A DNA stretch of 64,000 nt from positions 456,658 to 520,657 of the forward strand of contig NZ_JAANNO010000001.1 of NCBI RefSeq assembly GCF_011250645.1. Direction: 5' to 3'. A program made the translations under genes and the position numbers. Each line of letters begins with the position of its first letter. Position 1 is the stretch's first letter. The notes beneath the pieces are model-generated. The model was given only the letters and a program-made list of their open reading frames with translations. It did not search any database and had not been told where the DNA came from. Positions 1 to 64,000 of the stretch are shown piece by piece. Source of the DNA: Motilibacter aurantiacus (lineage in GTDB: Bacteria; Actinomycetota; Actinomycetes; Motilibacterales; Motilibacteraceae).

Positions 1-1109
1 TCGCCCACCACCAGGCGGATCCGCGACCGGTCCGCGTCGACGGCGCGGGCCGCGGCGGCGAGGTCGGCCAGCGGGCGCAGGTCGACGACGGTGACCCCCA
101 GCACCCCGTCCTCGGACAGGGTCTGGGCCTCCGCGCCCGCGATCCCGCCGTCGAGCACGACGACGACGTGCGGGGAGTCGGCCGGCAGCGGCGTGTCGGG
201 GACGAACCGGGGGCGCTCGGCGAGCAGGCCCCCGGACAGCGCCTCGAGCTCCTCGAGCCGGTCGGAGACGAGCCGGACGGGGCCGGCCGCGTCCGAGGCG
301 GTCGGCGACTGCGCGTGCGGCGCCCACTTGACCCAGTCCCAGTCGCCGCGCCGCTCCGGGGAGGCGCAGACCCACAGCTGGAGGTCCTCCGGCGTGTGGA
401 AGGTGAGCAGCTGGGCGACGAGCGCGCGGGCCAGCGGCGCGGTGGCCGACCGGTCCCCGAGGAGGTCGACCCGGGCGAAGGCGCGCAGCGACAGTGACAG
501 CGGCAGGTCGGGCACGGTGGAGTGGGCGCGCACGAACCGGCGCAGCGCGCTGGCCGACAGCGGCTCGAGGTCCTCGTACGGCGCGGTCTCGGCCGGCACG
601 AGCGGCGTCGCAAGCCGCTGGGTGCCGGTGCCGATGCGTGCGACCGCGAAGTCCTCGTCGCCGGGGCGCCGCTCCCACAGCCGGGTGCCGCCCGCCACCG
701 CCCACAGCGCGGCGGGCTCGGGATGGCGCCAGCCGAGCGCCGTCCGCTGCCGCTGCGCGGTCTCGCGCGCCCTGCGGCGGACCTGCGCCAGGTAGCGCAG
801 GTAGTCGCGGCGCTCCGCGTCGAGCTCGGCGCGCTTGCCCGCCTGCGGCCGCCCGATCGTCACCGCCACCATGCCGAGCATGGAGATGCCGAACATGGCG
901 CCGACGATGTAGGTCAGCGCGCCTCCGCCCCGGCCGGCGTACATGAACGCCATCGCGCCCGCGCCGGCCACCATCGGCAGGACGAGCATCAGCTGGCCGA
1001 GGCCCTGCCGCACGGTCGAGACCTGCGGGGGCGCGGCCAGCGGCACGTCGCCGGCAGGCAGCTCGGGGGCGTCGGCACGCGGCGGGCGGCGGAAGACGTA
1101 CGTCGTCAG
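1..1109 (-). CDS. eccC: EccC, type VII secretion FtsK/SpoIIIE ATPase, N-terminal part
   Basis: The N-terminal ~369 residues of the T7SS motor ATPase are present; the rest lies beyond the left window edge. Reading the minus strand, the protein opens with the EccC signature TTYVFRRPPRADAPELP, followed by two adjacent hydrophobic segments (about residues 35-75, containing LMLVLPMVAGAGAMAF and YIVGAMFGISMLGMVAV), then the cytosolic stalk before the first ATPase domain. The ATPase domains themselves are outside the window. No ATG, GTG or TTG lies in frame near the conserved start: the best-placed codon is CTG at 1109-1107, 5-6 bases after a good Shine-Dalgarno (GGGAGG), so the start may be a rare CTG. 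It is divergent from eccD, as eccC4/eccD4 are in mycobacterial ESX-4. Confidence 0.88.
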   Translation of the reverse strand, partial: MTTYVFRRPPRADAPELPAGDVPLAAPPQVSTVRQGLGQLMLVLPMVAGAGAMAFMYAGRGGGALTYIVGAMFGISMLGMVAVTIGRPQAGKRAELDAERRDYLRYLAQVRRRARETAQRQRTALGWRHPEPAALWAVAGGTRLWERRPGDEDFAVARIGTGTQRLATPLVPAETAPYEDLEPLSASALRRFVRAHSTVPDLPLSLSLRAFARVDLLGDRSATAPLARALVAQLLTFHTPEDLQLWVCASPERRGDWDWVKWAPHAQSPTASDAAGPVRLVSDRLEELEALSGGLLAERPRFVPDTPLPADSPHVVVVLDGGIAGAEAQTLSEDGVLGVTVVDLRPLADLAAAARAVDADRSRIRLVVG

Positions 1110-1239
1110 GGGGGCCTCCCGGGGTGGCGGGCGTCTGCGGCATCCTGCACCACCGCGGGGGCGTCCGCGCGCGCCGGTAGCCTCCGTCGAGCAACCGAGG
1201 CGGGCCGCGGGCCCGCCACGTCGAGCGAGCGGAGGTCCG

Positions 1240-2652
1240 GTGCCCCCGAGGAGCCGTGCGGGCATGGCCCGGGTCACCGTGGTGGCCCCGCACACCCGGG
1301 TGGACCTCGCGCTGCCCCATGCCGCGACCCTGGCCGAGCTGCTGCCCGCCCTGCTGCGCGTGACCGGCGAGGACCTGGCCGGCGACGCCCGCCCGGGCGG
1401 CGACTGGTCGCTCGCCCGCTTCGCCGAGCCCCCGCTCGACCCCGGGCGGACGTTCGAGGCCCTGGCGCTGCGCGACGGCGAGCTGCTCTACCTGTCCCCC
1501 CGCGCCCAGCAGCAGCCGGCGCCGGTCTTCGACGACGTGGTCGACGCGGTCGCCTCGGCCGCCGGCGACCCGCTGCGCCGCTGGGGCCCGCGGGCCAGTC
1601 GGCTCGCCGGGCTGCTCGCGGCGGTCGCGCTGCTGGCCGGCGCCGCCTTCGTCGCGTCTTACGCCGCCACGGACGGGGCTGCCTCGACGGCCGTGACCGC
1701 GACGGCCACCGCGGCCGCCGGCGGCGCGGCCCTGGTGCTCGTCCTCGTGGCAGCGGTGCTGTCGCGCGCCTTCGGCGACGCCGCGGCCGGGGGCGCGGCC
1801 GCCGGCTCGGGAGCGGTGGCCGCCGCTGCCGCCGGCGTGGCCGCGGCGGTCACCGCGGGGGCCCCGGGCGACGGGCGGGCTGCGCTGGCCTGCGCCGGCG
1901 GCTCCGTCGCCTTCTCGGCGGCCCTCGGGGCGCTCGCCGTCGGCGACTTCGGGCCGGCCTTCGCCGCCGTCGCCGTGCTCGCCGCGGGGGGCGCGGCCGC
2001 CGCGCTCGGCACCGTCGCCCTGGACGCCTCGACCGCCAGTGCCGCGGCCGTGACCGCCGCCCTGGCGCTCGCCCTGCAACCGGTCCTGCCGGCGCTGGCC
2101 CTCCGGCTGGCCCGGCTGCCGCTGCCCCGGCTGCCGGCCGACCTCACGGGCGCGGCCCGCGACGACGACGCGCTGGCCGGCGTCGACACGGTCCACCGCG
2201 CGGCGGCCGCGTCGCGGTTCCTCGCGGCTCTCGTCGTGGCGCTCGGCGTGCTCCTCGCAGCTTCGGGGGTGCTCCTCGCGATCGAGGACAGCGTCGCGGC
2301 CCGCTGGCTGGGCGGGATCGTCGCGGTCGCCGCCGTGCTCCGGTCGCGGACGCACGCCGGGACGCTGGAGCGCGGCGCGCTGCTGCTCGCCGGGGCCGTC
2401 CCGGCCGCCGTCCTCGTCGCCCGGCTCGTGGCCGACGCGGCGCCGGCCACCCGGGTCGCGGCCGGCGCCGCCACGCTCTTCGTCGCCGGGCTCGTCGCGC
2501 TGTGGGCGACGCTGGCCACCCGCGGGCTGGAGCCTTCGCCGTACTGGTGGCGGGCGCTGGACCTGCTCGAGCTCGCCGCCCTCGTGGCGGTGCTGCCGGT
2601 ACTGCTCGCCGTCACGGGCTCGTACGGCTACGTCCGGGGGCTGGGCGGCTGA
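1240..2652 (+). CDS. eccD: EccD, type VII secretion integral membrane channel subunit
   Basis: About 470 residues, the normal EccD size. Residues 9-90 form the ubiquitin-like (YukD) N-terminal domain (VTVVAPHTRVDLALPHAA..., then a run ending DGELLYLSP). From about residue 125 to the end there are roughly eleven Ala/Val/Leu-rich membrane segments, the last ending SYGYVRGLGG. EccD forms the membrane vestibule of the T7SS and binds EccC and EccB. The start is taken at GTG 1240, 4 bases after GGAGG; ATG 1264 in the same frame is the alternative (MARVTVVAPH). The gene is divergent from eccC across a 130-base gap and converges on the GGDEF-EAL gene with 13 bases between stops. Confidence 0.9.
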   Translation: MPPRSRAGMARVTVVAPHTRVDLALPHAATLAELLPALLRVTGEDLAGDARPGGDWSLARFAEPPLDPGRTFEALALRDGELLYLSPRAQQQPAPVFDDVVDAVASAAGDPLRRWGPRASRLAGLLAAVALLAGAAFVASYAATDGAASTAVTATATAAAGGAALVLVLVAAVLSRAFGDAAAGGAAAGSGAVAAAAAGVAAAVTAGAPGDGRAALACAGGSVAFSAALGALAVGDFGPAFAAVAVLAAGGAAAALGTVALDASTASAAAVTAALALALQPVLPALALRLARLPLPRLPADLTGAARDDDALAGVDTVHRAAAASRFLAALVVALGVLLAASGVLLAIEDSVAARWLGGIVAVAAVLRSRTHAGTLERGALLLAGAVPAAVLVARLVADAAPATRVAAGAATLFVAGLVALWATLATRGLEPSPYWWRALDLLELAALVAVLPVLLAVTGSYGYVRGLGG

Positions 2653-2665
2653 CCGGGGCGGCCGC

Positions 2666-5600
2666 TCATCGGGCTGCCGGCCGGCGCCCCGGGTCGAGTG
2701 CGAGGACGCGGTCGACCTGCGGTGCCGGCGCCGGCCGGTGCAGCAGGAAGCCCTGCAGCAGGTCGCAGCCGAGCCGGCGCAGCTGGTCGGCCTGCTCGTC
2801 GCGCTCGACGCCCTCGGCCACGACCGTCAGCCCGAGCGCCTTCGCCAGCGTCACCATGCTCGTCGTGATCGCGGTGTCGGTGCGGTCCGTGCCCAGCCCG
2901 GTGACGTAGACGCGGTCGATCTTCAAGGTGTCGAACGGCAGCGCGCGCAGGTGCGACATGTCGTTGTGGCCGGTCCCGAAGTCGTCGAGGGCGAGCCGGC
3001 AGCCCAGCGCCACGAGCCCGTCCAGGTCGCGCCGCACCACCTCGTCGATCTCGACGACCTGGCGCTCGGTGATCTCCAGGCAGAGCTTGCCCGCGGGAAG
3101 GCCGCTGCTGCCCAGGACGTCGGCCACGCACCCGGTCAGGTCGGCAGCCCCGAGCTGGCGGCTCGACACGTTCACCCAGACCTCCGGGGCCGCCGCCCCC
3201 AGCCGCCGGTGCCACGCCGCGCCCTGCACGCAGGCCGCGCGCAGCACCCAGGCGCCGAGTGGGACCATCAGCTCGCGGTCCTCGGCGACGTCGAGGAAGG
3301 CGCCGGGCAGCAGCAGCCCGTGCTCGGGGTGCTGCCAGCGGATCAGCGCCTCGAGCGCGACGACCGCGCCGGTCCCCGCGTCGAACGTCGGCTGGTAGTG
3401 CAGGACGAGCTCGTCGTCGGCCTCGAGCGCGCGCCGCAGGTCCGCGGCCAGCCGCACCTGCCGGAGCGCCCGGGCCTGGTGCTCCGGGTCCGCGAGGGCG
3501 AACGTGCCGCGCCCGGCGCGCTTGGCGCGGTACATCGCGGTGTCCGCCTCCCGCAGCAGGTCCGCCCCGGTTTCGTGGCCGCTGCTCACGGCGATCCCGA
3601 TGCTCGCGGTCACCCGGACCGGGTGGTCGCGGACCGGCACGTCGACGTCGAGCGCCTCCTCGACGCGCGAGGCGATGCCGCTGGCCTCCTCCGGCCCGGC
3701 CAGGTCCTCGCAGACCACCACGAACTCGTCGCCGCCGAGGCGCGCCGCGGTGTCGGAGTCGCGCAGGCAGGCGGTCAGCCTGCGGGAGAACTCGACGAGC
3801 AGCTCGTCGCCGGCCGCGTGGCCGAGCGCGTCGTTCACGTCCTTGAAGTTGTCCAGGTCCAGGTAGAGCACCGCGACGTGCCCGCCGTGCCGGGCGGACC
3901 GGGCGAGCGCGCTCTGCAGGTGGTCGAGGAGGAGCAGCCGGTTGGGCAGGCCGGTGAGCGCGTCGTGCATCGCCTGGTACGCCAGCCGCTGCTCGGCGGC
4001 GCGGCGGGCGGTGACGTCCTCGACCTGGGTGATGGCGTACAGCGGCCGCGCGTCGAGGGCGTGGACGACGGACGTGCTCAGCCTGGCCCACACGGCCGCG
4101 CCCGAGCTGTGGCACAGCCGGCGCTCGGCGTTCCACTCGGCGGTGAGCCCCCGGGCGAGGTCCTGCACGACGACCTCGCTCGCCGGCACGTCGTCCGGGT
4201 GCAGCACCGCGGAGGAGTCGCAGCCGATCAGCTCCTCGGCGGAGCGCCCCAGCAGCGTGCAGACCGTCCGGTTGACGTGGATGATCCGGCCGCGGTTGTG
4301 CTCCTCCAGCCCGGTCAGCACCATCCCGGTGGGGGCGTCCGCGAACGCCTGCCGGAACTGCTCCTCGCTCGCGTGCAGCTGGCGCTGCAGTGCGCGGTTC
4401 TCGGTCACGTCGCGGATCGTTGCGATCACGGCCGGCCCGTCGTCCAGCACCACGGCGGCGAGGCTGACCTCGACCGGGAGGGCCGAGCCGTCGCTGCGCC
4501 GCGCGACGGCGTCCCGCGGCGCGCTCGTCACGGGTCCGTCCGCCCCGTTGCCCTGCGCCCCGGCCAGCCCGAGAGCGTCCGCGCCGGGGACGAGCAGCTC
4601 GACCGGCCGGCCGACGAGGTCCGCCGCCGGATAGCCGAACAGCAGCTCGGTGCGGGTGTTCACCTCGCGGACCTCGCCCCTGCCGTCGACCACCACCACA
4701 GCGTCCGGGATGCCCTGGAGCAGGCTGCGCTGGCGCTGCTCGCTGGCCTGCAGGCGGCGGGCCGCCTCCTCGCGCTCGTGCTCGTCGAGCACGGTCGCCA
4801 GCACCGCGCGCGGCCGGCCCATCGCGTCGTGGACCACGGTCGCGGAGATCAGGACCGGATGCAGGCTGCCGTCCTTGCGCCGGTAGCGGCGCGGCGTGAG
4901 CTGGCGCCGGTAGCCCGGAGTGCCCCACCCGCCCATGTCGGCCAGCAGCCGCGCCCTGTCGGCCGGGGCCACCAGGTCGACGATCTGTCGGCCGATCAGC
5001 TCGCCCGGCCCGTACCCGAGCATCTGCTCGAGGCAGTGGTTCGTGGTCAGCAGCCGTCCGTCCAGGCTCACCTCGGCCTGCCCCACGGCAGCCTGCTCGA
5101 ACAGCGCCCGGTACCGCTGCTCGGACTCGTAGAGCCGGGCGCGCGCGCCCTCTGGGTCGTCCACCTCGACCCGGATGGCCCCGACCGCGTACACCTCGCC
5201 GTCCTCGTCCCGCAGCGGGAACTTCGTCGTCGCGTAGACGGCGGGCCGGCTGTCCTGGCGGCGGACGGTCTCGAGCAGGTGCACGGCCTGCCCGGTCCGC
5301 GCGACCTCCTGGTCACGCGCCATCCACTCCTCGGCGTACGGCCCGAGCTCGGTGGCGCGCCGGCCGAGGATCTGCTCCTGCGTGAGCCCGGTACGCCGGG
5401 CCACCTCCCGGTTGACCAGCAGGTAGCGCCCCTGCAGGTCCTTGACCGCCACCAGCGCCGCCGTGTGGGCGAGCAGCGCGTCCAGCAGCCCGCGGGCGTG
5501 GGCCAGCTCGGTCGAGCGCTCGATGCCCTGCGCCGACTGGCCGGTCAGCCGCAGCAGCGCCATCGCCTGCCGCCCCAGCGCCTCCAGCTGCGCCCACTGG

Positions 5601-6022
5601 CCGTCGGTCAGCCGGCGGCGCGCCCGCAGGTCCTGCACCGCCAGCGCCCCGACCGGCCGGCCGTCGGGGCCGCGCAGCGGGACCCCCGCGTAGTAGCGGA
5701 CGCCGGGCCGCCCGGCCACGGGGGGCAGCTCGGCGAAGCGCTGGTCGGCCGCGGCGTCCTCGATCTCGAGCCGCTCGCCGGTCCCCACGACCACCTCGCA
5801 CAGGGTGTCGCCGACACACGCGTCGGCGAGGCGCAGCCCGTGGGCGGCAGGGAAGGTCACGCGGTCGTCGACCAGCAGGCTGACCACTGCGATCGGCGCG
5901 TCGCACACGCCGGCCGCGAGGCCGGCCAGCTCGCGCAGCTCGCCCGACACCGCGCCGCTCAGCTGCTCGAGCTCGCGCGCGACCGACGGCGGCCGGCCGT
6001 CCTCCCTGCCCAGGCGCTCCAC
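2666..6022 (-). CDS. GAF-PASx4-GGDEF-EAL cyclic-di-GMP turnover protein
   Basis: A 1118-residue multidomain signalling protein with no obvious membrane segment. Order: GAF (about 20-160), four PAS/PAC units (about 175-285, 300-415, 425-540, 550-675), GGDEF (685-845), EAL (860-1110). The diguanylate cyclase site RLGGDEF is intact at 761-767, with an allosteric I-site RDSD at 754-757. The phosphodiesterase domain keeps EAL (891-893), Asn951, the E of LEITE (983), DDFGTG (1013-1018), Lys1034, AEGVE (1069-1073) and Gln1090, so both activities are possible on paper. Which one dominates, and what the GAF/PAS domains sense, cannot be read from sequence. The GTG start at 6022 follows GGGGA. It sits between eccD and the eccE pair, interrupting the usual ESX-4 order. 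Confidence 0.93.
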   Translation of the reverse strand: MERLGREDGRPPSVARELEQLSGAVSGELRELAGLAAGVCDAPIAVVSLLVDDRVTFPAAHGLRLADACVGDTLCEVVVGTGERLEIEDAAADQRFAELPPVAGRPGVRYYAGVPLRGPDGRPVGALAVQDLRARRRLTDGQWAQLEALGRQAMALLRLTGQSAQGIERSTELAHARGLLDALLAHTAALVAVKDLQGRYLLVNREVARRTGLTQEQILGRRATELGPYAEEWMARDQEVARTGQAVHLLETVRRQDSRPAVYATTKFPLRDEDGEVYAVGAIRVEVDDPEGARARLYESEQRYRALFEQAAVGQAEVSLDGRLLTTNHCLEQMLGYGPGELIGRQIVDLVAPADRARLLADMGGWGTPGYRRQLTPRRYRRKDGSLHPVLISATVVHDAMGRPRAVLATVLDEHEREEAARRLQASEQRQRSLLQGIPDAVVVVDGRGEVREVNTRTELLFGYPAADLVGRPVELLVPGADALGLAGAQGNGADGPVTSAPRDAVARRSDGSALPVEVSLAAVVLDDGPAVIATIRDVTENRALQRQLHASEEQFRQAFADAPTGMVLTGLEEHNRGRIIHVNRTVCTLLGRSAEELIGCDSSAVLHPDDVPASEVVVQDLARGLTAEWNAERRLCHSSGAAVWARLSTSVVHALDARPLYAITQVEDVTARRAAEQRLAYQAMHDALTGLPNRLLLLDHLQSALARSARHGGHVAVLYLDLDNFKDVNDALGHAAGDELLVEFSRRLTACLRDSDTAARLGGDEFVVVCEDLAGPEEASGIASRVEEALDVDVPVRDHPVRVTASIGIAVSSGHETGADLLREADTAMYRAKRAGRGTFALADPEHQARALRQVRLAADLRRALEADDELVLHYQPTFDAGTGAVVALEALIRWQHPEHGLLLPGAFLDVAEDRELMVPLGAWVLRAACVQGAAWHRRLGAAAPEVWVNVSSRQLGAADLTGCVADVLGSSGLPAGKLCLEITERQVVEIDEVVRRDLDGLVALGCRLALDDFGTGHNDMSHLRALPFDTLKIDRVYVTGLGTDRTDTAITTSMVTLAKALGLTVVAEGVERDEQADQLRRLGCDLLQGFLLHRPAPAPQVDRVLALDPGRRPAAR

Positions 6023-6143
6023 GTCGCATCCCCGTTGAGGACGTAGGAATCCAGAACGCAGAGTGTGCCTTTCCCGCGTCCGGCACGCACGGCAATCCGG
6101 CGTTTCGCGACCGGCTGCCCGCCCGCCCGCCCTGCCCGGTCGC

Positions 6144-6842
6144 TCAGCCGGCGGGCTCGGCCAGCCGATGCTCCAGGCTCGTCGGCGCGAGCGTCACCGC
6201 CACCGGCGCGCCGCCCCGCGGCAGCAGCACCAGCGCCTGCGCGGGCAGCCCGACGAGGGTCGGGGCGGTCCACGGGTCCACCTCCAGGGCCCGGCAGACC
6301 GCGGTCGCCTGCTCCGGGGCGAGCGCCCCGACGAGCGCGACGTCGGCGGCCGCGAGACTGCGCTGCAGCGACGGGTCGAGGTCGCGCAGCACGGTGAGCA
6401 GCGCGCGCCACGGCCCCGTGACCGGCCCCTCGGCCGCGGGCGCCTCCCGGCCGGTACGCCGGGCCTCGGCCACGCCGTCGCGCACCACGAGCAGCGGGAA
6501 GTGCATGCTCGCGCCGGTCCCCGGGCGTACCGGCCCCTGGACCACGCTCACCCGGCGTGCCGACTCCCCCGCGACCCGGGACACCGAGCGCCATGCGGTC
6601 GGGCGGGTCGTGCCCACGGACACCGTCGCCCCGAGCCCCAGCGCGCGGAAGGCGAGCACCCGGGCGAGCTCGAGCGAGCCCACGACCACCCGCGTGCTGC
6701 TCCGCCCGAACAGCCGCAGCGCGACGGCCTCGCCCGCGTCCGAGCGGCCCAGCACCAGCCCCGCAGGAGCGGTGCTCAGCGCCGGGACGCCCCCAGGGTC
6801 CGGGGGCAGCGGTAGCGCGGGCCGGCCCGCCCTGCCGGTCAT
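6144..6842 (-). CDS. Uncharacterised T7SS-associated protein coupled to eccE
   Basis: A 232-residue protein I do not recognise by family name. Its ATG (6842) overlaps the eccE stop codon as ATGA, so it is translationally coupled to eccE and very likely acts with the secretion system. The segment from about residue 25 (GLVLGRSDAGEAVALRLFG) through VVVGSLELARVLAFRAL and GATVSVGTTRPTAW alternates strands and helices like a nucleotide-binding or degenerate NTPase fold, but no Walker A motif is present. The C-terminal part contains short hydrophobic strands (QALVLLPRGG, PVAVTLAP). No signal peptide or membrane segment is seen. It ends 121 bases before the start of the GGDEF-EAL gene on the same strand. 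Confidence 0.7.
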   Translation of the reverse strand: MTGRAGRPALPLPPDPGGVPALSTAPAGLVLGRSDAGEAVALRLFGRSSTRVVVGSLELARVLAFRALGLGATVSVGTTRPTAWRSVSRVAGESARRVSVVQGPVRPGTGASMHFPLLVVRDGVAEARRTGREAPAAEGPVTGPWRALLTVLRDLDPSLQRSLAAADVALVGALAPEQATAVCRALEVDPWTAPTLVGLPAQALVLLPRGGAPVAVTLAPTSLEHRLAEPAG

Positions 6843-8104
6843 CGCTGCCCCAGCCCGGCCAGCGGCAGCGACGCCACGACCCCGGCGGCCTGCTCGCCGT
6901 CGAGCCGCAGCAGCCCGAGCCCCGCCGCCCGGGCACTCTGCTCGACCTCGGCCCGTGCGGCGTCGAGGTGGCCGGGCGGGGCGGTGACGCGGACGAGCGC
7001 CTGCGCCGTCACGGCCCCGCGGGCGTCCCGGCCGAGCAGCAGGGACGTGCAGAGGGTCGAGGCGTGCGGGGCCGTCACCGCGTCGAGGCCCGCGCCACCC
7101 GCCCGCCAGCGGCGGACGGCCCAGCTGGTGTGCGCCGCGCCGGCCCGCTCCCAACGGTCCCAGTGCTCGGCGCCCGAGGCGGTGGCCGAGGCGGACGCCG
7201 CCTCCGTGGCGCCCCCCGCCTCGAGCACCGCCTCGAGCAGGCCCGGCGCGTCGAGCACGCGGGCGGGGGCGGCGGGCGTGTCCAGCGCCGCGGCGAGCCG
7301 CGCCGCGACCCCGAGCAGGGCGCGCCGGGCGCCCTCCGGGCCGCCGCCCCGGCGGGCGACGGCGTCCGGGCAGCCGGCGGGGTCCAGCCGGAGCGCCACC
7401 CACGAGGAGCGGTGGGCCGGCGGCCGGGGGTGGTCGTCGGACGCCACCGTGCCGAGCAGCTCGGCGTAGGAGAAGGCGGTGGGGTCGTCGGCGACGGGCA
7501 GCCGCGCGGAAGGGGCGGGCACCGACAGGGTCAGCGCCTGCACGGAGGCCACCCGCTGCTCGGGGTCCTCGAAGACCGCGGCGAGGTCCTCCACGGTGAC
7601 CGGCCCCGGCTGCCCGGCCACCACCGGGCCGGCCGGCTCGAGCGAGAGCACCGCGGCCCAGCCGCCCGGGTCGACCGCGAGGCCCACCCGCTCGCCGGAG
7701 CGGTCGCGGGCCTCCTCGACGCGTACGCCCGGCAGCAGCGTGCCGAGCGGCGCGAGCCGGGGCTCCCGGGCGGTGACCGCAGCCCTGCCGGTGGCCCGCC
7801 GGCGGAAGCGGGCGGCCACGCGCAGGTGGTCGGAGAGCCAGCGGCCGCGGCGCCGGCCCAGCGTGAGGACGACGAGCAGCAGCGCGACCGGCGCGGCGAC
7901 CGCCAGGGCGAGCGCCGACCGGGCCGCGGCGAGGACGGCGAGCGCGACAGCGGCCTCGCAGACGACGACCCGCGTGGCGAGCGGCCGCCCGGCCGCGACC
8001 GCGGTGCCGACGCGGCCGTTGCCGCCGGGGCCCGGCGGGAGCGTGGCGCCGCGCCCGCCCGAAGCGCGGCTCCGGCGTCCGCGGCCTGCGAGCGACGTCG
8101 ACAA
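6839..8104 (-). CDS. eccE: EccE, type VII secretion membrane component
   Basis: 421 residues. A basic N-terminus precedes two closely spaced membrane segments (about residues 43-85, VVVCEAAVALAVLAAAR and ALAVAAPVALLLVVLTLG), then a long soluble region containing an EccE-like block with WVALRLDP. EccE is the peripheral component of the T7SS membrane complex. It is absent from mycobacterial ESX-4 but present in many ESX-4-like loci of other actinomycetes. The ATG at 8104 faces eccB across a 169-base divergent gap; its stop overlaps the next gene (ATGA). The assignment rests on the membrane topology, size and position rather than on a catalytic motif. Confidence 0.78.
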   Translation of the reverse strand: MSTSLAGRGRRSRASGGRGATLPPGPGGNGRVGTAVAAGRPLATRVVVCEAAVALAVLAAARSALALAVAAPVALLLVVLTLGRRRGRWLSDHLRVAARFRRRATGRAAVTAREPRLAPLGTLLPGVRVEEARDRSGERVGLAVDPGGWAAVLSLEPAGPVVAGQPGPVTVEDLAAVFEDPEQRVASVQALTLSVPAPSARLPVADDPTAFSYAELLGTVASDDHPRPPAHRSSWVALRLDPAGCPDAVARRGGGPEGARRALLGVAARLAAALDTPAAPARVLDAPGLLEAVLEAGGATEAASASATASGAEHWDRWERAGAAHTSWAVRRWRAGGAGLDAVTAPHASTLCTSLLLGRDARGAVTAQALVRVTAPPGHLDAARAEVEQSARAAGLGLLRLDGEQAAGVVASLPLAGLGQR

Positions 8105-8273
8105 CGGCCCTCCGGTGCGAGCAGGCCGGCGCGGGGCACCGGTCGGACGATGGGGGTCGCCATGCTAGGCGGCAGGCGTGAGGGCGGTGCCTGCCCGGGC
8201 TGCCCCGCCGCGTCCTTAGGCTGGCGGCCCGGCCACTCCCGGCCGGAGGACACCTGCAGGAGGGACCCGCTCG

Positions 8274-9743
8274 ATGCGCTCGCGCAGGGACCAGCTGCAC
8301 GCGTACCAGTTCCTCGCCCGGCGCACGACCGACGCACTGGTGGGCGGCGACGCGGACGGCTTCGGTCCCCCGGTCGCGCGCATCACCCGGGCCACGTTCG
8401 CCGGGGCGATGCTGTCCGTGGTCGTCCTGGCCGGGTTCGGGGTCTTCGGGCTGGTCCGCCCCGGCTCGGCGACCACGTGGCGGGAGGCCGACGGCGTCGT
8501 CATCGAGCGCGACACCGGCGCTCGCTACGCGTGGTTCGACGGCCGGCTGCACCCGATGCTCAACTACGCGTCCGCCCGGCTCGCCGTCGGCGGCGAGGGC
8601 CGGGTGTCACGGGTCTCCGCCGAATCGCTGGAGGGCGTGCCGCGGACTCCCACGGCCCTCGGCATCCCCGGCGCGCCGGACGCGCTGCCGGGCCCCGACG
8701 ACCTCGTCGCCGGCCCGTGGACCGCGTGCTCGGCGCCGGTGGCACCGGCCCCCGGTGCCCTGCCGACGCTGGCCGGGGCGCGGCAGGACGCGCTCTACGT
8801 CGGCGTCCGCGTCCCGGCGACGCCGCTCGCGCCCGACGAGGCGCTGCTGGTCACCGCCGGGGAGGGCGCCCCGCAATGGCTGGTCTGGCGGGGCGTGCGC
8901 CTGCAGCTGCCCGACCCGCGGGCGGCGGTGCCGCTCGGCGTCGGCGACGCGCCCGCCCGCCCCGTGGGCGAGGCCTGGCTCAACACCCTGCCCCAGGGCC
9001 CGGACCTCGCCTTCCCCGCCGTCAGCGGCCGCGGCAGCGCCGGGCCGCAGGTCGGGGGCGCCGCCACCCGGGTCGGCACGGTGCTGCGGGCACGCGGAGC
9101 CGCCGGCGACCAGTACGCGCTGGTGCTCGCCGACGGCGTCGCGCCGCTCACCCCGCTCGCCGCCGACCTCGTCCTCGCCGACCCCGACGTCGCCGCCGCG
9201 TACCCCGGCTCCACGCCGGCCCCCGTGGACGTGGCGCCCGAGGCGCTGACGGCCGCGCCACGGGCCACCGCCCCGCCTCAGCTGGAGCGGCTGCCCGCGA
9301 CGCGGCTGCGTCCCGCGGACGTCGACCCCCAGCGGCGCGTGCTCTGCGTGGCGGTCGCGCCGGCCGCCGGCGCGAGCGGGCAGCCCCAGGTCGCGGTCGC
9401 GGCCGCGCTGCCCGGCGGGACGGTGCCGACCGTCCCGGCCCCGGCCGCCACGCCCGCAGCAGGGGCGCCCGCCCGCCCCGCCGCGCCTCGTCCGGCGACG
9501 GCGGACCTCGTCGCGCTGCCACCGGGCGGCGTGGCCTACGCGCAGTCCGAGCCGGCCCCGGGCGTCGGCACGACCCGCTACGTGGTGACCGACGCGGGCC
9601 GCCGCTTCGCGGTCGCCGACAACGACGCCGCCGCGGCGCTGGGATACGGCTCCACCGCCCCGCTGCGCGTGCCCCCTGCGTTCCTCGCCCTGCTTCCCGA
9701 GGGCCCCGCGCTCAGCCGTCAGGAGGCCGGCCGGCCGGGCTGA
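8274..9743 (+). CDS. eccB: EccB, type VII secretion membrane/periplasmic subunit
   Basis: 489 residues with the textbook EccB start MRSRRDQLHAYQFLARR, a single membrane helix at about 41-61 (FAGAMLSVVVLAGFGVFGLV), and a large extracytoplasmic domain with the family features DTGARYAWFDGRLHPMLNYA and the SRVSAESLEGVPR region. A Pro/Ala-rich linker follows (about residues 380-410), and the protein ends with the conserved YAQSEPAPG / YVVTDAGRRFAVADNDAAA segment. A Shine-Dalgarno GGAGG lies before ATG 8274. The last 32 bases overlap the end of mycP on the opposite strand, so the two genes are convergent and share coding sequence. Confidence 0.93.
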   Translation: MRSRRDQLHAYQFLARRTTDALVGGDADGFGPPVARITRATFAGAMLSVVVLAGFGVFGLVRPGSATTWREADGVVIERDTGARYAWFDGRLHPMLNYASARLAVGGEGRVSRVSAESLEGVPRTPTALGIPGAPDALPGPDDLVAGPWTACSAPVAPAPGALPTLAGARQDALYVGVRVPATPLAPDEALLVTAGEGAPQWLVWRGVRLQLPDPRAAVPLGVGDAPARPVGEAWLNTLPQGPDLAFPAVSGRGSAGPQVGGAATRVGTVLRARGAAGDQYALVLADGVAPLTPLAADLVLADPDVAAAYPGSTPAPVDVAPEALTAAPRATAPPQLERLPATRLRPADVDPQRRVLCVAVAPAAGASGQPQVAVAAALPGGTVPTVPAPAATPAAGAPARPAAPRPATADLVALPPGGVAYAQSEPAPGVGTTRYVVTDAGRRFAVADNDAAAALGYGSTAPLRVPPAFLALLPEGPALSRQEAGRPG

Positions 9744-11034
9744 CCCCGCGCAGCGCCTCCACCGCCGCGGCCGAGGAGTCGGCGCGGACGGCTGCCGGAG
9801 CGTCGTCGAGGCGTCCCGGACGCCAGGCGCGCGCCCGGCCGCGACGGGCCGCGGCGACCAGTCCGAGCGCGAGCAGGGCCGCGGCCAGCCCGCCTGCCGC
9901 CAGCGCGGCCGCGACGGCCCGGCCCGGGCGCGCGCGGGGGGCGGGCTCCGGCGCGAGCACCGGCCCCGCCACCACGGCGGGGGCCCGGGCCCCGGCCGGC
10001 TCCCGGGAGGCGGCCGCGCGCTCGCCGGGCAGCGTGGCGGCCACGGCGGCGTACACGTCGAGCACCCCGGCCCCGATCCCGGCCCGGGCGCCGAGGGCGG
10101 GGGGCGTGGCGGTCGCCTCGATCCGGGCCTTCACCTGCGCGGCCGTCAGCCCCGGCCGGTACGCCCGCACCAGCGCCGCAGCTCCGGCCACGAGCGGCGC
10201 CGCGAAGCTCGTGCCGGTCGCGACCGCGTAACGCCCGGGCCCGTTCGGCCCGGCCGTCACCACGTCGGCTCCGGGAGCGCCGATGTCGACGTAGCCGGCC
10301 GCGTGCGAGGTGTCCGCCCGCGCGTCGTCCGGCCCGGTCGAGGCCACCGCCAGCACCTCGGGGTACGCCGCCGGGTAGTACGTCGCGTCCGTGCGCTGCC
10401 GGGCCTGCGGCTCGTCGTTGCCGGCGGCCGCGACGACCAGCACGTCGCGGGCGGTGGCGTAGCGGACGGCCGCACGCAGCGCAGGCGTGCCCGTGTCGGA
10501 GGTGGCGGAGACGTTGACGACGCGGGCGCCAGCGTCGGCCGCGGCCCGGATCGCGCGGGCCAGGCCCGCGGTGTCCCCGCGACGGCGGCCGTCGACGTCC
10601 TCGGTCTGCCGGATGCTCAGGACGCGGGCCGCGGGCGCGATCCCCGCGAAGGGCGTGCCGGGCAGCACGCGGCCGGCGATCAGGCTCGCCACCTGCGTCC
10701 CGTGGCCGCTGCAGTCCTGCGTCGACGGTCCGCCCGGTGCGCCCAACAGGTCCGGCCCCCGGACGACGGCCCCGCGCAGGTGCGCCGAGGACGCGTCCAC
10801 GCCGCTGTCCACCACCCCCACCGTCACGCCGCCGCCCTGGCTCAGGTGCCAGGCCCGGCCCGGCTGGAGCCGGCGCAGCTGCCAGGGCTCGGCGGTCTCC
10901 TCGTCCGGGGTGGTCGCGCACTCCCGGTCCGGCTCGACCGCGGACGCCGGTCCCGGCACCGCGGCGGCGGGGAGCAGGGCGGCCGCGGCGAGGGCCAGCG
11001 CCCGCAGCGTCTTCACGGCTGGCACGCAGGGCAC
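9712..11034 (-). CDS. mycP: MycP, mycosin (subtilisin-like T7SS protease)
   Basis: About 440 residues. A signal peptide (VKTLRALALAAAALLPAAA...GPASA) leads into a subtilase domain with an intact catalytic triad: Asp76 in VVDSGVDA, His111 in DCSGHGTQVASL and Ser276 in GTSFAAPLVAG, plus the oxyanion Asn206 in AAAGNDE. A Pro-rich stalk and a C-terminal membrane helix (AVAAALAAGGLAAALLALGL) followed by an RRGRARAWR stop-transfer complete the mycosin layout. In-frame GTG codons at 11034, 11025 and 11016 are all possible starts; none has a strong Shine-Dalgarno, and 11034 lies one base beyond the truA stop. It is on the same strand as truA, and its 3' end overlaps eccB by 32 bases. Confidence 0.93.
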   Translation of the reverse strand: MPCVPAVKTLRALALAAAALLPAAAVPGPASAVEPDRECATTPDEETAEPWQLRRLQPGRAWHLSQGGGVTVGVVDSGVDASSAHLRGAVVRGPDLLGAPGGPSTQDCSGHGTQVASLIAGRVLPGTPFAGIAPAARVLSIRQTEDVDGRRRGDTAGLARAIRAAADAGARVVNVSATSDTGTPALRAAVRYATARDVLVVAAAGNDEPQARQRTDATYYPAAYPEVLAVASTGPDDARADTSHAAGYVDIGAPGADVVTAGPNGPGRYAVATGTSFAAPLVAGAAALVRAYRPGLTAAQVKARIEATATPPALGARAGIGAGVLDVYAAVAATLPGERAAASREPAGARAPAVVAGPVLAPEPAPRARPGRAVAAALAAGGLAAALLALGLVAAARRGRARAWRPGRLDDAPAAVRADSSAAAVEALRGVSPAGRPPDG

Positions 11035-11035
11035 G

Positions 11036-11950
11036 CTACTCGGCGGCCCCGGCCGTCGCGCCGAGCACCCGGACCGCTCGTGCCGTCGTCGCCCGGGCCG
11101 CCAGCTGGTCGTCCGCGGGATAGCGCACCTCCTCGAGCACCAGCCCGTGGGCGGGCGCGACCGCAACCCCGGGGTCGCGCAGGCCGGCGTCGAGCACCCG
11201 CCGCGGCCACTCGACGTCACGACGGCCGTCCCCGACCGCGAGCAGCCCACCCATCAGCGCCCGCACCATCGAGTGGCAGAAGGCGTCCGCCACGAGCGTC
11301 GCCACCGCGCGCCCGGTGGCGTCCCGCTCCCACTCCAGGCTCAGCAGCTCCCGCACGGTCGTGGCGCCCTCGCGGGGCTTGCAGTACGCCGCGAAGTCGT
11401 GCTCGCCGAGCAGCAGCCGGGACGCCAGCTGGAGCGCGGGCAGGTCGAGCGGGCGGGGGTGGCGCAGCACCCAGCCCCGCTCCAGCGGGTCGGCGGTGCT
11501 GTCGTCGTCGCGCACCCGGTAGGCGTAGCGCCGCGACACCGCGGAGAAGCGGGCGTCGAACCCGGGCGGGGCAGGAGCGGCCCGCCGGACGCGGATGTCG
11601 TCCGGCAGCATCCGGGCCAGCCGCCGGACGAGCGTGGCCCCGGTGCGCGCCCACGCCTCGGCCGGGGCGTCGACGTGGCACACCTGCCCGCGGGCATGCA
11701 CCCCGGCGTCGGTACGCCCGGCGACCGTCAGCTGCACCGGCTCCCGCCAGACCAGCCCGAGCGCCTCCTCCAGCGTCCCCTGAACCGTGCGCTGCCCGGG
11801 CTGCCGGGCCCACCCGGCGTACGCCGTCCCGTCGTAGCCCAGGTCGAGACGGACGCGCACCGGCGGGGCGGGGGCCGCAGAAGCGGCGAGCCCGCCGCCC
11901 CCGGCAAGGGGGGCGACGGGCTCGTCGTCGTGCGGGTGCTGCTCGGTCAC
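11036..11950 (-). CDS. truA: tRNA pseudouridine(38-40) synthase TruA
   Basis: 304 residues. TruA isomerises uridines 38-40 in the tRNA anticodon arm. The catalytic aspartate lies in [13 protein letters not shown], and the family blocks [33 protein letters not shown] and [13 protein letters not shown] are all present. An N-terminal extension of about 30 residues, rich in Ala/Gly/Pro, precedes the domain. The GTG start overlaps the rplQ stop (GTGA), so it is coupled as the last gene of the alpha operon, the usual actinobacterial position. Confidence 0.95.
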
Positions 11951-12618
11951 GCCTTGTTCGGGTCGTTGTCCGGGTCTCCCTCGGCCTGCGACTCCTCGGT
12001 GGCACCCGCCGTCTGCGCGGAGGTGCCCTCCTCGGCCGCCTGGTCGTCGCCCTCGGGGGCGGACACGTCCGTCGCCGGGGTCTCGTCGCTCGCCGTCGTG
12101 CTCTCGTCAACCACGCTCTGCTCCTCCGCGGGAACCTGCTCGCCAGCATCGGTCGCAGCAGAGGTACCCGCAGCGGCGGCCGCCTCACCCGTGGAGACGT
12201 TGCCGCGCGCGGCGCGCGCCGTGGCCGCCTCGGCCTCGCCGACAGCGGTCTGCTGCACGGTGAGGGCCTCGACGAGCTCGATGATCGCCATCGGGGCGTT
12301 GTCGCCCGAGCGCGGGCCGATCTTCACGATGCGGGTGTAGCCACCCGGGCGGTTCGCGAAGCGCGGGCCGATCTCCGTGAAGAGCGTGTGCACGATGCTC
12401 TTGTCGCGGATCACGGTGAGCACCTGCCGCCGCGACGCCATGTCGCCCTTCTTGGCGAAGGTGATGAGCTTCTCGGCGTACGGGCGCAGCCGCTTGGCCT
12501 TGGCCTCGGTGGTCTTGATCCGGCCGTGCTCGAACAGCGAGGTGGCGAGGTTGGCGAGGAGAGCCTTCTCCTGCGCGGGGCCGCCGCCGAGGCGCGGGCC
12601 CTTGGTGGGCGTGGGCAT
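11947..12618 (-). CDS. rplQ: 50S ribosomal protein L17 with acidic C-terminal tail
   Basis: The first ~118 residues are a standard bacterial L17 ([20 protein letters not shown], with [18 protein letters not shown] and the [13 protein letters not shown] block), which lines the peptide exit tunnel exit. The remaining ~105 residues are a low-complexity Ala/Glu/Asp/Thr tail (for example [16 protein letters not shown]) and are much longer than in most bacteria; similar though shorter tails occur in actinobacteria. ATG 12618. It lies 101 bases after rpoA and is coupled to truA. Confidence 0.96.
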
Positions 12619-12719
12619 GAGTGGCTTTTCCTTGTCAGTCTCGGGTCACGGAGTCGCTGTCAACCGCGAAGAGCGGGGTGCAGATGGCCGGAAGGCCGAA
12701 CGGTGCTGAGCCTAGAGGC

Positions 12720-13736
12720 TCAGTACTGCTCGTCCTCCGCGAAGGCCGCGTCGTCGTCGGTGCCGAAGCCCTCGACGGCGGCGCTCGGGTCGAACCCGGG
12801 CGGGCTGTCCTTGAGCGAGAGGCCCATCGTCGCCAGCTTGGCCTTGACCTCGTCGATGGACTTCGCGCCGAAGTTGCGGATGTCGAGCAGGTCGGCCTCG
12901 CTGCGGCTCATCAGCTCGCCGACGGTGTGGATGCCCTCGCGCTTGAGGCAGTTGTAGGACCGGACCGTGAGCTCGAGCTCCTCGATCGGCATGCCGAGGT
13001 TCTCGGCGAACGCCTGGTCCTGCGGGGACGGGCCCATGTCGATGCCCTCGGCCTCGACGTTGAGCTCGCGGGCCAGGCCGAAGAGCTCGACGAGGGTCTT
13101 GCCCGCGCTGGCCATCGCGTCGCGGGGCAGGATCGAGGGCTTGGTCTCGACGTCGACCACGAGCCGGTCGAAGTCGGTGCGCTGCTCGACGCGGGTCGCC
13201 TCGACCTTGTACGTCACCTTGAGCACCGGCGAGTAGATCGAGTCGACCGGGATGCGGCCGATCTCCTGGCCGGGCTGCTTGTTCTGCACGGCCGAGACGT
13301 AGCCACGACCGCGCTCGACGGTCAGCTCGATCTCGAGCTTGCCCTTCTCGTTGACCGTGGCGATGTGCAGGTCGGGGTTGTGCACCTCGACGCCCGCCGG
13401 CGGCGCGATGTCCGCGGCGGTGACGGCGCCCGGGCCCTGCTTGCGCAGGTACATGACGACCGGCTCGTCGTGCTCGCTGCTCACGACGAGGTTCTTGATG
13501 TTGAGGATGATCTCGGTGACGTCCTCCTTCACGCCGGGAACGGTCGTGAACTCGTGGAGGACGCCCTCGATGCGGAGGCTGGTGACCGAGGCACCCGGGA
13601 TCGAGGAGAGCAGGGTGCGGCGGAGGGAGTTGCCGAGGGTGTAGCCGAAGCCCGGCTCGAGCGGCTCGATGACGAACCGCGAGCGGTAGTCGGAGATCGG
13701 CTCCTCAGCGAGGGTGGGCCGCTGGGCGATGAGCAC
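12720..13736 (-). CDS. rpoA: DNA-directed RNA polymerase subunit alpha
   Basis: 338 residues. The N-terminal dimerisation domain ([29 protein letters not shown]) is joined by a linker to the C-terminal domain (about 250-318) that contacts UP elements and activators ([34 protein letters not shown]). It ends in an acidic tail, [15 protein letters not shown] start at 13736 with GGAAGGAAA upstream ([11 protein letters not shown]...). It follows rpsD after a 99-base gap that contains a strong hairpin. Confidence 0.98.
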
Positions 13737-13789
13737 GAGGTTTCCTTCCGGCGGCGTCCGCCATATGACGCCGCGACGAGGGAATGGCG

Positions 13790-13830
13790 GTGTCCCGGGG
13801 CCGCCCGTGTCGGACGCGGCCCCGGGACAC
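13790..13830 (-). terminator. Strong hairpin between rpsD and rpoA
   Basis: A perfect 15-bp stem, 13790-13804 paired with 13816-13830, with an 11-base loop, lies 5 bases after the rpsD stop. There is no U-tract, as is common in GC-rich actinobacteria. It may attenuate transcription from the upstream ribosomal genes into rpoA or act as a processing/stability element. Confidence 0.55.
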
Positions 13831-13835
13831 TGGGA

Positions 13836-14462
13836 TCACTTGGAGTAGAGCTCGACGATCAGCTGCTCCTGGACCGGCGTGTCGATGACCTGCCGGGCCG
13901 GGAGGGCGTGGACGAGGATGCGCATCTGGTTCGGGATGACCTCGAGCCAGGCCGGGACCGGGCGCTCGCCGGCCGTGGCACGGGCGACCACGAACGGTGT
14001 GAGCTCGACCGAGCCGGCGCGCACCTCGACGATGTCGTTCTCGGTGACGCGGTACGACGGGATGTCGACCTTCTTGCCGTTGACCAGGAAGTGGCCGTGG
14101 CGGACGACCTGGCGCGCGGCGTCACGGCTGGGCGCGAAGCCCGCCCGGTAGACCACGTTGTCGAGCCGGCTCTCGAGGATGCGGAGCAGGTTCTCGCCGG
14201 TCTTGCCCTGGCGCTTGTTGGCTTCCTCGTAGTAGCCCCGGAACTGCTTCTCGAGGACGCCGTAGATGCGAGCGCACTTCTGCTTCTCCCGCTTCTGCAG
14301 GAGGTACTCGCTGTCCTTGGTCCGGCCCCGGCCGTGCTGGCCCGGGGGGTAGGGACGGATCTCGATCGGGCACTTCGGGGACTCGCACTTGCTGCCCTTG
14401 AGGAACAGCTTCATCTTCTCGCGACGGCAGCGCTTGCAGTCCGCGCCGGTGTAGCGGGCCAT
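13836..14462 (-). CDS. rpsD: 30S ribosomal protein S4
   Basis: 208 residues. S4 initiates 30S body assembly. Starts [16 protein letters not shown] and has the zinc-binding cysteine set CKRC...CESPKC in the N-terminal domain (C+ form), then the S4 RNA-binding domain with [20 protein letters not shown] and [20 protein letters not shown]. Located between rpsK and rpoA, as expected in the alpha operon. Confidence 0.97.
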
Positions 14463-14492
14463 TACGTGTTCTCTCCTACGTTCGTGGGCGCG

Positions 14493-14903
14493 TCAGACGC
14501 GGCGGCGCTTGGGCGGGCGGCAGCCGTTGTGCGGCACCGGCGTGACGTCCTGGATCGAGCCCACCTCGAGGCCGGTGGCCTGCAGCGAGCGGATCGCGGT
14601 CTCACGGCCCGAGCCCGGGCCCTTGACGAAGACGTCGACCTTGCGCATGCCGTGCTCCTGAGCACGGCGGGCGGCGGCCTCGGCCGCCATCTGCGCGGCG
14701 AACGGCGTCGACTTGCGCGAGCCCTTGAAGCCCACGTGGCCGGCGCTGGCCCACGAGATCACGTTGCCCTGCGGGTCCGTGATCGAGACGATGGTGTTGT
14801 TGAACGTGCTCTTGATGTGCGCGTGGCCGTGCGCGACATTCTTCTTTTCCTTGCGGCGCACCTTCTTGGCGCCGCCGGCCTGCTGCCGGGTCCTGGGGGG
14901 CAT
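14493..14903 (-). CDS. rpsK: 30S ribosomal protein S11
   Basis: 136 residues from ATG 14903 ([20 protein letters not shown]). The platform protein S11 is recognised by [36 protein letters not shown] and the C-terminus [18 protein letters not shown]. The reading frame stays open upstream to 15260, but that part is the antisense shadow of rpsM. Gaps of 30 bases to rpsD and 61 bases from rpsM. Confidence 0.97.
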
Positions 14904-14964
14904 GTCTGCTCTCGCTCCTGGAGGTCGTCGGTCTCTTCCGTGCCGGAGAGGCCGTACGGAAGGA

Positions 14965-15345
14965 CTACTTCTTGCCGGGCTTCTTCTTACCGGCGATCGC
15001 GCGGCGGGGGCCCTTGCGGGTGCGCGCGTTCGTGTGGGTGCGCTGGCCGTGGACCGGCAGGCCGCGGCGGTGCCGCAGGCCCTGGTAGCTGCCGATCTCG
15101 ACCTTGCGGCGGATGTCCGCGGCGACCTCGCGTCGGAGGTCACCCTCGGTCCGGTAGTTGCCCTCGATCCAGTCGCGGAGCCGGACGAGGTCGTCCTCGG
15201 CCAGGTCACGGACGCGGGTGTCCGGGCTGACCCCGGTCTGGGCCAGCGTCTCCTGGGCACGGGTACGACCGATGCCGTAGATGTAGGTCAAGGCGATCTC
15301 CACGCGCTTCTCGCGCGGGAGGTCGACGCCGACGAGGCGTGCCAT
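14965..15345 (-). CDS. rpsM: 30S ribosomal protein S13
   Basis: 126 residues. S13 contacts the P-site tRNA and bridges to the 50S subunit. [57 protein letters not shown] and a basic C-terminus [11 protein letters not shown] identify it. ATG 15345. A 290-base non-coding gap separates it from rpmJ upstream. Confidence 0.97.
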
Positions 15346-15612
15346 GCGGTATGCGTCTCCTGGGTAGTACGGAGGTCCTGCGCAGCGCCGTTCCCGTTCC
15401 TCGGCCGGGCCTGTCCTCCTCGCAGGCCGTCGGTTGGAGCGGGTCCCCGGCCTCCGTGCCGGGGGTGTCGTCCCGCGGATCTCCCCGCGGGGGTCGGGAC
15501 GCTACGTCCTACGCCGGCGCCTGCCGCCGGATGGCGACGGAGCCGGGTCGAACGAGCCGGCCGGTCGGTGCAATCGACCGGGTCGGCGGACGGGGGCGAG
15601 CCCCGCCGGTGC

Positions 15613-15632
15613 GGGCGGGCCGGGGCCCGCCC
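15613..15632 (-). terminator. Compact GC hairpin after rpmJ
   Basis: GGGCGGGCC (15613-15621) can pair with GGCCCGCCC (15624-15632), leaving a tight loop, 3 bases after the rpmJ stop. Because rpsM follows on the same strand, partial termination is plausible. The rest of 15346-15612 contains no gene and no other clear element. Confidence 0.4.
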
Positions 15633-15635
15633 CGC

Positions 15636-15752
15636 TCAGCCCTGCCGCTGCTTGTGGCGCGGGGTGGCGGAGCAGATGACCATGACCCGGCCGTGACGGC
15701 GGATCACCTTGCACTTGTCGCAGATCTTCTTGACGCTGGGCTGGACCTTCAT
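15636..15752 (-). CDS. rpmJ: 50S ribosomal protein L36 (zinc form)
   Basis: A 38-residue protein: [20 protein letters not shown] then [18 protein letters not shown]. The CDKC...C...H zinc ribbon is complete (C+ form). ATG 15752, 62 bases after infA, as in all actinobacterial infA-rpmJ-rpsM arrays. Confidence 0.95.
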
Positions 15753-15814
15753 GGAAATGAACCCCTGGACGTCTCGCCGGTGCGCGGGAGGCACGCCCGG
15801 ATTCGTGTCGTTGG

Positions 15815-16036
15815 CTACTTGTAGCGGTAGACGATGCGGCCGCGGTTGAGGTCGTACGGGCTGAGCTCGACGACCACCCGGTCCTCGGGGAGGATTCGGA
15901 TGTAGTGCTGGCGCATCTTGCCCGAGATGTGCGCGAGGACCTTGTGCCCGTTAGCGAGCTCGACCCGGAAGAATGCATTGGGCAGAGACTCGATGACGGT
16001 GCCCTCGATCTCGATGGCCCCTTCCTTCTTGGGCAT
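15815..16036 (-). CDS. infA: Translation initiation factor IF-1
   Basis: 73 residues, an S1/OB-fold protein that blocks the A site during initiation: [59 protein letters not shown] and [12 protein letters not shown] 16036 is preceded by GCGGAGG with 3-4 bases of spacing. It is the first gene after the promoter at 16200-16228 and heads infA-rpmJ-rpsM-rpsK-rpsD. Confidence 0.97.
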
Positions 16037-16199
16037 GTCCTCCGCAATCCGTGGCGTGATCGAAGTAGCTTGATGGTCTACCGTGCGTGGCCGCCGGAGC
16101 TGCTGCGGGCTGACGTCTGCGACGCCGCCCACCCGTGACACTGTGCCTGCACGAGACGAACGCTGCGCGTGCACATGACAGACCCACGGCCGACATAGA

Positions 16200-16228
16200 A
16201 GTCTACGTGACGAGGCCCCAGCGTCCAA
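16200..16228 (-). promoter_or_regulatory. Promoter upstream of infA
   Basis: On the minus strand TTGGAC (16228-16223), a 17-base spacer and TAGACT (16205-16200) form a good sigma-70-type promoter. Transcription would start near 16193 and leave a leader of about 157 bases before infA. This separates infA-rpmJ-rpsM from secY-adk-map. I see nothing else in the 265-base gap. Confidence 0.6.
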
Positions 16229-16301
16229 ACCCGGTCGCAGCCACCCGTGCCGGTGCCGTCGCCACGGCGCTGCGGTCGCCCCCCGGCCGGGCCGGCGCGG
16301 C

Positions 16302-17117
16302 TCAGGCCGGCGTCGACACACCCAGCGCTGCGAGCCGCTCGCGGCCCCCGTCGGGAGCGGTCAGCACCCAGGGGCCCTCGGCGGTCAGGGCGACCGTGTG
16401 CTCGAAGTGGGCGGAGAGCCGGCCGTCGGCGGTCACGACCGTCCAGCCGTCCTCGAGCTCCTCGACGGCGTGGGTGCCGAGCGTCAGCATGGGCTCCACC
16501 GCGAGCGCCATGCCGGCGACGAGGTGCGGCCCGCGGCCGGCCCGCCCGACGTTGGGGACGTGCGGGTCCATGTGCATCTGCGAGCCGATGCCGTGCCCGC
16601 CGTAGCCCTCGACCACGCCGTACGCCCCGCGCCCGCGGGCCGCCTGCTCGACCGCCGCGGAGATGTCGCCGAGCCGGCCGCCGACGACCGCCTTGGCCAA
16701 CCCCGCCCACATCGCGTCCTCGCACGCGGCGAGCAGGCCGGCCTGCTCCGCCGTGGGCACCCCCACCGTCACCGTCACCGCGGAGTCGCCGTGCCACCCC
16801 TCGTAGATCGCGCCGCAGTCCATGGAGACGACGTCTCCGGCCTGCAACCGCCGTCCGCCCGGGATGCCGTGGACGACCTCCTCGTTGACCGACAGGCAGG
16901 TCGAGGCCGGGAACCCGTGGTAGCCGAGGAACGAGGGCACCGCTCCCGCCGAGCGGATGACCTCCTCGGCGACGGCGTCCAGCTCCTTGGTGGTGACGCC
17001 GGGCGACAGGGCACGGGTCATGGCTGCGAGCGCGTCGGCCACGACGAGCCCGGCCCGGCGCATCAGCTCGATCTGCTCGGCGGTCTTCAGCTCGATGTCG
17101 TCGCGACGGCGGAACAC
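16302..17117 (-). CDS. map: Methionine aminopeptidase type I
   Basis: 271 residues, removing N-terminal methionine from nascent proteins. The five metal ligands are visible: Asp in [16 protein letters not shown] (two), His in [12 protein letters not shown], Glu in AVEPMLTLG and Glu in [11 protein letters not shown] 17117 ([20 protein letters not shown]) follows GGAG; the longer upstream reading lacks homology. It lies downstream of adk in the secY-adk-map unit. Confidence 0.96.
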
Positions 17118-17177
17118 TCGCTGGTCTCCTTCACACCGGCGGCCGCCCCGCGGCACGCCGTGTCGGTCGTCGAGGCG

Positions 17178-17831
17178 CTATCGGTCGAAGCGCCGGAGCA
17201 CCGCCAGGATGCGCGCGGTGACCCCGTCCACCGTCCCCGTCGCGTCGATCCGCTCGAGGAGGCCGCGCTCGGCGTAGAAGCCGACGACGGGCGCGGTCTG
17301 CTCGGCGTAGACCTGCAGCCGGCGGCGGATCGTCTCGGGCTTGTCGTCGTCACGCTGGAACAGGGTGCCGCCGCAGTGGTCGCACTGCCCCTCCACCGAG
17401 GACGGGTCGAAGTCCACGTGCCACACCCGGCCGCACGAGCTGCACGTCCGGCGCCCGGACAGCCGCCGGACGACCTCCTCGTCGTCCACGACGAGCTCGA
17501 GGACGACGTCCAGCGACGTCCCCGCGCGCTCGAGCAGGGTGTCGAGGACCTCGGCCTGGGCGACGTTGCGGGGGAACCCGTCGAGCAGGAACCCCTTGGC
17601 CGCGTCGTCCTGCAGGAGCCGGTCCTCGACCATCGCGATCGTGACGGAGTCGGGGACGAGCTCGCCGGCGTCCATGTAGCGCTTGGCCTCGAGCCCCAGC
17701 GGGGTGCTCTGGCCGACATTGGCCCGGAAGATGTCGCCGGTGGACACCTGGGGCACGTCGTACTGGGCGGCGATGAACTGGGCCTGGGTGCCCTTCCCCG
17801 CGCCTGGGGGGCCTACGAGGACGAGACGCAC
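17178..17831 (-). CDS. adk: Adenylate kinase, zinc-LID form
   Basis: 217 residues: ATP + AMP = 2 ADP. P-loop [10 protein letters not shown] at residues 7-16, AMP-binding stretch [25 protein letters not shown], and a LID with four cysteines (CSSC...CDHC), the long zinc-type LID rather than the short form seen in mycobacteria. GTG 17831 overlaps the secY stop (TAGTG), so it is translationally coupled to secY. Confidence 0.97.
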
Positions 17832-19129
17832 TAGCGGAGGAACCCCTCGTAGTTGCGCTGCTGCAACTGGCTCTCGACCTGCTTCAGAGTCTCGAGGCCG
17901 ACGCCGACCATGATCAGCACGCTGGTGCCGCCGAACGGGAAGTTCTGGTTCGCGCTGAACAGGCCCAGGGCGAGGATCGGGATGATCGCGACGACCGACA
18001 GGTAGATCGACCCCGGCAGCGTGATCCGCGAGAGCACGTAGTCGAGGTACTCCTCCGTCGGGCGGCCGGCTCGGATGCCCGGGATGAACCCGCCGTAGCG
18101 CTTCATGTTGTCCGAGATCTCCTTCGGGTTGAAGGTGATCGCGACGTAGAAGAACGTGAAGAAGATGATCAGCGCCACGAACATCAGCACGTAGAGCGGG
18201 TGGTCACCGCGGGAGATGTGGACCTCGATCCACTGGCGCCAGCCGCTCGTCGAGTCCCCGAGCTGCGAGACCAGCTGCGGCAGGTACAGCAGCGAGGAGG
18301 CGAAGATGACCGGGATGACACCGGCCTGGTTGACCTTGATCGGGATGTAGGTCGACGTCCCGCCGTACATGCGGCGGCCCACCATGCGCTTGGCGTACTG
18401 GACCGGGATGCGGCGCTGCGCCTGCTCGAAGAGGACGACGGCCGCGACCACGACGAGGCCCACGACGATCATGACGATGAAGGCGTCCCAGCCCTTGGAG
18501 GCCTTGACGTTCCACAGGCCGTTCGGGAAGCCGGCGCAGATGGAGGTGAAGATCAGCAGGCTCATGCCGTTGCCGACGCCGCGGTCGGTGATGAGCTCGC
18601 CGAACCACATGATGATGCCGGTGCCGGCCGTCATCACGATGATCATGGTGAGGACGCGGAAGAGCGAGTCGTCCGGGACCAGGTCGGCGGCGCAGTTCTG
18701 GAAGATGCGGCCGGGCGTGCGGGCCAGCGCGAGCAGGGCGGTCGACTGGAGCACGGCCAGCGCCACGGTGAGGTAGCGGGTGTACTGCGTCAGCTTCGCC
18801 GTGCCGGACTGGCCCTCCTTCTTCAGGGCCTCGAAGCGCGGGATCACCACCGTCAGCAGCTGCACGATGATGCTCGCCGTGATGTACGGCATGATCCCGA
18901 GCGCGAAGACCGACAGCTGGAGCAGCGCCCCGCCGCTGAACAGGTTGACCATGCCGTAGATGCCGGCGTCGTCTTCCACGCTCGTCGTGCACTGGCGAAC
19001 CGCGTCGTAGTCCACACCCGGCGTCGGCAGCAGCGACCCGAACCGGAAGAGCGCGATGATCGCGAGCGTGAAGAGGAGCTTCTTGCGCAGGTCGGGCGTA
19101 CGGAACGCCCGGGCGAACGCGGTGAGCAC
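17831..19129 (-). CDS. secY: Preprotein translocase subunit SecY
   Basis: 432 residues, ten membrane helices; the central pore of the Sec translocon with SecE (secE lies at 47084-47383). Signature blocks: [20 protein letters not shown] (start), [50 protein letters not shown] and [20 protein letters not shown] 19129 follows AGGAGG at good spacing. A 308-base gap with its own promoter and a terminator separates it from rplO. Confidence 0.97.
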
Positions 19130-19291
19130 GGTTCCTCCTGCACAAGCGCCCACGGGTGCGGGCGGGGTAGTCGAACGGATCCACGATGTCACGGCACCGG
19201 GTGGAGCCGCGAGGGGCGCAGGCACCGACGGCGGCTCTCGGTGACACCCGAGGGGCATCGAGGGCAACGGCGGCTGCAGTGCCGGCTGGAA

Positions 19292-19320
19292 AGGCTAGCC
19301 GGACGACGATAACGCACGAA
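19292..19320 (-). promoter_or_regulatory. Candidate promoter upstream of secY
   Basis: TTCGTG (19320-19315), 17 bases, TAGCCT (19297-19292) on the minus strand. The -10 fits TANNNT and the -35 is weak. Together with the hairpin at 19326-19361 it would give secY-adk-map its own transcript with a ~155-base leader. Confidence 0.4.
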
Positions 19321-19325
19321 CGGCA

Positions 19326-19361
19326 CGTGCCCGCCCTGTCAGCGAAGACGGGGCGGGCACG
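19326..19361 (-). terminator. Hairpin after rplO (end of S10/spc run)
   Basis: A stem of 15 pairs including one G-U (19326-19340 with 19347-19361) closes a 6-base loop, 77 bases past the rplO stop. Its position just upstream of the candidate secY promoter suggests it ends or attenuates the long ribosomal transcript. Confidence 0.5.
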
Positions 19362-19437
19362 AGCGGCATTTCTTCGGTTCCTGGCGGCCGGTGCCGCTCC
19401 CCCGGCGCAGCGCCGGGACAGCGGACCGACCGGCGGG

Positions 19438-19944
19438 TCAGAGCTCGGTCGTGGAGCCCCCGGCCGCCGCGATCTTCTCGCGGGCGGCGCCGGAGAACGC
19501 GTCGACGGTGACGTTGAGCGCCACGGACACCTCGCCGCTGCCCAGCACCTTCACCGGGCGCCCGCGCTTGACCACGCCGCGCTCGATGAGGCTCTCCACC
19601 GTCACGTCGCCGCCGTCCGGGTACAGCGCCGAGAGCTTGTCGAGGTTGACGACCTCGAACTCGACCCGGAACGGGTTGCGGAAGCCCTTGAGCTTCGGGA
19701 CCCGCATGTGCAGCGGCATCTGGCCGCCCTCGAACGCGGCCGGCACCTGGTAACGGGCCTTCGTGCCCTTGGTGCCACGGCCCGCCGTCTTGCCCTTCGA
19801 GCCCTCACCACGGCCGACGCGCTGCTTGGCCTTCTTGGCGCCCGGAGCAGGACGCAGGTGGTGGACCTTGAGCGGGCTCTTGCCGACGCGCGCGGCGGTG
19901 CTCGCCGGGGCGTCCTTCTCGAGGTGGACGGTCTCGTCGGTCAC
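19438..19944 (-). CDS. rplO: 50S ribosomal protein L15
   Basis: 168 residues with the L15 glycine-rich motif [20 protein letters not shown] and [19 protein letters not shown] short N-terminal extension ([15 protein letters not shown]) precedes the usual start. GTG 19944 overlaps the rpmD stop (GTGA) and follows GAGGAGG. Confidence 0.96.
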
Positions 19945-20141
19945 GACTGGGCCTCCTCTCCGGAGATCTCCTCGACGGTCACGAGGTGCGCGACCGTGCG
20001 GACCATCCCGCGGATCTCGGGACGGTCCTCCTTGATGACGCTGTGGCGGATGCGCTTGAGGCCGAGCGAGCGCAGGGTGTCGCGCTGGCCCTGCGTGCCG
20101 CCGATCTTCGAACGGACCTGCGTGACCCGGATCTGACCCAT
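19941..20141 (-). CDS. rpmD: 50S ribosomal protein L30
   Basis: 66 residues: [20 protein letters not shown], then [20 protein letters not shown] and [15 protein letters not shown] 20141 overlaps the rpsE stop (TGATG). Present in the canonical rpsE-rpmD-rplO order. Confidence 0.95.
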
Positions 20142-20776
20142 CAGGCCACCCCCGCCCGCGCACGCAGCAGCGCCGCCGGGGCGACGTCCTCGAGCGGCAG
20201 GCCACGGCGCGCCGCGACGGCCTCGGGACGCTCGAGCCCCTTGAGCGCGGCAACCGTCGCATGGACGATGTTGATCGCGTTCGAGGAGCCGAGCGACTTG
20301 CTCAGCACGTCGTGGATGCCGGCGCACTCCAGGACGGCGCGCACCGGGCCACCGGCGATGACACCGGTACCGGCGCTCGCCGGCTTGAGCATGACCACAC
20401 CGGCCGCCGCCTCCCCCTGGATGGGGTGCGGGATGGTGCCCTGGATGCGCGGCACCTTGAAGAAGTGCTTCTTGGCCTCCTCGACGCCCTTGGCGATCGC
20501 CGCGGGCACCTCCTTGGCCTTGCCGTAGCCGACGCCCACCGTGCCGTCGCCGTCACCGACGACGACCAGCGCGGTGAAGCTGAAGCGCCGACCACCCTTC
20601 ACGACCTTCGCGACACGGTTGATCGCGACGACGCGCTCGACGTACGCGGTCTTGTCGCCGGCCGCGTCCTGCCCGCGCCGGTCGTCACGGCCGCGCCGGT
20701 CACGGCGCTCGCCGCCGGGTCCTCCGGTGCCGCCGCCGGCACCGCCGCCGGCGCCTCGGCGCTGGGGTCCAGGCAT
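20141..20776 (-). CDS. rpsE: 30S ribosomal protein S5
   Basis: 211 residues. The first ~40 are a Gly/Arg-rich extension ([17 protein letters not shown]). The S5 double-stranded RNA-binding domain follows ([48 protein letters not shown]) and then the fold containing [11 protein letters not shown] and [18 protein letters not shown] 20776; 62 bases after rplR. Confidence 0.96.
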
Positions 20777-20838
20777 GGGGTTTCCTCTTCCTTCGTCTCT
20801 GGTCGAGCTAGTTCAGGCTGCTGCTTGCCCGGCGGGCG

Positions 20839-21219
20839 TCAGAACGACAGGCCGGCTTCGCGAGCGGCGTCAGCCACCGCGGCCACCCGGCCGTGGTACT
20901 GGTTGCCGCCACGGTCGAAGACGACCGCCGTCACGCCCGCCTGCTGGGCACGCTGGGCCACGAGCTCGCCGACCCGGCGGGCCTTGGCCGTCTTGTCACC
21001 GTCGGAGCCGCGCAGCTCCGCCTCCATGGTGGAGGCCGAGGCCAGCGTGCGGCCGACGGTGTCGTCCACGACCTGGACGACCATGTGCCGGGCGGACCGG
21101 GTGACCACGAGGCGCGGGCGGACCGGCGTGCCAGAGACCCGCTTGCGGACGCGCAGGTGACGCCGCGCCCGCTTGATGCCCTTGGCCTCGACGCGCTTGC
21201 GCTTGATACCGAGTGCCAT
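20839..21219 (-). CDS. rplR: 50S ribosomal protein L18
   Basis: 126 residues; binds 5S r[36 protein letters not shown] and [20 protein letters not shown] are diagnostic. ATG 21219, two bases after the rplF stop. Confidence 0.96.
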
Positions 21220-21221
21220 GA

Positions 21222-21761
21222 CTACTTACCAGCCTTCCCGACCTTGCGGCGGACGACCTCGCCCTGGTACCGCACGCCCTTGCCCTTGTAGGGGTCGGGC
21301 TTGCGGATCTTGCGGATCTTGGCCGCGACCTCGCCGACCTTCTGCTTGTCGATGCCCGACACCACGAACCGGGTGGGGGCCTCGACCGCGAACGTGATGC
21401 CGTCCGGCGGGTCGATGACCACCGGGTGGCTGAAGCCGAGCGCGAACTCCAGCGAGCTCCCCCGCGCCTGGACGCGGTAGCCGACGCCGACGATCTCGAG
21501 CGTCTTGGAGTAGCCCTCGGTGACGCCGGTGACCATGTTGGCCACCAGCGTGCGCGACAGGCCGTGGAGCGACTTGCTCTCCCGGGTGTCGTCCGGGCGG
21601 GCGAACTGGAGGCTGCCGTCGTCCGCCTTCGCGACCGTGATGGGCGCGGCGAGCGTGTGCGTCAGCTGGCCCTTGGGGCCCTTGACGGTGACCGTGGAGT
21701 CGGCGATGGAGACGTCGACCCCGCTGGGAACCTGCACGGGCAGGCGACCGATGCGCGACAT
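21222..21761 (-). CDS. rplF: 50S ribosomal protein L6
   Basis: 179 residues. [31 protein letters not shown] and the C-terminal [20 protein letters not shown] mark L6, which sits near the sarcin-ricin loop and the factor-binding site. ATG 21761; 12 bases after rpsH. Confidence 0.97.
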
Positions 21762-21773
21762 GTTGAGGACCCC

Positions 21774-22172
21774 TTACCAGACGTAGGCGAGGACTTCCCC
21801 GCCCACGCCGCGCTTCTGGGCCTGCCGGTCGGTCAACAGGCCGGAGGACGTCGAGATGATGGCGATGCCGAGGCCCCCGAGCACGCGGGGCAGGCCGGTG
21901 GACTTCGCGTAGACGCGGAGGCCGGGCTTGCTCACGCGGCGCAGGCCGGCGATCGAGCGCTCACGGTTGGGGCCGTACTTGAGGTCGAGCACGAGCTCCT
22001 GGCCCACGGTCGCCTCCTGCACCTTCCAGCCGGAGATGTAGCCCTCCTGCTGCAGGATCTCGGCGATGCCCGCCTTGATCTTGGAGTGCGGCATGCGGAC
22101 CTCGTCGTGGTACGCGGTGTTGCCGTTGCGCAGACGCGTGAGCATGTCTGCGATGGGGTCGGTCATCGTCAT
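21774..22172 (-). CDS. rpsH: 30S ribosomal protein S8
   Basis: 132 residues; S8 binds the central domain of 16S r[38 protein letters not shown] and [20 protein letters not shown] are typical. ATG 22172. A 118-base gap without features separates it from rpsN. Confidence 0.97.
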
Positions 22173-22290
22173 GGCCGGGTGTTCCTCCCCGCCGCGGTTC
22201 CGCGCGCCTGGCCCCGGAGGGCGGCGCCGGCCTGCGGCGATCGATAAGAGATGAGAACCGGGGTTGCCGTGAGTCGCGGCAGGCGCACGC

Positions 22291-22476
22291 CTACCAGCTG
22301 CTCTTGGTGACGCCCGGCAGCTCGCCGCGGTGCGCCATCTCGCGAAGGCAGATGCGGCAGAGGCCGAACTTGCGGAAGACCGAGTGCGGCCGCCCGCAGC
22401 GCTGGCAGCGGGTGTAGCCGCGGACAGCGAACTTCGGCTTGGACATGGCCTTGTGGATCAGGGCCTTCTTCGCCAC
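22291..22476 (-). CDS. rpsN: 30S ribosomal protein S14 type Z (zinc form)
   Basis: 61 residues, [20 protein letters not shown] and a complete zinc finger with cysteine pairs CQRC and CRIC ([20 protein letters not shown]). It is the short zinc-containing S14 of spc operons; a zinc-free paralogue, if any, is not in the window. ATG 22476, 3 bases after rplE. Confidence 0.97.
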
Positions 22477-22479
22477 TGC

Positions 22480-23049
22480 TCAGGACTCCTTGAACGGGAA
22501 GCCGAGGTGGCGCAGGAGCGCGCGGCCCTCGTCGTCGGTCTTGGCGGTCGTGACCACCGTGATGTCCATGCCACGCACGCGGTCGATGCGGTCCTGGTCG
22601 ATCTCGTGGAACATCGACTGCTCGGTGAGGCCGAACGTGTAGTTGCCCGACCCGTCGAACTGGCGCGGGTTGAGGCCGCGGAAGTCACGGATGCGCGGCA
22701 GCGCCGTCGAGAGCAGGCGGTCCAGGAACTCCCACATGCGGTCGCCGCGCAGCGTGGTGTGCGCGCCGATCGCCTGGCCCTCGCGCAGCTTGAACTGCGC
22801 GATGGACTTGCGGGCCTTCGTGACCGCCGGCTTCTGGCCGGTGATCGCGGTGAGGTCGCGGATCGCCCCGTCCATCAGCTTGGAGTCTCGAGCCGCCTCG
22901 CCGACGCCCATGTTCACGACGACCTTGACGACCGTCGGGACCTGCATGGGGTTGGCGAAGGAGAACTGCTCGGTCAGCGCCGGGACGATCTCGGCCCGGT
23001 AGCGCGTCTTGAGCCGCGGGGTGACCTTCTCAGGTGCTTCTGCAGTCAT
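22480..23049 (-). CDS. rplE: 50S ribosomal protein L5
   Basis: 189 residues; L5 binds 5S rRNA and contacts the P-site t[61 protein letters not shown] and [20 protein letters not shown] identify it. ATG 23049 overlaps the rplX stop (TGATG). Confidence 0.97.
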
Positions 23050-23381
23050 CAGATGTCCTCGCCGGTCCGCTTGGCGACCCGGACCTTGTTGCCGTCCTCG
23101 TCGACCCGGAAGCCGATCCGGGTGCCGACGCGCTTGCCGTCCTTCTCCACGACGAGCATCACGTTGCTCACGTGGATGGGGGCCTCGGTCGTCACGATGC
23201 CGCCGGTCTTGGCCCCACGAGCGGTCTGGCCGACCTTCGTGTGCTTCTTGACGCGGTTGACACCCTCGACGATGACCTTGTCGTCCTTCGGGAAGGCCTC
23301 GATGACCCGCCCGGTGGCGCCCTTGTCCTTGCCCGCGATCACGAGGACGCGGTCACCCTTCTTGATGCGCATCTGAGCCAT
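23049..23381 (-). CDS. rplX: 50S ribosomal protein L24
   Basis: 110 residues with an N-terminal KOW motif ([20 protein letters not shown]) and the [20 protein letters not shown] block; an assembly initiator of the 50S subunit. ATG 23381 directly follows rplN, one base after its stop; its own stop overlaps rplE. Confidence 0.96.
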
Positions 23382-23382
23382 C

Positions 23383-23751
23383 TCAGATCACCTCCGGCGC
23401 GAGCGAGATGATGCGCATGAAGCGCTTCTCGCGGAGCTCACGGCCGACCGGGCCGAAGATGCGCGTGCCGCGCGGGTCCCCGCCGTCCTTGATGATGACC
23501 GCGGCGTTCTCGTCGAAGCGGATGTACGAGCCGTCCTGGCGGCGCCGCTCCTTGACGGTGCGAACGACGACGGCCTTGACGACGTCACCCTTCTTCACGG
23601 TCCCGCCGGGGATCGCGTCCTTCACGGTGGCGACGATGACGTCACCGATGCCGGCGTAGCGCCGCCCTGACCCACCGAGGACGCGGATGCAGAGCAGCTC
23701 CTTGGCCCCGGTGTTGTCGGCGACGCGCAGCCGCGACTCCTGCTGAATCAT
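23383..23751 (-). CDS. rplN: 50S ribosomal protein L14
   Basis: 122 residues, the usual size. [54 protein letters not shown] and [20 protein letters not shown] are all canonical. ATG 23751; 9 bases after rpsQ. Confidence 0.97.
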
Positions 23752-23760
23752 CGATAGTCC

Positions 23761-24087
23761 TTACTTGGCCTTCTCGAGGATCTCGACGATCCGCCAGCGC
23801 TTCGAGGCGGACAGCGGCCGCGTCTCCATCAGGAGGACGCGGTCGCCGACGCCGGCGTCGTTGCGCTCGTCGTGAGCCTTGAGCCGGCTCGTGCGACGCA
23901 CGACCTTGCCGTAGAGCGGGTGCTTGAAGCGGTCCTCGACGGCGACCACGACGGTCTTGTCCATCTTGTCGCTGACCACGAGGCCCTCTCGGGTCTTGCG
24001 GTAGCCGCGGCCCTGCGTCTTCTCGCCGGCGGCGCCGGGCGCAGACGCCGGAGCCGCCTGCGCGATCTCAGGGGTCTGGTCGCTCAT
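23761..24087 (-). CDS. rpsQ: 30S ribosomal protein S17
   Basis: 108 residues; a ~25-residue Ala/Pro-rich N-terminal extension precedes the OB-fold domain ([59 protein letters not shown]). ATG 24087 overlaps the rpmC stop (ATGA). Confidence 0.96.
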
Positions 24088-24317
24088 GCGGCGCCCTCCG
24101 AATCGACGGTCGTGATGCCGAGCTCGCGCTCGCGCAGGATCGTGTAGATACGGGCGATCTCACGGCGGACAGCCTTGAGACGACCGTGGTTGTCGAGCTG
24201 GCCGGTGGCCGCCTGGAAGCGGAGGTTGAACAGCTCCTCCTTGGCCTCGCGCAGCTTGCCGAGGAGCTCCTGGTCCTCGACCTCGCGCAGCTCGGCCGCC
24301 TTGGTCCCGAGAGCCAT
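24084..24317 (-). CDS. rpmC: 50S ribosomal protein L29
   Basis: 77 residues: [40 protein letters not shown] and the helix [21 protein letters not shown] 24317 overlaps the rplP stop (TGATG); the in-frame reading upstream of it is antisense noise over rplP and rpsC. Confidence 0.95.
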
Positions 24318-24736
24318 CAGCCAACACCCTCTTCGCGCTTGACGATGCGGCACTTCATGGGGAGCTTGTGCGCCGCGCGCAGCAGGGCCTCCCGGGCCGT
24401 CTTCTCGTTGGGGTAGGACAGCTCGAACATGACCCGGCCCGGCTTCACGTTCGCGATCCACCACTCCGGCGAGCCCTTGCCGGAGCCCATGCGGGTCTCG
24501 GCAGGCTTCTTGGTCAGCGGGCGGTCCGGGTAGATGTTGATCCAGACCTTGCCGCCACGACGGATGTGACGGGTGATCGCGATACGGGCCGACTCGATCT
24601 GGCGGTTGGTGACGTACGCCGGCTCGAGCGCCTGGATGCCGTACTCGCCGAAGGTCACTCGCGTCCCGCCCTTGGCAGCACCCGAACGGCTCGGGTGGTG
24701 CTGCTTGCGGTGCTTGACCCGACGGGGGATGAGCAT
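24317..24736 (-). CDS. rplP: 50S ribosomal protein L16
   Basis: 139 residues; organises the A-site tRNA elbow region. [58 protein letters not shown] and [23 protein letters not shown] 24736; 5 bases after rpsC. Confidence 0.97.
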
Positions 24737-24741
24737 GAGGG

Positions 24742-25632
24742 TCAGCCCTCCTGTCCGTTGTCAGCCGGCGCGGTGTTCTGCTGCTGCGCCTCGCGGATCG
24801 TCGCCTCGACGGCCGAAGCCTCGGTCTGCGCCTGGTGCGGCCCGGCCTCGCTGTGCGCCGTGTCGGCCGCGGCCGAGACCGCGCCCTGCGCGTCGCGACG
24901 CGGGCCACCGCCCTGGCCGCCACGGGCGCCGCCACGGGCCGGGCGGGCGCCGGCGTCGCGCCGCGGCTGGCGCGCAGCGGCAGCAGCCGCCTGGCGCTCG
25001 GCCGACAGGCTCGTGACGTCGCCCTTGTAGATCCAGACCTTGACGCCGATGCGGCCGAACGTCGTGCGGGCCTCGAAGAAGCCGTAGTCGATGTTCGCGC
25101 GCAGCGTGTGCAGCGGGACGCGACCCTCGCGGTAGAACTCCGAGCGGGACATCTCCGCGCCGCCGAGGCGGCCCGAGCACTGGACCCGGATGCCCTTGGC
25201 GCCGGCCTTCGTCGCGCTCTGCATCGCCTTGCGCATTGCGCGGCGGAACGAGACACGGCTCGACAGCTGCTCGGCGACGCCCTGCGCGACGAGCTGAGCC
25301 TCGATCTCGGGGTTCTTGACCTCGAGGATGTTCAGCTGGACCTGCTTGCCGGTTAGCTTCTCGAGGTCGCCACGGATGCGGTCGGCCTCGGCGCCACGGC
25401 GGCCGATGACGATGCCCGGCCGGGCCGTGTGGATGTCCACGCGGACGCGGTCACGGGTGCGCTCGATCTCGACCTTGGCGATGCCCGCGCGCTCCATGCC
25501 ACGCGTCATCATCCGGCGGATCGCCACGTCTTCCTTGACGTAGTCCTTGTAGAGCTTGTCGGCGTACCAGCGGCTCTTGAAGTCGGTGGTGATGCCGAGC
25601 CGGAACCCGTGCGGGTTGACCTTCTGACCCAC
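24742..25632 (-). CDS. rpsC: 30S ribosomal protein S3 with long C-terminal extension
   Basis: 296 residues. Residues 1-215 are a normal S3 with KH domain ([20 protein letters not shown]) and [20 protein letters not shown]; the final ~80 residues are a low-complexity tail, first basic and Gly/Arg-rich ([20 protein letters not shown]), then Glu/Gln/Ala-rich, typical of actinobacterial S3. GTG 25632 overlaps the rplV stop (TAGTG). Confidence 0.97.
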
Positions 25633-26030
25633 TAGCGGGCCCCTCCCTTCGCACCGGCGCGCTGCTGCACCGACTCCACGACCACGGTGATGTGGCTCGT
25701 GCGCTTGCGGATGCGGTACGCGCGGCCCTGCGCACGAGGCCTGAACCTCTTCAACGTCGGGCCCTCGTCCGCGTATGCCTGGCTCACGCGGAGCGTCGCG
25801 CGGTCGAGCTGCTTGTTGTTCTCGGCGTTCGCCATGGCGCTCGCGAGGACCTTGCCGACCGGCTCGCTCGCGGCCTGCGGGGCGAACCGCAGCACGTTCA
25901 GCGCCTGCTCGGCGTCCATGCCACGGATCAGGTCGATGACGCGGCGGACCTTGGTGGGCGACATGCGCACGTAGCGCGCCGTCGCCAGGGCCTCGTTCTC
26001 GCCGAGGTGGCGGGTCTTGTTCTCAGCCAC
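25632..26030 (-). CDS. rplV: 50S ribosomal protein L22
   Basis: 132 residues from GTG 26030, preceded by CCGGAGG at the right distance; this start lies 8 bases inside the end of rps[41 protein letters not shown] and the tunnel-lining beta-hairpin segment [20 protein letters not shown] are intact. Confidence 0.95.
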
Positions 26031-26304
26031 GGCGAGACCTCCGGTCCTCCTTGACGTGGCCACGGAAGGTCCGCGTTGGCGCGAACTCGCCGAGCTTGTG
26101 CCCGACCATCGCGTCGGTGACGAACACCGGGACGTGCTTACGGCCGTCGTGCACCGCGATCGTGTGGCCGATCATGGCCGGCACGACCATCGAGCGCCGG
26201 GACCAGGTACGGATGACGTTCTTCGTGCCCTTGTCGTTCTGGGCGTCCACCTTCTTGAGAAGGTGGTCGTCCACGAAGGGGCCCTTCTTCAGGCTGCGCG
26301 GCAT
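26023..26304 (-). CDS. rpsS: 30S ribosomal protein S19
   Basis: 93 residues: [40 protein letters not shown] and [23 protein letters not shown] 26304; 18 bases after rplB. Its last codons overlap the rplV start. Confidence 0.97.
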
Positions 26305-26322
26305 CGCTGGCTACCTGCTCCC

Positions 26323-27159
<837 letters not shown>

Positions 27160-27234
27160 GGGGTGTCGCGTCCTCGTCAGCTGTTCGTCGGCTCGTCTTG
27201 TGTTCGCTCGTTAGAGGGGCTGCTGACCCGGAGG

Positions 27235-27573
27235 TCAGGAGACCGGCCCACCGAAGATGTCGATGCGGTCGCCCTCGGCGAGCGTCACGATCGCGCGCTT
27301 GGTCGAGACCCGCTGGCCGAAGCCGAAGCGGGTGCGCTTGCGCTTGCCCTCGCGGTTGATGGTGTTGACGTTCAGCACCCGAACCCCGAAGACCTTCTCG
27401 ACCGCGGTCTTGACCTCGGTCTTGTTGGCGTCCGGCCGGACGAGGAACGTGTACTGGTTCAGGTCCAGCAGGCCGTAGCTCTTCTCGCTGACCAGCGGGG
27501 CCAGCAGGACGTCCCGGGAGTCCCGGGCCAGAAGGGCACGGCTCGCGCTCGGACCGTTGATCGCGCGGCTCAC
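27235..27573 (-). CDS. rplW: 50S ribosomal protein L23
   Basis: 112 residues. [40 protein letters not shown] and [20 protein letters not shown] mark L23, the docking site for trigger factor and SRP at the tunnel exit. GTG 27573 overlaps the rplD stop (GTGA); a ~15-residue extension precedes the conserved part. Confidence 0.96.
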
Positions 27574-28265
27574 TGCGCACTCCCCTGCTCGTCGAGGGAC
27601 AGCTCGCTCTCGCGGGCGACGGCCGTGGAGGCGCGGCCCTTGGGCGGGCCGGCGAGGAACGCCTCGAGGGCGCCCCGCGTGAAGACCACGTCGTCGGAGA
27701 CGAGCACGTCGTAGGTGTTCAGCTGGTCGGCGTAGATCCAGTGGACCTGCGGCGCGTTGCGCAGGCTGCGCAGGCCCAGCTCGTCCGACCGCTCGAGGAC
27801 GACCAGCACGTGACGGCGGTCGGTGATGCCGGCGAGGGCGGCGATCGCGGCCTTGGTCGACGGGGCGTCGCCCTCGATGACCGCGGACAGCACGTGCACG
27901 CGCCCGTGGCGCGCCCGGTCGGAGAGGGCACCGCGCAGGGCGGCGGCCTTCATCTTCTTGGGCGTCCGCTGCGAGTAGTCGCGCGGCGTCGGGCCGTGGA
28001 CCGTGCCACCGCCGACCCACTGCGGCGAGCGGGTCGAGCCCTGCCGGCCGCGGCCGGTGCCCTTCTGGCGGAACGGCTTCTTGCCGCCACCGCTGACCTC
28101 GCCGCGGGTCTTCGTGTCGTGCGTCCCCTGGCGGGCCGCCGCGAGCTGGGCGACGACGACCTGGTGGATCAGCGGGATGTTCGCCTGCACGTCGAAGACC
28201 TCGGCGGGCAGCTCCACCGTGCCGGCGGTACCGCCGGCCGGGGTGCGGACGTCGATCGTGGTCAT
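27570..28265 (-). CDS. rplD: 50S ribosomal protein L4
   Basis: 231 residues; the extended loop ([40 protein letters not shown]) lines the exit tunnel. No regulatory S10 leader typical of gamma-proteobacteria was recognised upstream. ATG 28265 overlaps the rplC stop (ATGA). Confidence 0.97.
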
Positions 28266-28933
28266 CGGCCAGCCGCCTTCGCCGGAGTCTTGGACGCCGT
28301 GCGGACGAGCACCACGCTGCCGCGCGGGCCGGGAACGGCGCCCTTGATGAGGATGAGGCCCTTCTCGGCATCGATCGCGTGCACGACCAGGCCCTGGGTC
28401 GTCGTGCGCACGTTGCCCATGCGGCCGGCCATCTTCAGGCCGGGGAACACGCGGGCCGGCGTCGCGCAGGCGCCGATGGAGCCCGGCGCGCGGTGCTTGC
28501 GCTGCGTGCCGTGGCCGGCGCCCAGGCCCTTGAAGCCGTGGCGCTTCATGACACCAGCGGTGCCCTTGCCCTTGCTACGGCCGACGACGTCGACCTTCTG
28601 ACCCGCCTCGAAGACGTCCGCGGTGAGCTCCTGGCCCGGCGCGAACTCGGCTGCGTCCTCCGTCCGGACCTCGACGAGGAAGCGGCGCGGAGTGGTGCCG
28701 GCCTTCGCGAAGTGGCCGGAGAGCGGCTTGATCACCTTGCGGGGGTCGATCGCGCCGTAGCCGAGCTGGACGGCCGAGTAGCCGTCGCTCTCGAGGCTGC
28801 GGATCTGCGTCACCACGCACGGCCCGGCCTGGACCACCGTGACCGGCACGAGCCGGCCGGCGTCGTCCCAGACCTGGGTCATGCCCAGCTTCTCGCCGAG
28901 GAGCCCTCGGACATTGGGTACCTGCGCTGCCAT
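28262..28933 (-). CDS. rplC: 50S ribosomal protein L3
   Basis: 223 residues: [20 protein letters not shown] at the start, then [20 protein letters not shown] and [23 protein letters not shown] 28933; 72 bases after rpsJ. Confidence 0.97.
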
Positions 28934-29005
28934 TCTGCTTTCGTCCTCTGTCGTCCGTTGTCGTCCGCTGTCAGTCGACCGCTGTAGTCGAGAACCGTGG
29001 CCGGA

Positions 29006-29314
29006 CTAGAGCTTGATCTCGATGTCGACGCCGGCCGGGAGGTCGAGCCGCATGAGCGAGTCGACGGTCTTCGGCGTCGGGTCGAGAATGTCGATGAGCC
29101 GCTTGTGGGTGCGCATCTCGAAGTGCTCGCGCGAGTCCTTGTACTTGTGCGGCGAGCGGATGACGCAGTAGACGTTCTTCTCGGTCGGCAGCGGCACCGG
29201 GCCCGCGACCTGCGCACCAGTCCTGGTCACCGTCTCGACGATCTTGCGCGCCGAGCTGTCGATGACCTCGTGGTCGTAGGCCTTGAGCCGGATGCGGATC
29301 TTCTGTCCCGCCAT
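29006..29314 (-). CDS. rpsJ: 30S ribosomal protein S10 (NusE)
   Basis: 102 residues, first gene of the S10 operon; also the NusE partner of NusG/NusB in antitermination. [40 protein letters not shown] and [23 protein letters not shown] 29314. Its promoter is probably at 29627-29657. Confidence 0.97.
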
Positions 29315-29626
29315 GGCGTTGGAATCGTCCTTCGTCTCGTACCGCTGCTCGTGCCGGGCTGTTGCCCGTCCCGATCTGGTCTCGCCGGTTCAGCTGTGGC
29401 ATCGGGCCTGCGGGGGCCGGCTCGCATCGGGCCGCGCTCGCCGCTCCGACCCCCGAGGTCGGGCGTGTCGCGCTGCTGCTCGCACTCCGCCGCCTGCCAC
29501 TGCTGCCGACCGGGCCTTGGCGAGGCGAGCCCCGCGCAAGTCCCGTGCCCTTCCAGGTGTCGGGTGCCAGCTCCGTCGGCGCTGCACGCACACAACGAAC
29601 CCGTCACCCGCCAAGGCAACTTGCCC

Positions 29627-29657
29627 AGTATGCCAAACGGGGCGGCCCCGGGTCCAA
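29627..29657 (-). promoter_or_regulatory. Candidate S10-operon promoter in the rpsJ-tuf gap
   Basis: TTGGAC (29657-29652) and CATACT (29632-29627) on the minus strand, with a 19-base spacer, give the best promoter-like pair upstream of rpsJ; the spacer is longer than ideal. The leader would be ~305 bases. The rest of the 561-base gap between tuf and rpsJ holds the tuf terminator and otherwise nothing I can assign. Confidence 0.4.
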
Positions 29658-29824
29658 TCGCGGTCGTGCGGACCGGCCTTGACCGACTGTCCGACCGCTA
29701 CACGCCCCCTGGCGCCTCGCCGGTGCGGCGCGGCGTCGGCCGTCCGAGTCGTCCGAGTCGTCACCGGCCGCGGTTCGGGCAGAGCCGCCTGCGTCCGGCG
29801 CCGGATCGGCCGGCGGGGGTCACA

Positions 29825-29869
29825 CGAGTGGGCCGGCACCAGGCTCACGGCCTGGTGCCGGCCCACTCG
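29825..29869 (-). terminator. Terminator of the rpsL-rpsG-fusA-tuf transcript
   Basis: A perfect 19-bp inverted repeat (29825-29843 with 29851-29869) with a 7-base loop begins 7 bases after the tuf stop. No U-tract follows. It is the strongest hairpin in this part of the window and cleanly separates tuf from the S10 operon. Confidence 0.8.
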
Positions 29870-29875
29870 GGGGAG

Positions 29876-31069
<1,194 letters not shown>

Positions 31070-31184
31070 GGGTGGGTCCCTCCTAGGAAACGTTTCGGGG
31101 GCGGGTGCAGGGCCGGTGCCTGCCGCCTGTGTGCCTGCTGCGGGTACTGATGGTGTCAGATGCCGTCACGGGCCGAGCAGTTGG

Positions 31185-33284
<2,100 letters not shown>

Positions 33285-33355
33285 GTGGGTCTACGCGTCC
33301 CTCGTCGGCTCGAAGCTGGTATGTGCGCCCGCTGGGGGGAACCCGGGGTTCCGGA

Positions 33356-33826
33356 TTACCAGCGGTAGTGGGCGAAGGCCTTGTTCGACTCGGCCATCTT
33401 GTGCGTGTCCTCGCGCCGCTTGACGCTCGCGCCGAGACCGTTGCTCGCGTCGAGCAGCTCGTTCATGAGCCGCTCGGTCATCGTCTTCTCACGACGGCCG
33501 CGCGAGTAGCTCACCAGCCAGCGCAGCGCCAGCGTCGTGGAGCGGTTCGGCTTGACCTCGACCGGCACCTGGTAGGTCGCGCCACCCACACGGCGGCTGC
33601 GGACCTCGAGGGTCGGCTTCACGTTGTCGAGCGCGCGACGCAGCGTCACGACGGGGTCGTTGCCGGTCTTCTCGCGGGTGCCCTCGAGGGCGCCGTAGAC
33701 GATCTGCTCGGCGATCGACTTCTTGCCGCTCTGCAGGATCTTGTTGACGAGCTGCGTCACCAGCGGCGACCCGTAGACCGGGTCGACGACGAGCGGGCGC
33801 TTCGGCGCCGGTCCCTTGCGGGGCAT
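33356..33826 (-). CDS. rpsG: 30S ribosomal protein S7
   Basis: 156 residues: [40 protein letters not shown] and [20 protein letters not shown], ending FAHYRW. It nucleates the 30S head. ATG 33826, one base after the rpsL stop. Confidence 0.98.
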
Positions 33827-33827
33827 G

Positions 33828-34202
33828 TCAGCTCTTCTCCTTCTTCGCGCCGTAGCGGCTGCGAGCCTGCTTGCGGTTCTTCACGCCCTGGGTGTCGAGC
33901 GAGCCGCGAATGATCTTGTAACGGACGCCGGGGAGGTCCTTCACACGGCCGCCACGCACGAGCACGATCGAGTGCTCCTGCAGGTTGTGGCCGACGCCGG
34001 GGATGTACGCGGTGACCTCGATCTGGCTGGTCAGCCGAACACGCGCGACCTTGCGGAGCGCCGAGTTCGGCTTCTTCGGCGTGGTGGTGTAGACGCGCGT
34101 GCAGACGCCGCGGCGCTGGGGCGAGCCCTTGAGCGCCGGCGTCTTGGTCTTGCCGACCTTGTCCTGGCGGCCCTTGCGGACCAGCTGCTGAATCGTGGGC
34201 AC
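33828..34202 (-). CDS. rpsL: 30S ribosomal protein S12
   Basis: 124 residues from GTG 34202 ([15 protein letters not shown]). The streptomycin/decoding regions [20 protein letters not shown] and [14 protein letters not shown] are of the wild-type, sensitive form. First gene of rpsL-rpsG-fusA-tuf; an upstream in-frame extension to 34259 lacks homology. Confidence 0.97.
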
Positions 34203-34422
34203 CGCGTTCAGTCTTCCCTTCAGTCCCGTACTCGCGTGGCAGAGCTCGCGCGTGTCCATTCGCGTCGAATTGACCCGTAGGAAGACCGCTCCTCAGCGGC
34301 CCCCGCAGTCGGGCGTGTCGCCCGGTGCGAGGAGATCACCTGCAGTGAGCTGCGGGCGAGCTTCCCTGTCGCGCTGGCGCGCGCACACGCGAAGGCCTGG
34401 GTTCCCCCAGGCACGAGTAACC

Positions 34423-34452
34423 AGATTACAGAGCGGGCCCCGATGGGGTCAA
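34423..34452 (-). promoter_or_regulatory. Promoter of the rpsL (str) operon
   Basis: On the minus strand TTGACC (34452-34447), an 18-base spacer and TAATCT (34428-34423). Both hexamers are close to sigma-70 consensus and unusually AT-rich for this genome. The leader to rpsL would be about 214 bases; nothing else is seen in 34203-34422. Confidence 0.65.
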
Positions 34453-35074
34453 AAGAGGTGGGGATCCGGACGGCTCCGATGCTCAGGTCGCAAGCCCGAC
34501 ACGCCGAGACCGGGCCGCTTCACGAGCCCGATCGCGGCGCCGAGCACCGCCACCAGCACCCGACCACCACCAGCACCCGACCACCACCAGCACCCGACCA
34601 CCACGGAGCCCGACCAGCCGGCACAGCCGCCACGGCCGCACCCCGCGGTTCGCTGACCCCCGGCCGAGGCCGCCACCCAGACCAGCAGCCCGATGCCCAG
34701 CGCGAGCAGCGCCATGAGCGCCAGGTGCAGCCAGCCACGATGCGGGCGGCCGTCACGAGCCCCTCCCCCGTGCGCGTCCCGCCCGAGGACCGGATCGAGC
34801 GCTCCGCCGACCCGGCCAGCACGAGCGCCACGACGGCGGGCACGACGGGGAGGACGACGAACGAGGTGATGGCGCAGACCAGGGCCGCGATGGCGGTGCC
34901 GTCCGGCTGCGGGGCGGCGTAGCCGGGGGCTCCCCCCCGGGACCGGGTGGCCCCACGTCCCGCCACCGGGAACGGGCTGGCGACCGTACGGGGCCTGCCC
35001 GCCGTACGGGGCCTGCCCGCCGTACGGGTACGGCGGGGCGGGAGGCGTATCCCGCCCGGCCCCTGGTCGCCCAT
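34449..35074 (-). pseudogene. Degenerate DUF4190-type membrane protein gene
   Basis: Between rpoC and rpsL, pieces of one small membrane protein occur in different frames of the minus strand. ATG 35074, after GGGGGAG, reads MGDQGPGG. A second frame then gives a Pro/Gly/Tyr-rich stretch (PPYPYGGQAPYGGQAPYG). The first frame again gives YAAPQPDGTAIAALVCAITS, a helix and SIRSSGGTRTGEGLVTAARI. The second frame finally gives WLHLALMALLALGIGLLVWV. Proline-rich head, helix, SGGxxxGxG and second helix is the DUF4190 layout. At least two frame changes (one at the G7/C7 run 34932-34938, one near 34734) and probably a third near the start are needed, so it is a pseudogene or the sequence has indel errors. 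No intact product can be claimed. Confidence 0.55.
34550..34600. repeat. 17-bp tandem repeat, three perfect copies
   Basis: The unit CCACCAGCACCCGACCA occurs three times without change (34550-34566, 34567-34583, 34584-34600), followed by a decayed fourth copy to about 34616. A 17-base period is not a multiple of three, so the array is unlikely to be under coding selection; it lies at the tail of the degenerate DUF4190 gene. Confidence 0.9.
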
Positions 35075-35162
35075 ACGCCCACTCCCCCGCTCGACGGGGA
35101 GGCCATGGTTCCACGCCGGGCCGCCGGCAGGGCAACCGCACGTGGCCGGCGCCGGAACGGCG

Positions 35163-35196
35163 GACGCCGGCCGCCCCCCAGGGGACGGCCGGCGTC
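35163..35196 (-). terminator. Terminator after rpoC
   Basis: GACGCCGGCCG (35163-35173) pairs perfectly with CGGCCGGCGTC (35186-35196), with further C/G pairing inside the loop. It begins about 20 bases after the rpoC stop and probably ends the rplJL-rpoBC transcript. Confidence 0.7.
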
Positions 35197-35216
35197 GGCG
35201 CGGCAGGACGGTGCGA

Positions 35217-39095
<3,879 letters not shown>

Positions 39096-39145
39096 GCGGT
39101 TTCCTTCTCTCAAATCAAGGTCTCGTCACGACGCGATGGCGGGGG

Positions 39146-39180
39146 CCGGCGGGGGCGTCCTGCAAGGGACGCCCCGCCGG
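39146..39180 (-). other. Intercistronic hairpin between rpoB and rpoC
   Basis: CCGGCGGGGGCGTCC (39146-39160) pairs with GGGACGCCCCGCCGG (39166-39180), 14-15 pairs with a one-base offset and a 5-base loop, starting 7 bases past the rpoB stop. Because rpoC must be transcribed with rpoB, it is more likely a processing or stability element than a full terminator. Confidence 0.55.
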
Positions 39181-39187
39181 CCTCCCG

Positions 39188-42688
<3,501 letters not shown>

Positions 42689-42801
42689 GAGGGGTCCTTC
42701 CGAGGCTCGGAGCTCGAGGCAGACAGGCGAGCCCGGCCCCCCACCTCCGACGGCACGAGCCTGTCGGGGCATCTGAGGTACATCGGGCAGCGCAAAGCGT
42801 C

Positions 42802-42830
42802 AGCATACCCTCACGGGCAGGCTGACGCAA
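42802..42830 (-). promoter_or_regulatory. Promoter upstream of rpoB
   Basis: TTGCGT (42830-42825), a 17-base spacer and TATGCT (42807-42802) on the minus strand form a well-spaced sigma-70-like promoter in the 567-base rplL-rpoB gap, giving a ~107-base leader. rpoBC can therefore be transcribed apart from rplJL. Between this promoter and the rplL hairpin (42831-43179) I see nothing else. Confidence 0.6.
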
Positions 42831-43179
42831 GCCCCGGCGTCGCTACGCGCGGTTCCCTCCCGGCGGCCGTACGGCCACCGCAGGCTTCGCACGCTCCTCC
42901 TGCGAACTTCCCACACCGGGCCCGGCGCCCCGTCGGAGGCTCTCGCCCCGTACGGGCCGGCGTTCCGGTCCGGCGGCAAGAGGATTACTCCCCGACCGTG
43001 TCCCGGTCAAGCGCATCGCCGCAAGTGCACCCTCGCCGTCCCGCTCCGGCGACGGCGAGTCACTGCGGGTCACCGCTGATCGCGTCCTACCCAGGGCGGG
43101 CCGGCCGGGAAACCGTGGCGCACTCCACTGGCCGACGGGCAGCTCCGCCACCGCGGCCGCCCGAGGGGCCGGAACGCAG

Positions 43180-43216
43180 CGAGCCGCCCACCCCCGCGAC
43201 GGGGATGGGCGGCTCG
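43180..43216 (-). terminator. Hairpin after rplL
   Basis: CGAGCCGCCCA (43180-43190) pairs with TGGGCGGCTCG (43206-43216); C/G runs in between extend the stem. It lies 40 bases past the rplL stop and probably attenuates readthrough from rplJL into rpoBC. Confidence 0.6.
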
Positions 43217-43255
43217 GTCCCGCGTGCCCGGACGAGCCGGGCGGCGAGAGGGGGC

Positions 43256-43648
43256 TTACTTGACCGAGACCGAAGCGCCGGCGCCCTCGAGGGCAGCCTT
43301 GGCCTTGTCGGCGGTCTCCTTGTTGACCTTCTCCAGGACGGGCTTCGGCGCGCCGTCGACCAGGTCCTTGGCCTCCTTGAGGCCGAGGTTCGTGAGGCCA
43401 CGGACCTCCTTGATGACCTGGATCTTCTTGTCGCCGGCCGACTCGAGGATGACGTCGAACTCGTCCTTCTCCTCGGGGGCGTCGGCGGCCGCGCCGCCGC
43501 CAGCGGCGCCGGGCGCAGCCGCGACCGCGACCGGGGCAGCGGCGGTGACGCCGAAGGTCTCCTCGAACTGCTTCACGAACTCGCTGAGCTCGATGAGCGT
43601 GAGCTCCTTGAACGCGTCGAGCAGCTCTTCGGTGCTGAGCTTCGCCAT
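43256..43648 (-). CDS. rplL: 50S ribosomal protein L7/L12
   Basis: 130 residues; stalk protein recruiting translation GTPases. N-terminal dimerisation helix [20 protein letters not shown], Ala/Gly-rich hinge ([20 protein letters not shown]) and C-terminal domain [23 protein letters not shown] 43648; 74 bases after rplJ. Confidence 0.98.
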
Positions 43649-43722
43649 GGTGGCGGGTCCTTCCTAACGGTGGGGGAAAGCGATGTCTGCGGAGCGTCGG
43701 GCCGTGCGGCCCGACCTCGGGG

Positions 43723-44313
43723 TCAGGCCTCGGCCGGAGCCTCGGCCGGCGCGTCCGCCTCGTCGGCTGCGGCGGGCGCAGCCTCCTCGGCGGGAGCACC
43801 CTCGGCCTGCTTGGCGCGCAGCGCGTCGGCCAGCCGGGCAGCCTGCGACAGCGGCGCCTGGAACAGCGCAGCCGCCTTGGCCATGGTCGCGTTCATCGCG
43901 CCGGCAGCCTTGGCGAGGAGGACCTCACGGGACTCGAGGTCCGCGAGCTTGGAGATGTCCTCCGCCGAGATCGGGCGGCCGTCGAGCACGCCGCCCTTGA
44001 TGATGAGCAGGGGGTTCGCGCGGGCGAAGTCACGCAGGCCCTTGGCGGCCTCGACCGGCTCGCCCTTGACGAACGCCACGGCCGAGGGGCCGGCCAGCAG
44101 GTCGTCGAGGCCGTCGATGCCCGCGTCACGGGCAGCGATCTTGGTCAGCGTGTTCTTCACCACGGCGTACGTCGCACCGTCGCCGAGCGACCGGCGCAGC
44201 TCCTTGAGCTGGGCGACGGTGAGACCGCGGTACTCGGTGAGCACCGCCGCGGACGAGCTGCGGAAGTGCTCCGTCAGCTCGGCGACGGCGGCTGCCTTGT
44301 CGGGCCTCGCCAT
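43723..44313 (-). CDS. rplJ: 50S ribosomal protein L10
   Basis: 196 residues from ATG 44313 ([20 protein letters not shown]). [20 protein letters not shown] and [17 protein letters not shown] form the rRNA-binding domain; C-terminal helices bind L12, and a short Ala/Glu tail ends the protein. In-frame sequence upstream to 44652 is leader RNA, not protein. Confidence 0.97.
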
Positions 44314-44523
44314 GGGTCTCCCTTCGGGTGCCGGCACTCGAACAACCCGCGGAGACGACGAACGCCCCGGCGCGCGGCGCACGGGGCGTGGGACGACGGC
44401 ACACTGACGTGGTCGTCGAGCACTTCCGGTCACCTGCGCGGGTCGCCCGCGGTTGCGGGGCTTTCGGCTCCCCACCCTGGCGACGGGCGTCGCGGAGGCA
44501 GGCAGCGGCCAGCGGTCTTCGGC
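44314..44523 (-). promoter_or_regulatory. Long rplJ leader, candidate L10-binding regulatory RNA
   Basis: About 210 bases lie between the predicted start of transcription (~44523) and the rplJ ATG. A hairpin ACGCCCCG/CGGGGCGT (44362-44369 with 44382-44389, 12-base loop) lies ~50 bases before the gene. Autogenous L10 leaders occur at this position in many bacteria; the exact consensus structure was not verified here. Confidence 0.4.
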
Positions 44524-44529
44524 GTGCTC

Positions 44530-44558
44530 AGAGTACGTGACGGCGGGGCCGGCGCCAA
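44530..44558 (-). promoter_or_regulatory. Promoter upstream of rplJ
   Basis: TTGGCG (44558-44553), 17-base spacer, TACTCT (44535-44530) on the minus strand. It lies between the rplA terminator and the rplJ leader, giving rplJ-rplL a transcript separate from rplKA. Confidence 0.6.
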
Positions 44559-44640
44559 ATGCTCGCTGCACGCGCGACGCCGCGCGCTCGGTGAAGCGGC
44601 CCCGCCGTGCCCGGAGGCCCTCCGCACCGCCCCCGCAACG

Positions 44641-44682
44641 GCGAAGGGGCACCCCCGGACAGGTCCGGCGGCGCCCCTTCGC
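44641..44682 (-). terminator. Terminator after rplA
   Basis: GCGAAGGGGC (44641-44650) pairs with GCCCCTTCGC (44673-44682), and an inner CCGGAC...GTCCGG stem stacks within it. It begins 16 bases after the rplA stop. Confidence 0.7.
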
Positions 44683-44698
44683 GGGCCGTGCAGCGGCG

Positions 44699-45418
44699 TC
44701 AGGCCGAGGCAGGGGCCTCGTCCTCGATCACAGCACGACGAGCGGCGTCCAGCGGGATGCCCGGGCCCATCGTCGTCGTGATCGTCGCCTTCTTGATGTA
44801 GCGGCCCTTGGCCGCCGAGGGCTTGAGACGGTTGATCTCGTCCATGGCGGCGGCGTAGTTCTCGACCAGCGCACGCTCGTCGAAGCTCGCCTTGCCGATG
44901 ATGAAGTGCAGGTTCGAGTGCCGGTCGACGCGGAACTCGATCTTGCCGCCCTTGATGTCGCTGACGGCCTTGGCCACGTCCGCGGTGACGGTGCCGGTCT
45001 TCGGGTTCGGCATCAGGCCACGCGGGCCGAGGACGCGGCCGAGACGGCCGACCTTGCCCATGAGGTCGGGGGTCGCGACGACGGCGTCGAAGTCGAGGCG
45101 GCCCTTCTGGACCTCCTCGATCAGCTCGTCGGCGCCGACGATGTCCGCGCCGGCGGCCTCGGCCTGGGCCGCACGGTCACCGGTGGCGAAGACGAGGACG
45201 CGAGCCGTCTTGCCGGTGCCGTGCGGGAGGTTGACCGTGCCGCGGACCATCTGGTCGGCCTTGCGCGGGTCGACGCCGAGGCGGAGGGCGACCTCGACCG
45301 TGGCGTCGTACTTGACCGTCGAGGTCTCCTTCGCGAGCCGGACGGCCTCGACCGGGCCGTACAGCTTGTCGAAGTCGATCTTCTCGGCCGCAGAGCGGTA
45401 TGCCTTGCTGCGCTTCAC
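44699..45418 (-). CDS. rplA: 50S ribosomal protein L1
   Basis: 239 residues, L1 stalk. [20 protein letters not shown] at the start, [40 protein letters not shown] and [23 protein letters not shown] 45418 follows CAGGAG. 82 bases after rplK. Confidence 0.97.
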
Positions 45419-45500
45419 TGCTGCTCCTGAACGTGGGGTGGAGTCGTGGTCAGCGGGCCGCGCGCGGCCCTTCCACGGGAACTGTCGCCGATCGGAACGC

Positions 45501-45932
45501 TCAGCCCTCGACCGTGATGCCCATCTGACGGGCGGTGCCGGCGATGATCTTCTCGGCGGCGTCGAGGTCGTTGGCGTTGAGGTCGGGCATCTTGGTCTGC
45601 GCGATCTCACGGACCTGGTCGCGCGTCAGCTTGGCGACCTTGGTCTTGTGCGGCTCGCTGGAGCCCTTCGGGATCCCGGCGGCGGCAAGGATGAGCTTCG
45701 CGGCCGGCGGCGTCTTGGTGATGAACGTGAACGAGCGGTCCTCGAACACGCTGATCTCGACGGGGACGACCTGTCCGCGCTGGGCCTCCGTCGCGGCGTT
45801 GTACGCCTTGACGAACTCCATGATGTTGACGCCGTGCTGACCGAGCGCCGGGCCGACCGGCGGCGCGGGCGTGGCCGCGCCGGCCTGGATCTGCAGCTTG
45901 ATGATGGCTGCAAGCTTCTTCTTGGGGGGCAT
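45501..45932 (-). CDS. rplK: 50S ribosomal protein L11
   Basis: 143 residues; GTPase-associated centre and target of thiopeptides. [40 protein letters not shown] and [16 protein letters not shown] are canonical. ATG 45932; 42 bases after nusG. Confidence 0.98.
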
Positions 45933-45974
45933 CTTTCGCGTCCTTCGATCTTCTGCGCTTGTTGGTGGGCCGGC

Positions 45975-46979
45975 TCAGATCTTCTGGATCTGGCTGAACG
46001 GGAGCTCGACCGGGGTCTCACGGCCGAAGATCTCGACGAGGGCACGCACCTTGCGGGCGTCCACGTCGATCTCGGTGATCGTGGCGTGCAGCGTGGCGAA
46101 CGGGCCCTCGTTGACCATGACCGAGTCGCCCACGGAGAAGTCCACGACCTTGACCTCGGGGGCGGCGGCACCGCTGGTCCCGGGTCGCTTCTCCTCGGGC
46201 TTGGGCGCGATCATCCGCCCGACCTCGTCGAGGCTGAGCGGCGTCGGGGAGTGGGTGTGCCCCACGAAGCCGGTCACGCCGGGGGTGTTGCGCACCGCGC
46301 CCCACGACTCGTCCGTGAGGTCCATGCGGACCAGGACGTAGCCGGGGAACTTGTTGCGCCGGACCTGCTTGCGCTGGCCGTTCTTGATCTCGGTGACCTC
46401 TTCCATGGGCACCTCGATCTGGAAGATGAAGTCCTCCATGTTCAAGCTCGAGATGCGCTGCTCGAGGTTGGACTTCACCCGGTTCTCGTAGCCCGCGTAG
46501 GAGTGCACGACATACCAGTCGCCGGGCGCCCGCCGCAGTGCGGTGTAGAACGCCTCGACCGGGTCCTCGTCCTCCTCGGGCTCGGCCGCAGCCTCAGCGC
46601 CGGTCCCCGGGCCGGTCTCCGGGCCGGTCTCCGGGCTGGTCTCCGGGCTGGTCTCGGCGCTCGCGTCGCCGGGGCCCTCGACCGAGTCGGCCGACGCGTC
46701 CGCGAAGCCGCCCTCGGCCAGCTCGTCCTGGGTCGCGCCGGAGACCGCGGCGCCCTCGACGTAGCCGCTGGTCGCGTCGGTGGTGCCGCCCAGCTCGTCG
46801 GTGCCGGTGCCCAGGTCGTCGCCGGGGTCGGCCGCCGTGTCGTCGATCCCGACGCCCGCCGCGTAGGGCGAGACCCGCGGCGCGACGCCCTCGGCGTCGG
46901 CGACCTCGGCGTTCTCGCTGCGCTGCAGGCCGTACTCGGGGTCCTCCGGAGCGGTCTGCTCGAAGGGGCTCTGGGACAC
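45975..46979 (-). CDS. nusG: Transcription termination/antitermination factor NusG, long acidic N-terminus
   Basis: 334 residues. The conserved NGN domain begins near residue 155 ([20 protein letters not shown]) and contains [19 protein letters not shown]; the C-terminal KOW domain has [20 protein letters not shown]. The first ~150 residues are acidic low-complexity sequence with a short [15 protein letters not shown] repeat; actinobacterial NusG proteins often carry such a head, but this one is on the long side. GTG 46979; 104 bases after secE. Confidence 0.97.
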
Positions 46980-47083
46980 GTTCGGCTACCTCGGTTCGGT
47001 GCGGGTGCTGGGACGTCGGGACTGCGTACGGCCGGAGCCGGGGGCGCGCTGGTCGGCGCGAGCGGTGCGGGCGGCCGGTGGGC

Positions 47084-47383
47084 TCAGCCGAAGACCCAGA
47101 ACATGAGCCGGCCGAAGCCGTAGTCCAGGACCGAGATGAGCGCGATCATCACGAGCACGAAGACCAGCACGACGATCGTGTAGTGCGTCAGCTCGGTGCG
47201 CGTCGGCCAGATGACCTTGCGCATCTCCGCCACGACCTGGCGGAAGTAGAGCGAGGTCCGGGCCACCGGCGAGGGCCGGCGCTCGCCCCGGTCCGAGCGG
47301 TCCCGCGCGGCGACGGAGCCGTCGCGGCCGTCGTCGCCGGTCTCGCGCTCGGGGACGGCGCTTCCGTCGTGCAGCTCGGTCAC
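47084..47383 (-). CDS. secE: Preprotein translocase subunit SecE
   Basis: 99 residues from GTG 47383 (TELHDGSAVPERETGD), preceded by TGGAG. A hydrophilic charged head is followed by the SecE motif YFRQVVAEMRKVIWPTRTEL and one membrane helix (IVVLVFVLVMIALISVLDYG). GTG 47437 is an alternative start without a ribosome site. Confidence 0.92.
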   Translation of the reverse strand: MTELHDGSAVPERETGDDGRDGSVAARDRSDRGERRPSPVARTSLYFRQVVAEMRKVIWPTRTELTHYTIVVLVFVLVMIALISVLDYGFGRLMFWVFG

Positions 47384-47636
47384 GCGTCGGCTCCAGTGCT
47401 TCTCGGTGGGCTTCCGGGGCTGCCCGGTGGCGCTCACGTTGTCGTATGTCGCTGTCGAATGCTGCTGTTCGGGTGGTGCTGTTCGGGTGGTGCTGCCGCC
47501 GGCTCCCGCGAGCGAGGAAGCCTGCGGCATCCTCGCCGTACGGGGCGCGCCGCGGTCCGCATCCACCCCACCGGGCTCGTTGCTGGTGCACGAGGTGGAC
47601 CGAGGGCACGCGGGCGCGCGACAGCGCCGACGGGCC

Positions 47637-47667
47637 AGTGTACGGCGCAGCGGGCGTTCAGGTCGAA
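47637..47667 (-). promoter_or_regulatory. Candidate promoter of secE-nusG
   Basis: TTCGAC (47667-47662), 19-base spacer, TACACT (47642-47637) on the minus strand, with a ~250-base leader. Within the leader the 15-mer TGCTGTTCGGGTGGT (plus-strand reading) is repeated at about 47463-47492. No tRNA-Trp was found in this 391-base gap, although several actinobacteria have it there. Confidence 0.35.
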
Positions 47668-47774
47668 CGCCGGGGAAACCCGGCCTGCTCGGGCGGCAGC
47701 CGTCGGGCCGATCCGACGGCCTGCCGGGGCAAACTGCTCGGCGGCCCGTCGGCGCGGCGTGAAAGCATCTGCCC

Positions 47775-49013
47775 ATGAGTGCGCTAGCCGGCCAGCCCCC
47801 GACGTCCCCTGCCTCCCGCCGCGTGTCCCAGCGGCTCGCTGCGATCACCGAGTCGGCCACCCTGGCCGTCGACGCGAAGGCCAAGGCGCTGAAGGCGGCC
47901 GGCCGCCCGGTCATCGGCTTCGCCGCCGGGGAGCCGGACTTCCCCACGCCCGAGCACATCGTCGAGGCCGCGGTCCGCGCCTGCACCGACCCGCGCATGC
48001 ACCACTACACCCCCGCCGCGGGCCTGCCCGAGCTGCGCGAGGCCGTCGCCGCCAAGACCGCCCGCGACTCCGGGCTCATGGTGGCCGCCTCGCAGGTCCT
48101 CATCACCAACGGCGGCAAGCAGGCCGTCTACAACGCCTTCGCGGCCCTGCTCGACCCGGGCGACGAGGTGCTCGTGCCCGCGCCGTACTGGACGACGTAC
48201 CCCGAGAGCATCAAGCTCGCCGGCGGGGTGCCGGTCGACGTGCCGAGCGACGAGAGCACCGGCTACCGGGTGAGCGTCGAGCAGCTCGAGGCGGCGCTCA
48301 CCGAGCGCACCAAGGTGCTGCTCTTCGTCTCGCCCTCGAACCCCACGGGCGCCGTCTACTCCCCCGGGGCCGTCGCCGAGATCGGCCGCTGGGCCGCGCA
48401 GAAGGGGCTGTGGGTCGTCACCGACGAGATCTACGAGCACCTGGTCTACGGCGAGGCTCGCTTCAGCTCGATCTCGGTCGCCGTCCCCGAGCTCGCCGAC
48501 CGCACCGTGGTCGTCAACGGCGTCGCGAAGACGTGGGCGATGACCGGCTGGCGCGTCGGCTGGCTGATCGGGCCGAAGGACGTGGTGAAGGCCGCGGCCG
48601 ACCTGCAGTCCCACGCGACGTCCAACGTGGCGAACGTGTCCCAGGCCGCGGCGCTCGCCGCCGTCACCGACGACCTGTCCGCGGCACGCGAGATGCGGGT
48701 CGCGTTCGACCGCCGCCGTCAGACGATGGTGCGGATGCTCAACGAGGTCCCCGGCTTCGTCTGCCCGGAGCCCGAGGGGGCGTTCTACTGCTACCCCTCG
48801 GTCAAGGGCGCGCTCGGCCGGGAGATCCGCGGCCGGCGGGTGGAGACGTCCGCGCAGCTCTGCGAGGTCGTGCTGGAGGAGGCCGAGGTGGCGATGGTGC
48901 CGGGCGAGGCGTTCGGCACCCCGGGCTACGTGCGGCTGTCCTACGCGCTGGGTGACGGGGACCTCGCCGAGGGCGTCGGCCGGGTCCAGCGGCTGCTCGG
49001 CGAGACGAGCTGA
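47775..49013 (+). CDS. aspC: Pyridoxal-phosphate aminotransferase, aspartate type
   Basis: 412 residues, class I/II fold. The PLP Schiff-base lysine is Lys252 in [29 protein letters not shown] (Asn189), [10 protein letters not shown] and the arginine of the C-terminal [10 protein letters not shown] complete the active site. Conserved synteny with secE and murB in actinobacteria supports an aspartate:2-oxoglutarate aminotransferase role; substrate preference (aspartate, prephenate, other) cannot be fixed from sequence. ATG 47775, divergent from secE. The adenosine deaminase-like gene follows almost immediately. Confidence 0.92.
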
Positions 49014-49017
49014 CGCC

Positions 49018-50139
49018 CTGACCGCACACCGACCCGCAGGTGGGCCGACCGGCCGGCGTGACCTCAACCGGCTTCCCAAGGCCCATCTGCACCTGCACTT
49101 CACCGGCTCGATGCGGCACCGCACCCTCGTCGAGCTGGCCTACCGGGCCGGCGTACGCCTCCCCCCGGCGCTGCGCTCGGACGAGCCCCCGCAGTTGACC
49201 GACGTGGAGAGCCGCGGCTGGTTCCGGTTCCAGCGGCTCTACGACACCGCGCGCTCGGTGCTGCACACCGAGGACGACGTGCGCCGGCTGCTGCGCGAGG
49301 CCGCCGAGGACGAGGCGGCCGAGGGGTCCGGGTGGCTGGAGATGCAGGTGGACCCGTCGGGCTACGGCTCGCGGTTCGACGGCATCACCGCCTTCCTCGA
49401 GCTCTTCCTGGACGCAGCGGCCGACGCCGCCGAGCGGGCCGGGATCGGCTTCGGCGTCGTCGTGGCCGCCAACCGCACGCGCCACCCGCTCGACGCACGG
49501 ACGCTGGCCCGGCTGGCCACCCGCTACGCCGGCCGCGGGGTCGTCGGCTTCGGGCTGTCCAACGACGAGCGGCGCGGCCGGACCGAGGACTTCGCCGCCG
49601 CCTTCGCCATCGCGGCTCGCGCCGGGCTACCGGGGGTTCCGCACGGCGGGGAGCTGCTCGGCCCGGCGTCGGTCCGCGCCTGCGTCGACGCGCTCGGCGC
49701 CCGCCGGCTCGGCCACGGCGTACGCGCTGCCGAGGACCCGGCCCTGCTCGAGCAGCTGGCAGCGGCCGGCGTGGCCTGCGAGGTCTGCCCGTCCTCCAAC
49801 GTCAGCCTCGGGGTGTTCGACCGGCCCGGCGACGTGCCCCTGAAGGCGCTGCTCGCCGCCGGGGTGCCGGTCGCGCTCGGCGCGGACGACCCGCTGCTGT
49901 TCGGTTCCCGGCTGACGGCGCAGTACGCCCTGGCCCGCGACGCGCACGGCCTCGACGACGCGGCGCTGGCCGGGCTGGCCCGCAGCTCGATCACGGCGTC
50001 CTTCGCCCCGCAGGACGTCAAGGACCGGCTGCTCAAGGGCGTCGACGGCTGGCTGGCCGCCCCGCCCCCACCGTCGTACCCCGCTGACGAGCCTGTCCTA
50101 CGCACCCCCGCTCCCCCTTCCCGGGCCTCCCGCCGCTGA
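49018..50139 (+). CDS. add: Adenosine deaminase-like amidohydrolase
   Basis: About 373 residues of conserved sequence. Metal site HLHLHFTGSMRH (HxH), the third His in GVPHGGELLGP, RLGHGVR, CPSSNVSLGVF and the catalytic pair in ALGADDPLLFGSRLT match the adenosine/AMP deaminase family (adenosine to inosine). HFTG replaces the commoner HLEG/HLDG. The start is uncertain: homology begins at RDLNRLPKAHLHL, but the only in-frame GTG upstream is 48952, inside aspC; CTG 49018 is used here as the boundary. The gene after aspC and before murB is conserved in Streptomyces. The stop codon lies in a large inverted repeat. Confidence 0.87.
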   Translation: MTAHRPAGGPTGRRDLNRLPKAHLHLHFTGSMRHRTLVELAYRAGVRLPPALRSDEPPQLTDVESRGWFRFQRLYDTARSVLHTEDDVRRLLREAAEDEAAEGSGWLEMQVDPSGYGSRFDGITAFLELFLDAAADAAERAGIGFGVVVAANRTRHPLDARTLARLATRYAGRGVVGFGLSNDERRGRTEDFAAAFAIAARAGLPGVPHGGELLGPASVRACVDALGARRLGHGVRAAEDPALLEQLAAAGVACEVCPSSNVSLGVFDRPGDVPLKALLAAGVPVALGADDPLLFGSRLTAQYALARDAHGLDDAALAGLARSSITASFAPQDVKDRLLKGVDGWLAAPPPPSYPADEPVLRTPAPPSRASRR

Positions 50140-50211
50140 TCAGGCACGACCCGGTCGGTTCTCCACAGCGGGTGGTGCCTGTGGAGTACTGGCCGGGTGT
50201 GCCTGATCAGC
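50135..50211. terminator. Nested inverted repeat between convergent add and murB
   Basis: Outer arms 50135-50154 and 50193-50211 (GCTGATCAGGCAC...ACCCGG versus CCGGGTGTGCCTGATCAGC) are complementary except for one extra base; an inner perfect 8-bp stem CTCCACAG/CTGTGGAG (50161-50168 with 50179-50186) sits between them. It probably works as a bidirectional terminator. The add stop codon (50137-50139) is inside the left arm. Confidence 0.65.
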
Positions 50212-50273
50212 GCGATGTCGGTGGTGTGTGGAGGGGACGCGGTGGTCTCAGCCGGGGGGAGGGCAGCGGAGGG

Positions 50274-51344
50274 CTAGAGCTCCAGGCCGACCAGCACCGG
50301 CTCGGGGACCAGCTCGATCCCGAAGCGGGCGCGCACGCCGTCGCGGACCTCGCGGGCGAGCGCGGCCAGGTCAGCGGCCGAGGCGCCGCCGCGGTTGGTG
50401 AGGGCCAGGGTGTGCTTGGTGGAGAGCCGGGCGGGGCCGGCGCCGTGCCCTTTGCCGAAGCCGGAGCTCTCGATGAGCCACGCGGCCGGCACCTTGACCA
50501 GGCCGTCGCCGGCGGGCCAGCGAGGCGCGCCCTCGGGCAGCGCGGCGGCGGCCTCGGCGTCGAGCACGGGGTTGGTGAAGAACGACCCGGCGCTCCACGT
50601 GTCCGGGTCCTCGGCGTCGAGCACCATCCCCTTGGCCGCGCGCAGGGACAGCACGGCCGCGCGGACGTCGGCCAGCGGCGCGCGGGCGTTCAGCTCGACG
50701 CCCAGGGCGCGGGCCAGCTCCGCGTAGCGAACCGGGTCGGACAGCGACGCGGGGCGCAGGGCGTACTCCACCGAGAGCACGACGTAGCGCCCGGGCTCCC
50801 GCTTGAAGCGGCTGGTGCGGTAGCCGAAGCCGCACTCCCCCACCGGGAAGGTCCGGGTGCGGCGCTCGGCCCGGTCGTACGCCCGGACCCGCTCGACGGT
50901 CGAGGCGACCTCCTGGCCGTACGCACCGACGTTCTGGACCGGGGTCGCGCCCGCGGTGCCCGGAATCCCGGACAGGCACTCGACGCCCGCGAGGGAGTCC
51001 TCGATCGCGCGCACGACCACCGCGTCCCACTCGGTCCCGGCGGCCACCTGCACGGTGGGGTAGCCGCAGCCGCAGTCGATCACCTCGATGCCACTGGTCG
51101 CGACGTGCACGACCGTCCCGGCGAAGCCGGAGTCCGCGACGAGGACGTTGCTGCCTCCGCCGAGGACGAGCACCGGCTCGCCCGCCTCGTCGCAGCCGCG
51201 GACGGCGTCGATCAGCTCGGCCTCGCTCGTGGCCCGGACGTAGCGGGAGGCCGGGCCGCCGACGCGCAGGGTGGTGAGGCCGGCCAGCGCCGGGGTGTCA
51301 ACCGCAGGCGGGGCCGCGGCGAGCTCGGAGGAGGTCACCGACAA
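50274..51344 (-). CDS. murB: UDP-N-acetylenolpyruvoylglucosamine reductase MurB
   Basis: 356 residues, FAD-dependent second step of UDP-MurNAc synthesis. FAD-binding LVLGGGSNVLVADSGFAGTV, IPGTAGATPVQNVGAYGQEV, the RTSRFK segment and SAGSFFTNPVL, with SSGFGKGHGAGPARLSTKHT towards the C-terminus, match type I MurB. Start TTG 51344 (or GTG 51338); neither has a clear ribosome site. It lies 15 bases after the HadB-like gene on the same strand and is probably co-transcribed with it. Confidence 0.94.
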   Translation of the reverse strand: MSVTSSELAAAPPAVDTPALAGLTTLRVGGPASRYVRATSEAELIDAVRGCDEAGEPVLVLGGGSNVLVADSGFAGTVVHVATSGIEVIDCGCGYPTVQVAAGTEWDAVVVRAIEDSLAGVECLSGIPGTAGATPVQNVGAYGQEVASTVERVRAYDRAERRTRTFPVGECGFGYRTSRFKREPGRYVVLSVEYALRPASLSDPVRYAELARALGVELNARAPLADVRAAVLSLRAAKGMVLDAEDPDTWSAGSFFTNPVLDAEAAAALPEGAPRWPAGDGLVKVPAAWLIESSGFGKGHGAGPARLSTKHTLALTNRGGASAADLAALAREVRDGVRARFGIELVPEPVLVGLEL

Positions 51345-51359
51345 ACGGTATGCGAGGGC

Positions 51360-51785
51360 TCAGGCCAGCTGCAGGACGGCGCGAGCCACGCCGAGGACCT
51401 TGACCCCGGCGGAGGTGGCGGTGAGCTCGACGCGGACGCGGCCCCCGTCGAGCAGCTCGGTGACGCGGCCGGTCACGACGAGCTCCGCGGTCTCCGGGCC
51501 AGGCGGCACCACGACCGGCTTGGTGAAGCGGGTGGAGTACTCGACGACGGCGCCGGGGTCGCCCGCCCAGTCGGTGAGCACGCGGGCGGCCTGGGCCATC
51601 GAGAGCATGCCGTGGGCGACGACGCCCGGCAGGCCGATGGCGAGGGCGGCCGCCTCGTCCCAGTGGATGGGGTTGAAGTCCCCGGAGGCGCCCGCGTAGC
51701 GGACGAGGTCCCCGCGGCCGAGCCGGACGGTCAGCGCGGGCAGCTCGTCGCCGACGGCCACGCCGGCGACGGGCCGGCGGCTCAT
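51360..51785 (-). CDS. MaoC-type dehydratase, HadB-like
   Basis: 141 residues, hot-dog fold. The hydratase 2 motif with catalytic Asp and His is complete (YAGASGDFNPIHWDE), followed by GLPGVVAHGMLSMAQAARVL. It should pair with the adjacent HadA-like subunit as a (3R)-hydroxyacyl-thioester dehydratase, as HadB does in mycobacteria (Rv0636). In an organism not known to make mycolic acids the substrate could be another fatty acyl-ACP or acyl-CoA. ATG 51785 overlaps the upstream stop (ATGA). Confidence 0.88.
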   Translation of the reverse strand: MSRRPVAGVAVGDELPALTVRLGRGDLVRYAGASGDFNPIHWDEAAALAIGLPGVVAHGMLSMAQAARVLTDWAGDPGAVVEYSTRFTKPVVVPPGPETAELVVTGRVTELLDGGRVRVELTATSAGVKVLGVARAVLQLA

Positions 51786-52237
51786 GCGGCGCCCTCGGGG
51801 GCGCGTACCAGCAGCGAGGACCAGGCCGCGCCCAGCTCCTCGCCGGACTCGGTGCGCAGGTCGACGCGGACCGACAGCAGCGCGTTGCCCCCGACGACAC
51901 GGACGGACTCGACGGTCGCCGCGCCGCGGACGCGGTCGCCGGCGCGCAGCGGGCGCGTGAGCGCGAACCGCTGGTCGCCGTGGACCACCCGCTCGAGGCC
52001 GATGCCCAGGTCGGGGTCGGCCAGCAGCGGGGCCAGCCCGCGCCAGGCGACGAGGAAGGGGAAGGTCGGCGGGGCGACGACGTCCGGATAGCCCAACGCC
52101 CGCGCTGCGTCGGGGTCGACGTAGGCGGGCGTGGTGTCGCCGAGGGCCTCGGCCAGCTCGCGGAGCTTCTCGCGCCCCACCTCGTAGGGCGCGGACGCCG
52201 GGTAGGCGCGGCCGGTGAGGGAGGAGTCGAGCGGCAC
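51782..52237 (-). CDS. FAS1-like dehydratase, HadA-like
   Basis: 151 residues from GTG 52237 (PLDSSLTGRAYPASAPYEVG). The N-terminal MaoC-like domain has the structural motif YEVGREKLRELAEALGD and RVVHGDQRFALTRPLRAGDR but lacks the catalytic Asp/His pair, as expected for the stabilising HadA partner. The order rpmG-hadA-hadB equals Rv0634B-Rv0635-Rv0636. It is coupled to the HadB-like gene. Confidence 0.85.
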   Translation of the reverse strand: MPLDSSLTGRAYPASAPYEVGREKLRELAEALGDTTPAYVDPDAARALGYPDVVAPPTFPFLVAWRGLAPLLADPDLGIGLERVVHGDQRFALTRPLRAGDRVRGAATVESVRVVGGNALLSVRVDLRTESGEELGAAWSSLLVRAPEGAA

Positions 52238-52269
52238 GGGGCTGGCAGGAGAGGCGCTGGACCCGAGGG

Positions 52270-52434
52270 TCAGCGGGTCTCGCGGTGCTCGGTGTGCGTC
52301 CGGCAGTTCGGGCAGAACTTCTTCAGCTCGAGCCGGTCGGGGTCGTTGCGGCGGTTCTTCTTGGTGATGTAGTTGCGGTGCTTGCAGACCGTGCAGGCCA
52401 GCGTGATCTTCGGACGTACGTCGGTGGCAGCCAC
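52270..52434 (-). CDS. rpmG: 50S ribosomal protein L33 (zinc form)
   Basis: 54 residues from GTG 52434: [53 protein letters not shown]. Two CxxC pairs (CTVC, CPNC) make a zinc ribbon. It follows tRNA-Met by 43 bases, so tRNA-Thr, tRNA-Met, rpmG and hadAB may share a transcript. Confidence 0.95.
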
Positions 52435-52477
52435 GGCGGGTGCAGCCTTCCTTGAGCAACGGATGCGGAACGCGGGG

Positions 52478-52550
52478 TAGCGGTGACCGGACTTGAACCG
52501 GTGACACAGCGATTATGAGCCGCTTGCTCTGCCAACTGAGCTACACCGCC
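52478..52550 (-). tRNA. tRNA-Met (anticodon CAT)
   Basis: 73 bases on the minus strand, starting GGCGGTGTAGCTCAGTTGGC. The acceptor GGCGGTG pairs with CACCGCT (one G-U), the anticodon loop is CTCATAA, and the T arm reads CCGGTTCAAGTCCGG. First base pair G-U and a normal D arm suggest an elongator tRNA. CCA is not encoded. Confidence 0.95.
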
Positions 52551-52553
52551 GCG

Positions 52554-52579
52554 AATGCCTCCCCGGGTGGGGAGGCATT
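52554..52579 (-). other. Perfect hairpin between tRNA-Thr and tRNA-Met
   Basis: AATGCCTCCCC (52554-52564) pairs with GGGGAGGCATT (52569-52579) with a 4-base loop, filling almost the whole 34-base spacer between the two tRNAs. It could act as a terminator, or as a spacer hairpin directing RNase cleavage of a dicistronic tRNA precursor. Confidence 0.6.
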
Positions 52580-52584
52580 GTCAG

Positions 52585-52657
52585 AGCCCCAATACGGAAT
52601 CGAACCGTAGACCTTCTCCTTACCATGGAGACGCTCTGCCGACTGAGCTATTGGGGC
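52585..52657 (-). tRNA. tRNA-Thr (anticodon GGT)
   Basis: 73 bases on the minus strand, starting GCCCCAATAGCTCAGTCGGC. Acceptor GCCCCAA pairs with TTGGGGC, the anticodon loop ATGGTAA gives GGT, and the T arm is TACGGTTCGATTCCGTA. CCA is not encoded. Thr-Met tRNA order upstream of rpmG matches mycobacteria. Confidence 0.95.
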
Positions 52658-52669
52658 ACGCGAGGAACG

Positions 52670-52675
52670 AGGATA
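52670..52675 (-). promoter_or_regulatory. Candidate -10 box for the tRNA-Thr/tRNA-Met transcript
   Basis: TATCCT on the minus strand lies 13 bases upstream of the tRNA-Thr 5' end, so transcription would begin a few bases before the mature tRNA. No convincing -35 is seen at 16-18 bases. Confidence 0.35.
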
Positions 52676-52719
52676 CACAACGTCGGGGCGGATCGGCGAA
52701 CCGGTGGTCGAGTCCGTGG

Positions 52720-52750
52720 CCCGGGCGGTCGGGTTCGGCCGCCGCCCGGG
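52720..52750 (-). terminator. Terminator after the sigma-factor operon
   Basis: CCCGGGCGG (52720-52728) pairs with CCGCCCGGG (52742-52750), 13-base loop, starting 14 bases after the stop of the membrane-anchored partner gene. Confidence 0.55.
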
Positions 52751-52763
52751 ACGTCTCGGCAGG

Positions 52764-53720
52764 TCAGGGCAGGCGCTCGGCCCGCCCGGCGGTGGGCGAC
52801 GGGCTCGGGGTGCCCGTGTCGGACGGGGTCGGGGTCGGCGTCGCCGTGGGGGTGGCCGTGGGGCCCCCGCCCTCGATCGTCACGACCGCGGTGTCGGAGC
52901 GCCGCGTCACGTCCCCGTCGCACCCGCGGGCGGTCACCCAGGCCCGCAACTGGTGCGTCCCGGCCTTCGCCAGGTCGACCACGCCCTCGGCGACGCCCGG
53001 AGCGGGAGCCAGGGTGCAGTCGTCGCTGATGGAGCGCTGGCTCAGCCGCTCGTCCCCGTCGTAGATCGAGACGCTCGCCACCGGGTCCGACCCACCGGAC
53101 CAGCTGACCCGCCAGGTCACGGTGGCCCCCGTGACCTCGACGGCCAGCGTGACGGCCATGGCCTGCGGCCCGGCCGGAGGGGCGCTGGACGGCGTCGAGG
53201 AGGCCGATGAGGACGGTGTCGGCGCAGCGGGCGCGGTCGGCGTCGTCACCGGGGACGGAGGCGTCGTCGGGGTCACCGGCGGGCCGACGGCGCCCTCCGG
53301 CGGGCCGGTGGGCACCGGGGCGGTCCCGCCCGGCGTGCCCGTCCCTGCCGTCGCGCCGGGTGCGGGCGCCGTGGGGACGACGAGCACGGAGGGCGGCAGC
53401 GTCGGGCTGGGCGACGGGGAGGCGAGGAAGGGCGAGGCGCTCGCCGCCGCTCCCCCGGCGAGGTTGCCCCCGCCGGAGACGCCGCCACGGTCGGCCACGC
53501 CCAGCGCCCAGCCGGCGAGCGCCGCCACGGGCACCATCGCCGCCGCCGTGACCGCCAGGCGGCGCGAGGCCCGGTCGTGCCGGGCCCGGGTGAGCACCGC
53601 GGCGCTCAGCTCCTGGGCGTCGACGTAGCGCGGGCTCTCGTCGGCCAGCCGGCCGAGGCCTCGGCGCAGCACCTCGTCGACGCCGGCGTCGAACGCGTCG
53701 AAGGGGTCGGGGCGGCTCAC
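52764..53720 (-). CDS. Membrane-anchored partner of the ECF sigma factor (possible anti-sigma factor)
   Basis: 318 residues. A cytosolic head of ~55 residues (SRPDPFDAFDAGVDEVLRRG, LRARHD-like charged region), one membrane helix (LAVTAAAMVPVAALAGWALG), a ~130-residue Pro/Thr/Ser/Ala linker, and a C-terminal Ig/PKD-like beta domain (TWRVSWSGGSDPVASVSIYD; two cysteines at DDCTLAP and ARGCDGD that may form a disulphide), then a Thr/Pro tail. GTG 53720 overlaps the sigma-factor stop (GTGA). The layout suits a trans-envelope regulator of the sigma factor, but there is no recognisable zinc anti-sigma (HxxxCxxC) motif, so the role is inferred from coupling only. Confidence 0.7.
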   Translation of the reverse strand: MSRPDPFDAFDAGVDEVLRRGLGRLADESPRYVDAQELSAAVLTRARHDRASRRLAVTAAAMVPVAALAGWALGVADRGGVSGGGNLAGGAAASASPFLASPSPSPTLPPSVLVVPTAPAPGATAGTGTPGGTAPVPTGPPEGAVGPPVTPTTPPSPVTTPTAPAAPTPSSSASSTPSSAPPAGPQAMAVTLAVEVTGATVTWRVSWSGGSDPVASVSIYDGDERLSQRSISDDCTLAPAPGVAEGVVDLAKAGTHQLRAWVTARGCDGDVTRRSDTAVVTIEGGGPTATPTATPTPTPSDTGTPSPSPTAGRAERLP

Positions 53721-54241
53721 GGCGCGCCTTTCTCGTGCGGGGTGGGCAGGGGGTGGGCCTCGTCGGCGACCATGGAGCGCAGCCGCGCCATCGCCGCCGA
53801 GGCTGTGCTCTTGACCGTGCCCGGCGAGATCCCGAGCGACTCGGCGATGTCCTTCTCGCTCATGTCCTCGTAGAACCGCAGGACTATCACCGCGCGCTGG
53901 CGCCGGGGCAGCCCCGCCAGCAGGGTGCGGACGTACTCGCGCTCGTCGGCCGCGCCGTACGGGTCGAGGAGCTCGACGTCGGGCAGGTCGGCCGTGGGGC
54001 GCTCGCCGTTCCACTTGCGCTGCCACCAGCGGGTGTAGACGCTGACCATGACCTTGCGGACGTAGGCCTCGGCCGCCGCCTCGTCGCGCAGCGAGGACCA
54101 GCGCAGGTAGGTCTTGGTGAGCGCCGCCTGGAGCAGGTCCTCGGCCAGGTGCCGGTCGCCCGTGAGCAGGTACGCGGTCCGCAGCAGGGCCGCGGAGCGC
54201 TCGCGCAGGAGCCGGTCGAACGCCTCAGGCGCGCTGTCCAT
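53717..54241 (-). CDS. ECF sigma factor, SigE family
   Basis: 174 residues from ATG 54241 (MDSAPEAFDRLLRERSAALL), with GGGAGG just upstream. Region 2: LLRTAYLLTGDRHLAEDLLQ and TYLRWSSL; region 4: LPRRQRAVIVLRFYEDMSEK then DIAESLGISPGTVKSTASAA, a helix-turn-helix. The WWQRKWNGERP segment between them is typical of the actinobacterial SigE-family ECF group. No sigma region 1.1 or 3. Target promoters are unknown. Confidence 0.92.
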   Translation of the reverse strand: MDSAPEAFDRLLRERSAALLRTAYLLTGDRHLAEDLLQAALTKTYLRWSSLRDEAAAEAYVRKVMVSVYTRWWQRKWNGERPTADLPDVELLDPYGAADEREYVRTLLAGLPRRQRAVIVLRFYEDMSEKDIAESLGISPGTVKSTASAAMARLRSMVADEAHPLPTPHEKGAP

Positions 54242-54511
54242 GCGCCTCCCGTCGCCGACCGCCTGCAGTCCCCCGTCCAGTGTCGCTTCCGCAGCTGGAC
54301 GCGGGGCCAGGGTAGGCGGCGGAGCGGCGCGCGGGGGTGCTCCCCCCGCGACACGCCCGATCACGGCGCCAGACAGTGCCTGCACGTCCAGAAGGAGACA
54401 TGAGGCAGGCGGTCCGGTTCATCCGCGCCCGCGGCCCGTCGCGTCGCCCGGGGTCAGCCGGTCGGCCGGCCGGGGGTGGCGGCGGCCGTGCGGGCGAGGC
54501 CGGGAACGCCG

Positions 54512-54541
54512 ACGGCGCCCGGCCAGGAGGCCGGGCGCCGT
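54512..54541 (-). terminator. Terminator of tRNA-Tyr
   Basis: A perfect 13-bp stem (54512-54524 with 54529-54541), AGGA tetraloop, begins 8 bases beyond the tRNA 3' end. Confidence 0.75.
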
Positions 54542-54549
54542 CAGTGGTG

Positions 54550-54631
54550 TGGCAGGTGAAGGATTCGAACCTTCGTAGGCAAAGCCGACGGATTTACAGT
54601 CCGCTCCCATTGGCCGCTCGGGCAACCTGCC
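54550..54631 (-). tRNA. tRNA-Tyr (anticodon GTA)
   Basis: 82 bases on the minus strand with a long class II variable arm. Acceptor GGCAGGT pairs with ACCTGCC, the anticodon stem-loop is GCGGACTGTAAATCCGT, and the T arm is GAAGGTTCGAATCCTTC. A TATTCT box at 54676-54671 is a plausible -10 element. CCA is not encoded. Confidence 0.95.
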
Positions 54632-54771
54632 GTGACCCGCCGCGGCATGTCTGCCCGGTGGGACTGCGGAAGAATAACCGATCGCGGGGAGGCGCGGCGC
54701 CACCAGGGCGCGCTCGTGCCCTCCCCGACAGCCGCGCAGAGACCGCACGTGAGGGAGAGGCAGCACCGAAG

Positions 54772-55260
54772 ATGGCCGACTCGTCGTTCGACATCGTGAG
54801 CAAGGTGGACCGCCAGGAGGTGGACAACGCGCTCAACCAGACCGCCAAGGAGCTGTCCCAGCGCTTCGACTTCAAGGGCACGGGCGCCTCGATCGCCTGG
54901 TCCGGGGAGCGCATCGCGATGAGCGCGGGGTCCGAGGAGCGGCTCAAGGCGGCGCTCGACGTGTTCAAGGAGAAGCTGATCAAGCGCGGCATCTCGCTCA
55001 AGGCACTGGACGCCGGCGAGCCGCAGGCCTCGGGCAAGGAGTACAAGCTCACCGCCGACCTCAAGCAGGGCATCGGCCAGGAGGACGCCAAGAAGCTCGG
55101 CAAGATCATCCGCGACGAGGGCCCCAAGGGCGTGAAGGCGCAGGTGCAGGGCGAGGAGCTGCGGGTGTCGTCCAAGAGCCGCGACGACCTGCAGGCCGTG
55201 ATCTCGCTGCTGAAGGGCAAGGACCTCGACATTGCCCTGCAGTTCGTGAACTACCGCTGA
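54772..55260 (+). CDS. yajQ: YajQ family cyclic-di-GMP-binding/nucleotide-binding protein
   Basis: 162 residues, complete UPF0234/Yaj[58 protein letters not shown] and the end [12 protein letters not shown]. Members bind nucleic acid or nucleotides, and some bind c-di-GMP (shown in Xanthomonas). That is of interest because a GGDEF-EAL protein is encoded in the same window, although no link is shown. ATG 54772; it is divergent from tRNA-Tyr. Confidence 0.93.
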
Positions 55261-55276
55261 CCCTGCTCTGGCGCGG

Positions 55277-55313
55277 CGGGCGGCTCGACGGCAAGACTGC
55301 GCCGAGCCGCCCG
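55277..55313 (+). terminator. Hairpin after yajQ
   Basis: CGGGCGGCTCG (55277-55287) pairs with CGAGCCGCCCG (55303-55313), 15-base loop, 16 bases after the yajQ stop. Confidence 0.6.
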
Positions 55314-55343
55314 TCAAGGCGGTCCGCCTGCCCGAGGAGAACC

Positions 55344-56258
55344 GTGGCCGCCTCCCGTCGCCGGTCGCGTACCGGCACCCGCCTTCCCGCCCCCACCGGC
55401 CGGGGGCGTGCCCGAGCTGCGGCGCTGCTCGCCGCGCCCGCCCTGGTCGTCCCGCTGCTGGCGTCTGCCCTGCTGGGGCCGGCAGCCCCCGCCGCTGCCG
55501 CGACCGGCCCGCGCACCGTGCCCGCCCCGGCCGTCATGGCGGTGCTCGGCGACTCGATCACCCGCGGGTTCGACAGCTGCGCCGCGCTGCAGGACTGCCC
55601 CGAGGCCTCCTGGTCCACGGGGGCGAGCCCTGCGGTCCGCAGCCACGCGAGCCGCATCGCCGCGGTCGCGCCGGGGCTCACGGCGCTCAACCTCGGCGTG
55701 ACCGGCGCGGCGTCGGCGGCGCTGCCCGCCATGGCCGCGGCCGCGGTCGCGGCCCGCGCCGACTACGTCGAGGTGCTCATGGGCGCGAACGACGCCTGCC
55801 GCCCGACCGAGGCGCAGATGACGCCGGTGGCGGCCTTCCGGGCCAACTACCAGGCCGCGCTGGCGCAGCTGGCGGCGAACGGCACACGGGTCTTCGCCGC
55901 GTCGATCCCCGACGTGGAGGCCGTGTGGCGGGCCGCGAAGGACGTGCCCGCAGCGCGCGCCGTCTGGGCGACGTTCCGGCTCTGCCAGTCGCTGCTCGCC
56001 GACCCGCTCTCGACCGAGCGGGAGGACCGCGAGCGGCGCACCCGGGTCCGCGAGCGCGTGCAGGACTACAACACCGCGATCCAGCAGGCCTGCGCCGCCA
56101 CGGCGAACTGCCGCTTCGACCACCGTGCGGTCTTCAAGCACAAGCCGACGCTGGCCGAGCTCTCACCGATCGACTTCTACCACCCGAGCGTCGAGGGGCA
56201 GCGGCTGCTGTCCGAGCGGACGTGGGAGGAGACGTACCGTTTCCGCCCCGCCGGCTGA
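55344..56258 (+). CDS. Secreted SGNH/GDSL hydrolase
   Basis: 304 residues. A twin-basic N-terminus and long hydrophobic stretch (ALLAAPALVVPLLASALLGP, ending PAAPAAAA) form a signal peptide or anchor. Block I GDSITRGFDS carries the nucleophile Ser, block III GANDAC the Asn, and block V DFYHPSVEG the Asp and His, so the catalytic set is complete. Four or more cysteines suggest disulphides in the exported protein. Substrate (lipid, carbohydrate ester or other) is unknown. GTG 55344 with GAGGAGA upstream. It converges on htpX with 39 bases between stops. Confidence 0.88.
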   Translation: MAASRRRSRTGTRLPAPTGRGRARAAALLAAPALVVPLLASALLGPAAPAAAATGPRTVPAPAVMAVLGDSITRGFDSCAALQDCPEASWSTGASPAVRSHASRIAAVAPGLTALNLGVTGAASAALPAMAAAAVAARADYVEVLMGANDACRPTEAQMTPVAAFRANYQAALAQLAANGTRVFAASIPDVEAVWRAAKDVPAARAVWATFRLCQSLLADPLSTEREDRERRTRVRERVQDYNTAIQQACAATANCRFDHRAVFKHKPTLAELSPIDFYHPSVEGQRLLSERTWEETYRFRPAG

Positions 56259-56297
56259 CGGCGGCTCGCGCTGCCCGGTCCGGGGGAAGGAGGCCGG

Positions 56298-57161
56298 CTA
56301 GCGCTGGTGGCCGGCGATCTCCAGCAGCCGGGCCACCCGCTCCTCGGTCGGCGGGTGCGTGGAGAACAGCCGGGCCGGGCCGTCGGCGCGGAACGGGTTG
56401 GCGATCATGAGCGCGCTGGTGGTGCGCAGCCGCGGCTCCGGGACGAGCGGGAGGCGGCGTACGCCCGCCTCGATCTTGCGCAGGGCGCTGGCCAGCGCGA
56501 GCGGGTCGCCGGTCACGGCGGCACCCGAGGCATCGGCCTGGAACTCGCGTGCCCGGCTGACGCCGAGCCGGACGAGCGTGGCGGCGACCGGGCCGAGCAC
56601 GAGCAGCAGGAGCATGCCCAGCGGGTTCACCCCCTCGTCGTCGTCGTCCCCGCCCAAGGGGACGAGCCACGCCAGATGGGCGAGCCAGACCACCACGCTG
56701 GCGAGCCCGGCCGCGACCGAGGAGAGCAGGATGTCGCGGTTGTAGACGTGGGAGAGCTCGTGGCCGATCACACCGCGCAGCTCGCGCTCGTCGAGGAGCC
56801 CGAGGATCCCCTCGGTCACGCACACCGCCGCGTGCCGCGGGTTGCGCCCGGTGGCGAAGGCGTTGGGCGCTGCGGTCGGCGCGACGTAGAGCCGCGGCAT
56901 CGGACGGCGCGCAGCCGTGGACAGCTCGCGGACCACCCGGTAGAGGCCCGGGGCCTCGAACTCGCTGACCGGCCGGGCGCGCACCGAGCGCAGCGCGATC
57001 GTGGCGCTGGCGAAGTAGGCGACGCCGTTGGTCGCGAGCGCCACCAGCACGGCCGCCGTGAGCCCCGTCGCCCCCCCGACCGCCCGCCCCACGAGCAGGA
57101 TCAGCGCTGACAGGGCACCGAGCAGGACCGCCGTCCTGACACCGTTGTGGTGCCGATGCAC
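56298..57161 (-). CDS. htpX: HtpX-like M48 membrane metalloprotease
   Basis: 287 residues. Two N-terminal membrane helices (about 10-60), zinc motif HELSH at 134-138, two further hydrophobic segments (about 145-200), and the third-ligand segment SRAREFQADASGA, then FSTHPPTEERVARL as in HtpX/Ste24-type M48B proteases. HtpX degrades damaged membrane proteins. GTG 57161. It lies 83 bases downstream of nuoI on the same strand and may be part of that operon. Confidence 0.9.
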   Translation of the reverse strand: MHRHHNGVRTAVLLGALSALILLVGRAVGGATGLTAAVLVALATNGVAYFASATIALRSVRARPVSEFEAPGLYRVVRELSTAARRPMPRLYVAPTAAPNAFATGRNPRHAAVCVTEGILGLLDERELRGVIGHELSHVYNRDILLSSVAAGLASVVVWLAHLAWLVPLGGDDDDEGVNPLGMLLLLVLGPVAATLVRLGVSRAREFQADASGAAVTGDPLALASALRKIEAGVRRLPLVPEPRLRTTSALMIANPFRADGPARLFSTHPPTEERVARLLEIAGHQR

Positions 57162-57244
57162 GCGTCACTCCCTCCGACCGGCGCCGCTCGCGCCGCCGAT
57201 GCGAGAACGCCGCCGCGCGGGCGGGGCGTTCCCCGGCCGGCAGG

Positions 57245-57625
57245 TCAGTCGTCGGCGGGGGCGCCGGGCAGCGCGGCAGGCGGGACGTCCGCCATCCACT
57301 GGCCGAGCCGGTCGCGCTCGTGCACCAGATCGCGCACGTCGAGCGCCGAGTAGCCGGGGTCGGGCGCCCAGAACAGGGCGTCGAACGGGCAGGCCTCGAC
57401 GCAGATGCCGCAGTACATGCAGAGCCCGTAGTCGATGGCGAACCGGTCGAGCACGTGGACCGAGCGGGGCCGGCCTCCGGGGCCTTCGGCGGGCTGGCGC
57501 TCCACGTGCGAGTCGATCTCGATGCACCAGTCGGGGCACTCGCGGACGCAGAGCATGCAGACCGTGCAGTTCTGCTCGAGCAGCGCGATGACGCCGCGAC
57601 TGCGGTCCGGTGCCGGATAGCTCAT
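57245..57625 (-). CDS. nuoI: NuoI-like 2x[4Fe-4S] ferredoxin subunit
   Basis: 126 residues, shorter than typical NuoI (~165-200). Two complete cluster motifs, [12 protein letters not shown] and [12 protein letters not shown], bind N6a/N6b-type clusters and would pass electrons to NuoB. The C-terminal region [20 protein letters not shown] is NuoI-like. ATG 57625 overlaps the nuoC stop (ATGA). No membrane segment. Part of the three-gene nuoB-nuoC-nuoI unit. Confidence 0.88.
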
Positions 57626-58194
57626 CGCTGCCCCCAGGTGCCGGGCTCGGGTACGCCGGGGGGCAGGGTGCGCCGGCGCGCCCGCCCGCTCGGCTCGTGC
57701 TCGCCCGGCCACGGCCGGGCCACCCGGCTGGCCAGAACGAAGCCCTTGCGCAGCGGGTGGCCGGCGAAGCCGTCGGGCAGCAGGAGCGGGCGCAGCCCGG
57801 GGTGGCCCTCGAAGACGACGCCGAACATCTCGTGGGCCTCCCGCTCGTGCCAGGCGGCGCCGGCGAAGACGTCCACGACGCTGGCGACCTGGGGCGCGGA
57901 CGGGTCCGTGAGGGTACGCAGCAGCACGCCGTGGCCACGGTGCCCGCCGTCGGGCGCGAGCAGCGAGGCGACGACACGGACGCCCTCGTCGAGCTCGTCG
58001 ACCGCGGTCAGCCAGTCGAACCACGCGAGCCCGAGCCCGTCACGGGCGGCGAGCAGGCTCTCGCGCCAGCGCGGCGCGGCGACGTCGGCGTACGCCGTGC
58101 CGGTGGCGGTGCCCACGGCGAGCAGGGAGTCGCCGAGGGCGGGCTCGAGCGCGGCGCGCAGCTCGGCCTCGGCGACGGGGGCAGCGGCGGTCAC
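57622..58194 (-). CDS. nuoC: NuoC-like (30 kDa) subunit
   Basis: 190 residues. [40 protein letters not shown] and [20 protein letters not shown] then RKGF match the 30 kDa complex I/group 4 hydrogenase subunit, which packs against NuoB and Nuo[12 protein letters not shown] in place of WxEREVxDMFG recalls hydrogenase-type homologues. GTG 58194 overlaps the nuoB stop (GTGA). Confidence 0.88.
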
Positions 58195-58655
58195 GGCAGC
58201 AGGGCCTCGAGCTTGGCCAGCCCGTCGGCCAGCGCCTCGGGCCGGGGCGGGCAGCCGGGGACCCAGACGTCGACCGGGAGGAACTGGTCGATGCCCTTGG
58301 TCACGCAGTAGGAGTCCCAGTACGGTCCGCCGCTGGTGACGCAGGCCCCGTACGCGACGACCCGCCGCGGCTCGGGGAGCGCGGCGTACGCGTCGAGGAC
58401 GGCCGGCAGCAGGGTGTCGGTGACAGTGCCGCTCACGAGCAGCACGTGGACCGGAACCGGACCGGGCAGGGTGTCGGCCGCGGCGGACGGGCGCGCGACG
58501 GCTGCGGCCACCTCGACCGCGCAGCAGGCGAGCCCGGCGTCCGCCACGTGCAGCAGGTGCCCGCGCCCCCACGGCAGCGGGGCGCGCTCGGCGGGGCCGA
58601 CCGGGGCGGGGCGGGGGCGCCCCACGGTGGGCAGCGGCAGGAAGGCGGGGCTCAC
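58191..58655 (-). CDS. nuoB: NuoB-like (20 kDa) Fe-S subunit
   Basis: 154 residues. All four N2-type ligands are present: the tandem Cys44-Cys45 in GLACCAVEV, Cys105 in YGACVTSGGPYWDSYCVTKG and Cys135 in VPGCPPRPEAL. The segment between the first two motifs is shorter than in respiratory NuoB. GTG 58655 after GAAGGGG. First gene of the unit; divergent from the DUF1524-beta-helix gene (148-base gap). There is no nuoD in the window. Confidence 0.88.
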   Translation of the reverse strand: MSPAFLPLPTVGRPRPAPVGPAERAPLPWGRGHLLHVADAGLACCAVEVAAAVARPSAAADTLPGPVPVHVLLVSGTVTDTLLPAVLDAYAALPEPRRVVAYGACVTSGGPYWDSYCVTKGIDQFLPVDVWVPGCPPRPEALADGLAKLEALLP

Positions 58656-58803
58656 GACCCCTTCAGGTTAACGGCAGCCGAACGTCGCGCCCGGACGAGC
58701 TAACGCCGGACGGGACGCGATCAGTCCGGTTACGGTGGCGCGGCACAGCGTTCCACCGCCCGGCCGGCCGGGCGCGTTCACTTCTTTTCGGGGGGTCTGC
58801 TTC

Positions 58804-60708
58804 GTGAGCTCGATTCGACGTGCCGTCGTGGCGGCGGCCGCCGGGATCGCCGTGGCGGCAGGGGGCCTGGCCTCCGGTGGTGGCAGCGCGATCGCGGCAC
58901 CCGGCGCCGGCCAGTCGGCTGTCGCGCCCGCGGCGGCCAAGGTCACCGCCAGGGCCGCGCTCGCCAGGCTGAAGGTGAAGCCGTACGGCTCGCTCGCCGG
59001 CTACTCCGGCGCGAAGTTCGGCAGGACGTGGGCCGACATCGACGCGAACAAGTGCGACACCCGCAACGACATCCTCTGGCGCGACATGGTCCGGACCGCC
59101 AAGCTCAAGCCGCGCAGCCGCTGCGCGGTCGCCAGCGGGTCGCTCACCAGCCCCTACACCGGGCGGGTCGTCGCCTACCGTGCGGCCAGGCCGGTCGTGG
59201 CGGTGGACCGCACGGTCACCCTGCAGGAGGCGTGGCGCAGCGGGGCAGGCCGGTGGAGCCAGGCCAAGCGACTGGTGTTCGCCAACGACCCGCTCAACCT
59301 GCAGGCGGTCGACGTCGCGTCGAGCAAGAGGCGCGGCACGAAGGACGCCGCCTCCTGGCTGCCGTCGAGCGCGAAGTACCGCTGCGCCTACGTGGCCCGC
59401 CGGGTCGGGGTGAAGACGAAGTACGGCCTGCCCGTAACCACCGCCGAGAAGCAGGCGATGAGCTCGGTGCTGGCGAGCTGCCCCTCGCGGGTCATGCCGA
59501 CCGGCGGCGCCTCGCTGCCGCGGGGCGGCAACGCCGGCGGCAAGCCGCAGCCGGGCTCGCCCCCCGGTGTCGACGTGCCGCCGGTCACCGACGCGCCCGA
59601 CCTCCCGCCGGGCACCACCTCGCCGACGCCCACCCCGACGCCGACGAGCCCAGCTCCCGCGAGCCCTGCGCCGGGGACGCCCACCGACCCGCGCAACCCG
59701 GGCACCCCGCCCTACACCCCGGGCACCGGGACCGGGGCCCTGCCGCGGCCCGGCGTCGAGGGCCAGGACTGGACCCCCGCCATGGGCAGCGCCTTCTTCA
59801 CCCCGGCCACGTTCTCCGAGCTGCGCAAGGCCATCGCGGCGGCCCGGCCGGGCACCGTCATCACGCTGGGCGACGGGGCGTACCTCTCGCGCATCGTGCT
59901 GTCCGCCAACGGCACGAAGGAGAACCCCATCGTGCTGCGCGGCAGCCGCGGCGCGATCCTCAGCTCCGGCGGCATCTCCAGCGGCGTCGGGCTCACCATC
60001 ACCGGGGACTACTGGCGGGTCGAGGGCATCACGATGACCCACTCGCAGAAGGGCGTCCTGCTCGACGGCTCGGTCGGCACCGTTCTCGACGGCATCGAGG
60101 TCAGCGACACCGGCAACGAGGCCGTGCACTTCCGCAAGGGCTCCAGCGACGGGGTGATCCGCAACAGCTGGATCCACCACACCGGGGTCAGCAAGCAGGA
60201 GTACGGCGAGGGCGTCTACATCGGCTCCGCGGTGTCGAACTGGCCCTCGCTCACCGCGGGGCAGCCCGACCTCTCCGACCGGGTCCTCGTCGAGAACAAC
60301 GTGATCGAGCACACCTCCGCCGAGGGCGTCGACATCAAGGAGGGGACCACGGGCGGCATCGTGCGCGGCAACACGTTCGTCCGCTCCGGCGTCTCCGGCG
60401 CCAACTTCGCCGACTCCTGGATCGACGTGAAGGGCAGCGGCTACTCGATCGTCGGCAACTCCGGCAGCGGCGCCGACTTCCTGCGTGACGCCATCCAGGT
60501 GCACGCGACGAAGTACCCGAAGAAGCACCCGCGCGAGGGCTACGTCATCGAGGGCTCCGGAAACGGCAACTACTTCAGCGGCAACCGCGCCCTGGACGGG
60601 ATTCCCGACTACACGGTCAACGTGGTCGCCGGCTCGGGCAACGTCGTGGCCTGCGACAACACGCACGCGCTGGGCGCCGGCCACGTGAGCAACATCCGCT
60701 GCAGCTGA
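58804..60708 (+). CDS. Secreted DUF1524 (HNH-like)-parallel beta-helix fusion protein
   Basis: 634 residues from GTG 58804, with a GGGGGG-rich ribosome site. Signal peptide (about 1-32, ending GGGSAIAA). Residues ~55-228 match DUF1524/GmrSD C-terminal HNH-type domains: KFGRTWADIDANKCDTRNDI, LQEAWRSGAGRWS, FANDPLNLQAVD, SSKRRGTKDAASWLP, YRCAYVARRVGVKTKYGLPV. The usual DHVV active-site segment reads VDRTVTL (Asp135, Arg136), so the catalytic histidine appears lost. After a Pro/Thr/Gly linker (~232-320), residues ~325-634 form a right-handed beta-helix (TVITLGDGAYLSRIVLSANG, PIVLRGSRGAILSSGGI, then repeated GI/GV rungs) like polysaccharide lyases. Substrate unknown; likely extracellular, acting on or binding polymers. 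Confidence 0.83.
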   Translation: MSSIRRAVVAAAAGIAVAAGGLASGGGSAIAAPGAGQSAVAPAAAKVTARAALARLKVKPYGSLAGYSGAKFGRTWADIDANKCDTRNDILWRDMVRTAKLKPRSRCAVASGSLTSPYTGRVVAYRAARPVVAVDRTVTLQEAWRSGAGRWSQAKRLVFANDPLNLQAVDVASSKRRGTKDAASWLPSSAKYRCAYVARRVGVKTKYGLPVTTAEKQAMSSVLASCPSRVMPTGGASLPRGGNAGGKPQPGSPPGVDVPPVTDAPDLPPGTTSPTPTPTPTSPAPASPAPGTPTDPRNPGTPPYTPGTGTGALPRPGVEGQDWTPAMGSAFFTPATFSELRKAIAAARPGTVITLGDGAYLSRIVLSANGTKENPIVLRGSRGAILSSGGISSGVGLTITGDYWRVEGITMTHSQKGVLLDGSVGTVLDGIEVSDTGNEAVHFRKGSSDGVIRNSWIHHTGVSKQEYGEGVYIGSAVSNWPSLTAGQPDLSDRVLVENNVIEHTSAEGVDIKEGTTGGIVRGNTFVRSGVSGANFADSWIDVKGSGYSIVGNSGSGADFLRDAIQVHATKYPKKHPREGYVIEGSGNGNYFSGNRALDGIPDYTVNVVAGSGNVVACDNTHALGAGHVSNIRCS

Positions 60709-60723
60709 ACCCTCCGCCCCGCA

Positions 60724-60759
60724 CGACGGGCCCGGCACCCCGAGGTGCCGGGCCCGTCG
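60724..60759 (+). terminator. Terminator after the DUF1524-beta-helix gene
   Basis: A perfect 16-bp stem (60724-60739 with 60744-60759), 4-base loop, begins 16 bases after the stop. Confidence 0.8.
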
Positions 60760-60851
60760 CCGTCGGGCGCCGGACGTGACTCGTGACACAGGCCGCTCGG
60801 CGCGGAAGGGGCGGCCGGGTGCGGGCGTTGCAGTCGGTCGAGGCAAGGGTT

Positions 60852-60874
60852 GCCTACCCGTAACATAGGTAGGC
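60852..60874. promoter_or_regulatory. Inverted repeat over a -10-like box upstream of korA
   Basis: GCCTACC (60852-60858) and GGTAGGC (60868-60874) form a 7-bp palindrome with a 9-base centre that contains TAACAT (60861-60866), a good -10 element. A regulator bound here would block transcription of korAB. No good -35 is seen; leader to korA ~130 bases. Confidence 0.45.
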
Positions 60875-61004
60875 GCGACAGACGGCGGCAGTGCCTGCGC
60901 AGAGCTCCCGAGGACGACGCGCGTCGGCTCTCCCGCAGTCCGCCGCATGCGCTCGTTGCCGCAGTCCTTGCAGGGACGCTCCGCCGACCAGGAGGCTAGT
61001 TCGC

Positions 61005-62890
<1,886 letters not shown>

Positions 62891-62894
<4 letters not shown>

Positions 62895-63937
62895 CTGTCG
62901 CGGACCTGCCCACCCCGAAGCTGACGGCCAAGGACTTCAAGACGGACCAGGAGGTCCGCTGGTGCCCCGGCTGCGGTGACTACGCCATCCTCGCCGCCGT
63001 CCAGGGCTTCATGCCCGAGCTGGGCGTGGCGCGCGAGAACATCGCCATCGTCTCCGGCATCGGGTGCTCCTCGCGCTTCCCGTACTACATGAACACCTAC
63101 GGGATGCACTCGATCCACGGGCGCGCCCCGGCGATCGCCACCGGCCTGGCCGCATCCCGGCAGGACCTCTCGGTCTGGGTCATCACCGGCGACGGCGACG
63201 CGCTCTCGATCGGGGGCAACCACCTGATCCACGCGCTGCGGCGCAACGTCGAGCTGAAGATCCTGCTGTTCAACAACCAGATCTACGGCCTGACCAAGGG
63301 GCAGTTCTCCCCCACGTCCGAGCTGGGCAAGATCACCAAGTCCACGCCGATGGGCTCGCTGGACGCGCCGTTCAACCCGGTCTCGCTGGCCCTCGGCGCC
63401 GAGGCGACGTTCGTCGCGCGCACCATGGACTCCGACCGCAAGCACCTGACGTCGGTGCTGCGCGCGGCGGCCGAGCACAAGGGCTCGGCGCTCGTGGAGA
63501 TCTACCAGAACTGCAACATCTTCAACGACGGCGCGTTCGACGTGCTCAAGGACCCGGAGACCCGCGAGGACTTCGGCTTCCAGCTGCAGGACGGCGAGCC
63601 GATCCGCTGGGGCAAGGACGGCCGGTACGGCATCGTCCGCGACGCGGCTACCGGCTCGCTGCGCGTGGTCGACGACGTCGACGACGACAGCGTCGGCCGG
63701 CTGCTCGTGCACGACGCGCGCAACCCCGACCCGTCCACGGCGTTCGCGCTCTCCCGGCTGCAGGACTCCTCGCTCGCGCGTACCGCGTTCGGGGTGTTCC
63801 GCGACGTCAACCGCCCGGCCTACGGCGCCCTGGTCGAGGACCAGATCCACCGGGCCAAGGCGACGCAGGGCGAGGGCGACCTCGGGGCGCTGCTGGCCGG
63901 CGGCGACACCTGGACCATCTCCGGGACGATCAACTGA
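62891..63937 (+). CDS. korB: 2-oxoacid:ferredoxin oxidoreductase subunit beta
   Basis: 348 residues. Cluster and cofactor residues: WCPGCGDYAIL, GIGCSSRFPYYMNTYGMHSI, and the thiamine diphosphate motif ITGDGDALSIGGNHLIHALR, then FNNQIYGLTKGQFSPTSELG. The third conserved cysteine lies in EIYQNCNIFND. There is no separate delta ferredoxin subunit, so it must reduce a soluble ferredoxin. GTG 62891 overlaps the korA stop. Confidence 0.95.
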
Positions 63938-63949
63938 GCAGCCCTGCTT

Positions 63950-63987
63950 CGTCGAAGGGGCCGGTGGAGACACCGGCCCCTTCGACG
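63950..63987 (+). terminator. Terminator after korAB
   Basis: A perfect 17-bp stem (63950-63966 with 63971-63987) with a GAGA tetraloop starts 13 bases after the korB stop. Confidence 0.85.
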
Positions 63988-64000
63988 TCTCCCGGGGCCT

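Follow-up and report, generated by a model that had tools for sequence, protein, structure and literature searches.

The closest described relative of the lyase half discussed here is PsAly (6KFN) from Paenibacillus sp. FPU-7, an endolytic alginate lyase classed as PL31 (PMC8618178). Its catalytic residues are Tyr184 and Lys221, its first cation site consists of Glu181, Glu216, and Asp219, and the residues Lys128, His154, Arg156, Asp250, and Lys252 are invariant (PMC6796002). With its 33 kDa, however, PsAly is a lyase that lacks a nuclease domain, unlike the fusion protein described below. A secreted PL31 lyase is likewise joined to other domains in CelAly, a GH5-PL31 protein of marine Flavobacteriaceae, whose partner is an active cellulase together with Big domains (PMC13235733), whereas the partner in our protein is a degenerate nuclease. 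As for this nuclease half, it shares the Pfam family PF07510 with the GmrSD type IV restriction enzymes, and the published motif of the family is E/D-H-N-N (PMC4619093). Its predicted fold is shared with Vvn and endonuclease I (1OUO, 1OUP, and 2G7E). In Vvn and NucB, the distal helix begins with an Asn that is in contact with both metal and scissile phosphate (PMC5758888). Regarding the secreted DUF1524 proteins, which are common in actinobacteria, our literature search, which had most subscription papers outside its reach, found neither a paper on their role nor a description of a DUF1524-lyase fusion.

In the window (the whole stretch of 64,000 nucleotides of Motilibacter aurantiacus DNA that was analysed, positions being counted from its first letter), both domains are encoded by a single gene with the following features:

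58804..60708, + strand: DUF1524-PL31 fusion gene, one unbroken ORF with GTG start and TGA stop, 634 aa
58804..58896, + strand: predicted export signal, approximately residues 1-31 (RR, hydrophobic stretch, and AIA motif, read from the sequence; the cleavage site is an estimate)
58942..59502, + strand: DUF1524/HNH pseudonuclease domain, residues 47-233 (PF07510 match, AlphaFold2 model, and VIA match to Vvn/endonuclease I)
59209..59211, + strand: Arg136 codon, where the catalytic His is expected (VDRTV for IDHVV; alignments)
59323..59325, + strand: Ser174 codon, where the metal-site Asn of the third HNH motif is expected (alignments)
59332..59334, + strand: Arg177 codon, where the conserved Lys of the NxxK motif is expected (alignments)
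59503..59790, + strand: linker rich in Pro/Thr/Gly, leading up to the beta-helix, residues 234-329 (sequence)
59791..60705, + strand: PL31-type right-handed beta-helix lyase domain, residues 330-634 (6KFN homology, model, and Foldseek)
60217..60219, + strand: Tyr472 codon, equivalent to the PsAly catalytic Tyr184 (alignment with PsAly, PMC6796002)
60337..60339, + strand: Lys512 codon, equivalent to the PsAly catalytic Lys221 (alignment with PsAly, PMC6796002)

The first-pass annotation had read this gene as one exported polypeptide that joins a DUF1524 domain to a beta-helix across a Pro/Thr linker, and the ORF, a typical export signal, the linker, and the Pfam matches were all found. A Shine-Dalgarno-like GGGGGGT stands just 5' of the GTG at 58804, and the start codon and its surrounding context are kept in M. 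deserti.

The assignment to DUF1524 is supported by a PF07510 (GmrSD_C/DUF1524) match over residues 141-220 with an E-value of 1.2e-7 and 32.2 bits, above the curated cut-off of 23. For residues 47-233, an AlphaFold2 model based on the fusion sequence and fetched homologues has a pLDDT of 95.4. Foldseek alone gives this model weak E-values (best 0.04), and with VIA six endonuclease I/Vvn structures reach Z values of 10.1-10.5 over ~134 residues, followed by 5.5 for the next rows. According to the model, residues 47-233 have a bba-Me (HNH) nuclease fold, closest to that of secreted endonuclease I/Vvn, with 12-15% sequence identity to these enzymes. A GmrSD restriction enzyme was also considered and rejected, since no DUF262 (GmrS) is present in the fusion or in the eight neighbours scanned and the protein carries an export signal; its E/D-H-N-N motif is also disrupted.

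In the alignments, the E/D-H-N-N positions of the M. aurantiacus fusion are occupied by Asp135, Arg136, Asn161, and Ser174, and the next conserved Lys by Arg177. The functional residue set is thus incomplete, with Asp135 and the structural Asn161 kept and the His and the metal-site Asn lost; where Vvn has Glu79-His80 and Asn127, the fusion has Asp135-Arg136 and Ser174. The downstream N and K/D motifs had initially been described as remaining, which is true for Asn161 (FAND) and Asp181, but the Asn of the NQxK motif is replaced by Ser174 and its conserved Lys by Arg177. Because this third motif is also lost, the site is more degenerate than the first description suggested. With both the general-base His and the metal-site Asn gone, DNA cleavage by the fused domain is not expected at the sequence level, and the domain is most probably a pseudoenzyme. 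Its four invariant cysteines are kept.

The comparison with unfused homologues is based on two samples. The first one (n=44) includes 7 sequences from genomes and 37 from viral contigs, many of the latter near-identical, and contains 26 distinct sequences at 85%. The second one (n=37) was taken from a class-wide set of 60 genomes, among which 39 have a PF07510 match and 40 matches were inspected; three long-ORF matches of this class-wide set (L084, L085, and L088) show no match to the secreted-type HNH profile. The column of Arg136 contains His in every unfused homologue sampled (44/44 and 37/37), which confirms the replacement pointed out earlier, and all of the His, the FAND-type Asn, and the NxxK Asn with its Lys are kept in 81/81. 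In contrast, none of the five fused copies has the metal-site Asn, and only L012 retains the His, which is changed to Arg in the other four. The fused HNH domains form a single clade in the tree (support 100/99), indicating a single origin and descent rather than five independent events. As for the relationship to the secreted actinobacterial DUF1524 proteins, these have the same domain, cysteines, and export signal as the fusion at 33-51% identity; one of them, the intact unfused protein L030, is encoded in the same genome. Another unfused DUF1524 protein, found in G002 (L032:1228-2538), is joined to an Excalibur calcium-binding domain.

These data bear on the idea that nuclease activity survives in the HNH half, with Arg136 or some other residue standing in for the His. 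The kept Asp135 and Asn161, the fold typical of secreted endonucleases, and the example of NucB, a bba-Me finger nuclease with Glu in the place of His (PMC5758888), speak in its favor. However, neither the base His nor the metal-binding Asn is left, the Asn being lost in 5/5 fusions, and an intact unfused DUF1524 protein is available in the same genome, which makes a surviving nuclease highly improbable.

According to their net charge, the fused HNH domains (+15 to +26, pI 10.6-11.1) are far more basic than the unfused proteins of the first sample (−18 to +13) and of the second sample (−28 to +11, with one outlier of +22), although the fused copies are one clade and the charge-test probabilities are therefore not independent evidence. 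Over the shared alignment columns, the values are +12 to +18 for the fused domains and −13 to +8 for the 26 distinct unfused ones. Among the basic residues gained in the fused copies are Arg136 and those at positions 175, 176, and 180, the latter three adjoining the lost Asn, and conserved acids are lost at positions 97, 116, and 179. The outlier, L111 (G057:C1:303700-304900), is unfused, has intact catalytic motifs, and is the only strongly basic unfused DUF1524 protein in the survey.

Regarding the second half of the protein, the first-pass annotation had proposed a polysaccharide-lyase-like beta-helix. The beta-helix itself is supported by a PF13229 match (E-value 3e-7), but its type is more specific. 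Searched with phmmer against PDB sequences, the protein has 6KFN (PsAly) as the sole strong match (E-value 8.6e-45, residues 332-609), and the AlphaFold2 model of the lyase domain (pLDDT 90.9) has the same structure as its top Foldseek match (TM 0.83/0.85); the homology to PsAly extends across the whole beta-helix. All 10 key residues of PsAly are conserved in the alignment (Y472, K512, E469, E507, D510, K416, H442, R444, D541, and K543), and His278 and Gln276 of PsAly correspond to H567 and Q565. Judged by this alignment, the domain of residues 330-634 belongs to the PL31-type polysaccharide lyases and has a predicted intact site. Four less conserved cleft residues (A476, N479, L483, and F535) differ from PsAly, so the substrate may differ as well and may not be polymannuronate. 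Other identities of the beta-helix were rejected: the NosD copper protein is represented by weak sub-cut-off matches only, and chondroitinase B/PL6 is sub-cut-off in Pfam and far behind 6KFN in the fold search.

The genome of M. aurantiacus encodes four more secreted PL31-type proteins without the HNH domain (G000:C3:150536, C2:181189, C2:390571, and C3:414497, or L013, L018, L023, and L026, respectively), one of them with a Big_7-type domain, which represents a family expansion in a soil actinobacterium. Genes with PF07940 (heparinase II/III-type) are also present and have little bearing on the substrate.

The fusion is present as four syntenic orthologues, the M. aurantiacus gene included, in two genera of Motilibacteraceae. 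In M. aurantiacus, G001, and G002 it is flanked by YajQ-HtpX-NuoI/C/B-type genes and by KorA-KorB, and in M. deserti (L003, a contig of 8,426 bases) it lies between HtpX-NuoI/C/B and KorA-KorB. In the window, the gene is inserted between the NuoI/NuoC/NuoB-like set (57245-58655, − strand) and the KorA/KorB-type 2-oxoacid:ferredoxin oxidoreductase genes (60891-63937, + strand), in an order conserved in the four genomes. G001 contains a second, paralogous fusion copy, L012, which adjoins the divergent PL31 gene L028. The survey of this domain combination therefore yields five fused copies, all from Motilibacteraceae. The genome of a third genus of the family (G004) is without the fusion; a contig scan of close relatives shows it only in M. 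deserti, and it was not seen among the 40 inspected PF07510 matches from the 60 class-wide genomes, among 290 matching plasmid records (none over 80% of the query), or among 4 matching phage records, which match the HNH half only. Based on these surveys, the fusion is likely restricted to Motilibacteraceae. In the PL31 tree, the fused lyases are grouped with support of only 74/71.

The two halves differ strongly in how they are preserved. Between M. aurantiacus and M. deserti, the HNH domain has 86% identity and a pN/pS of 0.21, practically the same as HtpX (87% and 0.21), while the intact unfused nuclease of these genomes has 72% and 0.37, and the fused lyase half 47% and 0.87 versus a pN/pS of 0.32-0.55 for four unfused PL31 pairs; since synonymous sites are close to saturation, all these ratios are comparative only. 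A catalytically dead HNH domain constrained like HtpX evidently does something. A structural relic, that is, a stable disulfide-bonded N-terminal domain that aids secretion or folding and binds nothing, would account for the retained fold and the four invariant cysteines. Both the housekeeping-level conservation and the strong positive charge shift, however, exceed the needs of a spacer, and the other PL31 paralogues of the same genome manage without an HNH domain. We regard the relic as unlikely.

As for the lyase half, its site is complete in M. aurantiacus and in both G001 copies, but two orthologues from different genera have lost it, as judged from their sequences. The M. deserti lyase (L003:4585-5463) lacks the equivalents of His442, Arg444, Glu469, Tyr472, and Lys512, and the G002 lyase (L011:2359-3201) has lost catalytic residues by a set of substitutions different from that of M. 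deserti; the ORF remains open in both cases. With the lyase site intact here and lost in two orthologues, the pseudonuclease is the better-preserved half. Domain replacement was considered as a source of the divergent M. deserti lyase and is weakly opposed by the similar pS of the two halves (0.36 vs 0.41), both values being near saturation.

This inequality may also be read as the sign of a mainly matrix- or surface-binding protein, in which the basic pseudonuclease is essential and the lyase is dispensable, being active in some species and a passive second beta-helix in others. The contrast in identity and pN/pS between the halves agrees with such a role, and so does the loss of the lyase site in M. 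deserti and G002 by different substitutions, with the HNH domain present in 4/4 orthologues. The complete site in M. aurantiacus and both G001 copies, however, means that selection for activity is needed at least there, and we consider this reading rather unlikely, if less so than the relic.

The explanation we prefer, with about an even chance of being right, is that an exported PL31-type polyuronate lyase carries, on a flexible Pro/Thr linker, a pseudonuclease that has taken on a new role as its polyanion-binding module. After a single fusion event in the ancestor of part of Motilibacteraceae, the metal-site Asn disappeared from the fused HNH domain and, in the four syntenic orthologues, so did the general-base His. 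According to the sequences and the model, the domain became more positively charged, with new Arg/Lys residues within the former active-site segment and beside it; fold and cysteines were retained. The old nucleic-acid-binding face may now bind a polyanion without cutting it; candidate ligands are a polyuronate such as the lyase substrate, extracellular DNA of the biofilm matrix, and an anionic cell-wall polymer. Once bound, the HNH domain could act in the manner of a carbohydrate-binding module and keep the lyase at its target, or it could retain the protein in the matrix. By analogy with PsAly, the beta-helix would act on an acidic polysaccharide through beta-elimination, in which Lys512 would serve as the base and Tyr472 as the acid, and a cation at Glu469/Glu507/Asp510 would assist the cleavage.

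Delivery of the beta-helix to a polymer by the HNH-derived domain, which the first-pass annotation had suggested, fits the purifying selection on this domain, its strong basicity, and the new charges around the old active-site segment. Several observations, however, stand against the preferred explanation. A pure role of delivering the lyase does not predict the fast evolution of the lyase and the loss of its site in two orthologues, the paralogue L012 keeps the His, and the basic charge rests on one clade, with the intact unfused L111 equally basic.

Judged from the sequences, the domain architecture appears to be new and built of two known families, with an unusually well-preserved pseudonuclease half. 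Tentatively, and with the balance somewhat against it, one may speak of a bba-Me nuclease domain converted to a polyanion binder: catalysis disappeared, a strongly basic character was acquired, and no other part of the secreted lyase is now under tighter constraint, the attached lyase having died in some lineages where the binder was kept. The loss of the active site, the selected fold, and the union with a polyuronate lyase point to the anionic extracellular matrix as the workplace of the DUF1524 domain. Should binding be demonstrated, the domain would be an accessory module of nuclease origin attached to a polysaccharide lyase. How differently the HNH and lyase halves have fared offers a natural experiment on the question of which activity is under selection.
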